Assembly (NCBI GenBank): GCA_903878805.1
Contig: CAIRJF010000001.1
Span: 1-42,554, forward strand
Source: an uncultured Verrucomicrobia subdivision 3 bacterium
GTDB lineage: Bacteria > Verrucomicrobiota > Verrucomicrobiia > Limisphaerales > UBA11358
DNA length: 42,554 bases
Reading direction: 5' to 3'
This document shows, one piece after another, positions 1 through 42,554 of the stretch. How positions within the stretch are numbered: the first letter of the stretch is position 1; each line of letters begins with the position of its first letter. A program made the position numbers and the translations under genes. The notes under the pieces were generated by a model. The model worked only from the letters and a program-made list of their open reading frames with translations, was not told the origin of the DNA and did not search any database.

Positions 1-83
1 AGCCGTTCCAGAAATTCGTTGGTCGGTGTGGCAATCATCAGGCTGTCCAGCAATCCCATCTGTGCGTTGGTCGTCGTTTGCAT
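1..83 (-). CDS. N-terminal fragment of an unknown protein (runs off window)
   Basis: An ATG at 83 opens a reading frame that stays open to the window edge. It encodes about 27 residues beginning MQTTTNAQMG and containing TPTNEFLERL. Only a weak purine stretch (AGAGAA) precedes the start. I do not recognise the family. It lies downstream of the BON-domain gene on the same strand with about 117 bases between, so it could be a second gene of that unit. Too short for any functional call. Confidence 0.35.
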   Translation of the reverse strand, partial: MQTTTNAQMGLLDSLMIATPTNEFLER

Positions 84-200
84 GGTTCTCTGACGCATCA
101 TCAAATCATCCGTTCAAAAACGTTTTGCAGAGGTCTCAATTTGTTTTGTTATAAGTTGCTGGCGGATGTTTTTACATCCGCCAGCAAAAACGATTTTGAT

Positions 201-977
201 TTATTGCGCGGCGACCGGCACGGCGATGGTCATGTTGTTGACCACGCTGATGACGCCTTCGATGTCCGTGGCGAGCTTGGTGACGAGGCTGCGTTCCGCA
301 TCGTTCTTGGCGATGCCGCCGACCGTGACGACGCCGTCCGTCGTGGAAACCGTCGTGTGCAGCGCGCTCGTCGAATGATGCGAGAGCAAGGCCGTTTTGA
401 CCTGCGCCGTGATGGACGCGTCGTCAATCTTGTCACCCATCGTCGGTGTCGGCGTTTTCGGCGTCGCGGTGATCGTCATCTCGTTGTTGACGGATTTGAC
501 GTTGTCAATGTCCTTGGCGTATTCCGTTGTGAGTTCCTTCTGCGCGACGCTGTCCGCCACGCCCGTCAAGGTGACAATGCCGCCGGTCGTGGTGACGGTC
601 GTGCCGCTAGCGCTCACGTTGCGATGAAACAACAGGGCGGTTTTGACCTTCGTCGTGATCCACGCGTCGGAATGTTCCGCCGGTTGCTGACCGACCACGG
701 CCAGTTGATTGTTCACGCTCGTGACGCCGGGCAGGCTGGACACAGTGTTTTCTGCGAGCGACTTGTGCGAGTCGTCGGCGACCGTGCCGGTCAGCGTGAC
801 CGCGCCATTTTCCGAGTCAACCTTGATGGAGTCGTCCTTGAGATACGTTTTGAAAGTGTAGGATTTCGTCGCCGCCGACTCAATGCGGTCGTCCGTGTCC
901 GCCGCACGCAGCGGGGCAGCGGTGATGAACAGGGCGCCCACGATGGTCGCGAGCGTCAGGGGAAGCATGATTTTCAT
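201..977 (-). CDS. Periplasmic protein with three BON domains (OsmY-like)
   Basis: Encodes 258 residues. The start is the ATG at 977, preceded by AAAGG six bases upstream, and it begins with a Sec signal peptide (MKIMLPLTLATIVGALF, cleavage near PLRAAD). Three repeats of about 70 residues follow (roughly 30-95, 105-170 and 185-255). Each has the BON pattern: ITxxVKTALL, then a glycine in GxVTLTG, then a GVxSVNN-type end. BON domains are thought to bind membranes or lipids, and OsmY-type proteins act in the periplasm under osmotic or envelope stress. The gene is divergent from the LOG-family gene across 250 bases that hold no other gene. The BON assignment is secure; the physiological role is inferred from the family. 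A longer in-frame extension to 1109 lacks a signal peptide and was not chosen. Confidence 0.88.
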   Translation of the reverse strand: MKIMLPLTLATIVGALFITAAPLRAADTDDRIESAATKSYTFKTYLKDDSIKVDSENGAVTLTGTVADDSHKSLAENTVSSLPGVTSVNNQLAVVGQQPAEHSDAWITTKVKTALLFHRNVSASGTTVTTTGGIVTLTGVADSVAQKELTTEYAKDIDNVKSVNNEMTITATPKTPTPTMGDKIDDASITAQVKTALLSHHSTSALHTTVSTTDGVVTVGGIAKNDAERSLVTKLATDIEGVISVVNNMTIAVPVAAQ

Positions 978-1192
978 AGAGACCTTTTTGTTTGATTGCG
1001 TTGTTGGTTTTAACATATGGCAACCACAATGACGCACGCCGGGAATTTTTGCCATGGGGTAAAACCCTACTCGTATGCGGCACTTTGGAATGGCGTCTGG
1101 TCGCGCCAAACCCCAATGTTCAAAATGCGTTTACGCGGTTGGCGCAGTCGGCTGATTCGTCCAAAGCGCGGGATATTTGGCGTTTATCCATC

Positions 1193-1221
1193 TTGTTTCA
1201 ATTTCACGCCGCGATTATGTT
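1193..1221 (+). promoter_or_regulatory. Promoter of the LOG-family gene (leaderless type)
   Basis: -35 TTGTTT at 1193-1198, 17-bp spacer, -10 TATGTT at 1216-1221. The ATG at 1228 begins six bases after the -10, where transcription itself should start, and no ribosome binding site is present. Confidence 0.55.
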
Positions 1222-1227
1222 TCGGGC

Positions 1228-1905
1228 ATGAACGATAACACCACTTTTGTCCACGAAGACCCGTGGCGCATCTTCCGCATCATGGCCGAGTTCGTGGATT
1301 CGTTTCAGACGATGTCCCAAGTTGGTCCCGCCGTGACCATCTTCGGCTCCGCGCGCACGAAGCCGACGGATAAGTATTATCGCGCCGCGCAGGACATCGC
1401 CAAAGGTCTCGCCAAGCACAATCTGGCCGTGGTCACCGGCGGCGGGCCAGGCGTCATGGAGGCCGCCAACAAAGGTGCATCGCGCGCCGGTGGAAAATCG
1501 GTCGGCCTTAACATTGAACTGCCGTTCGAGCAGGCCGGCAATCGCTTTGCCAATGTGCCGATCCAGTTCCATTATTTTTTTGCGCGCAAAGTTTGCTTCG
1601 TGAAATACAGCCTCGGCTTTGTCTATATGCCCGGCGGCTTCGGCACGCTCGACGAATTGTTTGAGGTGCTGACGCTTGTGCAGACCGAGCGCATCCCGCA
1701 GTTCCCGCTCATCCTTTTCGGCAGCGAACATTGGAAGGGGCTGGTTGCGTGGATGAAATTGCGGCTGGAAAAAGAAAAGCTCATCAGCCCCGGCGACCTC
1801 GACCTCGTGAAAATCACCGACGATGTGGACGAAGTCATCGCCATCATCCGCGACTACGAACGCCGCGTCGGCCCGCCGGGAGTTTTGCCGACCGCGTTTG
1901 CGTAA
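1228..1905 (+). CDS. LOG-family Rossmann-fold protein (TIGR00730 / cytokinin-riboside monophosphate hydrolase type)
   Basis: Encodes 225 residues. The family signatures are clear: GGGPGVMEAANKGA in the first half and PGGFGTLDELFEVLT in the second, the PGGxGTxxE motif that forms the nucleotide-ribose binding and catalytic site. LOG enzymes hydrolyse nucleoside 5-prime-monophosphates to base and ribose 5-phosphate. Older databases mislabel them lysine decarboxylase. The bacterial substrate is often unknown and cannot be told here. I chose ATG 1228 over an upstream in-frame TTG at 1177 because a promoter ends just before 1228, leaving the TTG upstream of the transcript. The stop is only six bases before pabB, so the two are probably co-transcribed. 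Confidence 0.9.
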   Translation: MNDNTTFVHEDPWRIFRIMAEFVDSFQTMSQVGPAVTIFGSARTKPTDKYYRAAQDIAKGLAKHNLAVVTGGGPGVMEAANKGASRAGGKSVGLNIELPFEQAGNRFANVPIQFHYFFARKVCFVKYSLGFVYMPGGFGTLDELFEVLTLVQTERIPQFPLILFGSEHWKGLVAWMKLRLEKEKLISPGDLDLVKITDDVDEVIAIIRDYERRVGPPGVLPTAFA

Positions 1906-1911
1906 AATTAA

Positions 1912-3390
1912 ATGCGCCCGCTGATCCAAGAAATCCAAACCGCGCACGCGCCCGAATCGCTCGTCGAAAATTTACGCGACGAAAACGGCGTCATTTTGCT
2001 GCGGAGTAGTTCCTTTGACTCGGCGCAGGCGCGTTATTCTTTTATCGCGGCGAATCCATTTTTGATTTTTAAGTCCTTTGGCTCCCGCTGCGAAATCTCC
2101 AACTTCCAACTTCCAACTCCTAACTCCCAAGTTCAATTCGGCAATCCGTGGCATCTGCTCGATGCGCTGATGGCGCGCTACGAATTGCTCGATGAAATTG
2201 ATTTGCCGTTTCCGCTCGGCGGCGCGTTTGGCTACTGGGGCTACGACCTGAAAAATTTTACCGAACCGAAACTCCCGCGCCGCGCGGTGAACGATTTGGA
2301 ATTGCCCGACTGCCACGTCGGTTTTTACGACAGCCTCGTTGTCTTCGACCATCGCCTTGGAAAAGTCTCGATTGTTTCAACCGGCCTAAACGCAGACGGC
2401 TCGCGCACGGAATCACGCGCGAAAGCGCAATTGGAATTTTGGAAAAATCAGATCCAAGGCCAGGAGGTTTTACGCAAAGACGCAAAGACGCAAAGTCTGA
2501 ATCCGCATGGCGACTTTGCGACTTTGCGTGAGGTTTCATCTAACCTGACGCGTGGCGAATTTGTCTCCAAAGTTCAACGCGCACAGCAATACATCCGCGC
2601 CGGAGATATTTATCAGGTTAACCTCTCGCAACGTCTGACGGTGCAAGTCAATTTGACCGGCTGGGAAATGTTCGAGAAATTATCGACCATCTCTCCTGCT
2701 CCGTTTTCCGTGTATCTCGACTGCGGAGATTTTCAAATCGCCTCCTCGTCGCCGGAACAATTTCTGCGCATGAGCAGCTCTCATATCGTCACGCGCCCGA
2801 TCAAGGGCACGCGCCCACGCGATGCGGATACGACGCGAGACGCGCAACTCGCCTATGAATTGCAAACGAGTGCCAAGGAGCTGGCCGAGCTCGTGATGAT
2901 TACCGATTTGCTGCGAAATGATTTGGGCAAGGTTTGCGAATTTGGTTCCGTGCAAGTGCCGGAGCTGGCGAAGTTGGAGAAATTTGCGCAGGTGCAACAT
3001 CTCGTTTCAACCGTCGAAGGCCGTTTAAAAAATGAAGTGACGCATTTCGCCGCGTTTGCGTCGTGCTTTCCGGGCGGCAGCATCACCGGCGCACCAAAAT
3101 TTCGCGCGATGGAAATCATTGATGAACTCGAACCAATTTCACGCGGGCCGTATTGCGGCGCGATTGGCTATCTTGGTTTCAATCGCGAAAGCCAGTTGAA
3201 TATCGCCATCCGCACGGCGGTTTGCACGGAAGAGAAAATTCATTTCAGCGTCGGCGCTGGCATCGTGGCAGATTCAAACGCCGCAGCCGAATATGCAGAA
3301 ACGCTGGCGAAGGCAGCCGGCTTTCTGGCGGCCTTGCGATTGCAAGCATCTGCGCAACTCGCGCCGCAGCCAATCAGGAAAGCCGCCTGA
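1912..3390 (+). CDS. pabB: Aminodeoxychorismate synthase component I
   Basis: Encodes 492 residues. PabB converts chorismate plus ammonia from a PabA subunit to 4-amino-4-deoxychorismate, the first step of the p-aminobenzoate branch of folate synthesis. Visible signatures are GDIYQVNLSQR (231-241), PIKGTRPR (296-303) with the lysine that marks PabB rather than TrpE, ITDLLRNDLG, and FPGGSITGAPK near the C-terminal active site. It is followed by a pabC-like gene, which supports PabB over anthranilate synthase. No pabA is in the window. Two repeat-derived stretches interrupt the N-terminal half in frame: heptamers encoding residues about 62-73, and an octamer palindrome encoding about 187-207. 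The catalytic domain is intact, so the gene should be functional. Confidence 0.92.
   Translation: MRPLIQEIQTAHAPESLVENLRDENGVILLRSSSFDSAQARYSFIAANPFLIFKSFGSRCEISNFQLPTPNSQVQFGNPWHLLDALMARYELLDEIDLPFPLGGAFGYWGYDLKNFTEPKLPRRAVNDLELPDCHVGFYDSLVVFDHRLGKVSIVSTGLNADGSRTESRAKAQLEFWKNQIQGQEVLRKDAKTQSLNPHGDFATLREVSSNLTRGEFVSKVQRAQQYIRAGDIYQVNLSQRLTVQVNLTGWEMFEKLSTISPAPFSVYLDCGDFQIASSSPEQFLRMSSSHIVTRPIKGTRPRDADTTRDAQLAYELQTSAKELAELVMITDLLRNDLGKVCEFGSVQVPELAKLEKFAQVQHLVSTVEGRLKNEVTHFAAFASCFPGGSITGAPKFRAMEIIDELEPISRGPYCGAIGYLGFNRESQLNIAIRTAVCTEEKIHFSVGAGIVADSNAAAEYAETLAKAAGFLAALRLQASAQLAPQPIRKAA
2098..2132 (+). repeat. Tandem heptamer tract inside pabB
   Basis: Three exact copies of TCCAACT (2098-2104, 2105-2111, 2112-2118) are followed by CCTAACT and a partial CCCAA. 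A seven-base unit rotates the reading frame, yet no stop arises and the gene reads through, encoding SNFQLPTPNSQ. It resembles the short tandemly repeated heptamers known from cyanobacteria; that relation is only by analogy. Confidence 0.85.
2472..2529. repeat. Octamer-based palindrome inserted in pabB
   Basis: Three tandem ACGCAAAG units (2472-2495) face an inverted pair of ACTTTGCG units (2513-2528). The arms 2480-2497 and 2512-2529 pair at 17 of 18 positions around a 14-base loop. The element is translated in frame as a charged linker (residues about 187-207) between the N-terminal region and the chorismate-binding domain. It looks like a miniature repeat that inserted without breaking the frame. 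Confidence 0.85.
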
Positions 3391-3451
3391 GTTTTTCTGC
3401 TCGCGATTATCGAGCGCTTCGGCTAATTCAAGCGCAGAAGGAATTGATTTA

Positions 3452-4291
3452 ATGCTGGTTTTTCTCAACGGAAAATTTTTGCCTGAGGCGGATGCGTTTG
3501 TGCCTTTGAACGACCGCGGTTTGCTGCTCGGTGACGGCCTCTTCGAGACGTTGCGCGTGGCGAATGGCCAGCCGTTCCGCTGCGCGCAACATCTGGAGCG
3601 CCTTGTGCGCGGCGCGGAGTTTCTGAAAATCAAACTGCCGTTCACGCCCAAGGAAATCCAAAAGTTCGCCGAGCAGCTCATCGAGAAAAATGAATTGGCC
3701 GATGCGATCCTGCGCGTAACGCTCACGCGCGGCGCGGGTGCGCGCGGCTATTCTCAAAAAAACTCTGGCGCACCGACGCTCGCAATGACCTTGCATCCAT
3801 TGCCGATTGTTAATGCCGACGAACCGTTGCAGTGGAGTTTGGTCACGTCGTCCTTTCGCGTTCCCGCAAGCGACGTGCTGGCCGGATTCAAGACCACGAG
3901 CAAAATCTTGAACGTGCTGGCGCGCGCGGAAGCAGAAGAGCAGGGCGCGGACGAAGCGCTGTTGCTCAACACGAACGGCGAGGTGGCGGAGACAGCAGGC
4001 GGAAATCTTTTTTGGGTTTATCAGGACGCGGTCTGCACCGTGCCGACGGGGCGCGGCGTCTTGCCGGGCATCACGCGCGCGGTCGTGCTGGAAATCTGCC
4101 AGTCGCTCGGCCTCGCCACGAACAAGCGCATCATCAAGCCGGAACATCTGCGGAATGCGGAAGGAATTTTCGTGACGAACAGCGCGTTCGGCATCGTGCC
4201 GGTTGCCGCGTTTGACAGCTTGCCGGTCGCGCCTTCGCCGTTGGTGGATGAAATCGCCAGCGCTTACAACGAAATGCTGACGCGCGCGTAA
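3452..4291 (+). CDS. pabC: Aminotransferase class IV, probable aminodeoxychorismate lyase
   Basis: Encodes 279 residues of the fold-type IV PLP enzymes. The start is ATG 3452 with a good Shine-Dalgarno (AGAAGGA, about 10 bases upstream). Motifs include LNDRGLLLGDGLFETLR (19-35), the likely PLP lysine K151 in TTSKILNVLARAEA, and NGEVAETAGGNLFW around 173-186. PabC releases pyruvate from aminodeoxychorismate to give p-aminobenzoate. Its position 61 bases behind pabB argues strongly for this over the related branched-chain or D-amino-acid aminotransferases, which share these motifs. No other gene for this step is visible. Confidence 0.85.
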   Translation: MLVFLNGKFLPEADAFVPLNDRGLLLGDGLFETLRVANGQPFRCAQHLERLVRGAEFLKIKLPFTPKEIQKFAEQLIEKNELADAILRVTLTRGAGARGYSQKNSGAPTLAMTLHPLPIVNADEPLQWSLVTSSFRVPASDVLAGFKTTSKILNVLARAEAEEQGADEALLLNTNGEVAETAGGNLFWVYQDAVCTVPTGRGVLPGITRAVVLEICQSLGLATNKRIIKPEHLRNAEGIFVTNSAFGIVPVAAFDSLPVAPSPLVDEIASAYNEMLTRA

Positions 4292-4303
4292 GCCAGTTCG
4301 CGC

Positions 4304-4331
4304 TTGGCGGCGTGGCGGCGGCGGGTAGATT
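4304..4331 (+). promoter_or_regulatory. Promoter of the L,D-transpeptidase gene (leaderless type)
   Basis: -35 TTGGCG at 4304-4309, 16-bp spacer, -10 TAGATT at 4326-4331. A GTG at 4338 in the correct frame begins exactly six bases after the -10. Confidence 0.5.
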
Positions 4332-4337
4332 GTGGCC

Positions 4338-5441
4338 GTGCCGCTGCTGCAAAAAATGCCGACCAAACGCCGCAATCGCTTCGGCGATTTTTTTGCCGTG
4401 CTATTGCTGCTGGCAATTGTCGTTAGCCTCGGTTGGTTGTGGTGGCACGAAAAACACCCGCGCAAAGTTTCAAAGTTAAAATCTTCGCCGATAACTCAAG
4501 CTGTCGCGCAAGCAGTGGCGCAACCAGCAGTTCAGCCCAAATTAAAACCCATCGTCATCGCGCCACAATCGCCGACGGATTTTCCACGGCCGGCTCAAAA
4601 CGCATTTGAGGCACAAGTCGCGCTTGCGCGGCGCGCGATTTCGCCGGGTTCGCTGGACGCCGCCATCGGCTCGCAAACGCGCGCAGCCATCGCCGCGTTT
4701 CAGCGTTCGCAGAAATTATTTGAAAGCAGTTCGCTCGACACCAATGCCCGTCCGCTGCTGACGCTCGCCTCGCCGTTATTGACGAATTACATCGTCACGA
4801 CGAATGACCTCGCGCGCTTGCAGCCCATCGGCAAAACGTGGCTCGCCAAGTCGGAACAGACTGCGCTTGATTACGAAACTATTTTGGAAGAGGTCGCGGA
4901 AAAGGCGCACTCGTATCCGCTGCTGATTCAAAAACTGAATCCTGACGTGGTCTGGACGAATGTTGTTGCGGGAACCAGATTGAAAATTCCCGACGTGAAT
5001 TATCCCGAGCCGAGCGATCAGGCCGCGTTTGTGATCATCCATTTGTCGGAAAAATTTCTGGAGGCGTTTGACGCGGAAACAAATTTACTGCTGCATTGTC
5101 CATGCAGTATCGCGGCGAAAGTCGAGAAGCGGCCCGTGGGCGAATTGCATGTCGCCGTCGTCGCGCCGCATCCGAACTACACTTTTGATCCCGCCGTTTT
5201 TCCTGAATCGCCGGAAGCCCAGGCCATCGGTCATAAATTGATTTTGCCGCCCGGCCCGAATAATCCTGTCGGCGTCGCGTGGATTGGTTTGGATAAACCG
5301 GGCTACGGTATGCACGGCACACCGGTGCCGGAACAAGTCGGGCGCACGGAATCGCACGGCTGTTTCCGGTTGGCGAATTGGGACGCAGAATACATGGTCA
5401 AACTGGTTTGGGTCGGCATGCCGGTGGAAGTGGTGCCGTAA
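4338..5441 (+). CDS. L,D-transpeptidase (YkuD family) with membrane anchor and peptidoglycan-binding region
   Basis: About 367 residues from GTG 4338. The true start may be the ATG at 4356; a GTG at 4332 lies directly against the -10. Order: a basic cytoplasmic tail; one membrane helix (about residues 16-36); a PG_binding_1-like segment (ISPGSLDAAIGSQTRAAIAAF); a LysM-like segment (YPLLIQKLNPDVVWTNVVAG); and a C-terminal YkuD catalytic domain with GYGMHGT and SHGCFRLAN. The cysteine of SHGC, near residue 342, is the nucleophile that forms 3-3 crosslinks in peptidoglycan or attaches proteins to it. It faces the periplasm. It follows pabC by 46 bases but has its own promoter. Confidence 0.88.
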   Translation: MPLLQKMPTKRRNRFGDFFAVLLLLAIVVSLGWLWWHEKHPRKVSKLKSSPITQAVAQAVAQPAVQPKLKPIVIAPQSPTDFPRPAQNAFEAQVALARRAISPGSLDAAIGSQTRAAIAAFQRSQKLFESSSLDTNARPLLTLASPLLTNYIVTTNDLARLQPIGKTWLAKSEQTALDYETILEEVAEKAHSYPLLIQKLNPDVVWTNVVAGTRLKIPDVNYPEPSDQAAFVIIHLSEKFLEAFDAETNLLLHCPCSIAAKVEKRPVGELHVAVVAPHPNYTFDPAVFPESPEAQAIGHKLILPPGPNNPVGVAWIGLDKPGYGMHGTPVPEQVGRTESHGCFRLANWDAEYMVKLVWVGMPVEVVP

Positions 5442-5525
5442 AGCGATTCCACTTTTTGAACGAAATTATCATTGCCCGACGGCGTGGTTCGGTAAAACTG
5501 TCAGTGAACTTAACAAAGGAAAATT

Positions 5526-6167
5526 ATGACAACTGGAATTATTTTAGCGGAACCTTCAACTCTGGCGCTCGGCGCACTGGTTTTGATCGGCGGACTGATT
5601 GTCTTGGCGATCATCTTTGCCGTATTCGTCATCGGTGTTTACAACAAGCTCGTCACGCTGCGCAATCGCTTCAAAAATGCCTACGCGCAGATTGACGTGC
5701 AGCTCAAACGCCGTTACGACCTCATCCCGAATCTCGTCGAGACGGCGAAAGGTTATATGGCGCACGAACGCAACACACTCGAAGCCGTCATTGCCGCGCG
5801 CAATGTCGCTTATGCCGCGTCCAAAGGTGCGGCGAGCAATCCTGGCGACGCCAGCGCGATGAAGAGTTTGGTTTCCGCCGAAAGCGGACTCGGCGGTGCG
5901 TTGAGCCGTTTGATGGTCGTGAGCGAACAGTATCCCGACCTTAAGGCGAATCAAAACATGATGCAGCTCACGGAAGAACTGACCTCGACGGAAAATAAAA
6001 TCTCCTTTGCGCGTCAGGCTTACAACGATTCAGTCATGGTTTACAACACCGACCGCGAAGTGTTCCCGAGCAACCTTATCGCGAACACGTTCAACTTCGC
6101 GGCGGCCGAACTGTTCGTCGTGGACAACGCCGCGCAAAAGGAAGCGCCGAAAGTTTCGTTCTCGTGA
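5526..6167 (+). CDS. lemA: LemA family membrane protein
   Basis: Encodes 213 residues. ATG 5526 is preceded by AAAGGAAAA, a good ribosome site. An N-terminal membrane helix (about 12-37) is followed by the LemA signature NRFKNAYAQIDVQLKRRYDLIPNL and then a long helical cytoplasmic or periplasmic domain. LemA function is poorly defined. It is very often encoded next to an M48 metallopeptidase, as here, which suggests a joint role in membrane-protein quality control. The downstream M48 gene begins 78 bases later, after a strong hairpin. Confidence 0.92.
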   Translation: MTTGIILAEPSTLALGALVLIGGLIVLAIIFAVFVIGVYNKLVTLRNRFKNAYAQIDVQLKRRYDLIPNLVETAKGYMAHERNTLEAVIAARNVAYAASKGAASNPGDASAMKSLVSAESGLGGALSRLMVVSEQYPDLKANQNMMQLTEELTSTENKISFARQAYNDSVMVYNTDREVFPSNLIANTFNFAAAELFVVDNAAQKEAPKVSFS

Positions 6168-6180
6168 TTTGTTGAATTGT

Positions 6181-6217
6181 TGCCTCGTCAAAACGCAAAC
6201 ACGTTTTCGACGAGGCA
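6181..6217 (+). other. Strong inverted repeat between lemA and the M48 gene
   Basis: TGCCTCGTC-AAAACG (6181-6195) pairs with CGTTTTCGACGAGGCA (6202-6217), with one bulged base and a six-base loop. There is no T-run after it, so it is more likely an mRNA processing or stability hairpin setting different levels of LemA and the protease than a terminator. Confidence 0.65.
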
Positions 6218-6244
6218 CGTTCACGTTTTAACGATTCAACGAAC

Positions 6245-8230
6245 ATGGATTTCTTCGCCCGCCAGGAACAAGCCCGCCGCAACACCAAGTGGTTGGTGCT
6301 TTATTTCATCGTCGCCGTCGTGCTGCTCATCGTGGCGATTTATTTTATTTCGCTGGTGATTTTTGCCGGCGTCCAAGCCAAGACGCATCACGGAAATTAC
6401 AATTACAACGACGTGCCGGTTGAATTTGTTTTGTGGAATCCAAAAATCTTTTTTGCTTCCACGCTCGGCGTGCTCGCGGTGATTTTTTTGGGCAGCGCTT
6501 ACAAGACGAATGAACTTTCCGCCGGCGGTAGCGCGGTGGCGACGTTGATGGGCGGACGGCTCGTCAGTCAAAACACCATCAACACAAACGAGCGCAAACT
6601 GCTCAATGTCGTCGAGGAAATGTCCATTGCCGCCGGTGTGCCGATGCCGCAGGTTTACGTTTTGGAAAACGAGCGCGGCATCAACGCCTTCGCCGCCGGC
6701 CACACGACAGGCGATGCCGCCATCGGCGTGACGCGCGGCTGCATCGAGATGCTTACGCGCGACGAGTTGCAGGGCGTCATCGGCCATGAGTTCAGCCACA
6801 TTTTGAACGGCGACATGAAGCTAAATCTCCGGCTCATCGGAATCATTTTTGGATTGCTTTGTCTCGCCACAATTGGACGCATCTTGCTCTACACCCGCAG
6901 CAGTAACAGCCGCGACAAAAATCCGCTGCCATTGCTTGGCATCGCGCTCATCGCCCTTGGTGCGATTGGCGTTTTCTTTGGTCGCTTGATTCAAGCTGCG
7001 GTCAGCCGTCAACGCGAATTTCTGGCCGACGCCTCGTCCGTGCAGTTCACGCGTAATCCCAGCGGACTGTCCGGCGCGCTTCAAAAAATTGGCCGTTTTG
7101 GTTTCGGTTCAAAGCTGGAATCCGAGCACGCGCCGGACATGTGCCACATGTTTTTCGGCAACGGCCTTGGCGATGCGTTCTTCGGCGCGATGGCCACACA
7201 CCCACCGATTCCAGACCGTATCCACGCGATTGATCCGGCGTGGGATGGAAAATTTCCGCCGCTGAAACCGGAACAGGTCGAGACGGTCAAACGCGCGGCG
7301 CTTGGCGAATTACGGCCTTCACCCATGCCACAGATTTTGGGAAACATCGGTGTAGCCTTGACCGGAGCAGCCGCGCTGGAAGAAGCCGCCCGCCAGCCTG
7401 TCATCCGCACCAACACCGTTTTGTCCAGCGTCGGCACGGTTTCCACGTTGCATCTGAAATATGCGGAACAATTGCGCGATGCACTGCCGGAAAATCTCAA
7501 AGCCGCCGCTCGCCAACCGATTGATGCCACCGCCTTGATTTACGCACTGCTATTGGACGCTGATGAAAAACTTCGCGCGCAGCAACTCGCGGAAATTGCG
7601 CAGCGCACAACGAATTCCATTTCCGAAAAGACCGCCGCGCTCTATCCCGATGTTGCGGTCGTGGCGAATCGCGCGCGGCTGCCGCTGGTCAATCTCGCGC
7701 TTGGCGCGCTGCGCAATCTGACAACGACCGAGTTCAAACAATTCGCTGACACGCTCGAATGGCTTGCGGGCAGCGACGGCAAAATCCAGTTGTTTGAATT
7801 CGTCCTGCAAAAAATTATTCTCCGCCATCTCGCCTCGAAGTTTGGCAATCCGCCACCAACGGCAGTGCAGTTCTATACGCTTAAACCGCTCGTGCCGGAC
7901 TGCGCGGTTATTTTGTCCGCGCTCGCGAATGTCGGTAGCAATGACGCGGGTGAAATTCAAAAAGCTTTCGCTGCCGGTGCGCCGTTTCTGCGTGCGCCCG
8001 TGGATGTGCCGCTGGAATTATTACCGGCGAAAAATTGCGGCGTGGAAGAACTGGATGCCGCGCTCAACCGCATCGCGCTGGCCGTGCCGATCATCAAGAA
8101 AAACTTGCTGGAAGCCGCCGCGCGCGTCGTGGGTGCGGATGGCGTGATTCTGGAAGCAGAAGCCGAACTGCTTCGTGCCATCGCGGACACATTGGATTGT
8201 CCGATGCCGCCGCTCGGTGTCAGCGAATAA
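6245..8230 (+). CDS. M48 family membrane metallopeptidase with long C-terminal TerB-like extension
   Basis: Encodes 661 residues. Two N-terminal membrane helices (about 17-40 and 62-80) precede the zinc site HEFSH (181-185). Two further helices come next (about 198-216 and 228-250), then SRQREFLADASSVQF, whose glutamate is the expected third zinc ligand. This is the HtpX/Ste24-like layout. HtpX proteases stop near residue 300. Here another 350 residues follow, ending in ADGVILEAEAELLRAIADTLDCPMPPL, which resembles the end of TerB-like domains, and containing a similar GSDGKIQLFEFVLQK stretch. It pairs with lemA. The stop lies two bases from the pheT stop on the other strand, leaving no room for a separate terminator. 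Confidence 0.88.
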   Translation: MDFFARQEQARRNTKWLVLYFIVAVVLLIVAIYFISLVIFAGVQAKTHHGNYNYNDVPVEFVLWNPKIFFASTLGVLAVIFLGSAYKTNELSAGGSAVATLMGGRLVSQNTINTNERKLLNVVEEMSIAAGVPMPQVYVLENERGINAFAAGHTTGDAAIGVTRGCIEMLTRDELQGVIGHEFSHILNGDMKLNLRLIGIIFGLLCLATIGRILLYTRSSNSRDKNPLPLLGIALIALGAIGVFFGRLIQAAVSRQREFLADASSVQFTRNPSGLSGALQKIGRFGFGSKLESEHAPDMCHMFFGNGLGDAFFGAMATHPPIPDRIHAIDPAWDGKFPPLKPEQVETVKRAALGELRPSPMPQILGNIGVALTGAAALEEAARQPVIRTNTVLSSVGTVSTLHLKYAEQLRDALPENLKAAARQPIDATALIYALLLDADEKLRAQQLAEIAQRTTNSISEKTAALYPDVAVVANRARLPLVNLALGALRNLTTTEFKQFADTLEWLAGSDGKIQLFEFVLQKIILRHLASKFGNPPPTAVQFYTLKPLVPDCAVILSALANVGSNDAGEIQKAFAAGAPFLRAPVDVPLELLPAKNCGVEELDAALNRIALAVPIIKKNLLEAAARVVGADGVILEAEAELLRAIADTLDCPMPPLGVSE

Positions 8231-8232
8231 TT

Positions 8233-10680
8233 TTACGCGCGCAGTTCCACTTTCAACTGCGTCTTCAGCGTCTCCAAAACTTTTTCGTGCGCGGAATTCA
8301 CATCCGCATCCGTCAACGTTTTGTCCGCAGCACGATAGGTGAACGCATAAGCCAAACTCTTTTGTCCGTCCGGAACGCCCTGGCCGCGAAACACGTCAAA
8401 TAGTTCAACGCTTTCCAGATTCGCGGCCTTGGCCTGTTTGACCGATTGCAAAACGGCTTCGTGCGTCACAGTTTCCGGCACGAGCATCGCGACATCGCGG
8501 CGGCTCGACGGAAATTGCGGCAAGGCCTTGAATGACTTCGCGGCATTACGTTTCGATAGCAGCAAATCCAAATTGAATTCGGCGAGGAAGACGGCGTCGC
8601 GCAAATCGTATTTCTTCGCGAGCGTCGGCAGCAATTGGCCGAGTTCGCCGAGCGGCAATTTCCCACCGAGCGTCACCGCGGCGGATTCGAGGAACAGCGC
8701 CGTGCTTTCCGCGCGTTTGCCGAAGGCCACGCCGCGCAGACCGAATTGCTCGATGAATTCCTCGACCAAACCTTTCAGATCGTAGGCGTCAAACTTCGCG
8801 GCGCGGTCTTCGCCGCTCCAGAAATTCAGCGCGCGCTGGCCGGTGACGGCGATAGCCAAGCTGCGATTTTCTTTGGTCTGGCCGTTTTCATTTTTGAAGA
8901 CGCGACCGATTTCGAACAGCGCCACATCGTTATTTTTGCGAGTGAGGTTGTGGCGCAGCGAATGAATCAGTCCTGGCAATAAACTTGGGCGCAAGACGTC
9001 CATGTCGCTACTCAACGGGTTGGCGAGGGCAACGATGTCGGTTTCATTGATGCCGCGCACTTCGGCTTTGGAAACCAGCGTTTGGCCTTGGGCTTCGTTC
9101 AAACCGAGACCAGCCAAAATGCGTCGCGCCTCGGCAATTTGATCATAAACCGAATCAAAGGCGTGGGAACCAAGCGCCCCGCGCGGCGGCGTGCTGGGAA
9201 TTTTATCAATACCATAAAGCCGGCCGACTTCTTCGATCAAATCCACTTCGCGTTTCATGTCCACGCGCCATGATGGCATCCGGAACGTGGCTTCGCCGGG
9301 CTGCTGCGAAACGGTTTCCATGCCGAGCTTGTTCAGATAGGAAACTTGGTCAGCGTGCGAGATGCCGATGCCCAGCAAATCTTTCGAGTGCGAGAAATGC
9401 AGGGTGAGTTCCTTCGGCTGGGCAGGGGACGGATAAACATCCACGACGCCTTCCGCCAACTGGCCGCCGGCCGTTTCCAAAATCAACTGCGCCGCGCGTT
9501 GGCTAGCCCAGTCGCTGATGCCCACATCCGCGCCGCGTTCGAAGCGATAGCTCGATTCGCTGCGCAAGCCGAGCAGTTTGCTCGTGCGACGAGTGTTTAC
9601 CGGTGTGAAATACGCGCTCTCGATGAGCACGTCCACTGTGGAGGTATTGATTTCCGTGTTGGCGCCGCCCATCACACCGGCGAGGGCGATACCTTTTTGC
9701 TCGTCGGCAATGAGGAGCATTTCATTCGTCAACGTGCGTTCCTGATTGTCCAGCGTCTTGAATTTTTCTCCCGCAGTGGCGCGGCGCACGACGATGGTTG
9801 GCTTGCCGTCCGCACCTTTGGTGATGAGGTGAAAATCAAATGCGTGCAACGGCTGGCCGGTTTCAAGCATGACGTAATTGGTCACGTCCACGACATTGCT
9901 AATGCTGCGGATGCCGACTTTCTCTAATGTGTTTTTGAGCCAGTCAGGACTTGGCCCGACTTTAACGCCCTTGATGACGCGCGCGGTGTAACGCGGACAA
10001 ATCTCCGCGTCTTCGATGCGAACGGCGACTAGGCTTTCGAGTTTTGCTCCCGCAGATTGAATTTTAATTTCTGGAACGCGCAGCGCATTGCCAGTGACCG
10101 CCGCGATTTCGCGCGCGATGCCGATGACGCTGTTCAAGTCCGGCCGGTTCGGCGTGACTTCCAAATCGTAAATCACGTCGCTGCCGCTGCGACCGAGAAA
10201 TTCGCCAAACGGTTGGCCGACCTTCGCGTCGGCTGGCAAAATCAAAAGTCCATCTTCCTTTTTCAGCCCGATGCTTTCCGGTTCAATGCCCAATTCCTCG
10301 TGCGAGCACAGCATCCCATGCGATTCCACGCCGCGAATTTTCCCGACCTTGATGGTGAAAGGTTCCTTGTCGCCCGTCTTCATGGGCAAGGACGCGCCGG
10401 GGAGAATGAGAGGAACCTTGTCACCGGCTTTGAAATTCTGCGCGCCGCAGACGATCTGGCGTTCGCCGGTGCCGTCGTTCACGCGGCAGAGCGAAAGCTT
10501 GTCGGCGCCGGGGTGTTTGTCGCGTGTGATGACCTGCGCCACAACGATCCCGTCGAACGCGCCGGAAATCTTTTGCACGCCCTCGACTTCGAGGCCGAGC
10601 ATGGTGAGCCGCTCGGTCAATTCCTCGGGCGACCAATTGAAATCAACGTATTGTTTGAGCCAGTTTAAGGTGACTTTCAT
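8233..10680 (-). CDS. pheT: Phenylalanine--tRNA ligase beta subunit
   Basis: Encodes 815 residues, the normal length. It has an N-terminal tRNA-binding domain (VVAQVITRDKHPGADKLSLC, about 45-65), B3/B4 editing and B5 domains (MKREVDLIEEVGRLYGIDKI), and a C-terminal FDX-ACB anticodon-binding domain (FPSSRRDVAMLVPE and onward). It forms an alpha2-beta2 enzyme with PheS. Unusually, pheT is not next to pheS: it is about 8 kb away on the opposite strand, so the two subunits must be co-ordinated by separate promoters. GGGAG about 12 bases before ATG 10680 may serve as a ribosome site. Confidence 0.97.
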   Translation of the reverse strand: MKVTLNWLKQYVDFNWSPEELTERLTMLGLEVEGVQKISGAFDGIVVAQVITRDKHPGADKLSLCRVNDGTGERQIVCGAQNFKAGDKVPLILPGASLPMKTGDKEPFTIKVGKIRGVESHGMLCSHEELGIEPESIGLKKEDGLLILPADAKVGQPFGEFLGRSGSDVIYDLEVTPNRPDLNSVIGIAREIAAVTGNALRVPEIKIQSAGAKLESLVAVRIEDAEICPRYTARVIKGVKVGPSPDWLKNTLEKVGIRSISNVVDVTNYVMLETGQPLHAFDFHLITKGADGKPTIVVRRATAGEKFKTLDNQERTLTNEMLLIADEQKGIALAGVMGGANTEINTSTVDVLIESAYFTPVNTRRTSKLLGLRSESSYRFERGADVGISDWASQRAAQLILETAGGQLAEGVVDVYPSPAQPKELTLHFSHSKDLLGIGISHADQVSYLNKLGMETVSQQPGEATFRMPSWRVDMKREVDLIEEVGRLYGIDKIPSTPPRGALGSHAFDSVYDQIAEARRILAGLGLNEAQGQTLVSKAEVRGINETDIVALANPLSSDMDVLRPSLLPGLIHSLRHNLTRKNNDVALFEIGRVFKNENGQTKENRSLAIAVTGQRALNFWSGEDRAAKFDAYDLKGLVEEFIEQFGLRGVAFGKRAESTALFLESAAVTLGGKLPLGELGQLLPTLAKKYDLRDAVFLAEFNLDLLLSKRNAAKSFKALPQFPSSRRDVAMLVPETVTHEAVLQSVKQAKAANLESVELFDVFRGQGVPDGQKSLAYAFTYRAADKTLTDADVNSAHEKVLETLKTQLKVELRA

Positions 10681-10775
10681 CGCAATTTATTCTCCCAATG
10701 AAACACTAAAATTGCCGCGCTCGAAACCAAATTCTTTTTGTCAGCAGAAAAATTATTTTCCGCGTCGCGTCGCGC

Positions 10776-10804
10776 TCGACAGTTGGCACGGGCATTGTTA
10801 GCGT
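10776..10804 (+). promoter_or_regulatory. Promoter of the epimerase gene (leaderless type)
   Basis: -35 TCGACA at 10776-10781, 17-bp spacer, -10 TAGCGT at 10799-10804, then six bases to ATG 10811. No Shine-Dalgarno. Confidence 0.5.
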
Positions 10805-10810
10805 GGCGGC

Positions 10811-11764
10811 ATGAATTTTCTCGTCACCGGCGGCGCGGGTTTCATCGGCTCGCACGTTTGCGAACGGCTTTTGCGCGAAGGCCACCGCGTCTGGGCTTTT
10901 GATGATCTGAATAATTTTTACAATCCGAAAATCAAAGAGCAAAACCTTCGCGAAATTGCGGCGGTCGGCGGCCATTTTCAATTTGTCCGTGGCGACATCA
11001 CGGATGTCCGCGCGGTCAGCGAAATTTTTTCCGCCGCGAAATTCGACCAGATCATCCATCTTGCCGCGCGCGCGGGCGTGCGTCCGAGTCTGGAGCAACC
11101 CGCGCTTTACCAGCGCGTGAATGTCGAAGGCGCGGTCAACATCCTTGAAGCCGCGCGCAAAACCGGCGTGAAAAAAATCACCATCGCGTCGTCGTCGTCA
11201 GTGTATGGCGTGAATGCCAAAGTGCCGTTCAGCGAGAGCGACCCGGTTTTTTCTGCCGTGTCGCCTTACGCGGCGAGTAAATTTTCCTGCGAGGCGCTGG
11301 GTCACGTTTACCATCACCTTTACAAGATGGACGTGACGATGCTGCGATTCTTCACCGTATATGGTCCGCGCCAGCGACCGGATTTGGCGATTCACAAATT
11401 CACCAAGCTGATTGATGCGGGCCAGCCGATTCCCGTTTTTGGCGATGGCAGCACGGCGCGCGACCACACGTTTATTACGGACATTCTGGACGGAATTTTT
11501 GCCTGCACGAAAAAGGAATTTGGTTATGAGATTTTCAACCTCGGTGAATCGGAAACCATTCGTTTGGACAAATTGATTTCGCTCATCGAATCGGCGCTCG
11601 GCAAAAAGGCGGTCATTGACCGGCAGCCGCTCCAGCCCGGCGACGTGCCGATCACGTTTGCCGACATTTCGAAGGCGCGGCGGATGCTCGGCTATGATCC
11701 CAAAGTGCCGGCGGAAAAGGGCATTCCTTTATTTGTTGATTGGTTCCGGAAAAACCGGCACTAA
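10811..11764 (+). CDS. NAD-dependent sugar-nucleotide epimerase (UDP-glucuronate 4-epimerase-like)
   Basis: Encodes 317 residues of the extended short-chain dehydrogenase family. The NAD-binding motif TGGAGFIGSH is at 6-15, SSSSVYG near 125-131 holds the catalytic serine, and SPYAASKFSCE supplies tyrosine and lysine. FDDLNNFYNPKIKEQNL and FFTVYGPRQRPDLAIHKF are typical of the UDP-glucuronate/UDP-galacturonate epimerases. Such enzymes make precursors for surface polysaccharide. The exact sugar cannot be fixed from sequence: UDP-glucose 4-epimerase or dTDP-glucose dehydratase relatives are possible but fit less well. It is divergent from pheT. Confidence 0.85.
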   Translation: MNFLVTGGAGFIGSHVCERLLREGHRVWAFDDLNNFYNPKIKEQNLREIAAVGGHFQFVRGDITDVRAVSEIFSAAKFDQIIHLAARAGVRPSLEQPALYQRVNVEGAVNILEAARKTGVKKITIASSSSVYGVNAKVPFSESDPVFSAVSPYAASKFSCEALGHVYHHLYKMDVTMLRFFTVYGPRQRPDLAIHKFTKLIDAGQPIPVFGDGSTARDHTFITDILDGIFACTKKEFGYEIFNLGESETIRLDKLISLIESALGKKAVIDRQPLQPGDVPITFADISKARRMLGYDPKVPAEKGIPLFVDWFRKNRH

Positions 11765-11785
11765 TAAAGTCATTCAGTTGATTCG

Positions 11786-12370
11786 ATGAGCAAGGAAAAG
11801 AATATCACCCGGCCACCATTTCGCGAGGCGCTTGCCGCTTGGCGGAAGTTTTTGGGTGCGCACGATTCGGAACCCGCAGAACTATGGATTTTCGCAGAGA
11901 ATCTCTGTTTTGAACCTTCACGCGCGATTCCGGATAGTTTGCGCGTCGGCTTTCAGACCCGTTTCACGCCGCCGGCGGATGACGCGCTGGAAATCGCCTA
12001 CGACCATTTTGCGGAGACGGACGCGCGCATGGTTTTTTACCGGCTCGGCGCCAGTGCGCGCGGCTCCGTCTGCATTCTGCTGTGCGACCCGTGGTTTGAG
12101 GAGCGCGGCGAACGTGACGGTTTCAAGCGCCACGATAAATGGGGAATCTCATTTTACTCCGGGAACACCGGCGAGATTGAGGAAATCACCGATTTGTCCC
12201 GCTGGCTGCGGCGGGTGAAACGCAACTACGCCTTCCGTGATTTTGACTTTGCTATGTCGCTCGCCATGATTGACGAAATCAAAATCCATGGCCGTCCACT
12301 CCAGCCTTACGAGCGTTTTGCCGAAACTATGATCAACCGCCTGCGCCGCGTGCTGGGTCATCCGTCCTGA
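11786..12370 (+). CDS. Conserved-looking hypothetical protein, 194 residues
   Basis: I do not recognise the family. The frame has normal codon use for this genome and starts 21 bases after the epimerase stop, so it is probably co-transcribed. The protein is soluble, with no signal peptide or membrane helix. It is rich in acidic and aromatic residues, with a central stretch (ARMVFYRLGASARGSVCILL) that looks like paired beta strands and a helical basic C-terminus (ETMINRLRRVLGHPS). No cofactor or catalytic motif is evident. A role tied to polysaccharide synthesis would be a guess from position only. Confidence 0.7.
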   Translation: MSKEKNITRPPFREALAAWRKFLGAHDSEPAELWIFAENLCFEPSRAIPDSLRVGFQTRFTPPADDALEIAYDHFAETDARMVFYRLGASARGSVCILLCDPWFEERGERDGFKRHDKWGISFYSGNTGEIEEITDLSRWLRRVKRNYAFRDFDFAMSLAMIDEIKIHGRPLQPYERFAETMINRLRRVLGHPS

Positions 12371-12489
12371 TTTTTCGGACGGTCTGCCCTCTGCGTCAAA
12401 CTTTTGGACGCAATTGTTCCAAACTTGTCCATTTCCCCGTGACCCGCGTCGCCGCCGGCTTGGCCTGACTTATGCTTAATTCAGTGCGT

Positions 12490-12654
12490 ATGACAAACAC
12501 CAACTTTTTGGTTCGGGAAAAAAGCGGCGTGAATCAAATCACCTTGCTGCCGATGAACAAATCCGAGGCCGAACATCTCCGGTTCCTTGACGGCGCGCTG
12601 GTGGTGGGATTCCTCGGCGCATTTGTGGCGCTGGTTTTTCTGCTCGCGAAATAA
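12490..12654 (+). CDS. Small single-helix membrane protein, 54 residues
   Basis: The start may be ATG 12490 or ATG 12472 (60 residues). A polar N-terminal half (MTNTNFLVREKSG) precedes one C-terminal membrane helix (ALVVGFLGAFVALVFLLAK). A well-formed terminator on the same strand begins 20 bases after the stop, supporting a real transcript. No family recognised and no clear ribosome site. It could be a regulator or subunit of a membrane complex, but nothing nearby identifies a partner. Confidence 0.5.
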   Translation: MTNTNFLVREKSGVNQITLLPMNKSEAEHLRFLDGALVVGFLGAFVALVFLLAK

Positions 12655-12674
12655 TTTCGGTGCGGTTCCTCCCG

Positions 12675-12718
12675 CCGCCGGTGCGGACGATTCACTTCGT
12701 CGGTGCCGGCGGTTTTTT
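12675..12718 (+). terminator. Intrinsic terminator for the plus-strand unit
   Basis: The arms 12675-12690 and 12697-12712 pair at 15 of 16 positions, counting two G-T wobbles, around the loop TTCACT. TTTTTT follows at 12713-12718. It lies over the 3-prime end of mlaD on the other strand, so the convergent genes share this DNA. Confidence 0.65.
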
Positions 12719-13849
12719 GGTTTTGAACGCCGAGCGCAGAAACCAATGGCGCTTCAAGCCCTGCACCAGATCGTCCGCGTCAATCACCGCCTTGGAAATG
12801 CTGCCGAGCATGTTGGAATTGGCCTGCACCTGAACATTCAAGTTGCTTGTGATGCCCGCCAGATTTTCCAGCGTCGCGCCAACTTGCAGCGTGAGCAGGT
12901 TCAAATTGGTATTCGCGCTGATTGCCAGCGTGTTCGCGTTCGTCACCAGCGGCTGCGCGGCGACGAGCGTGTTATTCAAGTTGGAAGTAGCGCTCGCCGC
13001 ATTGTCGAGCACGGCGGCAATTTTATTCGTCAGCGAAAGAATTCCCGGCAGCGCGGTTTGGACTTGCGTGACGATGGCCTGCAACTGGTCAGAAACCGTC
13101 GGCGCTTCGACGGTGCGCAGCCACGCGGTGTCGTCGCCCGGCTGAAAAATTTTGTAGCGATGCACGCGCCCGTCCCAAGACGCCACGACGCGATGCCGGT
13201 CAACTTTGTTGTTGAAGACGTAAATGGAGTTCGACTCGAACGTGCATTGCGCGAGCAGTTGCGAATTGCTGTCGTCCAAAACAGTTTCCACCGCGTCGTA
13301 GGCGTGAAAAATCAAATTGGTTTTGCCAATGTAAATTTCCTGTCCCAGTTGCCAGTCGCCGGGTGAAGTTTTGGCAAGTCGTTTTGCCTCGTCCAATCCC
13401 AAAATGGAAATCGGTTGCGTCACGACGATTGCGTAGCCGTTCGTCGCGCGCGTGACTTCGAGTTGGCGCTGATTGAGAAAGCCGGCGCTGTTCACCTTCA
13501 GATACGAGCCGCCGGTCCAGAGGTAGCGAAAATAATTGTCGCGGATCTCAAAATCCACGAGGACGTTATGCGGGTCGCCCGGCGGCATCGCATGGATGCG
13601 CGTGATCTGGCCGACGGGAAATCCCATCATGTAAACGGAATCGCCCACGTTCAAGCCCGCCGAGCTTTGGACAAACGTGTGGAACGGTGCCTTGATGACG
13701 AACCAGCCCTTGCGCTCCGCTGTGTGGTAAATGTAGTAGCCAAACCCAAACAGCAACAACGCGGTCGCAAGAAACACAAACCAGCCCACGGCGCGTTCCA
13801 CCTTGTTGAGGCGCGTGCGCAGTTGCGGAGTCAAATCTTGGAGCGGCAT
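12692..13849 (-). CDS. mlaD: MCE-domain lipid-binding protein of an Mla-type transporter
   Basis: Encodes 385 residues. One N-terminal membrane helix (about 20-42) is followed by an MCE domain (about 50-130; VQSSAGLNVGDSVYMMGFPVGQITRI). After it comes a long, asparagine- and alanine-rich helical C-terminus (about 240-360; repeated SNLNNTL / NANTLAIS-like units) expected to form the hydrophobic tunnel of the MCE ring. MlaD-type proteins carry phospholipids between inner and outer membrane. It is the third gene of mlaE-mlaF-mlaD, starting 12 bases after mlaF. It is longer than E. coli MlaD (183 residues) and closer in size to the MCE proteins of other diderms. The symbol names the role; the exact lipid is unknown. 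Confidence 0.85.
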   Translation of the reverse strand: MPLQDLTPQLRTRLNKVERAVGWFVFLATALLLFGFGYYIYHTAERKGWFVIKAPFHTFVQSSAGLNVGDSVYMMGFPVGQITRIHAMPPGDPHNVLVDFEIRDNYFRYLWTGGSYLKVNSAGFLNQRQLEVTRATNGYAIVVTQPISILGLDEAKRLAKTSPGDWQLGQEIYIGKTNLIFHAYDAVETVLDDSNSQLLAQCTFESNSIYVFNNKVDRHRVVASWDGRVHRYKIFQPGDDTAWLRTVEAPTVSDQLQAIVTQVQTALPGILSLTNKIAAVLDNAASATSNLNNTLVAAQPLVTNANTLAISANTNLNLLTLQVGATLENLAGITSNLNVQVQANSNMLGSISKAVIDADDLVQGLKRHWFLRSAFKTKKPPAPTK

Positions 13850-13861
13850 AAATTTATCAGG

Positions 13862-14650
13862 TCACATGATTGCGGCAGTTGGCTCGGCCAGCAATTCTTT
13901 TACGGCGGTGCTGGCGGACGACGCGACTTCGTTCCAGACGCCAATCACAGAGAAAACTTTTTCGTCCAGCACGGCAAATCTTCTTTGCGTATGCCGCCAT
14001 GAACGCAATTCGTCGGTGCTCGCAATAATGGTCAGCGGCTGGCCGCCCAACCATGCGTGACCCACGCGGAGCTGTTCGAGAAATTGCAGCAGCCATTGGC
14101 GATGTCGCACGCCGAGTCCGCCAAGCGGTTGATCAAGCAACAGCAATTCCGGCTTCAAAATCAAGGCGCGAGCGAGCGCCGCGCGCTGCCGCCAGTTGGC
14201 CGCAAGATTGACTGAAGTGGAATTGGCGAACGGCGTCAGCTCCATGATTTCCAGCAGCGCCGACACATTTTCAGAAACCTCGGCCTCTGAAAGATTCTTT
14301 TGGTAGCGCAATGGCAACGCGACATTTTCGGCAACGGTCAATTGGCTGAACAATTTTCCGCCAGCGAAAACAAAACCCACGCGCAAACGTTCCGCGAGCT
14401 GCGCTTCGCTGAAGGAATCCGTCTCGCAACCGAACACGCGGCAGCTTCCGCGCGACGGCAAAAGCAGGCCGGCGGCGGTCATCAGCAAATCGCTTTTGCC
14501 GGATTGTTGCTGACCAGCGACGACCCAAAATTCGCCGGACGCGACCGACCAATTGACATTTTCCACGACCGTAAGCGACGAGTCGCGCAGCGTGCTGATG
14601 GCGGCATCACGCATTTCGATGACGGTGGAATTTAAAATATTTTCGCTCAT
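13862..14650 (-). CDS. mlaF: Mla-type ABC ATPase subunit with degenerate catalytic motifs
   Basis: Encodes 262 residues, positioned as the ATPase between mlaE and mlaD (ATGA overlap with mlaE). The fold is recognisable, but key residues are changed. Walker A reads GQQQSGKSD (46-54), keeping only the lysine core. The Q-loop glutamine is alanine (GFVFAGG, A96). The LSGG signature is LAANW (149-153). The Walker B glutamate is glutamine (LLLLDQP, Q174). The D-loop aspartate is glycine (GGLG, 177-180). The switch histidine is replaced (IIASTDE, 209-214). E-to-Q at Walker B is the classic hydrolysis-blocking change. The gene is full length with normal codon use, so this looks like a maintained, slow or non-hydrolysing subunit rather than a decayed one. 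Confidence 0.8.
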   Translation of the reverse strand: MSENILNSTVIEMRDAAISTLRDSSLTVVENVNWSVASGEFWVVAGQQQSGKSDLLMTAAGLLLPSRGSCRVFGCETDSFSEAQLAERLRVGFVFAGGKLFSQLTVAENVALPLRYQKNLSEAEVSENVSALLEIMELTPFANSTSVNLAANWRQRAALARALILKPELLLLDQPLGGLGVRHRQWLLQFLEQLRVGHAWLGGQPLTIIASTDELRSWRHTQRRFAVLDEKVFSVIGVWNEVASSASTAVKELLAEPTAAIM

Positions 14651-15507
14651 GTCACGAGATAAAGCACAATGAATACGGCATCAATCAGCACACAGACGAT
14701 GACGCCTTGCGTGACCGCGCGCACAGCCACGCGTGAGACGTCTTCGAGCCGCAGCGGTTGCGCGAGGCCGTGATAGCACGTCACAATCGCGATGAAAAAT
14801 CCAAAGGCCATTGTCTTCAGCGCGAGCAGCGCGAAGTCCAGCCAGTTCAACGCCTCGGTGATTTGCTTGAAATAATCGCCCGGCGTCAGCGCGACGTCCT
14901 GCAAAAACGCGAACAGATAACCGCTCGCCAGCGCGCCGATGATTAAATAAATCGTCAGCGAAAAAATTCCCAGCGCCATGCCGATGACGCGCGGCACGAT
15001 GAGATAATGCACGGGATCAATGCCGAGCGCTTCGAGCGCCTCGACTTCGCCGAGCGCGCGCGCGGTGCCGAGTTCGATGACGTTCGCCGTGCCGACGCGC
15101 GCGAGCACGAGCATCGCCGTGAGCAGCGGACCGAGTTCGCGCACAATCACGATGACCATCGTCGAGCCGAGATAATCCGTCGCGCCGTATTTCGCCAGGG
15201 CAGAAACGGTTTGGCCGACGACAAGAAAACCCAATGCCAGCGCGATGAAAAAGAACATCGGCAAGAGCGAAACGCCAGAGCGATTGATTTCGTGGCGAAT
15301 GCGCGGCTGCATGACGCTGCGCGCAAAATTGAATTTTTTGATGATGACGCCGAGCGTGATCAACGCAAACGCGCCGAGTCCTTGCACGGTGAGTAGCGCG
15401 AGAAATAATTTTCGTCCGAGCCAATCGGTGTAAGATTTGGGCGTGGCGGCGTGGCGGAACACTTGAATGTTCGCCAGTTCAAAAACCTTGCCCAGATTGC
15501 CGCGCAT
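14647..15507 (-). CDS. mlaE: MlaE-type ABC permease
   Basis: About 286 residues from ATG 15507. Its motifs are typical of the MlaE/YrbE permease family: IVIVRELGPLLTAMLVLARVGTANVIELGTAR, then EVEALEALGIDPVHYLIVPRVIGM. Five or so membrane helices follow, the last ending near QGVIVCVLIDAVFIVLYLVT. It transfers lipid between the inner membrane and the MCE ring. I start it at 15507 because the longer in-frame TTG at 15543 coincides with a -35 element (TTGACC) whose -10 lies seven bases before 15507. It heads the mlaE-mlaF-mlaD unit. Confidence 0.9.
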   Translation of the reverse strand: MRGNLGKVFELANIQVFRHAATPKSYTDWLGRKLFLALLTVQGLGAFALITLGVIIKKFNFARSVMQPRIRHEINRSGVSLLPMFFFIALALGFLVVGQTVSALAKYGATDYLGSTMVIVIVRELGPLLTAMLVLARVGTANVIELGTARALGEVEALEALGIDPVHYLIVPRVIGMALGIFSLTIYLIIGALASGYLFAFLQDVALTPGDYFKQITEALNWLDFALLALKTMAFGFFIAIVTCYHGLAQPLRLEDVSRVAVRAVTQGVIVCVLIDAVFIVLYLVT

Positions 15508-15514
15508 GAAGGGA

Positions 15515-15543
15515 AGCGTAGGACTCAACCGGCGCGCGGTCAA
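15515..15543 (-). promoter_or_regulatory. Promoter of the mlaEFD unit (leaderless type)
   Basis: Read on the minus strand: -35 TTGACC (15543-15538), 17-bp spacer, -10 TACGCT (15520-15515), seven bases, then ATG 15507. Confidence 0.55.
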
Positions 15544-15564
15544 AAGAGTTTTTCCGCCGCCGGA

Positions 15565-15930
15565 TTATTTTTCCGTGATGACGGTATCGCTGTGTTCGTA
15601 GGCGGGCGCACAACAACAGAGCAATCGCAGCGTTTCGCCGCCGGTGTTCCAGAGCTTGTGCTTCTGGCCGGGCGGAATGGCGATGGCGTCACCAACTTTC
15701 ACATCACGCGTTTCGTTTTCGATGCGGATTTTTCCCGTGCCGTGCGTGATGTAATAAATCTCCTCGGCGCGCGGATGAAAATGTTCCTGCGTCGCGCCGC
15801 CGACGGGCAGCCGCGCCTCGGCGAGACTTTGATTGCGGATGGCGGAATTGCGGTGCGCCAGCAGTTCGCGGATTTCCGAGCCGTCCTTCGTCGTGAACGG
15901 CTCGACTTCATTGAGATTTTTTACGTCCAT
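15565..15930 (-). CDS. Small cupin-domain protein
   Basis: Encodes 121 residues, a single beta-barrel cupin. Motif 1 is HFHPRAEEIYYITHGTG (about 50-66) with two histidines and a glutamate as metal ligands. Motif 2 is PPGQKHKLWN (about 86-95) with the last histidine. Small cupins of this form bind a metal and range from sugar isomerases to regulators, so the substrate cannot be told. It ends ETLRLLCCCAPAYEHSDT, with an unusual triple cysteine. It follows the EamA gene by 12 bases and is probably translated from the same mRNA. Confidence 0.82.
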   Translation of the reverse strand: MDVKNLNEVEPFTTKDGSEIRELLAHRNSAIRNQSLAEARLPVGGATQEHFHPRAEEIYYITHGTGKIRIENETRDVKVGDAIAIPPGQKHKLWNTGGETLRLLCCCAPAYEHSDTVITEK

Positions 15931-15942
15931 AATTTTTCTCGG

Positions 15943-16866
15943 TTAAAAACTTTCGGGCACTTTAAAAATTTTCGCCCAGTCCATCTGGCTGATCAACACA
16001 CCCGCGACAATCAGCGCCATCGCCGCGCAGAACGTTGGCGTGAGCGGTTCGCGCAGGAGCAGAAACGCCCACAACGTCGTGGTGACCGGAATGAAATTAT
16101 TGAAGAGCATCACCTGGCTGGCGCGCCAGTGGCGTAGCGCGGAATTCCATAGCGCATACGGCACGACGCCGCCGAATAAAATGCAGAGCGCCTGCACGCC
16201 GAGGTGCGGCGCATCCACGGTGAATTTGTTATGGAAACAGAAAATTTCCAGCAGGCCGAGCGGCAGCAGCCACACGCCGGACATCCACATCGAGTGTGCG
16301 GCGACTTCGACGCCGGGAATTTTTAAACCGAGATGGCGACCTTGCCAGTTGTAATTGGCCCAAGCGATACTTGCAATCAATCCGCAAAATTCACCCGGCA
16401 AACTGGCTTTGCCCGTCCGCAGCGCGGGCCAAAACAGCACGACAACGCCAGCGAGGGCGAGCAGCGCGGAAAAATAGCGACGGAAGCTGGCGCGGTTCCA
16501 ACGCGGACGTTCTTCCGCCAGCAGCGCCCAAATGGGCGACGCGCCGACGTAGAGCGCGACGTGCGAGGCGGCGGTGAGATGCAGCGCCCAGCAAAACGGC
16601 ACGATGTAGGCCGCGAGACCGAAACCGCCGCGCAACCAGAGTTGCGGCCACAATGCGCGTTCGATTGGTTTGAATTCGCCGAGCAGTTTGGTGAAGCGCA
16701 AGACCGCGAGCAAAATTCCGCCAGCCACGAGAAAGCGTGTCGCGCCGGTGAAAATCGGCGGCCACGTGCTGACCAGCCATTTGGTACCGACGTTGTTGCC
16801 GCCCCACAAAAAGACGACGAGCAGCAGTCCGCCGGCGATGTTTAAGTTATTTTGCTTTTCCGTCAC
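15943..16866 (-). CDS. EamA/DMT-family transporter
   Basis: About 307 residues with ten hydrophobic segments arranged as two EamA repeats, the drug/metabolite transporter fold. FLWGGNNVGTKWL in the first helix and the paired segment PYALWNSALRHWRASQVMLFNNFIPVTTTLWAFLLLREPLT are typical. Members export amino acids, metabolites or drugs, and the substrate here is unknown. I chose GTG 16866 because a promoter ends seven bases before it; an in-frame TTG at 16875 falls inside the -10 element. Confidence 0.85.
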   Translation of the reverse strand: MTEKQNNLNIAGGLLLVVFLWGGNNVGTKWLVSTWPPIFTGATRFLVAGGILLAVLRFTKLLGEFKPIERALWPQLWLRGGFGLAAYIVPFCWALHLTAASHVALYVGASPIWALLAEERPRWNRASFRRYFSALLALAGVVVLFWPALRTGKASLPGEFCGLIASIAWANYNWQGRHLGLKIPGVEVAAHSMWMSGVWLLPLGLLEIFCFHNKFTVDAPHLGVQALCILFGGVVPYALWNSALRHWRASQVMLFNNFIPVTTTLWAFLLLREPLTPTFCAAMALIVAGVLISQMDWAKIFKVPESF

Positions 16867-16873
16867 GCGGCGC

Positions 16874-16902
16874 AAGTTACGCCATCACCGAAAAGTTGCG
16901 AA
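16874..16902 (-). promoter_or_regulatory. Promoter of the EamA-cupin unit (leaderless type)
   Basis: Minus strand: -35 TTCGCA (16902-16897), 17-bp spacer, -10 TAACTT (16879-16874), seven bases to GTG 16866. Confidence 0.45.
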
Positions 16903-16973
16903 TGAAAATTACAGCGGTAAGTAGCGGCTTCGAAACGGAGCCGAAATTTCTTCAGCACAAAACTGCGAACCCA

Positions 16974-17192
16974 TCACATCTCGTCGGGGGAAAAGAAGCA
17001 ATCGTGCATCTTGGCTTCCTCGAACATTTCCACCAGCAACGAGCTGACGTGCGTGGTGCGGAACTCGACTTCGGCCATCACCGCAGCGGAACTTTCCAGT
17101 GCGACCAATCCGCCACTTTCCGCGACCAGCAAGTGTGCGTGAGCGTTCGCGCCCGTGGTTGTGCCGTTCATATTTTGGAGGAACGGATTCAT
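16974..17192 (-). CDS. Small unknown protein, 72 residues
   Basis: Begins MNPFLQNMNGTTTG and ends EMFEEAKMHDCFFSPDEM. No family recognised, and there is no signal peptide or membrane helix. A promoter-like pair (TTGCAA, 16 bp, CAACGT) ends six bases before ATG 17192, matching the leaderless pattern of neighbouring genes. This supports the gene and its start over a longer frame reaching 17327. It is divergent from the rhodanese gene, with which it shares a 126-base control region. Confidence 0.55.
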   Translation of the reverse strand: MNPFLQNMNGTTTGANAHAHLLVAESGGLVALESSAAVMAEVEFRTTHVSSLLVEMFEEAKMHDCFFSPDEM

Positions 17193-17198
17193 ACCTGA

Positions 17199-17226
17199 AC
17201 GTTGCTCCGTTTTGGCGAAGTTGCAA
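17199..17226 (-). promoter_or_regulatory. Promoter of the 72-residue protein gene
   Basis: Minus strand: -35 TTGCAA (17226-17221), 16-bp spacer, -10 CAACGT (17204-17199), six bases to ATG 17192. The -10 is weak. Confidence 0.4.
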
Positions 17227-17284
17227 GTGGTATTTTTGTGGAATGAAAATATTGTTGGCGCAGAGCGCGTGGCGGGAAATTGAT

Positions 17285-17312
17285 TTGACCGGCGCGCGGG
17301 AAAATTTATCGT
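17285..17312 (+). promoter_or_regulatory. Promoter of the rhodanese gene (leaderless type)
   Basis: -35 TTGACC at 17285-17290, 16-bp spacer, -10 TATCGT at 17307-17312, six bases to ATG 17319, no ribosome site. Confidence 0.6.
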
Positions 17313-17318
17313 GCGGGC

Positions 17319-17687
17319 ATGGATCATTCACCCGGTTTTCTGAAAATTGTGGCCGACGCCCAGACGCGCGTCCGCGAAATCTCCGTTGACCAGACGCGCG
17401 CCTGGCTGGCGCAAAATCCCAAGGTCGTGCTGCTGGATGTCCGCGAAGATTCCGAGTGGCACGCCGGACACGCGGCGGAAGCCGTGCATTTGGGCAAAGG
17501 CGTTCTGGAGCGCGACCTGGAAAAAATGTTTCCCGATGTGAATACGGAAATCATCATGTATTGCGGCGGTGGTTTTCGTTCGGCACTGACGTGCGACGTG
17601 GCGCAGAAGATGGGTTATCGCAATGTGCATTCACTCATCGGCGGCTACAAAGGCCTGGTGGCCGCTGGTTGGCCGATGGTGAAATAG
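17319..17687 (+). CDS. Single-domain rhodanese-like sulfurtransferase
   Basis: Encodes 122 residues, one rhodanese domain. VVLLDVREDSEWHAGH (36-51) is the CH2A-type region. The active-site loop is YCGGGFRSAL, with the catalytic cysteine at 82. The C-terminal GYRNVHSLIGGYKGLVAAGWP is standard for single-domain GlpE/PspE-like enzymes that carry persulfide sulfur. No signal peptide, so it is cytoplasmic. The physiological sulfur donor and acceptor are unknown. It stands alone, with the ribosomal protein unit starting downstream from its own promoter. Confidence 0.9.
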   Translation: MDHSPGFLKIVADAQTRVREISVDQTRAWLAQNPKVVLLDVREDSEWHAGHAAEAVHLGKGVLERDLEKMFPDVNTEIIMYCGGGFRSALTCDVAQKMGYRNVHSLIGGYKGLVAAGWPMVK

Positions 17688-17728
17688 CCAAGCGAATTCC
17701 AGACAACCGATTCAAATTTAATTTACGC

Positions 17729-17757
17729 TTGCTACCATTCCGCGACCTGCGTATATT
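17729..17757 (+). promoter_or_regulatory. Promoter of rpmI-rplT
   Basis: -35 TTGCTA at 17729-17734, 17-bp spacer, -10 TATATT at 17752-17757. Unlike most promoters in the window it leaves a leader of about 20 bases before ATG 17785. Confidence 0.6.
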
Positions 17758-17784
17758 TTGCGCCCTTTTTTACAACTAAAGATT

Positions 17785-18000
17785 ATGCGTCGTCCCAAAG
17801 GTATTAAGACCAAGAAATCCGCTTCCAAGCGGTTTAAGATCACCGCCACCGGCAAGGTTCTGCGCGCCCGCGCGGGTCGCCGTCACTTGGCACAAACCAA
17901 AAACGCCAAGCGCTTGCGCCGTTTGGGCAAGGCGGCCGTCGTGGACAAGACAGACGTTTATCGCATTACCCAATGCATGCCTTTCAGCCACCGTGGCTAA
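17785..18000 (+). CDS. rpmI: 50S ribosomal protein L35
   Basis: Encodes 71 very basic residues (MRRPKGIKTKKSASKRFKIT at the start, TKNAKRLRRLGKAAVV in the middle), the usual L35 length and pattern. It is followed by rplT after 37 bases. In most bacteria infC (IF3) precedes rpmI; here the preceding gene is a rhodanese, so infC has moved elsewhere. Without infC, the usual L20 feedback site spanning infC-rpmI may be arranged differently. Confidence 0.97.
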   Translation: MRRPKGIKTKKSASKRFKITATGKVLRARAGRRHLAQTKNAKRLRRLGKAAVVDKTDVYRITQCMPFSHRG

Positions 18001-18037
18001 TTTTATTTAACCGACTAAAATTTAACACCGAACTACA

Positions 18038-18421
18038 ATGCGCGTTACCAACTCACCCGCTTCCCGCAAACGCCGTGGAAGAATGCTAACAGCCGCCAAG
18101 GGCTTCCGCCTTAAGCGCTCCAAACTTTACCGCTACGCGTCTGACGCCGTGGATCACGGCCGCCAATACGCCTACCGCGATCGCCGCACGAAGAAACGCG
18201 TCTATCGTTACCTCTGGCAGGCGCGTATCAACGCCGCCGCGCGCACCGCTGGCATCACTTACAGCCGTCTCATCGAAGGCTTGATTGCCGCCAAGTGCGA
18301 ACTCGACCGCAAGATCATTTCTGATCTCGCTGCGACCGACAACGCCGCGTTCCTCGAAATCGTCAACATCGCGAAGAACGCGTTGAAGAACAAGCCCGGC
18401 GCCGTTTTGGCCAAAGCTTGA
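18038..18421 (+). CDS. rplT: 50S ribosomal protein L20
   Basis: Encodes 127 residues. MRVTNSPASRKRRGRML, AAKGFRLKRSKLYRYA and LWQARINAAARTAGITYSRLI are diagnostic of L20, an early assembly protein of the large subunit that in other bacteria also represses its own operon. It is co-transcribed with rpmI and ends 24 bases before a strong terminator, so pheS downstream is expressed by readthrough or its own signal. Confidence 0.97.
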   Translation: MRVTNSPASRKRRGRMLTAAKGFRLKRSKLYRYASDAVDHGRQYAYRDRRTKKRVYRYLWQARINAAARTAGITYSRLIEGLIAAKCELDRKIISDLAATDNAAFLEIVNIAKNALKNKPGAVLAKA

Positions 18422-18445
18422 TTCCTTCGAATAAATAATTCTACG

Positions 18446-18474
18446 CGGGCGACCAGCAATGGTCGCCCGTTTTT
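18446..18474 (+). terminator. Intrinsic terminator after rplT, before pheS
   Basis: A perfect 10-bp stem (CGGGCGACCA at 18446-18455 with TGGTCGCCCG at 18460-18469), a GCAA tetraloop and five Ts. It sits 43 bases before pheS, where an attenuator controlling PheS synthesis would be. Confidence 0.85.
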
Positions 18475-18517
18475 CTTTTCTTCCCGTCGCCATCCGCTAT
18501 TCTCCCACCACAATTTT

Positions 18518-19522
18518 ATGGGATTCCTGAACGACATTGAGCCACTTAAGCAGACGGCATTGACCGAGTTGAAAAACGCCGCCGACCTCGCCGCGCTGGA
18601 GCAGACCAAAGGCGCGTGGATCGGGCCGAACGGCAAGTTCACCGCGCTGATGAAGCAGATGGGCACACTCTCCAAAGAAGAGAAACCCGCCGCTGGAAAG
18701 CTCATCAACGCCGCCAAGGTGGAACTCGAAGCCGCGCTTGCCGCCCGCCGCGAGGAGTTGGAACTCAAGGCCGCGCTGCCGAAAGAGCCGACGGATTTCA
18801 CGCTGCCCGGACGTCGCCGAGCGCTCGGCAAATTGCATCCGCTCACGCAAGTCACCGACGATATTGTCCGCGCCTTCCGCAAGATTGGATTCGCTGTCGC
18901 TGACGGGCCGGAGATCGAGGATGAATATCATTGCTTCGACGCGCTCAACACGCCCGCCGACCATCCCGCGCGCGACAGCCAAGATACGTTTTATCTCAAC
19001 ACCACCGACAAGCGTTTGCTCCGCACGCACACTTCGTCCGTCCAAATCCGCGTGATGGAAAAGCAGCCGCCGCCCGTGCGCATCATCGTGCCGGGCCGCG
19101 TGTATCGCCGCGACAACGCCGACGCCACGCACAATCCCACGTTCCACCAGATCGAGGGGCTTTACGTGGACAAGAACGTCACCGTCGGCGATTTGAAAGG
19201 CACCGTTGAATTTGTTTTCAAAGAACTCATGGGCAGCGACGTGAAGATCCGTTTCCGGCCGCATTATTTCAGCTACACCGAGCCGAGCTACGAAATTGAT
19301 TTCACCAACGCACTCGTCAAGAAGATGGGCAAGGACTGGCTCGAGATCGCCGGCTGCGGCATGGTGCATCCGCAGGTGTTCGAGACCGTCGGCTACGATC
19401 CCGAAGTGTGGACCGGCTGGGCGTTCGGCTTCGGCATCGAACGCATCGCCATGCTCCGCTACGGCATCAACGACATCCGCCTCTTCTACGAAAACGACGT
19501 GCGGTTCTTGAAACAGTTTTAA
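18518..19522 (+). CDS. pheS: Phenylalanine--tRNA ligase alpha subunit
   Basis: Encodes 334 residues, the usual length. An N-terminal coiled coil (about 1-85) precedes a class II synthetase catalytic core: motif 2 region VPGRVYRRDNADATHNPTFHQIEGL, and motif 3 WAFGFGIERIAMLRYGINDIR near the C-terminus, with GCGMVHPQVF between. It charges tRNA-Phe with PheT, whose gene is about 8 kb upstream on the other strand. No clear Shine-Dalgarno is seen. TATTCT at 18498-18503 is a possible -10 but lacks a good -35, so expression may depend on readthrough of the rplT terminator. Confidence 0.97.
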   Translation: MGFLNDIEPLKQTALTELKNAADLAALEQTKGAWIGPNGKFTALMKQMGTLSKEEKPAAGKLINAAKVELEAALAARREELELKAALPKEPTDFTLPGRRRALGKLHPLTQVTDDIVRAFRKIGFAVADGPEIEDEYHCFDALNTPADHPARDSQDTFYLNTTDKRLLRTHTSSVQIRVMEKQPPPVRIIVPGRVYRRDNADATHNPTFHQIEGLYVDKNVTVGDLKGTVEFVFKELMGSDVKIRFRPHYFSYTEPSYEIDFTNALVKKMGKDWLEIAGCGMVHPQVFETVGYDPEVWTGWAFGFGIERIAMLRYGINDIRLFYENDVRFLKQF

Positions 19523-19535
19523 CTACGAGGTTAAT

Positions 19536-20174
19536 ATGATTTTCCAAGAAACTTTGTGCATTGTGCAAAAAGCTTTTGTGAAAGGTAAACAAAAGCTTGA
19601 AATCCGGACGGACGGAGATTTGGAAATCACTTTTAAAAGTATTTTTATTCAGAGGCAATTTCGTGTTCCGCTGGCGCAAATCATTCCAAAATCTGAACGT
19701 CATAAAATAAAAGACCCTGGTGCAATGGTCGGCCTGTGCATTTTTGGCCTTCTGACTTTTGCTACCTTGTATGGAATGTTTACATGTTTTTCTTCCCCAT
19801 CTGACAGAGATGTGGCTGGTATTCTATTTATTCCTTTCTTGTTCTTTTTGGTTTTTGCCTTGGTTTGTTTCTTTCGATTACGAACTCAATCAGTGAATGC
19901 AACAGTTTTTTATACTCGTGGCGGTAATGAAATTGATGTGTGGTTTGAAAAGCCCGACACAGAATCATTCAATTCATTTTGCGAAACATTAAGCAAGAAG
20001 GCTCAAGAAGCATGGGACAACCGACAAGTTGATCCCGCCCCTCAAAGTTTAGCAGGAGAACTTACCGCGTTAAAAAAACTGAAAGACTCACGCGTTCTGA
20101 ACGACGCAGAATTTGAAAGAGCCAAAGCCAAACTTTTAGAACACGCAGAGCAAAAAAGAATTGGCTTTGCTTGA
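19536..20174 (+). CDS. Membrane protein with C-terminal SHOCT domain, AT-rich
   Basis: Encodes 212 residues. GAGG five bases before ATG 19536 is a clear ribosome site. The N-terminal 60 residues look like a PH-like or beta-rich domain. Two membrane helices follow (about 68-86 and 95-116), then a soluble region. The C-terminus LTALKKLKDSRVLNDAEFERAKAKLL is a SHOCT motif, a short helical module thought to mediate oligomerisation. Function unknown. Base composition is visibly more AT-rich than both neighbours, and codon choice differs (many AAA and TTT), suggesting acquisition by transfer. Confidence 0.75.
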   Translation: MIFQETLCIVQKAFVKGKQKLEIRTDGDLEITFKSIFIQRQFRVPLAQIIPKSERHKIKDPGAMVGLCIFGLLTFATLYGMFTCFSSPSDRDVAGILFIPFLFFLVFALVCFFRLRTQSVNATVFYTRGGNEIDVWFEKPDTESFNSFCETLSKKAQEAWDNRQVDPAPQSLAGELTALKKLKDSRVLNDAEFERAKAKLLEHAEQKRIGFA

Positions 20175-20218
20175 ATATATTTTTGATTCATGAAAGCCAC
20201 CCCTTGCTGGCTCAAGCC

Positions 20219-20232
20219 ATCCGTTGATTTCA
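20219..20232 (+). repeat. 14-bp direct repeat, left copy
   Basis: ATCCGTTGATTTCA, identical to 20914-20927; the two copies bracket the PAP2 gene. Confidence 0.6.
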
Positions 20233-20242
20233 GTTTTACCAT

Positions 20243-20914
20243 GTGAAGCTGTTCTTCTCCACTTTACCGAAAAACATCCTCGGCTGTTTTCAAGGGCGGA
20301 TGATTCTCTGGCATCTTTTCTTCATCGCGCTCACGTTCATTTTAGTTCAGTCCGGTTTCGACTGGTTTTATTTCTGTTCCACGCGCAGTCCGCAGTTGTG
20401 GGCGTGGATGATTCCGTCCGCGCCCATCGGCGCGCTCGTGCCGCTCGTGTTGCCGCTCACGTTCATCCTCACCGGCTTTATCACCAATCGCGCGCGGCTG
20501 GCGCAAACGGGCTGGGCCATCGGGCAGGCGGCGCTCATGGGGTCGCTGCTGTCTTCCACCTACAAAGCGTTCACGGGGCGGGTGCATCCGGAGCATTTCA
20601 TCGGCGCGGATATCAGTCATGATTTCCGGTTCGGCTGGCTGCGCGGCGGGGTATTCTGGGGCTGGCCGTCGTCGCACACGACCATCGCCTTTGCGATGGC
20701 GGTGACGGTGTTCACGCTCTTCCCGCAACGGCGTTGGCTCGGCGGTCTGGCGCTGGCTTACGCCGCTTACATCGGTTTGGGGGTCTCGATGACGATTCAC
20801 TGGTTCTCGGATTTTTTGGCCGGAGCGATTCTCGGAACGGTCATTGGCTTAGTGGTAGGGAAGAGTTTTTCTCAGCCAACAAAAATAAACGCGCCAAGAA
20901 CCAACTTAAATTAA
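20243..20914 (+). CDS. PAP2-family membrane phosphatase
   Basis: Encodes 223 residues from GTG 20243 with six membrane helices. The three PAP2 phosphatase motifs are present in altered form. Motif 1 is KAFTGRVHP, histidine replacing the usual arginine. Motif 2 is WPSSHT (usual PSGH), keeping the catalytic histidine. Motif 3 is IHWFSDFLAG, keeping histidine and aspartate, with no arginine at the usual place six residues before. Such enzymes dephosphorylate undecaprenyl pyrophosphate, phosphatidic acid or lipid A. The substrate cannot be told. The start has no good ribosome site; ATG 20300 is an alternative that would shorten the N-terminus. Confidence 0.82.
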   Translation: MKLFFSTLPKNILGCFQGRMILWHLFFIALTFILVQSGFDWFYFCSTRSPQLWAWMIPSAPIGALVPLVLPLTFILTGFITNRARLAQTGWAIGQAALMGSLLSSTYKAFTGRVHPEHFIGADISHDFRFGWLRGGVFWGWPSSHTTIAFAMAVTVFTLFPQRRWLGGLALAYAAYIGLGVSMTIHWFSDFLAGAILGTVIGLVVGKSFSQPTKINAPRTNLN

Positions 20915-20927
20915 TCCGTTGATTTCA
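20914..20927 (+). repeat. 14-bp direct repeat, right copy
   Basis: ATCCGTTGATTTCA, exact copy of 20219-20232. It begins at the last base of the PAP2 stop codon and contains the TTGATT proposed as -35 for the carbonic anhydrase gene. Confidence 0.6.
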
Positions 20928-20946
20928 TCGCGTCGCCCGATAAATT
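20919..20946 (+). promoter_or_regulatory. Possible promoter of the carbonic anhydrase gene
   Basis: -35 TTGATT at 20919-20924, 16-bp spacer, -10 TAAATT at 20941-20946, 22 bases to ATG 20969. Confidence 0.45.
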
Positions 20947-20968
20947 GACTGGGCGGTTCATCAAATAT

Positions 20969-21730
20969 ATGAAAACTAAATTCAATTCTTCAGAAGTATT
21001 CGCCGTTCTCCTCGCTGCCGTGCTGGCGGTCACGGGTTGCAAAACTTCCCATCACGGTTGCTGCTCGATGGCGAGTTATGGCATGGGTGACGCGGCGGCG
21101 GTGGCAGCGGTGCAGACCAAGGATTCGCAGGCGGCGATGACACCGGCGCAGGCGTTGGCGGAATTGAAGGATGGCAACGCGCGCTTCGTCGCGGGCAAGC
21201 CGCTGCATCGCGATTTTCCGGCGCAAGTTGTGGCGACGGCGGGCGGGCAGTATCCGTTCGCGGTAGTGTTGAGCTGCCTCGATTCGCGCCAGCCGATTGA
21301 AATCGTTTTGGACCAAGGCGTCGGCGATATTTTCAGCGCGCGCGTCGCGGGAAATATTTTGGATGACGACATTCTCGGCAGCATGGAATTCGCCTGCAAA
21401 GTTTCTTGCGCGAAGTTGATTGCAGTCATCGGTCATTCCAATTGCGGCGCGATCAAAGGTGCGATTGATGACGTCGAGCTGGGTAATCTCACCGGCTTGC
21501 TGACGAAGATCAAACCGGCGATTGATGCCGTGCCGGCGGACGGTCAGCCGCGCACGACGAAGAATTATGCTTTTGTGGATGCAGTGTCGGCAGCCAACGT
21601 CAAACTCGTGCAGCAACAAATCCGCGAGCGCAGCCCGATTCTCCGCGAGATGCTGGACAAGGGCGAAATCGCGCTGGTCGGCGGGATGTATGACTTGAAG
21701 ACGGGGAAGGTGCAGTTCTACGACAAGTGA
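20969..21730 (+). CDS. Lipoprotein beta-carbonic anhydrase
   Basis: Encodes 253 residues. It starts at ATG 20969 with a lipoprotein signal peptide ending in the lipobox VTGC (cysteine near residue 24), followed by a histidine/cysteine-rich stretch (KTSHHGCCSM). The beta-class zinc site is intact: CLDSR (one cysteine and the Asp-Arg dyad), then GHSNCG (histidine and second cysteine). It interconverts CO2 and bicarbonate. Most beta enzymes are cytoplasmic, so a lipid-anchored periplasmic form is notable; it could supply bicarbonate or buffer the periplasm. Confidence 0.9.
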   Translation: MKTKFNSSEVFAVLLAAVLAVTGCKTSHHGCCSMASYGMGDAAAVAAVQTKDSQAAMTPAQALAELKDGNARFVAGKPLHRDFPAQVVATAGGQYPFAVVLSCLDSRQPIEIVLDQGVGDIFSARVAGNILDDDILGSMEFACKVSCAKLIAVIGHSNCGAIKGAIDDVELGNLTGLLTKIKPAIDAVPADGQPRTTKNYAFVDAVSAANVKLVQQQIRERSPILREMLDKGEIALVGGMYDLKTGKVQFYDK

Positions 21731-21760
21731 TTTCACGGACGGAGAACGGTTGAATTTGCT

Positions 21761-21788
21761 TTCACCGAATGGCGACGTTTGCTAGATA
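21761..21788 (+). promoter_or_regulatory. Possible promoter of the 21795 gene (leaderless type)
   Basis: TTCACC at 21761-21766, 16-bp spacer, TAGATA at 21783-21788 (or GATAAT at 21785-21790), four to six bases before GTG 21795. The preceding TGC gives an extended -10 look. Confidence 0.4.
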
Positions 21789-21794
21789 ATCGGC

Positions 21795-22697
21795 GTGCGA
21801 AAATTCCTTTTCCTTTTCAGCCTAGTGCTGGCCGTCGGCGGCGGGCTGCTCCGGGCGGAGACGTTGACTTTAACGGACGGTTCGACGCAGACGGGCGACA
21901 TCGTGAAGTTCGACGACAACGGCCTGATGCTGCGCGGCGCGGGCGATGCGTATGCCAATGTGCCGTGGGGCAAGCTCTCGCAGGATTCGCTGAAGCAGCT
22001 TTCCGCGAATCCTAAAATCAAGCCGCTGGTGGACGTATTCATCGCGCCGGACGAATCGCAGCATCCGGCTCGGCCGGAAATTCAGGTGAACGCGGTCACG
22101 CGGCTAGAGCGCCCGGCGAATCCGTCGTTATTCGGCGGGCTGGTCGGTTCGCCGGTCGGGTTGTTTATTTTGCTGGTGCTTTACGCAGCAAATCTTTACG
22201 CGGCGTATGAGATTTCAATTGTGCGCGCGCGTTCGGCGATTCAGGTGATGGGCGTTGCGGCGGTGCTGCCAATTGCCGGGCCGGTAATTTTTCTGGCGAT
22301 GCCGATGAAGGTGGAAGCGCCGCCGGAGGAAACGCATTTTGCCGCTCCCGGTGGCACGGCCGGTGCGGCGGCTCAAAGAACGCCGGAAGAAATCCAGGTG
22401 GTCGAGGCCTCTTGGCGAAAGGAAGAAAAAAAACCGGAGCCGCAAATTTACGCGCGGGGAAAATTCACCTTCAACAAACGCTTCGTGGAAACCAAGTTTG
22501 CCGGCTACATCGGCGAGTTGAAAGGCGACGCGCTGAAGTTTTCGATGGAGGTCAAGACGGCGCAGGCGCAGTTCGCCGTCGAGCGCATCATGCAGGTGGC
22601 GGCGACGGACGTGATTTTTGAAACCACCCAGCCCGCGCAGGTGACGGTGGCGCTGAACGACATTCTGGAAATCAAACTAACCCCCAAAACCGCTTGA
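21795..22697 (+). CDS. Unknown exported/membrane protein, 300 residues
   Basis: GTG start with a signal peptide (MRKFLFLFSLVLAVGGGLLRAE). An N-terminal small beta domain (LTLTDGSTQTGDIVKFDDNGLML) resembles SH3/Sm-like folds that sense or bind surface ligands. Two membrane helices follow in the middle (about 114-134 and 147-168). The C-terminal domain (about 215-300; GKFTFNKRFVETKFAGYIG) is beta-rich. No family name recognised. Its stop overlaps the start of the kinase gene, so translation is coupled and the two probably act together or need fixed ratios. Confidence 0.7.
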   Translation: MRKFLFLFSLVLAVGGGLLRAETLTLTDGSTQTGDIVKFDDNGLMLRGAGDAYANVPWGKLSQDSLKQLSANPKIKPLVDVFIAPDESQHPARPEIQVNAVTRLERPANPSLFGGLVGSPVGLFILLVLYAANLYAAYEISIVRARSAIQVMGVAAVLPIAGPVIFLAMPMKVEAPPEETHFAAPGGTAGAAAQRTPEEIQVVEASWRKEEKKPEPQIYARGKFTFNKRFVETKFAGYIGELKGDALKFSMEVKTAQAQFAVERIMQVAATDVIFETTQPAQVTVALNDILEIKLTPKTA

Positions 22698-23278
22698 AAA
22701 AATACCGCACCATCCTGATGTTCGGCGCGCCGGGTTCCGGCAAAGGCACACACGGAAAAATCCTCGGTGCCATTCCGGGCTTCTTCCATTGCAGTTGCGG
22801 CGATGTTTTCCGCAGCCTCAGTCCGGACGAACCGCTGGGCAAAGTGTTTGTGGATTATTCCAGCCGCGGCCAGCTTGTGCCGGACGAACTGACCATCGAG
22901 CTTTGGAAAAAACACACCGAGGCCCTCACCGCCGCCGGTCGGCTGGATCCGAAGCGCAACACGCTCGTCCTCGACGGCATTCCGCGCAATGTTCACCAGG
23001 CGCAGATGCTTGATAAATTTCTCAATGTCACCGCAGTTTTTTATATGTGCAGCGGGAACTTTGAGAACCTCGTCAAACGCCTCCAGCGGCGCGCGCTCAA
23101 GGACAACCGGCTCGACGACGCCAACATTGACGTGATTCGCGAGCGGCTCAAGACCTACGAGCGGGAGACCAAGCCGGTGCTGACCTATTACGGTAAAAGC
23201 ATCGTTCACCGCATCAACACCGACGGCACGCCGGTTGAAACCTTTGCCAAAGTGATGCGGCAGGTCGTCAAGCTCTGA
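22694..23278 (+). CDS. Adenylate-kinase-family nucleotide kinase
   Basis: Encodes 194 residues from a TTG start that overlaps the preceding stop (TTGA). The P-loop GAPGSGKGT is at residues 11-19, CSCGDVFR follows (NMP-binding region), then LDGIPRN. A short LID (RRALKDNRLDDANIDVIRER) lacks the zinc-finger insert of long adenylate kinases. It should phosphorylate AMP or another NMP. Whether it is the main Adk is uncertain: the coupling to a membrane protein and the unusual TTG start suggest a paralogue. Confidence 0.85.
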   Translation: MKKYRTILMFGAPGSGKGTHGKILGAIPGFFHCSCGDVFRSLSPDEPLGKVFVDYSSRGQLVPDELTIELWKKHTEALTAAGRLDPKRNTLVLDGIPRNVHQAQMLDKFLNVTAVFYMCSGNFENLVKRLQRRALKDNRLDDANIDVIRERLKTYERETKPVLTYYGKSIVHRINTDGTPVETFAKVMRQVVKL

Positions 23279-23322
23279 AGAATTTGCTTTTGCCCACGCC
23301 CGATTTTGTTTTCGCTTAACCC

Positions 23323-24300
23323 GTGAGCGCGTTGAAAATCATTTTCATGGGCACGGCGGAACTCTCCTGTGCCAGCCTGGAAAAACTCGCGACAAAATTT
23401 TCCGTGGTCGCCGTCGTCACGCAGCCGGACAAACCCAAAGGCCGCGAACTCAAGCTCACCCCGTCGCCGGTGAAAATTCTTGCGGAGAAATTAAATCTGC
23501 CCGTTTTGCAACCGCTCAAGGCGCGCGACGAGAAATTTATTTCAGAACTGTGCGAATTGAAACCAGACTTGATTGTCGTCGTGGCTTACGGACAAATTTT
23601 GCCGCAAACCATTTTGGATTTGCCAAAATTTGGCTGCCTCAATGTTCACACGTCGCTCTTGCCAAAATATCGCGGCGCGGCGCCGATTCAGTGGGCGATT
23701 GCCGATGGCGAAATTGAAACTGGCGTGACTATCATGAAAATGGATGCCGGCCTCGACACTGGCGCAATTTTGTCCACGCACCGCACACCAATTTTGCCGA
23801 CGGATGATTCGCAAATTTTGCATGACCGACTCGCGGCACTCGGCGCGGAATTGCTGGTGGAAACGATTTCCGATTTTGTTGCCGGAAAAATTTTGCCGCA
23901 GCCGCAGCCGGCGGCAGGTTCGACTTACGCCGCAAAAATAAACAAGGAAGACGGGCGGATTGACTGGCATTGGCCCGCGCCAAAAATCTGGAACCGGCTG
24001 CGCGCATTCACGCCGTGGCCGGGAGCCTTCACGTTTCTGGAATCAGCACCCAAACCACAGTTGCTGAAAATCTGGAAGGTTGAAGTCGTGGAAAAATCCG
24101 GAATTGCGGGAACAATTTTGTCGGCTGACAAAACCGGCATCGTCGTCGGTTGTGGTAAAGGCGCTTTGCGGATTTTGGAATTGCAGCGCGAAGGTAGCAG
24201 GCGTTTGAGCGCGGAGCAATTTCTCATCGGCCATCCGCTCACAGTCGGCCAAAAATTTGTCGGGGACATTTTAGCCGCATCACGCCAACCGGCGGCGTAG
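23323..24300 (+). CDS. fmt: Methionyl-tRNA formyltransferase
   Basis: Encodes 325 residues from GTG 23323. It opens with the formyltransferase fold (KIIFMGTAELSCASLEKL). The catalytic signature follows: NVHTSLLPKYRGAAPIQWAI with the asparagine and histidine, and GVTIMKMDAGLDTGAIL with the aspartate. The C-terminal tRNA-binding domain starts near residue 215. It formylates initiator Met-tRNA. No def (deformylase), its usual partner, is adjacent. It converges on phoU across 32 bases holding a small hairpin. Confidence 0.95.
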   Translation: MSALKIIFMGTAELSCASLEKLATKFSVVAVVTQPDKPKGRELKLTPSPVKILAEKLNLPVLQPLKARDEKFISELCELKPDLIVVVAYGQILPQTILDLPKFGCLNVHTSLLPKYRGAAPIQWAIADGEIETGVTIMKMDAGLDTGAILSTHRTPILPTDDSQILHDRLAALGAELLVETISDFVAGKILPQPQPAAGSTYAAKINKEDGRIDWHWPAPKIWNRLRAFTPWPGAFTFLESAPKPQLLKIWKVEVVEKSGIAGTILSADKTGIVVGCGKGALRILELQREGSRRLSAEQFLIGHPLTVGQKFVGDILAASRQPAA

Positions 24301-24302
24301 GT

Positions 24303-24321
24303 TTAAAAGACGCGGCGTCTT
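24303..24321 (-). terminator. Possible terminator of the pst-phoU unit
   Basis: On the minus strand AAGACG-CCG-CGTCTT (24321-24307) is followed by a couple more Ts (24306-24305), 11 bases after the phoU stop. The stem is short and the T-run weak. It could also serve fmt. Confidence 0.4.
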
Positions 24322-24332
24322 CCGCCGTCAGC

Positions 24333-24992
24333 CTAGGTTTTTTGCGCGGTGTGCCGGATGTCCTGTGCTTCGCACAGATAGACAACTTCTTCGGCGATGT
24401 TCTTGGCGTGGTCGGCGATGCGTTCAAGGCTTTTCGTGGCGACGATCCAATGCAGACAGCGACCGATGGTGTCGGGATTTTCCGTCATGTGCTGGGCGAG
24501 CTGGTTGTGGATCTCGCGGTTCAGTGCGTCCACTTCCTTGTCACGCGGAACGATGGCGCGGGCGGCGGCGGAATCGCGCTGCACAAACGCGTCGAGCGCA
24601 TCTTTGACCATCTTCAGAGACATGGCGGCCATGCGGTTGATGTCGAGGTTGATTTTCACCGGCGGCTCCTGCGCAAGGTCGCGGGCGCGCTTGGCAATCT
24701 TGGTTGCCTCGTCGCCGATGCGCTCGAGATTTTGCGAAACTTTCATGGCGACGGTGATGAGCCGGAGGTTGCTCGCGAGCGGCGCCTTAGTCAAAAGCAC
24801 AATCGCCATCTCGTCAATTTCCACCTCGAACTGGTCAATGATGTTGTCATCCTCGCGCACTTTGACCGCGAGATTAAAATCGCGCTGGACGAGCGACTGC
24901 ACGGACTGGTTGACGGCGGTCTCGGCACGGCTGGCCATCAGCAAAATCTTTTGCCGCAGCGCTTCCAATCCCATTTCAAAATGATTTTCCAT
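24333..24992 (-). CDS. phoU: Phosphate-specific transport system accessory protein
   Basis: Encodes 219 residues, the normal length. Two PhoU three-helix repeats are seen, each with the metal-binding pattern: EVEIDEMAIVLLTKAPLASNLRLI and GDEATKIAKRA in the first, and NREIHNQLAQHM with SLERIADHAKNIAEEVVY in the second. PhoU represses the Pho response when phosphate is plentiful and restrains Pst uptake. It is the last gene of the unit, 23 bases after pstB. Confidence 0.96.
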   Translation of the reverse strand: MENHFEMGLEALRQKILLMASRAETAVNQSVQSLVQRDFNLAVKVREDDNIIDQFEVEIDEMAIVLLTKAPLASNLRLITVAMKVSQNLERIGDEATKIAKRARDLAQEPPVKINLDINRMAAMSLKMVKDALDAFVQRDSAAARAIVPRDKEVDALNREIHNQLAQHMTENPDTIGRCLHWIVATKSLERIADHAKNIAEEVVYLCEAQDIRHTAQKT

Positions 24993-25015
24993 AATTTGAT
25001 CTGCTGAAAGCTAGC

Positions 25016-25831
25016 TCACCCGAACCGGCCTGTCACATAATCTTCGGTCTGTTTTTTGGAAGGGTTGGTGAAAATTTTCCCCGTCGTGTCAAATTCGATG
25101 AGTTCGCCGATGTAAAAAAACGCCGTGTAATCCGAGATGCGCGCGGCCTGCTGCATATTGTGCGTGACAATGACGATGGTGAAATCTTTTTTCAACTCCA
25201 AAATCAATTCCTCGATGCGCGCGGTGGCGATGGGGTCGAGCGCGCTGGCCGGCTCATCCATCAAAATGATCTCCGGGCGGATGGCGATGGCGCGGGCGAT
25301 GCACAGCCGCTGCTGCTGGCCGCCGGACAGGCCGAGCGCGCTGGTGTGGAGACGGTCTTTGACTTCATCCCACAGCGCGGACTGGCGCAAACTTTTTTCC
25401 ACGGCGGTGTCGAGGTCGGATTTGGCTTTCACGCCATGCAGCCGCAGGCCGTAGGCGACGTTTTCGTAGATGGATTTCGGAAACGGATTGGACTTTTGAA
25501 AAACCATGCCGACCCTTTTGCGGAGTTCAATCACGTCCACGTCGGGACTGTAAATGTCATGTCCGCCAATCTTGCACGAGCCTTCGATGCGGACGTTGTC
25601 AATGAGGTCGTTCATGCGGTTGAGGCAGCGGAGCAGGGTGGATTTGCCGCAGCCGCTCGGTCCGATGAACGCAGTGACGACGCGTTCGCCTAGCGTGACC
25701 GAAATATTTTTCAGCGCCTTGGTCGCGCCGTAAAACAGCGAGAGCGACTCGATCTCGATTAGCGATTGCGCGGACGCAGCACCAGCCTGGGCTTGGGTGA
25801 CGGCGACGCGGGGAATGGAAATCTCGGCCAT
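25016..25831 (-). CDS. pstB: Phosphate ABC transporter ATP-binding protein
   Basis: Encodes 271 residues. All ATPase motifs are intact: Walker [10 protein letters not shown], the Q-loop [17 protein letters not shown] that is specific to PstB, signature [14 protein letters not shown], Walker [14 protein letters not shown] and switch histidine [13 protein letters not shown]. It powers PstC-PstA phosphate import. An extra N-terminal 20 residues precede the usual start region. Six bases separate it from pstA. It contrasts with the degenerate ATPase of the mla unit in the same window. Confidence 0.97.
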
Positions 25832-25837
25832 AAAATT

Positions 25838-26827
25838 TCAGTGAAGCGAGCGCATTTTGCGCCGAATTTTGGAGCGGATGATAATCGCCACGATGTTCAG
25901 CGCAAAGGTCAGCAGCAGCAGCGTCAGCACCGTCGCGTAAAGAATCGGACGCGTTTGCTCAATGTTAGGTGACTGCGTGGATAGCACAAAAATATGGTAG
26001 CCCAAGTCCATGAACTGGTCACTCAAATGCGCGGGCAGCGACGCCATGTAATAGGCGACGCCGGTGAAAAGAATCGGCGCGACCTCGCCCGCCGCGCGGC
26101 TGACGGCGAGGATGCCACCGGTCATGATGCCGGGCAACGCCTGCGGCAAAACGATTTTTAAAATGGTTTCCAGTTTGGTCGCACCCAGCGCCAGGCTGGC
26201 TTCGCGCAGGCCGGGCGGAATGGCTTTCAGCGATTCTTCGGTGGCGACGATGACGACCGGCAGCGTCATCACCGCGAGCGTGAGTGACGCCCAGATGAGC
26301 GCGGGCTGGCCCCAGACGGCACTGGTGTTGTGCAGCACGGTGTCCAAGTTTTTGCCGACGAAGTTGATGAAGAAGCCGAGGCCGAACAGGCCGAACACGA
26401 TGGACGGCACGCCAGCGAGATTGTTGACGGCCGCGCGGATGATGCGCGTGATGATGGAGGTGTTCGCCGCGTATTCAGTCAAATAAATCGCAGTGATGAC
26501 GCCGACGGGAATGACGAAAATCGTCATCATAATCACGCGGAATGACGTGCCGACAATCATCGGCAGAACGCCGGTCGTGTTCGCGTCGAAGAAATCCTTC
26601 TTCGGAATCGTCGAGACGAAATGCCACGAGATGGCGCTCCAGCCGTTGACGATGATGTTTAGCAGGATGGTCGCAAGAATGCCGAGGATGAGCAGCGTGG
26701 CGAGTCCCGTCAGGCCGGAAAAAAAGAACGACCCGAAATCGAAACGCTCCGCGCGGAAATGGCGGGTGAGGCGCGCGGTGTCCCCGGAATTTTCCGGCAG
26801 ATATTCAGGCGGCGTCACCGTGTTCAT
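25838..26827 (-). CDS. pstA: Phosphate ABC transporter permease PstA
   Basis: Encodes 329 residues with six membrane helices. The inner-membrane permease signature is EESLKAIPPGLREASLALGATKLETILKIVLPQALPGIMTGG. An N-terminal cytoplasmic tail of about 35 residues precedes helix 1. It forms the phosphate channel with PstC. Start ATG overlaps the pstC stop by four bases, indicating coupled translation. Confidence 0.95.
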   Translation of the reverse strand: MNTVTPPEYLPENSGDTARLTRHFRAERFDFGSFFFSGLTGLATLLILGILATILLNIIVNGWSAISWHFVSTIPKKDFFDANTTGVLPMIVGTSFRVIMMTIFVIPVGVITAIYLTEYAANTSIITRIIRAAVNNLAGVPSIVFGLFGLGFFINFVGKNLDTVLHNTSAVWGQPALIWASLTLAVMTLPVVIVATEESLKAIPPGLREASLALGATKLETILKIVLPQALPGIMTGGILAVSRAAGEVAPILFTGVAYYMASLPAHLSDQFMDLGYHIFVLSTQSPNIEQTRPILYATVLTLLLLTFALNIVAIIIRSKIRRKMRSLH

Positions 26828-27969
26828 CGTTTGCCCTCCAGTTTCAATTTGAAGCGATGGATGACGAAATCGCCAATCATGTTCGATACGAAGGTCGCGG
26901 CGAAGAGCAGCGCGCCGAGCATGAACAAAATCCGGTAATGTGGCCCGCCGGAAACGGCCTCGGCCATTTCGGCGGCGATGGTCGTCGTGATGCTGCGCGC
27001 GGAATCAAAAACATTCCACGACATCACGCTGGCGGAGCAGACCATAAGAACAATCATCGTTTCGCCGATGGCGCGGCCAAAGCCTAGGACGGCGGCGGCG
27101 AAAACGCCCGGCAGCGCGGCAGGTAAAACGATTTGCCACGCCGTTTGCCAGCGCGAAGCGCCGAGCGCGAGCGCGGCCTGCGTGTAGGCGCGCGGCACGC
27201 TGGTGAGCGCATCCTCGGCGATAGAAAAAATCACGGGGATGACGGCGAAGCCCAGCGCGAGGCCGGCGACGAAGGCATTGAGCCGCGTTTGATAATGAAA
27301 AATAGACTGCAATACGGTCGCCATGACGAGCAACGCAAAGAAGCCGACGACGACGGAAGGAATGCCCGAGAGCATCTCGATGGCTGGTTTCAAGAATTCA
27401 CGCAGGCGCGGGCGCGCGAGTTGCGAGACATAGATCGCCGCGCCGACGGCGAGCGGCACGGCGAAGAGCAGCCCGACCAAGGTGACTTTCAGCGTGCCGA
27501 CGACGAGCGGTATGATGTTGAATTTTTTGATTTCGCCGACAGGCTGCCAGATGTATTCCGGTTTGTCGTAGTCGGTCCATTGATGCGCCCGGACAAGGTA
27601 TTGCCATTCCGTCGTGTTGATGCGGGCGTCGGGGTCGTTGCGAAAATTTTCGGGGATGTCGTCCTGCCCTTCGGCTTTGATGTCCATCAAGGTGCGCAGG
27701 GTTGACTTGGGTAACTTGGCAAATTGCTCCGGCGTGATTTCAAGGTAGGCCGCTAGTTCGGCGGCAGAATGTTTGTCCATCTCGTCCGGCGGAATCGGCT
27801 TCTGGACAAGCGCGGTGTTGGTTTGCCCAAAAAAGACCGGCAGCGCCTCCCGCGCGACGAAGAGGAAAATCAGCAGCACCATCAAAATGGCTGACAGCGA
27901 GACGAGGAAAATAAATTTTTCCGCCAGCCATTCGCCGGGGCGTGCCTTGTGGCCGCGATGAATGCCCAT
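26824..27969 (-). CDS. pstC: Phosphate ABC transporter permease PstC, with extended periplasmic loop
   Basis: About 381 residues from ATG 27969. Helix 1 spans about 18-39. The loop before helix 2 is unusually long (about 48-152), with acidic and proline-rich sequence and a helical segment (HSAAELAAYLEITPEQFAKL). The remaining helices carry the permease motif EDALTSVPRAYTQAALALGASRWQTAWQIVLPAALPG. The start is uncertain: longer frames (GTG 28014, ATG 28056) would overlap or run through a terminator-like hairpin downstream of pstS, so I prefer 27969. It is followed by pstA with overlap. Confidence 0.9.
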   Translation of the reverse strand: MGIHRGHKARPGEWLAEKFIFLVSLSAILMVLLIFLFVAREALPVFFGQTNTALVQKPIPPDEMDKHSAAELAAYLEITPEQFAKLPKSTLRTLMDIKAEGQDDIPENFRNDPDARINTTEWQYLVRAHQWTDYDKPEYIWQPVGEIKKFNIIPLVVGTLKVTLVGLLFAVPLAVGAAIYVSQLARPRLREFLKPAIEMLSGIPSVVVGFFALLVMATVLQSIFHYQTRLNAFVAGLALGFAVIPVIFSIAEDALTSVPRAYTQAALALGASRWQTAWQIVLPAALPGVFAAAVLGFGRAIGETMIVLMVCSASVMSWNVFDSARSITTTIAAEMAEAVSGGPHYRILFMLGALLFAATFVSNMIGDFVIHRFKLKLEGKR

Positions 27970-28017
27970 CCAGCCGTGGCTGCGGCGCGATTCGTTTTGA
28001 GGGCTGGGTGTCACGGC

Positions 28018-28069
28018 AAAAAACTGGTGCGGGCGGGGCGGAAACCTCAACCGCATCCGCGCCGCCCGC
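28018..28069 (-). terminator. Terminator/attenuator between pstS and pstC
   Basis: Minus strand: GCGGGCGG (28069-28062) pairs with CCGCCCGC (28036-28029) over a 25-base loop, then five bases and TTTTTT (28023-28018). A partial terminator here would give more PstS than membrane components, as known in other pst operons. Confidence 0.55.
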
Positions 28070-28100
28070 GTGGGTGATCAGCGGAGGAACCGCGATGGAA

Positions 28101-28949
28101 TCAATTGTTGCTGCGGAGATTTTTCGGCAGCGGATAATAGCCTACATCCTTGACATATTTTTGGCCGTCGTCGCTGCGGATCCAAGTAAGGTATTCGGCG
28201 ATCTCGCCCTTGTCTTTGGCCGGATCCACATAGACAAAAAGATGGCGCCAGATGGGATAGGTTCCATTCATGACCGTTTCCTCGTTCGGGGCGATGGCTG
28301 GCGAAGTGTCGGTCTTTTTGATCGCGAGCAGCTTGCTGCTGCCACCATAAGCAGCGCCACCGTAGCCGATGCCGTTCTTGTCCTTCAACACCGCCTGCAC
28401 GATGGCCGCCGTGCCCGGCATGGTCTGCGCACTGGCGGCAAAGTCTTTGCCCAATAAAACGTTGGCCTTGAAAAACTCGTAGGTTCCAGAACTGTTTTCG
28501 CGGCTATACACGGTGATGGGCGCGTCCGCTCCGCCAATTTCCTTCCAGTTTTTGATCTTGCCGGTGAAGATGTCGCCAACTTGCGCGACGGAAAGTTCTT
28601 TCAACGGATTTTCCGGGTTCACATAAACGGACAAACCGTCGAGCGCCACCTTGTATTCGGTCGGGCGCTTGCCGCCCTCAAAGACGGCGGCGCATTTCAT
28701 TTGCTCCGCCGGTTTGATTTTGCGCGAGGCGTCGCACAAATCGGTGGTCTGGTTCTGGAGCGCGGCGAAGCCGATGCCCGAGCCGCCGCCGGAGACGGAG
28801 ATGTTCACATTTGAGTGGCTGCCCATGTAGACCTCCGCCCATTTCTGCGCGAGGATCAGCAGCGTGTCTGAGCCTTTGACGGTGATGTTGCCGGCAAAGG
28901 CGTGGGCGGCCAGAAGGGAAGCCCCGAGTATAGTGGCAAATTTTTTCAT
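28101..28949 (-). CDS. pstS: Phosphate-binding periplasmic protein PstS
   Basis: Encodes 282 residues with a signal peptide (MKKFATILGASLLAAHAFAG). Ligand-binding segments are visible: KGSDTLLILAQKWAEVY near the N-terminus, ISVSGGGSGIGFAAL, then SRENSSGTYEFFK, which supplies further phosphate contacts. It is of the shorter PstS type. It captures phosphate for PstCAB. Upstream lie two Pho-box-like repeats and a CATACT -10 ending six bases before the ATG, so the mRNA may lack a leader. Confidence 0.95.
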   Translation of the reverse strand: MKKFATILGASLLAAHAFAGNITVKGSDTLLILAQKWAEVYMGSHSNVNISVSGGGSGIGFAALQNQTTDLCDASRKIKPAEQMKCAAVFEGGKRPTEYKVALDGLSVYVNPENPLKELSVAQVGDIFTGKIKNWKEIGGADAPITVYSRENSSGTYEFFKANVLLGKDFAASAQTMPGTAAIVQAVLKDKNGIGYGGAAYGGSSKLLAIKKTDTSPAIAPNEETVMNGTYPIWRHLFVYVDPAKDKGEIAEYLTWIRSDDGQKYVKDVGYYPLPKNLRSNN

Positions 28950-28955
28950 GCGTTG

Positions 28956-29001
28956 AGTATGGCTGATTTAATTGAATTTCAACTGTTACAATTTGGTGAC
29001 G
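28956..29001 (-). promoter_or_regulatory. Pho-box-like operator and promoter of pstS
   Basis: Two direct repeats on an 11-bp period, CGTCACCAAAT (29001-28991) and TGTAACAGTTG (28990-28980), then a -10 CATACT (28961-28956), six bases before ATG 28949. There is no conventional -35, as expected of a PhoB-activated promoter. Confidence 0.6.
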
Positions 29002-29002
29002 T

Positions 29003-30358
29003 TTAAAATTTCCACATCAGGTCCGCCATGACGTGAACTGCGGTGTTGTTTGGCTCCTTCACGTTGCCATAGAGCGTGCTGTTGATGAGACTGTCCACAT
29101 AGCCGGTCAGCGAGAGTGTCAGCGAGTCGGTGAAGGAATAATCAAATTGAACCCGGTGCCCCTGCATATTTGTTCCGCCGTAAGCACCAACGGCACCCGC
29201 CACCGGCGCGTTTTGGTAGTAGGCCAGAAAATCATCGTCCACCAACTGGTCATACCAGGCATCCGCCTGCAGACACTCATAGCGATACGATAAATCCCAG
29301 GTATGCCGTGTGCCGGACTTGCCCAGCGTCGCGCCCACCCAATAACCCATGTTGTTCTGGCCGACGGCCGGATTATTCATGTATTCACCGCCAACTTTCA
29401 CCGGAAACGGGCCGTTGTTGAACGGAAAACTGTCGAGTGTATACGTCACGCTCGCATCCGCAATGATGGGATTGTAATTGTATAACAACACGCCCGAACC
29501 ATTGCGGGTGTTGCCCTGGTTTACGTAAGGCACATTGGCCACGGTGAGCTGTGCCGGGCTGCCGAGCATCAGCGTGCCGATGCCCACGGTGCTGGCTATC
29601 TTCGGCGTCCACTTGGAGTTAAACAACACCTGTCCGCCATACATCGCTGGATCTCGGGTGGAATTTGCTTCCTCGTCCTGCACAAACGCGCCGCCGGTGA
29701 AGGAAATTGAGTGAACATCATTAAACGTGTAGCCGCCGGTGATCGCCGCGCCCTCCGGCGTCAAATCCGGGTCAAACACCATCGGCGTGAATACAAACGG
29801 ATTGTCCATCTTGCCGATGGTCGCCGCCAGCAGCCAGCCGTCGGAATTGATCGCCGTCCATTTGCCGTAGGCTGTATCAATGTAAATATTTTTCTTCGTG
29901 TCGTTGTTTTGCGCCGTCGAGTTGCTCGACAAAGGATTGCCCTGACCGTAGGAGCCAGTCGCATCGCCGCTGCCCAGCCGGAAACCCACCTCCAAGTTGT
30001 CCAACATATTTGCCACGATGCCGAAGCGCAGACGGTAGCGGTAACGCGCGCGGTTCACATAGTTGCTGTTGTCCGGCGTGGAAATTTGATCTACCCGCCC
30101 GCGAAAATCGCCGCCGATCTTGTAACTCGTCACCCAGTCGGGCATCCCCGTTTTGGCTTGAAGCGCCGTCTTGAAATCACTATCTGACTGTTCGCGCAAA
30201 TCCTTCGCCTCGTCCGTCGTCAAAATCCCCTTGTCCACCAGCTTGTCAATCAGCGCGTCCGATGACTGCGCATGCGCCTGACTCGCCAATCCCACCAGTG
30301 CCGAAGCCCCCGCCACCAGCGCAATTCTGGCCGACTTGATTCGTTTTAATTTCTTCAT
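29003..30358 (-). CDS. Putative porin, probably phosphate-starvation induced
   Basis: Encodes 451 residues from ATG 30358, with a signal peptide (MKKLKRIKSARIALVAGASA, cleaved after AHA). A short helical segment (ALIDKLVDKGILTTDEAKDLREQ, about 35-60) resembles the periplasmic neck of putative-porin families. About 16 predicted amphipathic strands follow, ending in a terminal phenylalanine (VMADLMWKF), the usual outer-membrane signature. It sits upstream of pstS on the same strand, behind five Pho-box-like repeats, so it is likely the outer-membrane route for phosphate. The porin fold is inferred from pattern, not a firm family match. Confidence 0.82.
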   Translation of the reverse strand: MKKLKRIKSARIALVAGASALVGLASQAHAQSSDALIDKLVDKGILTTDEAKDLREQSDSDFKTALQAKTGMPDWVTSYKIGGDFRGRVDQISTPDNSNYVNRARYRYRLRFGIVANMLDNLEVGFRLGSGDATGSYGQGNPLSSNSTAQNNDTKKNIYIDTAYGKWTAINSDGWLLAATIGKMDNPFVFTPMVFDPDLTPEGAAITGGYTFNDVHSISFTGGAFVQDEEANSTRDPAMYGGQVLFNSKWTPKIASTVGIGTLMLGSPAQLTVANVPYVNQGNTRNGSGVLLYNYNPIIADASVTYTLDSFPFNNGPFPVKVGGEYMNNPAVGQNNMGYWVGATLGKSGTRHTWDLSYRYECLQADAWYDQLVDDDFLAYYQNAPVAGAVGAYGGTNMQGHRVQFDYSFTDSLTLSLTGYVDSLINSTLYGNVKEPNNTAVHVMADLMWKF

Positions 30359-30384
30359 GTTTTTTGGATTAAAAAAGCCGCCAA

Positions 30385-30439
30385 AGATTGCAACAATTCG
30401 GTTACAAACGTGTGGCGCAATGGTTACGATTGTGTGACA
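30385..30439 (-). promoter_or_regulatory. Five-unit Pho-box-like operator upstream of the porin gene
   Basis: Minus strand units of 11 bases each: TGTCACACAAT, CGTAACCATTG, CGCCACACGTT, TGTAACCGAAT, TGTTGCAATCT (30439 down to 30385). A possible -10 TTTAAT lies at 30373-30368, nine bases before ATG 30358. Confidence 0.65.
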
Positions 30440-30457
30440 ACGCGGGCGGATTGACAA

Positions 30458-31456
30458 TCATCTTGCTGAAATTTCCAGCATCCGTTCCATCGGCAAACGC
30501 GCCCGCTCAATTATTTCCTTGGGCAGCTCCACGCGCGGCGCGAGGTTTTTCATGCAGTCACGCACTTTTTCAAGCGTGTTCATCTTCATGAATTTGCACT
30601 CGCTGCAACGGCAGCCATCCGTCGGCAGCTTCATCGCGTTAAAAACCGGCGCGCAAAGAAATTCTTTTTCCGGACATTCCTTCTGCATCCGGTGAATGAT
30701 GCCGGACTCCGTCACAATCACGAACCGCTTGGCTGAGTCGTTTTTGCAGAACGTAATCATCTTCTCCGTCGAACAAACCGCGTCCGCCAAATCACGCACC
30801 TCGCGCAAACTTTCCGGATGAACAATAATTTTCGCATCAGGAAACTGCCGTTTCGCCGCCAAAACTTGCTCGCGCTGAAACTCCACATGCGCGTAACAAT
30901 TCCCCTTCCACAAAGTCATCTTGCGATCCGTCTGTTCCATCACCCATTGCCCCAGATTTTCGTCCGGCACAAACAGCAAATCACGATCCTTCGGCGCGGC
31001 GTTTACGATTTTTTCCGCATTGCCGCTCGTCACGATGACATCGCACAATGCCTTCACCGCCGCGCTGCAATTGATGTAAGCAATCGTCCAGAAATTCGGA
31101 TTCGTCGCCTGCAACGCTGCCAGTTTTTCCGCCGGACAACTTTCTTCCAGCGAACAACCCGCGTCGCGATCCGGCAACACAACGATTTTGTTCGGATTCA
31201 AAATCTTCGCCGTCTCCGCCATGAAATGCACACCGCAGAACACGATGACATCCGCATCCGTTTTGGCCGCCTGCTGCGCGAGCCCGAGCGAATCACCAAC
31301 AAAATCAGCCACATCCTGAATCTCCGGCACCTGATAATTGTGCGCGAGAATGACCGCGTTAAGCTGCTTCTTGAGGGTAAAAATTTCGTGCGCGAGCGGC
31401 GTAAATTTATTTTTACTCATCCCCGCGCGCGGCTGCATTTCGGCGACATCAATCAT
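30458..31456 (-). CDS. nadA: Quinolinate synthase
   Basis: Encodes 332 residues, the short NadA type. It condenses iminoaspartate and dihydroxyacetone phosphate to quinolinate in NAD synthesis and carries a 4Fe-4S cluster. Likely ligands are C130 (YINCSAAVKA), C187 (GNCYAH) and a cysteine of CRCSECKFM (284 or 287). ILAHNYQVPEIQDVADFVGDSLGL is the N-terminal substrate motif. nadB and nadC are not in the window. Its promoter overlaps the end of purD, and it ends just before the porin operator. Confidence 0.96.
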   Translation of the reverse strand: MIDVAEMQPRAGMSKNKFTPLAHEIFTLKKQLNAVILAHNYQVPEIQDVADFVGDSLGLAQQAAKTDADVIVFCGVHFMAETAKILNPNKIVVLPDRDAGCSLEESCPAEKLAALQATNPNFWTIAYINCSAAVKALCDVIVTSGNAEKIVNAAPKDRDLLFVPDENLGQWVMEQTDRKMTLWKGNCYAHVEFQREQVLAAKRQFPDAKIIVHPESLREVRDLADAVCSTEKMITFCKNDSAKRFVIVTESGIIHRMQKECPEKEFLCAPVFNAMKLPTDGCRCSECKFMKMNTLEKVRDCMKNLAPRVELPKEIIERARLPMERMLEISAR

Positions 31457-31462
31457 AGCGCA

Positions 31463-31491
31463 AAGTTACTTGTCCAATGTGAACTCGTCAA
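31463..31491 (-). promoter_or_regulatory. Promoter of nadA (leaderless type)
   Basis: Minus strand: -35 TTGACG (31491-31486), 17-bp spacer, -10 TAACTT (31468-31463), six bases to ATG 31456. The -35 overlaps the purD stop codon. Confidence 0.65.
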
Positions 31492-32783
31492 ACCGCCAAC
31501 GCCTTCGCCGCGATGTCGCGGCGGAACTGCGCGCCGTCGAAATGGATTTTCTCCACGGCGGCATAGGCGGCGGCTTGCGCGGTTTTCAAATCCTTGCCCA
31601 ACGCCGTCACGCCTAAAACGCGCCCGCCATGCGTCACAATTTGCCTGTCCTTAAAGGCTGTTCCCGCGTGAAAAACTTTTGTATGCGGTAATTTGTTCGC
31701 CGCATCGAGGCCGGAAATGACTTTTCCTTTTGCGTAATTTCCCGGATAGCCGCCGCTCGCCATCACGACGCAAACGCTTGCGAGCGGACTCCATTTCAAT
31801 TCGTGCTTCGCCAAAGTGCCGTTCGCGCTCGCGTCCAGCAGTTCCACCAAATCGTTTTCCAACCGCGTCAGATAAACCTGCGTCTCCGGATCGCCGAAGC
31901 GCGCGTTGAATTCCAAAATCTTCGGCCCATTTTTCGTCAGCATCACGCCGGGATAAAGCAATCCGCGATAATCAATTTTTTCTTCAATGCAGCCGCGCAT
32001 AAAAGGCTCAAGCACTTTCGCGGCGACATCGGCGAGCTGCGCATCATTCAAAAACGGCGTCGGCGAATACGTTCCCATGCCGCCGGTGTTCAGGCCGAGG
32101 TCGCCGTCCAGCGCGCGTTTGTGGTCTTGCGAAGTCGGAAAAATTTTCGCCGTCGTGCCGTCGCACAGCGCGTGGAGCGAAACTTCAATGCCTTCCAGAA
32201 ATTCTTGAATCACCACATTCGCGCCCGCCGCACCGAATGCCTTGCTTACCATGATTTCATCCACGGCTTTTTCGGCTTCGGCTTGGTTCGCACAAATCAA
32301 AACACCTTTGCCGAGTGCGAGACCGTCGGCCTTCACCACACATTTACCGCCGAGCGTGGCGCAGAATTTCTTCGCGGCAACCGTTTCGGAAAAAGTTCCC
32401 GCCGCTGCCGTCGGGATGCCGTATTTCTCCATGAACTTTTGCGAGAAAACTTTTGAAGCCTCGAACTGGGATGCCTTCTGGTTCACGCCCCAAATCTTTA
32501 AGCCGTTTTTTTGAAATAAATCAACAATGCCCAGCGCGAGCGGGTTGTCCGGGCCGACGACGGTGAAATCCACTTTCTTCTCCTGCGCGAACGCGAGCAG
32601 CTTCGGCAAATCTTCGGCGGAGATGTGGACGCATTCAACGAGCTCGCCATTTTTTGCGAGGCGCTCCTGCGCGATGCCCGCGTTGCCGGGCGCGCACCAC
32701 ATCTGCGTGGCGTGCGGCGACTGCGCGAGTTTCCAAACGAGGGCGTGTTCGCGTCCGCCCGAACCGATGACTAAAATTTTCAT
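31488..32783 (-). CDS. purD: Phosphoribosylamine--glycine ligase
   Basis: Encodes 431 residues, the usual length. The start is ATG 32783 (MKILVIGSGGREHALVWKLA), not an upstream in-frame codon at 32804. ATP-grasp features follow: CVVKADGLALGKGVLIC, HKRALDGDLGLNTGGMGTYSP, and LEFNARFGDPETQVYL with the metal-binding glutamate and asparagine. It catalyses the second step of purine synthesis. It follows purM across 64 bases; the two purine genes are often adjacent. Confidence 0.97.
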   Translation of the reverse strand: MKILVIGSGGREHALVWKLAQSPHATQMWCAPGNAGIAQERLAKNGELVECVHISAEDLPKLLAFAQEKKVDFTVVGPDNPLALGIVDLFQKNGLKIWGVNQKASQFEASKVFSQKFMEKYGIPTAAAGTFSETVAAKKFCATLGGKCVVKADGLALGKGVLICANQAEAEKAVDEIMVSKAFGAAGANVVIQEFLEGIEVSLHALCDGTTAKIFPTSQDHKRALDGDLGLNTGGMGTYSPTPFLNDAQLADVAAKVLEPFMRGCIEEKIDYRGLLYPGVMLTKNGPKILEFNARFGDPETQVYLTRLENDLVELLDASANGTLAKHELKWSPLASVCVVMASGGYPGNYAKGKVISGLDAANKLPHTKVFHAGTAFKDRQIVTHGGRVLGVTALGKDLKTAQAAAYAAVEKIHFDGAQFRRDIAAKALAV

Positions 32784-32847
32784 GCAAATTTGCCGCCGAG
32801 TCACCGAGTTGGGAAATTATTTTCTCTCCGTCTCTGTGGCTAAAAAA

Positions 32848-33897
32848 TTATTCCACCCGCGCTTCGCCCTTGCCCTTTACGACTTCGCCGATGATCCACG
32901 CCTTGTGCTTTTGCGCCTTGATGAATTTCAGCACGGCATCCGCTTTGTCCGCCGAGACGATGCTCACCATGCCGATGCCCATGTTGAAGACCTGATAGAG
33001 TTCGTCGTCCGGCACGCCGCTCTTTTGCTCGATGATTTGGAAAATTGGCAGCATTTCCCATGAGCCTTTCTTGATGACCACATCGAGCGACTTCGGCAGC
33101 ACGCGCGGGATGTTGTCCACGAAACCGCCGCCGGTGATGTGGGCGAAAGCGCGCACCAAATCTGATTTACCATTGAACTTCTTCAACAGTTTCTGCACCA
33201 GCGGTCCATAACTGATGTGAACTTTCAAGAGTTCTTCGCCGAGCGTGAGCTTCGAGCCGGGCACGCGGCTGGACGGTTTCAATTTCAACTGCTCGAAGAA
33301 AATCTTCCGGCCGAGCGAATAGCCGTTCGTGTGCAGCCCGCTCGATGCGATGCCGATCACCACGTCGCCGCGCCGGATGGTTTTCTGGCCGTTGAGCATC
33401 TTGGATTTTTCCACCACGCCGACGATCGTGCCGCTCACGTCGTATTCGCCCGCCTGATAAAAGCCCGGCATCTGCGCCGTCTCGCCGCCGATGAGCGCGC
33501 AATTGTTCTCCGCGCACGCGCGCGCGAAGCCCTTGATGATATCGGTGAAAACGTGCGGCTCGAGTTTGCCCGTGCCGAGATAATCGAGGAAGAACAGCGG
33601 CTCCGCGCCCAGCACCGCGATGTCGTTCACGCAATGGTTCACGAGGTCCGCGCCGATGGTGTCGTGCTTGTCCAGCGCGAAGGCAATCTTGAGCTTGGTG
33701 CCGACGCCGTCCACGGACGACACGAGGACCGGCTCGCGATATTTTTTCACGTCCAGCGCGAACAGGCCGCCGAAGCCGCCGACCTTGCCGAGCACCTCGC
33801 GGCGCTGCGTGCTGGCGAGCAATTGCGGCAGCGTGGCCTTGACGCGATTGCCCAGATCAATGTCCACACCGGCGGCGGCGTAAGCTTTTTGTTTCAT
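32848..33897 (-). CDS. purM: Phosphoribosylformylglycinamidine cyclo-ligase
   Basis: Encodes 349 residues, the normal length, from ATG 33897 (MKQKAYAAAGVDIDLGNRVK). A longer frame to 34056 adds residues foreign to PurM. Signatures include SSVDGVGTKLKIAF, NHCVNDIAVLGAEPLFFLDY, ALIGGETAQMPGFY and AHITGGGFVDNIPRVLP. It makes aminoimidazole ribotide, the fifth step of purine synthesis. About 209 bases without a gene precede it; TACTTT seven bases before the ATG could be a -10, but I see no matching -35. Confidence 0.96.
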   Translation of the reverse strand: MKQKAYAAAGVDIDLGNRVKATLPQLLASTQRREVLGKVGGFGGLFALDVKKYREPVLVSSVDGVGTKLKIAFALDKHDTIGADLVNHCVNDIAVLGAEPLFFLDYLGTGKLEPHVFTDIIKGFARACAENNCALIGGETAQMPGFYQAGEYDVSGTIVGVVEKSKMLNGQKTIRRGDVVIGIASSGLHTNGYSLGRKIFFEQLKLKPSSRVPGSKLTLGEELLKVHISYGPLVQKLLKKFNGKSDLVRAFAHITGGGFVDNIPRVLPKSLDVVIKKGSWEMLPIFQIIEQKSGVPDDELYQVFNMGIGMVSIVSADKADAVLKFIKAQKHKAWIIGEVVKGKGEARVE

Positions 33898-34106
33898 GCG
33901 GCGGAAAGTAAAACTGTAAAACGCGGCGCGGGCGAGAAAATTTCGCGCGATTGTGATTGCCGCAAGAAGAAATTTTATTGCTGCGAGAATCAATTTTAAC
34001 TTCTCCCAATAATCTTCTGGTATTGCAGTCGGCGGGGTTTTAATTGCCACATTCATTTATGCGACAACATTGCTACTCGCCGAAAAAATCAACAAAGACT
34101 GTGAAG

Positions 34107-34661
34107 CTATCGTTTTACTCTAATCGGTCGCAGTTTTCGAGGACGACCAATACGATCCGCTCGATAGGAGATTTTCATTCGCTTCAGAAGCTTGCGAAAG
34201 GGAGTCATATCTTCAGTATAATTAACTCGAACCGCAATCTCTTTTGGCGTAAAAAGTTTCCAGTCATCTGACCAATGCGAAACCGGATTGCTTAATTTCA
34301 AACGCAATGGATCTTCAGGCGGCAAGCGTTGATGTTTTTTATAAAAACGAATTGCGGCGGCAATCGCGTCAAAATGCTTGTCATTGAGCTCGACAAACGG
34401 AATGAAAAAGTCATGCCCATAACGCAACATTATTTCATCGGTATTCATTGGCAAAGCAATCGAGCCTTTTCTCCCACTTTCGTTCCAGACTTGCAAAGCC
34501 TGTTTCCATCTGTCCTGAGCGTATTCGACCAAATAAAGTAATTTGGGGCCGGTGCTGCCGTAACGAGCGATTGTCATTCGCAATTGAAAGCTTTTATTTT
34601 CCTCAATTTTCTTTGCGAGCGTTTGACGGCGATTTAACGGCTTAACTAAAGCTTTTTTCAT
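34107..34661 (-). CDS. Unknown basic protein, AT-rich, 184 residues
   Basis: ATG 34661 overlaps the stop of the preceding gene by four bases. The protein has a basic N-terminus and a very basic C-terminus. TPKEIAVRVNYTEDMTPFRKLLKRMKISY looks helix-turn-helix-like, and the tail RADRIGRPRKLRPIRVKR contains an AT-hook-like GRP core. This suggests nucleic-acid binding, but no family is recognised. Composition is clearly AT-richer than the surrounding purine and lacI genes. With its partner it looks like a transferred pair. Confidence 0.65.
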   Translation of the reverse strand: MKKALVKPLNRRQTLAKKIEENKSFQLRMTIARYGSTGPKLLYLVEYAQDRWKQALQVWNESGRKGSIALPMNTDEIMLRYGHDFFIPFVELNDKHFDAIAAAIRFYKKHQRLPPEDPLRLKLSNPVSHWSDDWKLFTPKEIAVRVNYTEDMTPFRKLLKRMKISYRADRIGRPRKLRPIRVKR

Positions 34662-35233
34662 GGCTTTACGGCAACACGGTTTGTAGTGACAAAATTGGTG
34701 GGGTTTTCCATCGGTATTCCACAATCATAAATCACATTGTATCCGATGGGTCTTCCGTAATCGTCGAAATTAGTTTTGAGGCTTGATAAGAACGCGCGGG
34801 TGCTAAATTGGAACATAGGCAGCATTACCACTCCACGCATATCAGAAAAGTTTGTTGCTAACCACTGCGACCTGATGAACGCATAATTCTTTACAGTTAA
34901 ATTTTCGCTTTGGCTTCCGTTATTGAAAAAGAATGTCGTGGATATTGTTTGGTATCGAATTGAACTGTCAATGGGGCCACGATATGGGATTTGCCAAGAG
35001 ACCCCAGAAGGAATTGTGACCAATCGAAAGATTCGTGACGAGTTTACATTGCACAACTGATTGCTTACATATCGAAATTCTGGCGATGGCTGAATCCAGT
35101 TTGTTGTGACGATTGCTTTATAAATGATATTTGTTTGGGGGTGATTCGTCTCGTCAGACAACGCAGATACGCTTGCAAAAAGTAAAAGGAATATTGGGAT
35201 GGCAATTTTCGCCTTGGCCGAATGCATTTTCAT
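34658..35233 (-). CDS. Unknown exported protein, AT-rich, 191 residues
   Basis: Begins with a signal peptide (AKIAIPIFLLLFASVSALSDE). The mature part is rich in serine, asparagine and aromatic residues, beta-rich in look, with two cysteines (in NQLCNVNSS and YDCGIPMEN) that could form a disulfide in the periplasm. No family recognised. It is translationally coupled to the basic protein downstream. It may be a secreted or surface protein of recently acquired origin. Confidence 0.6.
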   Translation of the reverse strand: MKMHSAKAKIAIPIFLLLFASVSALSDETNHPQTNIIYKAIVTTNWIQPSPEFRYVSNQLCNVNSSRIFRLVTIPSGVSWQIPYRGPIDSSIRYQTISTTFFFNNGSQSENLTVKNYAFIRSQWLATNFSDMRGVVMLPMFQFSTRAFLSSLKTNFDDYGRPIGYNVIYDCGIPMENPTNFVTTNRVAVKP

Positions 35234-35243
35234 GGCTGCTGAA

Positions 35244-35271
35244 ACTGTAACTCCAAACGCCCCGGCGACAA
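35244..35271 (-). promoter_or_regulatory. Possible promoter of the AT-rich gene pair
   Basis: Minus strand: -35 TTGTCG (35271-35266), 16-bp spacer, -10 TACAGT (35249-35244), ten bases to ATG 35233. Confidence 0.4.
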
Positions 35272-35321
35272 GCCGTTTTTGACTATCTGATTACTTTATT
35301 GAACAAATTCAATTCCCGTCA

Positions 35322-36332
35322 TCAAGCCTTCGGCGGCGCGGTGCTTTTGCGTTCCACGAGTTCGGCGGCGAGGCGCTTCAACTGGATTTTTTCGCCGCGA
35401 ATCAGCTTTTGCATCGTCTCCACGGCCGTGACGCCAAGCCGGAATTTTGGCTGGCTGATGGTGGTGAGCGGCACGCGGTAATGTTCCGCCGTCAAAATAT
35501 TGCCAAAGCCGACGAGGGAGATGTCTTCGGGAATTTTGATGCCCTGTTGCAATAAAGTTTCCGCGCAGCCGATAGCCACGAGGTCGCTCACGGCCATGAT
35601 GGCGGTGGGCTGGACGCCTTCGTTGAGCATCTGCAACGTGGCTTTGGTTCCGTCTTCGATGGTGTTGCCGGATTGGAAAACAAGTTTGTCATCCACCTCG
35701 ATGTTCACTTCGCGCAAGGCGCGGCGGTAGCCCTCGAAGCGTTCGTGCGCCCAGGGCGCGGCGGGCGGGCCGGTGAAGTAGGCGATTTTTTTGTGGCCGA
35801 GCGCGAGCAAATGTTTAGTGGCGTTGTAGCTGGCGACGAGTTCTTCGATTTCAATCGCCGGAAAACTTTTGCAGAACGCCGCGGGCGCGCCGAGCAAAAC
35901 GGTGGGCGTGTTGCGTGCGATGATTTCCTGGTAAATCCGCGCCTCGGCCTCGAAGCGATATACGGGGGCGATGAAAAGTCCGTCCACACGACGCGAAAGC
36001 AGACGGCGCAGACAGGCGTCCTCGCGTTCGGGTTTGTTGTAAGTGTGGCAGAGGAGCAAATCGTAGCCGAGTTCGTGGGCGCGTTCCTCGATGGCGAAAA
36101 CGATGCGCGCGTAAATGGGATTGGTCGTGGACGGAATGACGAGACCGAAAAGCCGGGTGGTCTTGGTGCGGAGACCTTGCGCGCTGGAGTCGGGCACATA
36201 GCCCATGTCCGCCGCGAGTTTTTTGATTCTGGCCTTGGTGGCGGCAGAAACGTCGGGTTCGTCGCGGAGGGCTTTGGAGACGGTCATCACGGAGACGCCT
36301 ACGAGTTGGGCAATGTCTTTTAAGCGAACCAT
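35322..36332 (-). CDS. LacI-family transcriptional regulator
   Basis: Encodes 336 residues. An N-terminal LacI helix-turn-helix with hinge (MVRLKDIAQLVGVSVMTVSKALRDEPDVSAATKARI) precedes a periplasmic-binding-protein-like sensor domain (from about 60). The domain includes FGLVIPSTTNPIYARIVFAIEE, AYFTGPPAAPWAHERFEGYRRAL and VGFGNILTAEHYRVPLTTISQP. Such proteins bind sugar or nucleoside effectors. No sugar-use genes lie next to it, so its target is elsewhere or it acts globally. A -10-like TAAATT (36344-36339) ends six bases before the ATG; a heptamer repeat occupies the region where the -35 should be. Confidence 0.92.
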   Translation of the reverse strand: MVRLKDIAQLVGVSVMTVSKALRDEPDVSAATKARIKKLAADMGYVPDSSAQGLRTKTTRLFGLVIPSTTNPIYARIVFAIEERAHELGYDLLLCHTYNKPEREDACLRRLLSRRVDGLFIAPVYRFEAEARIYQEIIARNTPTVLLGAPAAFCKSFPAIEIEELVASYNATKHLLALGHKKIAYFTGPPAAPWAHERFEGYRRALREVNIEVDDKLVFQSGNTIEDGTKATLQMLNEGVQPTAIMAVSDLVAIGCAETLLQQGIKIPEDISLVGFGNILTAEHYRVPLTTISQPKFRLGVTAVETMQKLIRGEKIQLKRLAAELVERKSTAPPKA

Positions 36333-36343
36333 GTTTATAATTT

Positions 36344-36371
36344 AGAAGGCAGAAGGCAGTAGGTAGAAAAA
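36344..36371. repeat. Heptamer repeat tract in the lacI upstream region
   Basis: AGAAGGC, AGAAGGC, AGTAGGT, AGAAAAA, four seven-base units lying across the spacer/-35 zone upstream of the lacI-type gene. Confidence 0.75.
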
Positions 36372-36422
36372 AAAGATAACTTTGCCGTGCAGTTGTTCTT
36401 CATTCTGACTTCTTCCTTTGGG

Positions 36423-37307
36423 TTAAAGATACGTTCCGCGCCAATGTAATTTTCGGCGCAGGGCTTCAAGAAACGAGCTGTTCGCGAGCCGGAGGAGCCG
36501 CACGGAATGGCGGCTGCGGCGGATGGTGATTTCATCATTCGCATCCAGTTCGCCGACAATCTGGCCGTCGGCATTGACGAACGCCGCCGGCGCGGTGTTG
36601 ATGGCTTTCACGCGAACGGTTGCGGACAGCGGCAAAATGATGGAGCGGTTCGAAAGTGCGTGCGGACAAATTGGCGTCAGCACAAACACCTCCGCCGTCG
36701 GCACGACAATCGCGCCGCCCGCCGCGAGCGAATACGCCGTCGAGCCGGTTGGCGAACTGACAATTAAACCGTCGCAACGGTAGCGCGTCACGAGTTCGCC
36801 GTTCACCGTCACGTCGAGCGCAAGCAGGCGCGAGACCGCGCCGCGCGTAACCACGATGTCGTTGAGCGCGGTAGCGGTGAGTTTTTTTCTGTGGCAAATC
36901 CCGGTGGCCTCGATGAGCGCGCGGGATTCAAATTTGAATTCGCCCGCCCAGACGAGCTTCAGCGCATCGGCCAGTTTGTCCGACGGCACGCCGGTGAGAA
37001 ACCCGAGGCTGCCGATGTTCACGCCGAGCATCGGCGTCTGGGAGCCGGCGATCTGCCGCGCGGCGTGAAGCATCGTGCCGTCGCCGCCGAAGACGAGGAG
37101 CAAATCCGTGTCCTGCGCCAGCGCAATGGCGTCGGCGCGGACTTCGCATTTTATTTTGGCGAGGCGCGCGGTGATGGCGTCGCAAAAAACTTTGCGCCCG
37201 GCGCGTTCGATGAGGCGCGCGGCGGCGCGGACGCTCGCGGCGCACGCGGATTTTTCCGCGTTGCCGACGAGGCCGATGCGTTGGAAATGGTCAGCGGACT
37301 TTTTCAA
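36423..37307 (-). CDS. nadK: NAD kinase
   Basis: Encodes 294 residues. The TTG start at 37307 is the first possible one after an in-frame TGA and overlaps the tlyA stop. GGDGT at 74-78, LGFLTGV, ALNDIVVTRG, DGLIVSSPTGSTAYSLAAGG and CPHALSNRS are the NadK signatures. It phosphorylates NAD to NADP with ATP. tlyA-nadK adjacency is a widely conserved pair. Here it is the last gene of the pilT unit. Confidence 0.95.
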   Translation of the reverse strand: MKKSADHFQRIGLVGNAEKSACAASVRAAARLIERAGRKVFCDAITARLAKIKCEVRADAIALAQDTDLLLVFGGDGTMLHAARQIAGSQTPMLGVNIGSLGFLTGVPSDKLADALKLVWAGEFKFESRALIEATGICHRKKLTATALNDIVVTRGAVSRLLALDVTVNGELVTRYRCDGLIVSSPTGSTAYSLAAGGAIVVPTAEVFVLTPICPHALSNRSIILPLSATVRVKAINTAPAAFVNADGQIVGELDANDEITIRRSRHSVRLLRLANSSFLEALRRKLHWRGTYL

Positions 37308-38025
37308 TCAATGCCAGAAATTCTTTATTGCCGGCCGGGCCGAGCAGGGGAGATTCAACCACACCAAGCCAGCAAAGGCCAGCCTGCGCGGAGACAAATT
37401 CTTGCAGCTCCGCCAGCACGCGGTCGTGGATGGCGGAATCAGTAATTACGCCGCGACCCTTATCTGCTTCTTCTTTTCCCGCTTCAAATTGCGGCTTAAT
37501 TAAAGCGACAATTTTTCCAGCAACTTTGAGCAACGGCACGGCGGGCGGTAGAATTTTCTTGAGCGAAATGAAGGAGCAATCCACGACAAGCAAGTCAGCG
37601 GGCGATGGAAAACTTTCCGGCTTGAGAAAACGCGCGTTGGTTTTTTCCATGACGACGACGCGCGGATTGCTGCGGAGTTTCCACGCGAGCTGGCCTTGGC
37701 CGACGTCCACGGCAAAAACTTTTTCCGCGCCTCGCTGCAACAAACAATCCGTGAAGCCGCCGGTGGAGGCGCCGAGGTCTATGGCGGTGAGGCCGGTGAC
37801 GTTCAGTTGAAAATGTTCCAGCGCGTGTTCGAGTTTGTGCCCGCCGCGGGAAACGAATTTCTCTGGCGTGTCCACGGTGATTTCGTCAGCTGGCTTGACG
37901 CTGTCGCTGGCTTTTTTGGCGGGATGGCCGTTGACGCGCACGGCGCCAGCGATGATGAGGCGTTTGGCCTTTTCGCGGCTGTCGCAGAGGGCGCGTTCGA
38001 CGAGCGCTTGATCCAAGCGGGTCAC
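37291..38025 (-). CDS. tlyA: TlyA-type rRNA 2-prime-O-methyltransferase / hemolysin-A homologue
   Basis: Encodes 244 residues from GTG 38025, two bases after the previous stop; a longer open frame is an artefact of that gene's DNA. An N-terminal S4 RNA-binding domain (TRLDQALVERALCDSREKAKRLI) is followed by an FtsJ-like methyltransferase domain with SAM motif IDLGASTGGFTDCLLQRGA, LLVVDCSFISL and IKPQFEAGK, then GRGVITD. TlyA proteins methylate 16S and 23S rRNA riboses. The hemolysin name is historical. Confidence 0.92.
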   Translation of the reverse strand: MTRLDQALVERALCDSREKAKRLIIAGAVRVNGHPAKKASDSVKPADEITVDTPEKFVSRGGHKLEHALEHFQLNVTGLTAIDLGASTGGFTDCLLQRGAEKVFAVDVGQGQLAWKLRSNPRVVVMEKTNARFLKPESFPSPADLLVVDCSFISLKKILPPAVPLLKVAGKIVALIKPQFEAGKEEADKGRGVITDSAIHDRVLAELQEFVSAQAGLCWLGVVESPLLGPAGNKEFLALIEKVR

Positions 38026-38027
38026 AA

Positions 38028-38501
38028 TCAGAACCGGGTGCCGCTGGTGAAGACGCGGTTCTGGATTTCGCGGAAGCTGTGCAGGAACAGGTCGTTGTCG
38101 GCGACGGCTTTTTCCACGAGCTGTTTCATCAGAAACATTTCGGAACTGTTGATGACGGCATGGACGCTGTTTTTGAACGCCTCCATCGGCGTGAAGGTTT
38201 GAAACGAATTGCCAACGAGCAGAACGGTCGCATGGCGGCGCTGGCTGACAACCATGTTTTGCAGCGCCTTGAGTGTGAGGTTTTCGTCCGGCGTGTTCGC
38301 GCCAAAAAGTTCCTCGATGATGACCACCTGATAGCGCGCTTGGCTGAAGCGGATCAGAAAATCGCTGTGTGTGGCGGCGGTGTGGACCTTGTAGCCGAGC
38401 TCGTTCAACGCGGCCTTGCAGGTGTCCAGCCATTCCGGCGTGGAAAAGGCGATCAACGCAGGCTTGTCCTCGCTGCCGACAAAATCAAAGGTTCCAGTCA
38501 T
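38028..38501 (-). CDS. Receiver-like protein of the pilT operon
   Basis: Encodes 157 residues with alternating beta strands and helices like a response-regulator receiver: PALIAFSTPEWLDTCKAAL, GYKVHTAA, YQVVIIEELFG, ATVLLVGNS, VHAVINSS. The phospho-acceptor aspartate position (end of the third strand) appears to be glutamate (IIEEL), and the acidic pair near the first strand is absent, so it is probably phosphorylation-independent. A C-terminal helix (MKQLVEKAVADNDLFLHSFREIQ) follows. It overlaps the second pilT gene by four bases and likely regulates pilus retraction. The fold is inferred from pattern. Confidence 0.7.
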   Translation of the reverse strand: MTGTFDFVGSEDKPALIAFSTPEWLDTCKAALNELGYKVHTAATHSDFLIRFSQARYQVVIIEELFGANTPDENLTLKALQNMVVSQRRHATVLLVGNSFQTFTPMEAFKNSVHAVINSSEMFLMKQLVEKAVADNDLFLHSFREIQNRVFTSGTRF

Positions 38502-39721
38502 TTTAATTTCAATACGGGTGGTGCGTCCGCCGGCTCGGTGCCGCCGCTGCTGCCGCTACTGCTGGCGGCTTTAAGGTTTTTCATGCGGAGGGTGTTGGCG
38601 CTGGCGCTCATTTCGCCGCGCGCTTTTTTTATCTGATCAATGCCGCGCGAAACGACGCTGCGCTTGGTGCAATAGAGCAGGGCGGTTTCCTCGGTGATGA
38701 TGCCCTCTTCGTAGGCGTCGAGGCAGGCGTTGTCAAACGTGCGCCAGCCGAAGGGATAGCTGGCCTCGATGATTTCGTAAAAAGTTTTGCCCTCGCTCTC
38801 GCCCAGCCGGATGGTTTCCTGCGTGCGCAAATTGGAACCCATGAGTTCAATCAGCGCGCAGCGCCCGCCGCCGACCTTGGGCGCGAGCCGCTGGCTGGCC
38901 ACCCAGCGCAGCGAATCGGAAAGCCGCGTGCGAATCTGCTCCTGCTCGTCCGCCTCAAACATGCCGAGGATGCGGTTGATGGTTTCGCCGGCGTTAATCG
39001 TGTGCAGCGTGCTCAACACGAGGTGGCCCGTCTCCGCCGCGCTCAAGGCGATTTTCACCGTATCTCGGTCGCGCATTTCGCCGACGAGAATCACCTTTGG
39101 CGCCTGACGCAGCGCCGCGCGCAGGCCGTTGACGTAACTGTCAAAATCCAAACCGAGTTCACGCTGGTTGAATGTCGCCTTTTGGTGCTTGTGCAGATAT
39201 TCCACCGGGTCTTCGAGCGTGACGATGTGGACGGCCTTTGTGCGGTTGATCTCGTCCAGAATCGCCGCGAGCGTGGTAGATTTGCCGGAGCCGGTCGCGC
39301 CGGTAATCAGCACCAGACCGGTTTTCTCCTTCGGAATTTCCTGAAAGACTTCCAGAAAACGCAGTTGCTGCAATGTCGGAACCTGCGCATTCAACTGACG
39401 GCATACGATGGAAAAACTGCCGCGCTGCGAAAAGATGTTTACGCGGAACCGCGCCTTTTCCCCCAGCGAATAAGACGCATCGCACGAGCCGTGCCGCAAC
39501 AAATCCTCGATGTGCCAGAGGTTGTCGCCGATGATGTTCATCACGATGCTCTCGATCTGAAAGGGCGTGAGTTTTTCAATCGGTGGATCGAAAACCACCG
39601 GCTTGAGTTCGCCGTAGGCCTCCACCTGCGGCGGGCGATCCACCGTGAAAAGCAAATCGGAAACTTCTGGCTGCGAAGCCAGCATCGTCGCCAGAATTTG
39701 GTCAAGCTCCGGTCGGCGCAT
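38498..39721 (-). CDS. PilT/PilU-type retraction ATPase, second copy
   Basis: About 407 residues from ATG 39721 (a TTG at 39730 is possible). A PAS-like N-terminal domain and a RecA-like core carry ITGATGSGKSTTLAAI (Walker A), LEDPVEYLHKHQKATFNQRELG (Asp box), APKVILVGEMRDRDT (Walker B) and LVLSTLHTINAGETINRI (His box). The C-terminus extends past the core and ends in a serine/glycine tail. This is a PilU-like partner of the first PilT, coupled in one mRNA. Confidence 0.9.
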   Translation of the reverse strand: MRRPELDQILATMLASQPEVSDLLFTVDRPPQVEAYGELKPVVFDPPIEKLTPFQIESIVMNIIGDNLWHIEDLLRHGSCDASYSLGEKARFRVNIFSQRGSFSIVCRQLNAQVPTLQQLRFLEVFQEIPKEKTGLVLITGATGSGKSTTLAAILDEINRTKAVHIVTLEDPVEYLHKHQKATFNQRELGLDFDSYVNGLRAALRQAPKVILVGEMRDRDTVKIALSAAETGHLVLSTLHTINAGETINRILGMFEADEQEQIRTRLSDSLRWVASQRLAPKVGGGRCALIELMGSNLRTQETIRLGESEGKTFYEIIEASYPFGWRTFDNACLDAYEEGIITEETALLYCTKRSVVSRGIDQIKKARGEMSASANTLRMKNLKAASSSGSSGGTEPADAPPVLKLK

Positions 39722-39726
39722 AAAAA

Positions 39727-40824
39727 TCAAATCGTGTCGTCATCATCCGGCGGGTGCGCGAGCAGCGGACGGAATTTTTTCTTGTCGAGCGATTTGTCGT
39801 AGGCGTCCTCCGGCGTGATGCGCTTCATGCGGACGTGTTCCATGATGTGATCGTCGAGTTGCTGGTTGCCAAACTTCTTGCCGACTTGAATCATGCCTTG
39901 GATTTGATGCGTTTTGCCCTCGCGCACGAGGTTCGCCACGGCAGTGTTGAACACCAAAACTTCAAACGCCGCCACACGACCTTTTTTATCCGAGCGCTTG
40001 AACAACGTCTGCGCCACGACACCTTTCAAAGCTTCGGACAGCGTCTGACGAATCTTGTTTTGTTGGTCAGCCGGGAATACGTCAATGATACGATCCACCG
40101 TTTTGGCTGCGCTCTGCGTGTGCAGCGTGCCAAAAACCAAGTGGCCGGTCGCCGCTGCGGTGATGGCGAGTTCAATGGTTTCCAAATCGCGCATTTCACC
40201 GACGAGAATGATGTCCGGGTCTTCGCGCAACGCGCCGCGCAAACCGGAGGCAAATGATTTTGTGTGGACGCCGACCTCGCGGTGGTTCACGAGGCAGTTT
40301 TTGCTTTCGTGCACAAACTCAATCGGGTCTTCCAAAGTAATGATGTGATCCTTCCGGTTGCGATTGCAATAATCCACCACCGCCGCGAGCGTTGTGGATT
40401 TACCGGAACCAGTCGGCCCGGTCACAACCACGAGACCGCGATGCAACATCGCAAATTTCTTGAAGACCGCCGGCAACGGCGCTTCCAGCTTTTCAAAATC
40501 CTCGAACGACAGCACGCGGCTGGGAATCTGGCGGAACACGGCGGATACGCCGTTCTTCTGGTTGAAAAAATTGACGCGGAAGCGCGAGATGTTCGGGATT
40601 TCGTAACCGAAGTCCACGTCGCCCGTTTCTTCGAACTGTTTGATTTTGTAATCCGGCGCGATTTCGTAGAGCATCGCCTTGAGCGCATCGCTTTCGAGCG
40701 GTGGATAATCCACGCGCTGCAGTTCGCCGTGGATGCGCATCATCGGCGGGTTGCCGGAGGCCATTTGAAGGTCGGAAGCCTTCTGCTCGAACATCAGGTT
40801 GAAAAATGCGTCAATTTTAGCCAT
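39727..40824 (-). CDS. pilT: Type IV pilus twitching motility ATPase PilT
   Basis: Encodes 365 residues. ATG 40824 follows a good ribosome site (GAGAGGA). Core motifs: VTGPTGSGKSTTLAAVV, LEDPIEFVHESKNCLVNHREVG, DPDIILVGEMRDLETIE and FGTLHTQSAAKTVDRIID. The C-terminal AVANLVREGKTHQIQGMI matches the AIRNLIREGKTHQ retraction motif that marks true PilT. It is a cytoplasmic hexamer that depolymerises pili. It heads the unit that continues to nadK. Confidence 0.95.
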   Translation of the reverse strand: MAKIDAFFNLMFEQKASDLQMASGNPPMMRIHGELQRVDYPPLESDALKAMLYEIAPDYKIKQFEETGDVDFGYEIPNISRFRVNFFNQKNGVSAVFRQIPSRVLSFEDFEKLEAPLPAVFKKFAMLHRGLVVVTGPTGSGKSTTLAAVVDYCNRNRKDHIITLEDPIEFVHESKNCLVNHREVGVHTKSFASGLRGALREDPDIILVGEMRDLETIELAITAAATGHLVFGTLHTQSAAKTVDRIIDVFPADQQNKIRQTLSEALKGVVAQTLFKRSDKKGRVAAFEVLVFNTAVANLVREGKTHQIQGMIQVGKKFGNQQLDDHIMEHVRMKRITPEDAYDKSLDKKKFRPLLAHPPDDDDTI

Positions 40825-40876
40825 AAGTCCTCTCTGTTGAACCGACACTAGCCAAAGCCATGCCGCTCTGCAAGCA

Positions 40877-41977
40877 ATGAAAATGCCGAACACCATCATC
40901 CGCGAAGAAATTCTTAAAAGCGGCGCAATCCCCTTTGCGCGCTTCATGGAACTGGCGCTTTACTGTCCCGAAACAGGCTACTACGAGACGCAAAAAAATA
41001 CAGTCGGCCGCGCCGGTGACTTCGTTACGAGTGTCAGCACCGGCAGTCTGTTCGGCGAACTGCTGGCGTTTCAATTTGCCGAATGGCTTGCGGAATTTCC
41101 GATTGCCGATTGCCGATTTCCAATCATCGAAGCCGGCGCGCATGACGGTAAACTTGCCGCCGACATTTTGAACTGGCTGGAAAAATATCGCCCGCAACTT
41201 TTCGCTAGAACGGAATATTTTATTTTGGAACCGTCGCCCACGCGCCAGCAATGGCAGAAAGAAACGCTGAAATCATTTGCGCCAAAAGTGAGTTGGTTTA
41301 CTGATTTTGAAAACTTAAAATTAAGAGCTAAAAATTCAAAACTGCACGGCGTGCTGTTCGGCAACGAACTGCTCGACGCCTTCCCCGTCCGCCGCCTCGG
41401 TTGGGACGCAAAAGGCAAAAGCTGGTTCGAGTGGGGTGTGACTTTGGACGGCGAGAAATTTGTTTGGACAAAAATTTCCACGACGGATTTGCCATCTGCC
41501 ATCTCGCAACTTCCATCTTCGCTTTTAGCTGTATTGTCCGATAATTATACCATCGAAGCTTCACCCGCTGCGGAAAACTGGTGGCGCGAAGCTGCCGGAA
41601 TTTTGGCGCACGGCAAATTGGTGGCGATTGATTACGGCTTCAATGGGGAGGAACAATTTTCACCCGCGCGCGTGAATGGAACCCTGCGCGCCTATCATCG
41701 CCATCGCGTCGCTGACGATTTGCTCGCGCAGCCGGGTGAACAGGATTTGACCGCCCACGTCAATTTTGCCGCCATCCAAAAAGTCGGTGAAGAAGCGGGC
41801 TTAAAAACGGAAAACTATTGCAGGCAGCCGCAGTTCCTCACGCGCATTTTTCAAAAAGCTGTGAAAGAAAAAACCTTTGCCAGCTTGGATGCCAAACAAA
41901 TCCGACAGTTCCAAACGCTCACGCATCCCGACCATTTGGGGCGCGCGTTTCGTGTGCTGGTGCAGTCACGGACTTAA
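40877..41977 (+). CDS. MidA/NDUFAF7-like SAM-dependent methyltransferase
   Basis: Encodes 366 residues. Family signatures: [19 protein letters not shown] at the N-terminus, then the SAM-binding loop [42 protein letters not shown] and LVAIDYGFN. Homologues methylate arginine in mitochondrial complex I; the bacterial substrate is unknown. Three in-frame heptamer tracts (41099, 41311 and 41491 onward) encode surface segments not expected in the family, yet the frame is intact. It is divergent from pilT across 52 bases. Confidence 0.9.
41099..41126 (+). repeat. Heptamer tract 1 in the midA-like gene
   Basis: CCGATTG, CCGATTG, CCGATTT, CCAATCA, translated in frame as [11 protein letters not shown], immediately before the SAM-binding motif. 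Confidence 0.8.
41311..41345 (+). repeat. Heptamer tract 2 in the midA-like gene
   Basis: GAAAACT, TAAAATT, AAGAGCT, AAAAATT, CAAAACT: five degenerate seven-base units, very AT-rich against the gene background, encoding [12 protein letters not shown]. Confidence 0.7.
41491..41525 (+). repeat. Heptamer tract 3 in the midA-like gene
   Basis: GCCATCT, GCCATCT, CGCAACT, TCCATCT, TCGCTTT, encoding [13 protein letters not shown]. Confidence 0.75.
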
Positions 41978-41985
41978 GCTACAAT
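41957..41985 (+). promoter_or_regulatory. Possible promoter of the release-factor-like gene (leaderless type)
   Basis: A near-consensus -10 TACAAT (41980-41985) ends six bases before ATG 41992. The -35 position (CTGGTG, 41957-41962) is poor. Confidence 0.4.
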
Positions 41986-41991
41986 CAGTGC

Positions 41992-42405
41992 ATGGGCGCA
42001 TTTTCCGTCAGCCTCGAAAAAGAAAACCAGCTCGCTTTACGCATGGCAGCGCTGGGTGTGCGCGAGGCGGAGATTGAGGAATCATTTGTTCGCGCGGGCG
42101 GTCACGGCGGTCAGAACGTGAACAAGGTTTCCACCTGCGTCATGTTGATTCATCGTCCGACCGGCGTGTCGGTGAAATGTCAGGCGACGCGCCAGCAGGG
42201 ATTGAACCGCTTCATCGCGCGCCGGTTGTTGCTCGATAAAATTGAGGAACGAAAAAATGGTTTTGTAGCCGCGCAACGTGCGGAGATTGAAAAAATCCGC
42301 CGCCAGAAACGCAAGCGTTCGCGGCGGGCTAAAAATAAAATGCTGGCGGATAAATCCCGTCATTCCGGCAAAAAGGCAGCGCGTCGGTCAGTCGCGTTGG
42401 AGTAA
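41992..42405 (+). CDS. GGQ-motif peptide chain release factor-like protein (ribosome rescue type)
   Basis: Encodes 137 residues. Only the peptidyl-tRNA hydrolysis domain is present: [17 protein letters not shown] with the GGQ loop (about 36-45), then [23 protein letters not shown] as in class I release factors. The codon-recognition domains are absent. It ends in a long lysine/arginine-rich tail ([19 protein letters not shown]), as ArfB-type rescue factors have to enter the empty mRNA channel. It likely frees stalled ribosomes. ATG 41992 is fixed by the -10 just before it. A related-release-factor (C12orf65-like) label is equally fitting. Confidence 0.88.
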
Positions 42406-42412
42406 AGATAAT

Positions 42413-42469
42413 CGGTGACCTCTGAAAAAGGCTGTTTGAGTTGTTTGTTTTGATGTCACCGGCATTTTT
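42413..42469 (+). terminator. Possible terminator after the release-factor-like gene
   Basis: CGGTGAC (42413-42419) can pair with GTCACCG (42455-42461), a 7-bp stem over a long loop, followed shortly by TTTTT (42465-42469). Weak because of the 35-base loop. Confidence 0.35.
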
Positions 42470-42501
42470 CAACGTGAAAATCGTTTGCCAAACTGAAAGC
42501 C

Positions 42502-42554
42502 GTGGCGCTTTTGCGCCGCGCTGCCGGACATTTTCGCCCGGCGGCGAACGGTTG
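42502..42554 (+). CDS. Possible start of a gene running off the window
   Basis: GTG 42502 opens a frame (MALLRRAAGHFRPAANG) that is open to the window end. A CAAACT -10-like hexamer ends seven bases before it, with TTTTCA 17 bp further upstream, fitting the local leaderless pattern. Only 17 codons are visible; no function can be given. Confidence 0.3.
   Translation, partial: MALLRRAAGHFRPAANG

Follow-up and report, generated by a model that had tools for sequence, protein, structure and literature searches.

Loss of the ATP-hydrolysing residues of MlaF in a large group of Verrucomicrobia suggests an Mla-type machine that moves lipids without spending ATP itself

The role of ATP in Mla-type transporters and the direction in which they transport are both disputed, and a locus from an uncultured Verrucomicrobia subdivision 3 bacterium raises the question of what such a transporter does when its ATPase subunit lacks the residues that hydrolyse ATP. 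The window, by which we mean the whole analysed stretch of 42,554 nucleotides, encodes on its minus strand an mlaE-type permease (14647..15543; 298 aa counted from a TTG; PF02405, 174.7 bits), a 262-aa MlaF-like protein (13862..14650), identified as a pseudo-ATPase from its PF00005 match, comparison with its family and fold match, and mlaD (12692..13849; 385 aa, comprising an MCE domain and a long C-terminal part; PF02470, 37.4 bits against a cut-off of 25.1). The mlaF frame begins with an ATG in the stop codon of mlaE (an ATGA overlap), contains no internal stop, and ends 12 bp before the start of mlaD; the open frame and its two Pfam-matched neighbours confirm the preliminary description of an intact gene between mlaE and mlaD. 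The sole Pfam match of MlaF is ABC_tran (PF00005), which clears its cut-off of 25 with 69.4 bits, and none of the best 25 of 158 matching NCBIfam models reaches its curated cut-off (the top one, FtsE, scores 107.9 against 264.85); MlaE also scores under the curated cut-off of TIGR00056 (125.3 against 212.2), and MlaD under that of TIGR04430 (24.2 against 135). The locus can be classified as a putative Mla-type lipid transporter, the transport of lipid being expected from the family to which its proteins belong.

The motifs of MlaF were read from its translation (all coordinates on the minus strand). Walker A is altered (GQQQSGKSD, 14489..14515), with Gln at the second Gly of GxxGxGK, the Q-loop Gln is replaced by Ala (14363..14365, within VFAGG), LAANW stands in the place of the LSGGx signature (14192..14206), Walker B has Gln for the catalytic Glu (LLLLDQP, 14126..14146), the D-loop reads GLG for GLD, and the switch-His position, residue 213, is Asp (14012..14014), in a region that reads ASTDE where canonical proteins have THD. 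The catalytic motif set (Q-loop Gln, LSGG, Walker B Glu, switch His) is absent, and the replacements reported in the preliminary description, including that of the D-loop Asp, were all recovered; missing from its list were the Gln in Walker A and the A-loop, for which no aromatic residue is visible in the aligned stretch. PstB, encoded in the same window (25016-25831) and proposed there as a control with every motif, indeed has canonical motifs, with THN in the switch. The AlphaFold model of MlaF has a pLDDT of 91.5, its closest solved folds are MlaF chains, and the ABC ATPase fold is retained in this model.

The losses recur in close relatives and in a more diverse set. A protein search with the window MlaF matched 3021 proteins at E 0.001, the best 120 of which comprise the query and 119 homologues of at least 64% identity. 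Homologues from this search are labelled Verrucomicrobiae, and those in named genome records Verrucomicrobia subdivision 3. Among these best 120 of 3021, the Q-loop position is Ala in 114 and Gln in 2, the two signature glycine positions hold Gly in 4 and 1, the switch His occurs in none and the D-loop Asp in 13, while the eight commonest residues at the catalytic Glu position, none of them Glu, cover 119 of the 120; the P-loop Lys is kept by 117 and the Walker B Asp by all 120, and the fourth-position Gly of Walker A by none. At the level of genomes, a close match to profile A1 (E 1e-45) is present in 201 of 293 sampled members of the order, or 123 of the 153 of good quality. In a sample of 387 genomes of the phylum searched with the broader profile A2, only two (G000 and G295) score above 190 bits, the next match reaching 175.8, and these two are the only genomes of the window's order listed in that sample.

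For a more diverse comparison, loci were fetched as 40 regions and 14 degenerate loci of named genome records, and later as 20 more regions. The resulting 72 rows comprise the window, 53 loci of the first fetches, 8 of a further set and 10 of the later regions; a second window row, L209 (the same gene as L063), L248 (truncated), L261/L339 (in part unreadable), L323 (treated separately) and 28 same-genus loci (L143-L170) were dropped. The canonical comparison set holds 29 MlaF-like rows, with L216 (the same as L038) dropped. The signature residues SGG occur together in 0 of the 72 degenerate proteins (Ser in 18, the first Gly in 1, the second in 7), the catalytic Glu in 2 (L172, L329), the switch His in 2 (L176, L177) and the Q-loop Gln in 4, and every one of these tested residues is present in 29/29 canonical controls. 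None of the six residues is kept by 41 of the 72 proteins, one by 28 and two by 3; the 28 same-genus loci retain Gln in 8, the signature Ser in 6, its first Gly in 1 and its second Gly, Glu and His in none. Among 152 control ABC loci, which include genes fetched twice, 145 have all five tested residues and 4 have four, and the remaining three include the gene of genome G681 discussed at the end. The degenerate proteins also have features of their own as a family: W34, W42, Y116 and W186 are 96-100% conserved among them and differ from the canonical consensus. The core claim of the preliminary description, a conserved MlaF without hydrolysing residues, is strongly supported by this comparison: the substitutions are shared by the 72 diverse members and the 120 close proteins, and relatives with canonical residues, sought inside the degenerate family, were not found. 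Operons of the family also occur in metagenome-assembled genome records titled Klebsiella pneumoniae and Akkermansia muciniphila (L071, L072, L074), the first of which is probably a mislabelled or contaminated bin.

In an MlaF tree of 104 rows, 73 degenerate rows lie on one side of a branch with support of 98/99, which is present in 97% of 200 bootstrap trees, the bootstrap being not fully settled. By alignment and tree, the catalytic residues are thereby shown to have been lost across one monophyletic family, and a recent mutation of a single lineage is ruled out, the degenerate MlaF being one old clade. That the gene is decaying or wrongly sequenced is hardly credible, even though mlaF evolves faster than mlaE (median dN 0.294 versus 0.138) and fourteen of the listed A1 matches (G490, G515, G561 and G582 among them) are flagged with a stop in the matched stretch: in the four of the fourteen that were examined (G456, G511, G522, G561) the flagged stop is the gene's own end, and the frame is open at 55/55 loci. 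Besides, dN/dS calculated for 31 loci (29 from the window's own genus), for which 386 of 465 pairs were usable (dS 0.05-1.5), is below 1 in all 386 for mlaF, with a median of 0.29, in agreement with purifying selection; the closest pair gives 0.16 at dS 0.17, and the medians for mlaE and mlaD are 0.16 and 0.23, a few values being inflated by frames left untrimmed upstream. From these pairwise values, mlaF is therefore constrained, but less so than its permease. Sequencing error or a pseudogene is ruled out by the many assemblies, the purifying selection and the invariant residues specific to the family, and the assertion that the losses are not a reading error stands, as they recur in the 119 listed homologues and the 72 diverse members.

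A constrained protein might still hydrolyse ATP slowly, with other residues replacing the canonical ones. Some ABC sites do work with single deviant residues, and in most members of the family the catalytic Glu is replaced by Asn (51 of 72) or Asp (7 of 72). Here, however, four independent elements were lost together, the 41 members that keep none of the six tested residues would have to be accommodated, and the Gln in Walker B of the window protein is the type of change named in the title of PDB 7cgn (MlaF E170Q), so that we regard slow hydrolysis as highly improbable. The persistence of single catalytic residues in some members (the Glu, His and Gln counted above, the last most often in the same genus) is nevertheless a counterpoint to the complete absence of hydrolysis.

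The partners of the degenerate MlaF are kept as well. At 55 loci including the window (L209 being the L063 contig), a single-sequence search detected mlaF in 55, mlaE in 54 and mlaD in 47; the sole locus without mlaE, L195, lies where its contig ends, and the E-F-D gene order is kept across loci. Genes flanking the operon in the window occur at 10 of 70 loci at most, in close relatives only, most flanks being short (a few kilobases). The three mla genes seem to stay linked to one another in neighbourhoods that differ, and these give no functional clue, the Pfam names of nine other neighbours being unrelated. A 194-aa frame at 11786-12370 (plus strand), without a Pfam match, accompanies the mla genes at 9 of the 70 loci, which all belong to close relatives, and one weak epimerase match at L338 is the exception to the restriction of flank matches to close relatives.

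The permease encoded beside the pseudo-MlaF is of a distinct type. The window MlaE shares 47-85% identity with 19 permeases that accompany other pseudo-MlaF proteins and 24% with the canonical MlaE of its own genome; with profile A4, 45 of 63 genomes have one MlaE at 281.9-462.7 bits, and the best other MlaE match scores 145.4. Twenty of the 92 genomes that have no close MlaF match were tested, of which 17 also lack the special MlaE, and the other three (G413, G415, G418) have it together with a diverged degenerate MlaF. An MlaE of the ordinary type is present in all 63 genomes tested, and the search of the window's own genome for a second, canonical mlaF, suggested in the preliminary description, found one in an mlaE-F-D operon on contig C28 (L001 / L013), with all motifs; the MlaF beside the ordinary MlaE was examined in this genome, and the others were assessed by MlaE. 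Just upstream of the C28 operon there is a frame of at least 465 aa with no function assigned.

Whether the pseudo-MlaF still docks on its permease can be judged from the MlaE coupling helix, which mediates the MlaE-MlaF contact in E. coli (PMC7790496). The corresponding segment, GTARALGEVEALEALGIDPVHYLIVPR, is encoded at 14989..15069 (minus strand; alignment A4) and is the expected docking site for the ATPase; 8-12 of the 12 residues of its core, EVEALEALGIDP, are kept in 34/34 rows of A4. As the helix that makes the contact in E. coli is kept, docking of MlaF on the special MlaE is probably retained. In a rival explanation, a canonical ATPase, e.g. the MlaF of the second operon, would serve this MlaE, pairing with or replacing a pseudo-MlaF that has only a regulatory function. 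A borrowed ATPase is conceivable because all 63 genomes also have an ordinary-type MlaE, the own genome encodes a canonical MlaF, and mycobacterial MceG is a single ATPase serving several transporters (PMC9947336). We find this arrangement rather improbable, as identity between the two MlaE proteins is no higher than 24%, and pairing of the two kinds of MlaF would leave both sites incomplete, with the pseudo subunit contributing no signature to its partner's site and having neither Glu nor His of its own.

The evidence that weighs most comes from a branch in which no mlaF is found in the operon. In a sample of 286 genomes of the class, the special MlaE, taken as a score of at least 198 bits (the next match being at 147.2), occurs in 62: 46 from the order and 16 from families f143, f144 and f145. 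In f144 it is present in 10 of 11 genomes, the eleventh being 53% complete, and eight of these ten carry the degenerate MlaF. In the two others, G691 (95% complete) and G703 (99%) of genus g325, mlaE and mlaD overlap directly by ATGA, with no gene between them (L325:3328-5030 and L326:1683-3481); both MlaE proteins match PF02405 and both MlaD proteins PF02470, and this direct arrangement is known from these two genomes only. The best A2 matches elsewhere in G691 and G703 score 138.7 and 131.5 bits, i.e. in the range of canonical ABC proteins. The coupling helix has decayed along with the gene: ten of its residues are deleted in the MlaE of G691, and its sequence is unrecognisable in that of G703. 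A protein search with the G691 MlaE extends this observation, as among the 120 proteins in the matches listed, 76 (P0121-P0195 and P0209, P0121 being the query from G691) retain between 0 and 5 of the 12 residues of the helix core and the other 44 retain 9-12, which is a clean split; in 32 of the 76 the segment is shortened to 15-25 residues from 27. These 76, metagenome proteins among them, were assessed by their protein sequence.

Fifteen rows with a decayed helix form one clade in the MlaE tree (100/100), and this MlaF-less branch is sister to the pseudo-MlaF branch (94/77). Its nesting within the latter, suggested by the taxonomy of f144, is not shown by the MlaE tree, and because the branch is sister rather than nested, the order of events is not settled. 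By comparison, a related branch is shown to have no MlaF gene between mlaE and mlaD together with a decayed coupling helix, and the joint loss of gene and helix is what would be expected if the transporter works without an ATPase. An ABC permease may accordingly persist in evolution after losing its ATPase, with the coupling helix decaying upon that loss. Three mechanisms had been offered in the preliminary description, namely nucleotide sensing, transport along a gradient and recruitment of another ATPase; of these, movement along a gradient agrees best with the data, as in one branch MlaE and MlaD are kept without an MlaF between them, and a recruited ATPase is disfavoured, at least in the MlaF-less branch, because the helix of MlaE that would receive it has decayed there.

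The sensor needs a closer look, as the degenerate proteins have not lost everything. In this explanation a nucleotide (ATP, ADP or another) would bind to the pseudo-MlaF but would not be hydrolysed, and its binding would open or close MlaE. The P-loop Lys52 is retained in 69 of 72 members, Gly51 in 71 and the Walker B Asp in 72, and conservation of the P-loop region (0.69) exceeds the protein mean (0.55). The retained Lys, Ser/Thr and Walker B Asp look odd for a pure scaffold and may leave room for nucleotide binding. On the other hand, no more than half of the members (36 of 72) have the second Walker A Gly (the fourth position of the motif), the residue after the P-loop Ser/Thr, where a contact to the α-phosphate is expected, is Asp in 44, no aromatic A-loop residue is seen, a closed ATP sandwich looks unlikely because the signature is gone, and the MlaF-less branch needs no such sensor. 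We consider a nucleotide sensor unlikely, if less so than a borrowed canonical ATPase.

The explanation that we favour, and hold to be reasonably probable, is that of a diverged Mla-type (MCE/ABC) transporter, MlaE-MlaF-MlaD, in which a conserved pseudo-ATPase that hydrolyses no ATP takes the place of the ATPase subunit, with lipid moving down a gradient. The MlaEFD machine would hydrolyse no ATP; MlaE would pass lipid between the inner membrane and the tube formed by MlaD, down a concentration or affinity gradient; the pseudo-MlaF would hold the MlaE dimer in a shape that accepts lipid, or gate it; and it would be dispensable, as in the MlaF-less branch. Passive transport by MlaE-MlaD is what we infer from these sequences. 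A bolder version, to which we lean only slightly, sees in the verrucomicrobial MlaE-MlaD a conduit, a passive (or ion-driven) lipid channel between membranes in which MlaF would mostly be a dead scaffold, discarded together with the coupling helix in one branch. A similar ATP-independent transfer of lipid, from MlaD to MlaC and prevented by ATP hydrolysis, has been described for E. coli MlaFEDB in a review (PMC10212509); the same review, however, takes the physiological direction of Mla transport in E. coli to be retrograde, with a requirement for ATP. Nor is an inactive ATPase tolerated as a rule: in M. tuberculosis, mutants of MceG in Walker B destabilise the transporter (PMC9947336).

Lipid transport by MCE systems without ABC ATPases has a precedent in PqiABC and LetAB, which are said to work in this way, but with an inner-membrane protein of the PqiA type, distinct from the ABC permeases to which MlaE belongs. 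No PqiA-type protein was found here, only PF02405 matching the membrane protein of the window, L325 and L326 at E 0.001. Degenerate sites are also familiar from ABC exporters such as TM287/288 and TAP, in which the Walker B Glu, the switch His and the signature are substituted in one site and one complete composite site is kept; a homodimer of the window MlaF, in contrast, would by its sequence have no complete composite site, and a mixed dimer with the canonical MlaF of contig C28 is the less probable alternative. The MlaFEDB complexes of E. coli, P. aeruginosa and A. baumannii (PDB 6xbd, 7ch8, 7d06) have a catalytic MlaF, unlike the window system, which also differs from them in its components: no STAS protein was found among the six window proteins scanned, MlaC was matched in 0 of 20 relatives, the own genome included, and MlaA in 6 of these 20, the own genome not among them and none of the six with an MlaC match, so that the own genome lacks matches to both of these components of the proteobacterial form. 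All but one of the eight MlaA matches fall within frames of 486-724 aa, and MlaA may be part of larger proteins in these relatives. The minimal MlaEFD of Veillonella parvula likewise has three genes and a long MlaD, and MlaABC is absent; the MlaF of this system is said to be much like that of the model diderms, and the accessible part of that paper (PMC10665443) makes no mention of a degenerate MlaF, the closest remark in the literature searched being its use of MlaDE besides MlaDEF clusters because the annotation of MlaF was uncertain. Mycobacterial Mce1/MceG (PDB 8fed; PMC9947336) likewise combines permeases of the YrbE/MlaE type, MCE proteins and an MlaF-like ATPase, but MceG keeps and needs the motifs that the window MlaF has lost.

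No description of a degenerate MlaF family was found in the literature searched, in which most subscription papers and the bioRxiv preprints were not included and sources were in part seen incompletely. The novelty is that of a variant within the Mla/MCE ABC transporters; the kind of protein is not new. What the ATPase contributes can be studied here in a natural experiment, in which a clade devoid of hydrolysing residues is compared with the canonical paralogue that accompanies it within one cell and with a branch whose operon is missing the ATPase gene, and the degenerate clade may help to explain how phospholipids travel between membranes.

One further operon may bear on how the residues were lost. 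Genome G681 (family f145) has an mlaE-F-D operon (L323:3567-6056) with a half-degenerate MlaF: the signature and switch His are missing, but four residues are in place, namely the P-loop Lys, Q-loop Gln, catalytic Glu and D-loop Asp. In the MlaF tree this protein is placed with the canonical rows, outside the degenerate clade, and its MlaE joins the special type (100/99). As both proteins form long branches, for which false joins are possible, the MlaF of G681 is graded as only a possible intermediate, a possible INTERMEDIATE, and it is the partial case nearest to the canonical residues.
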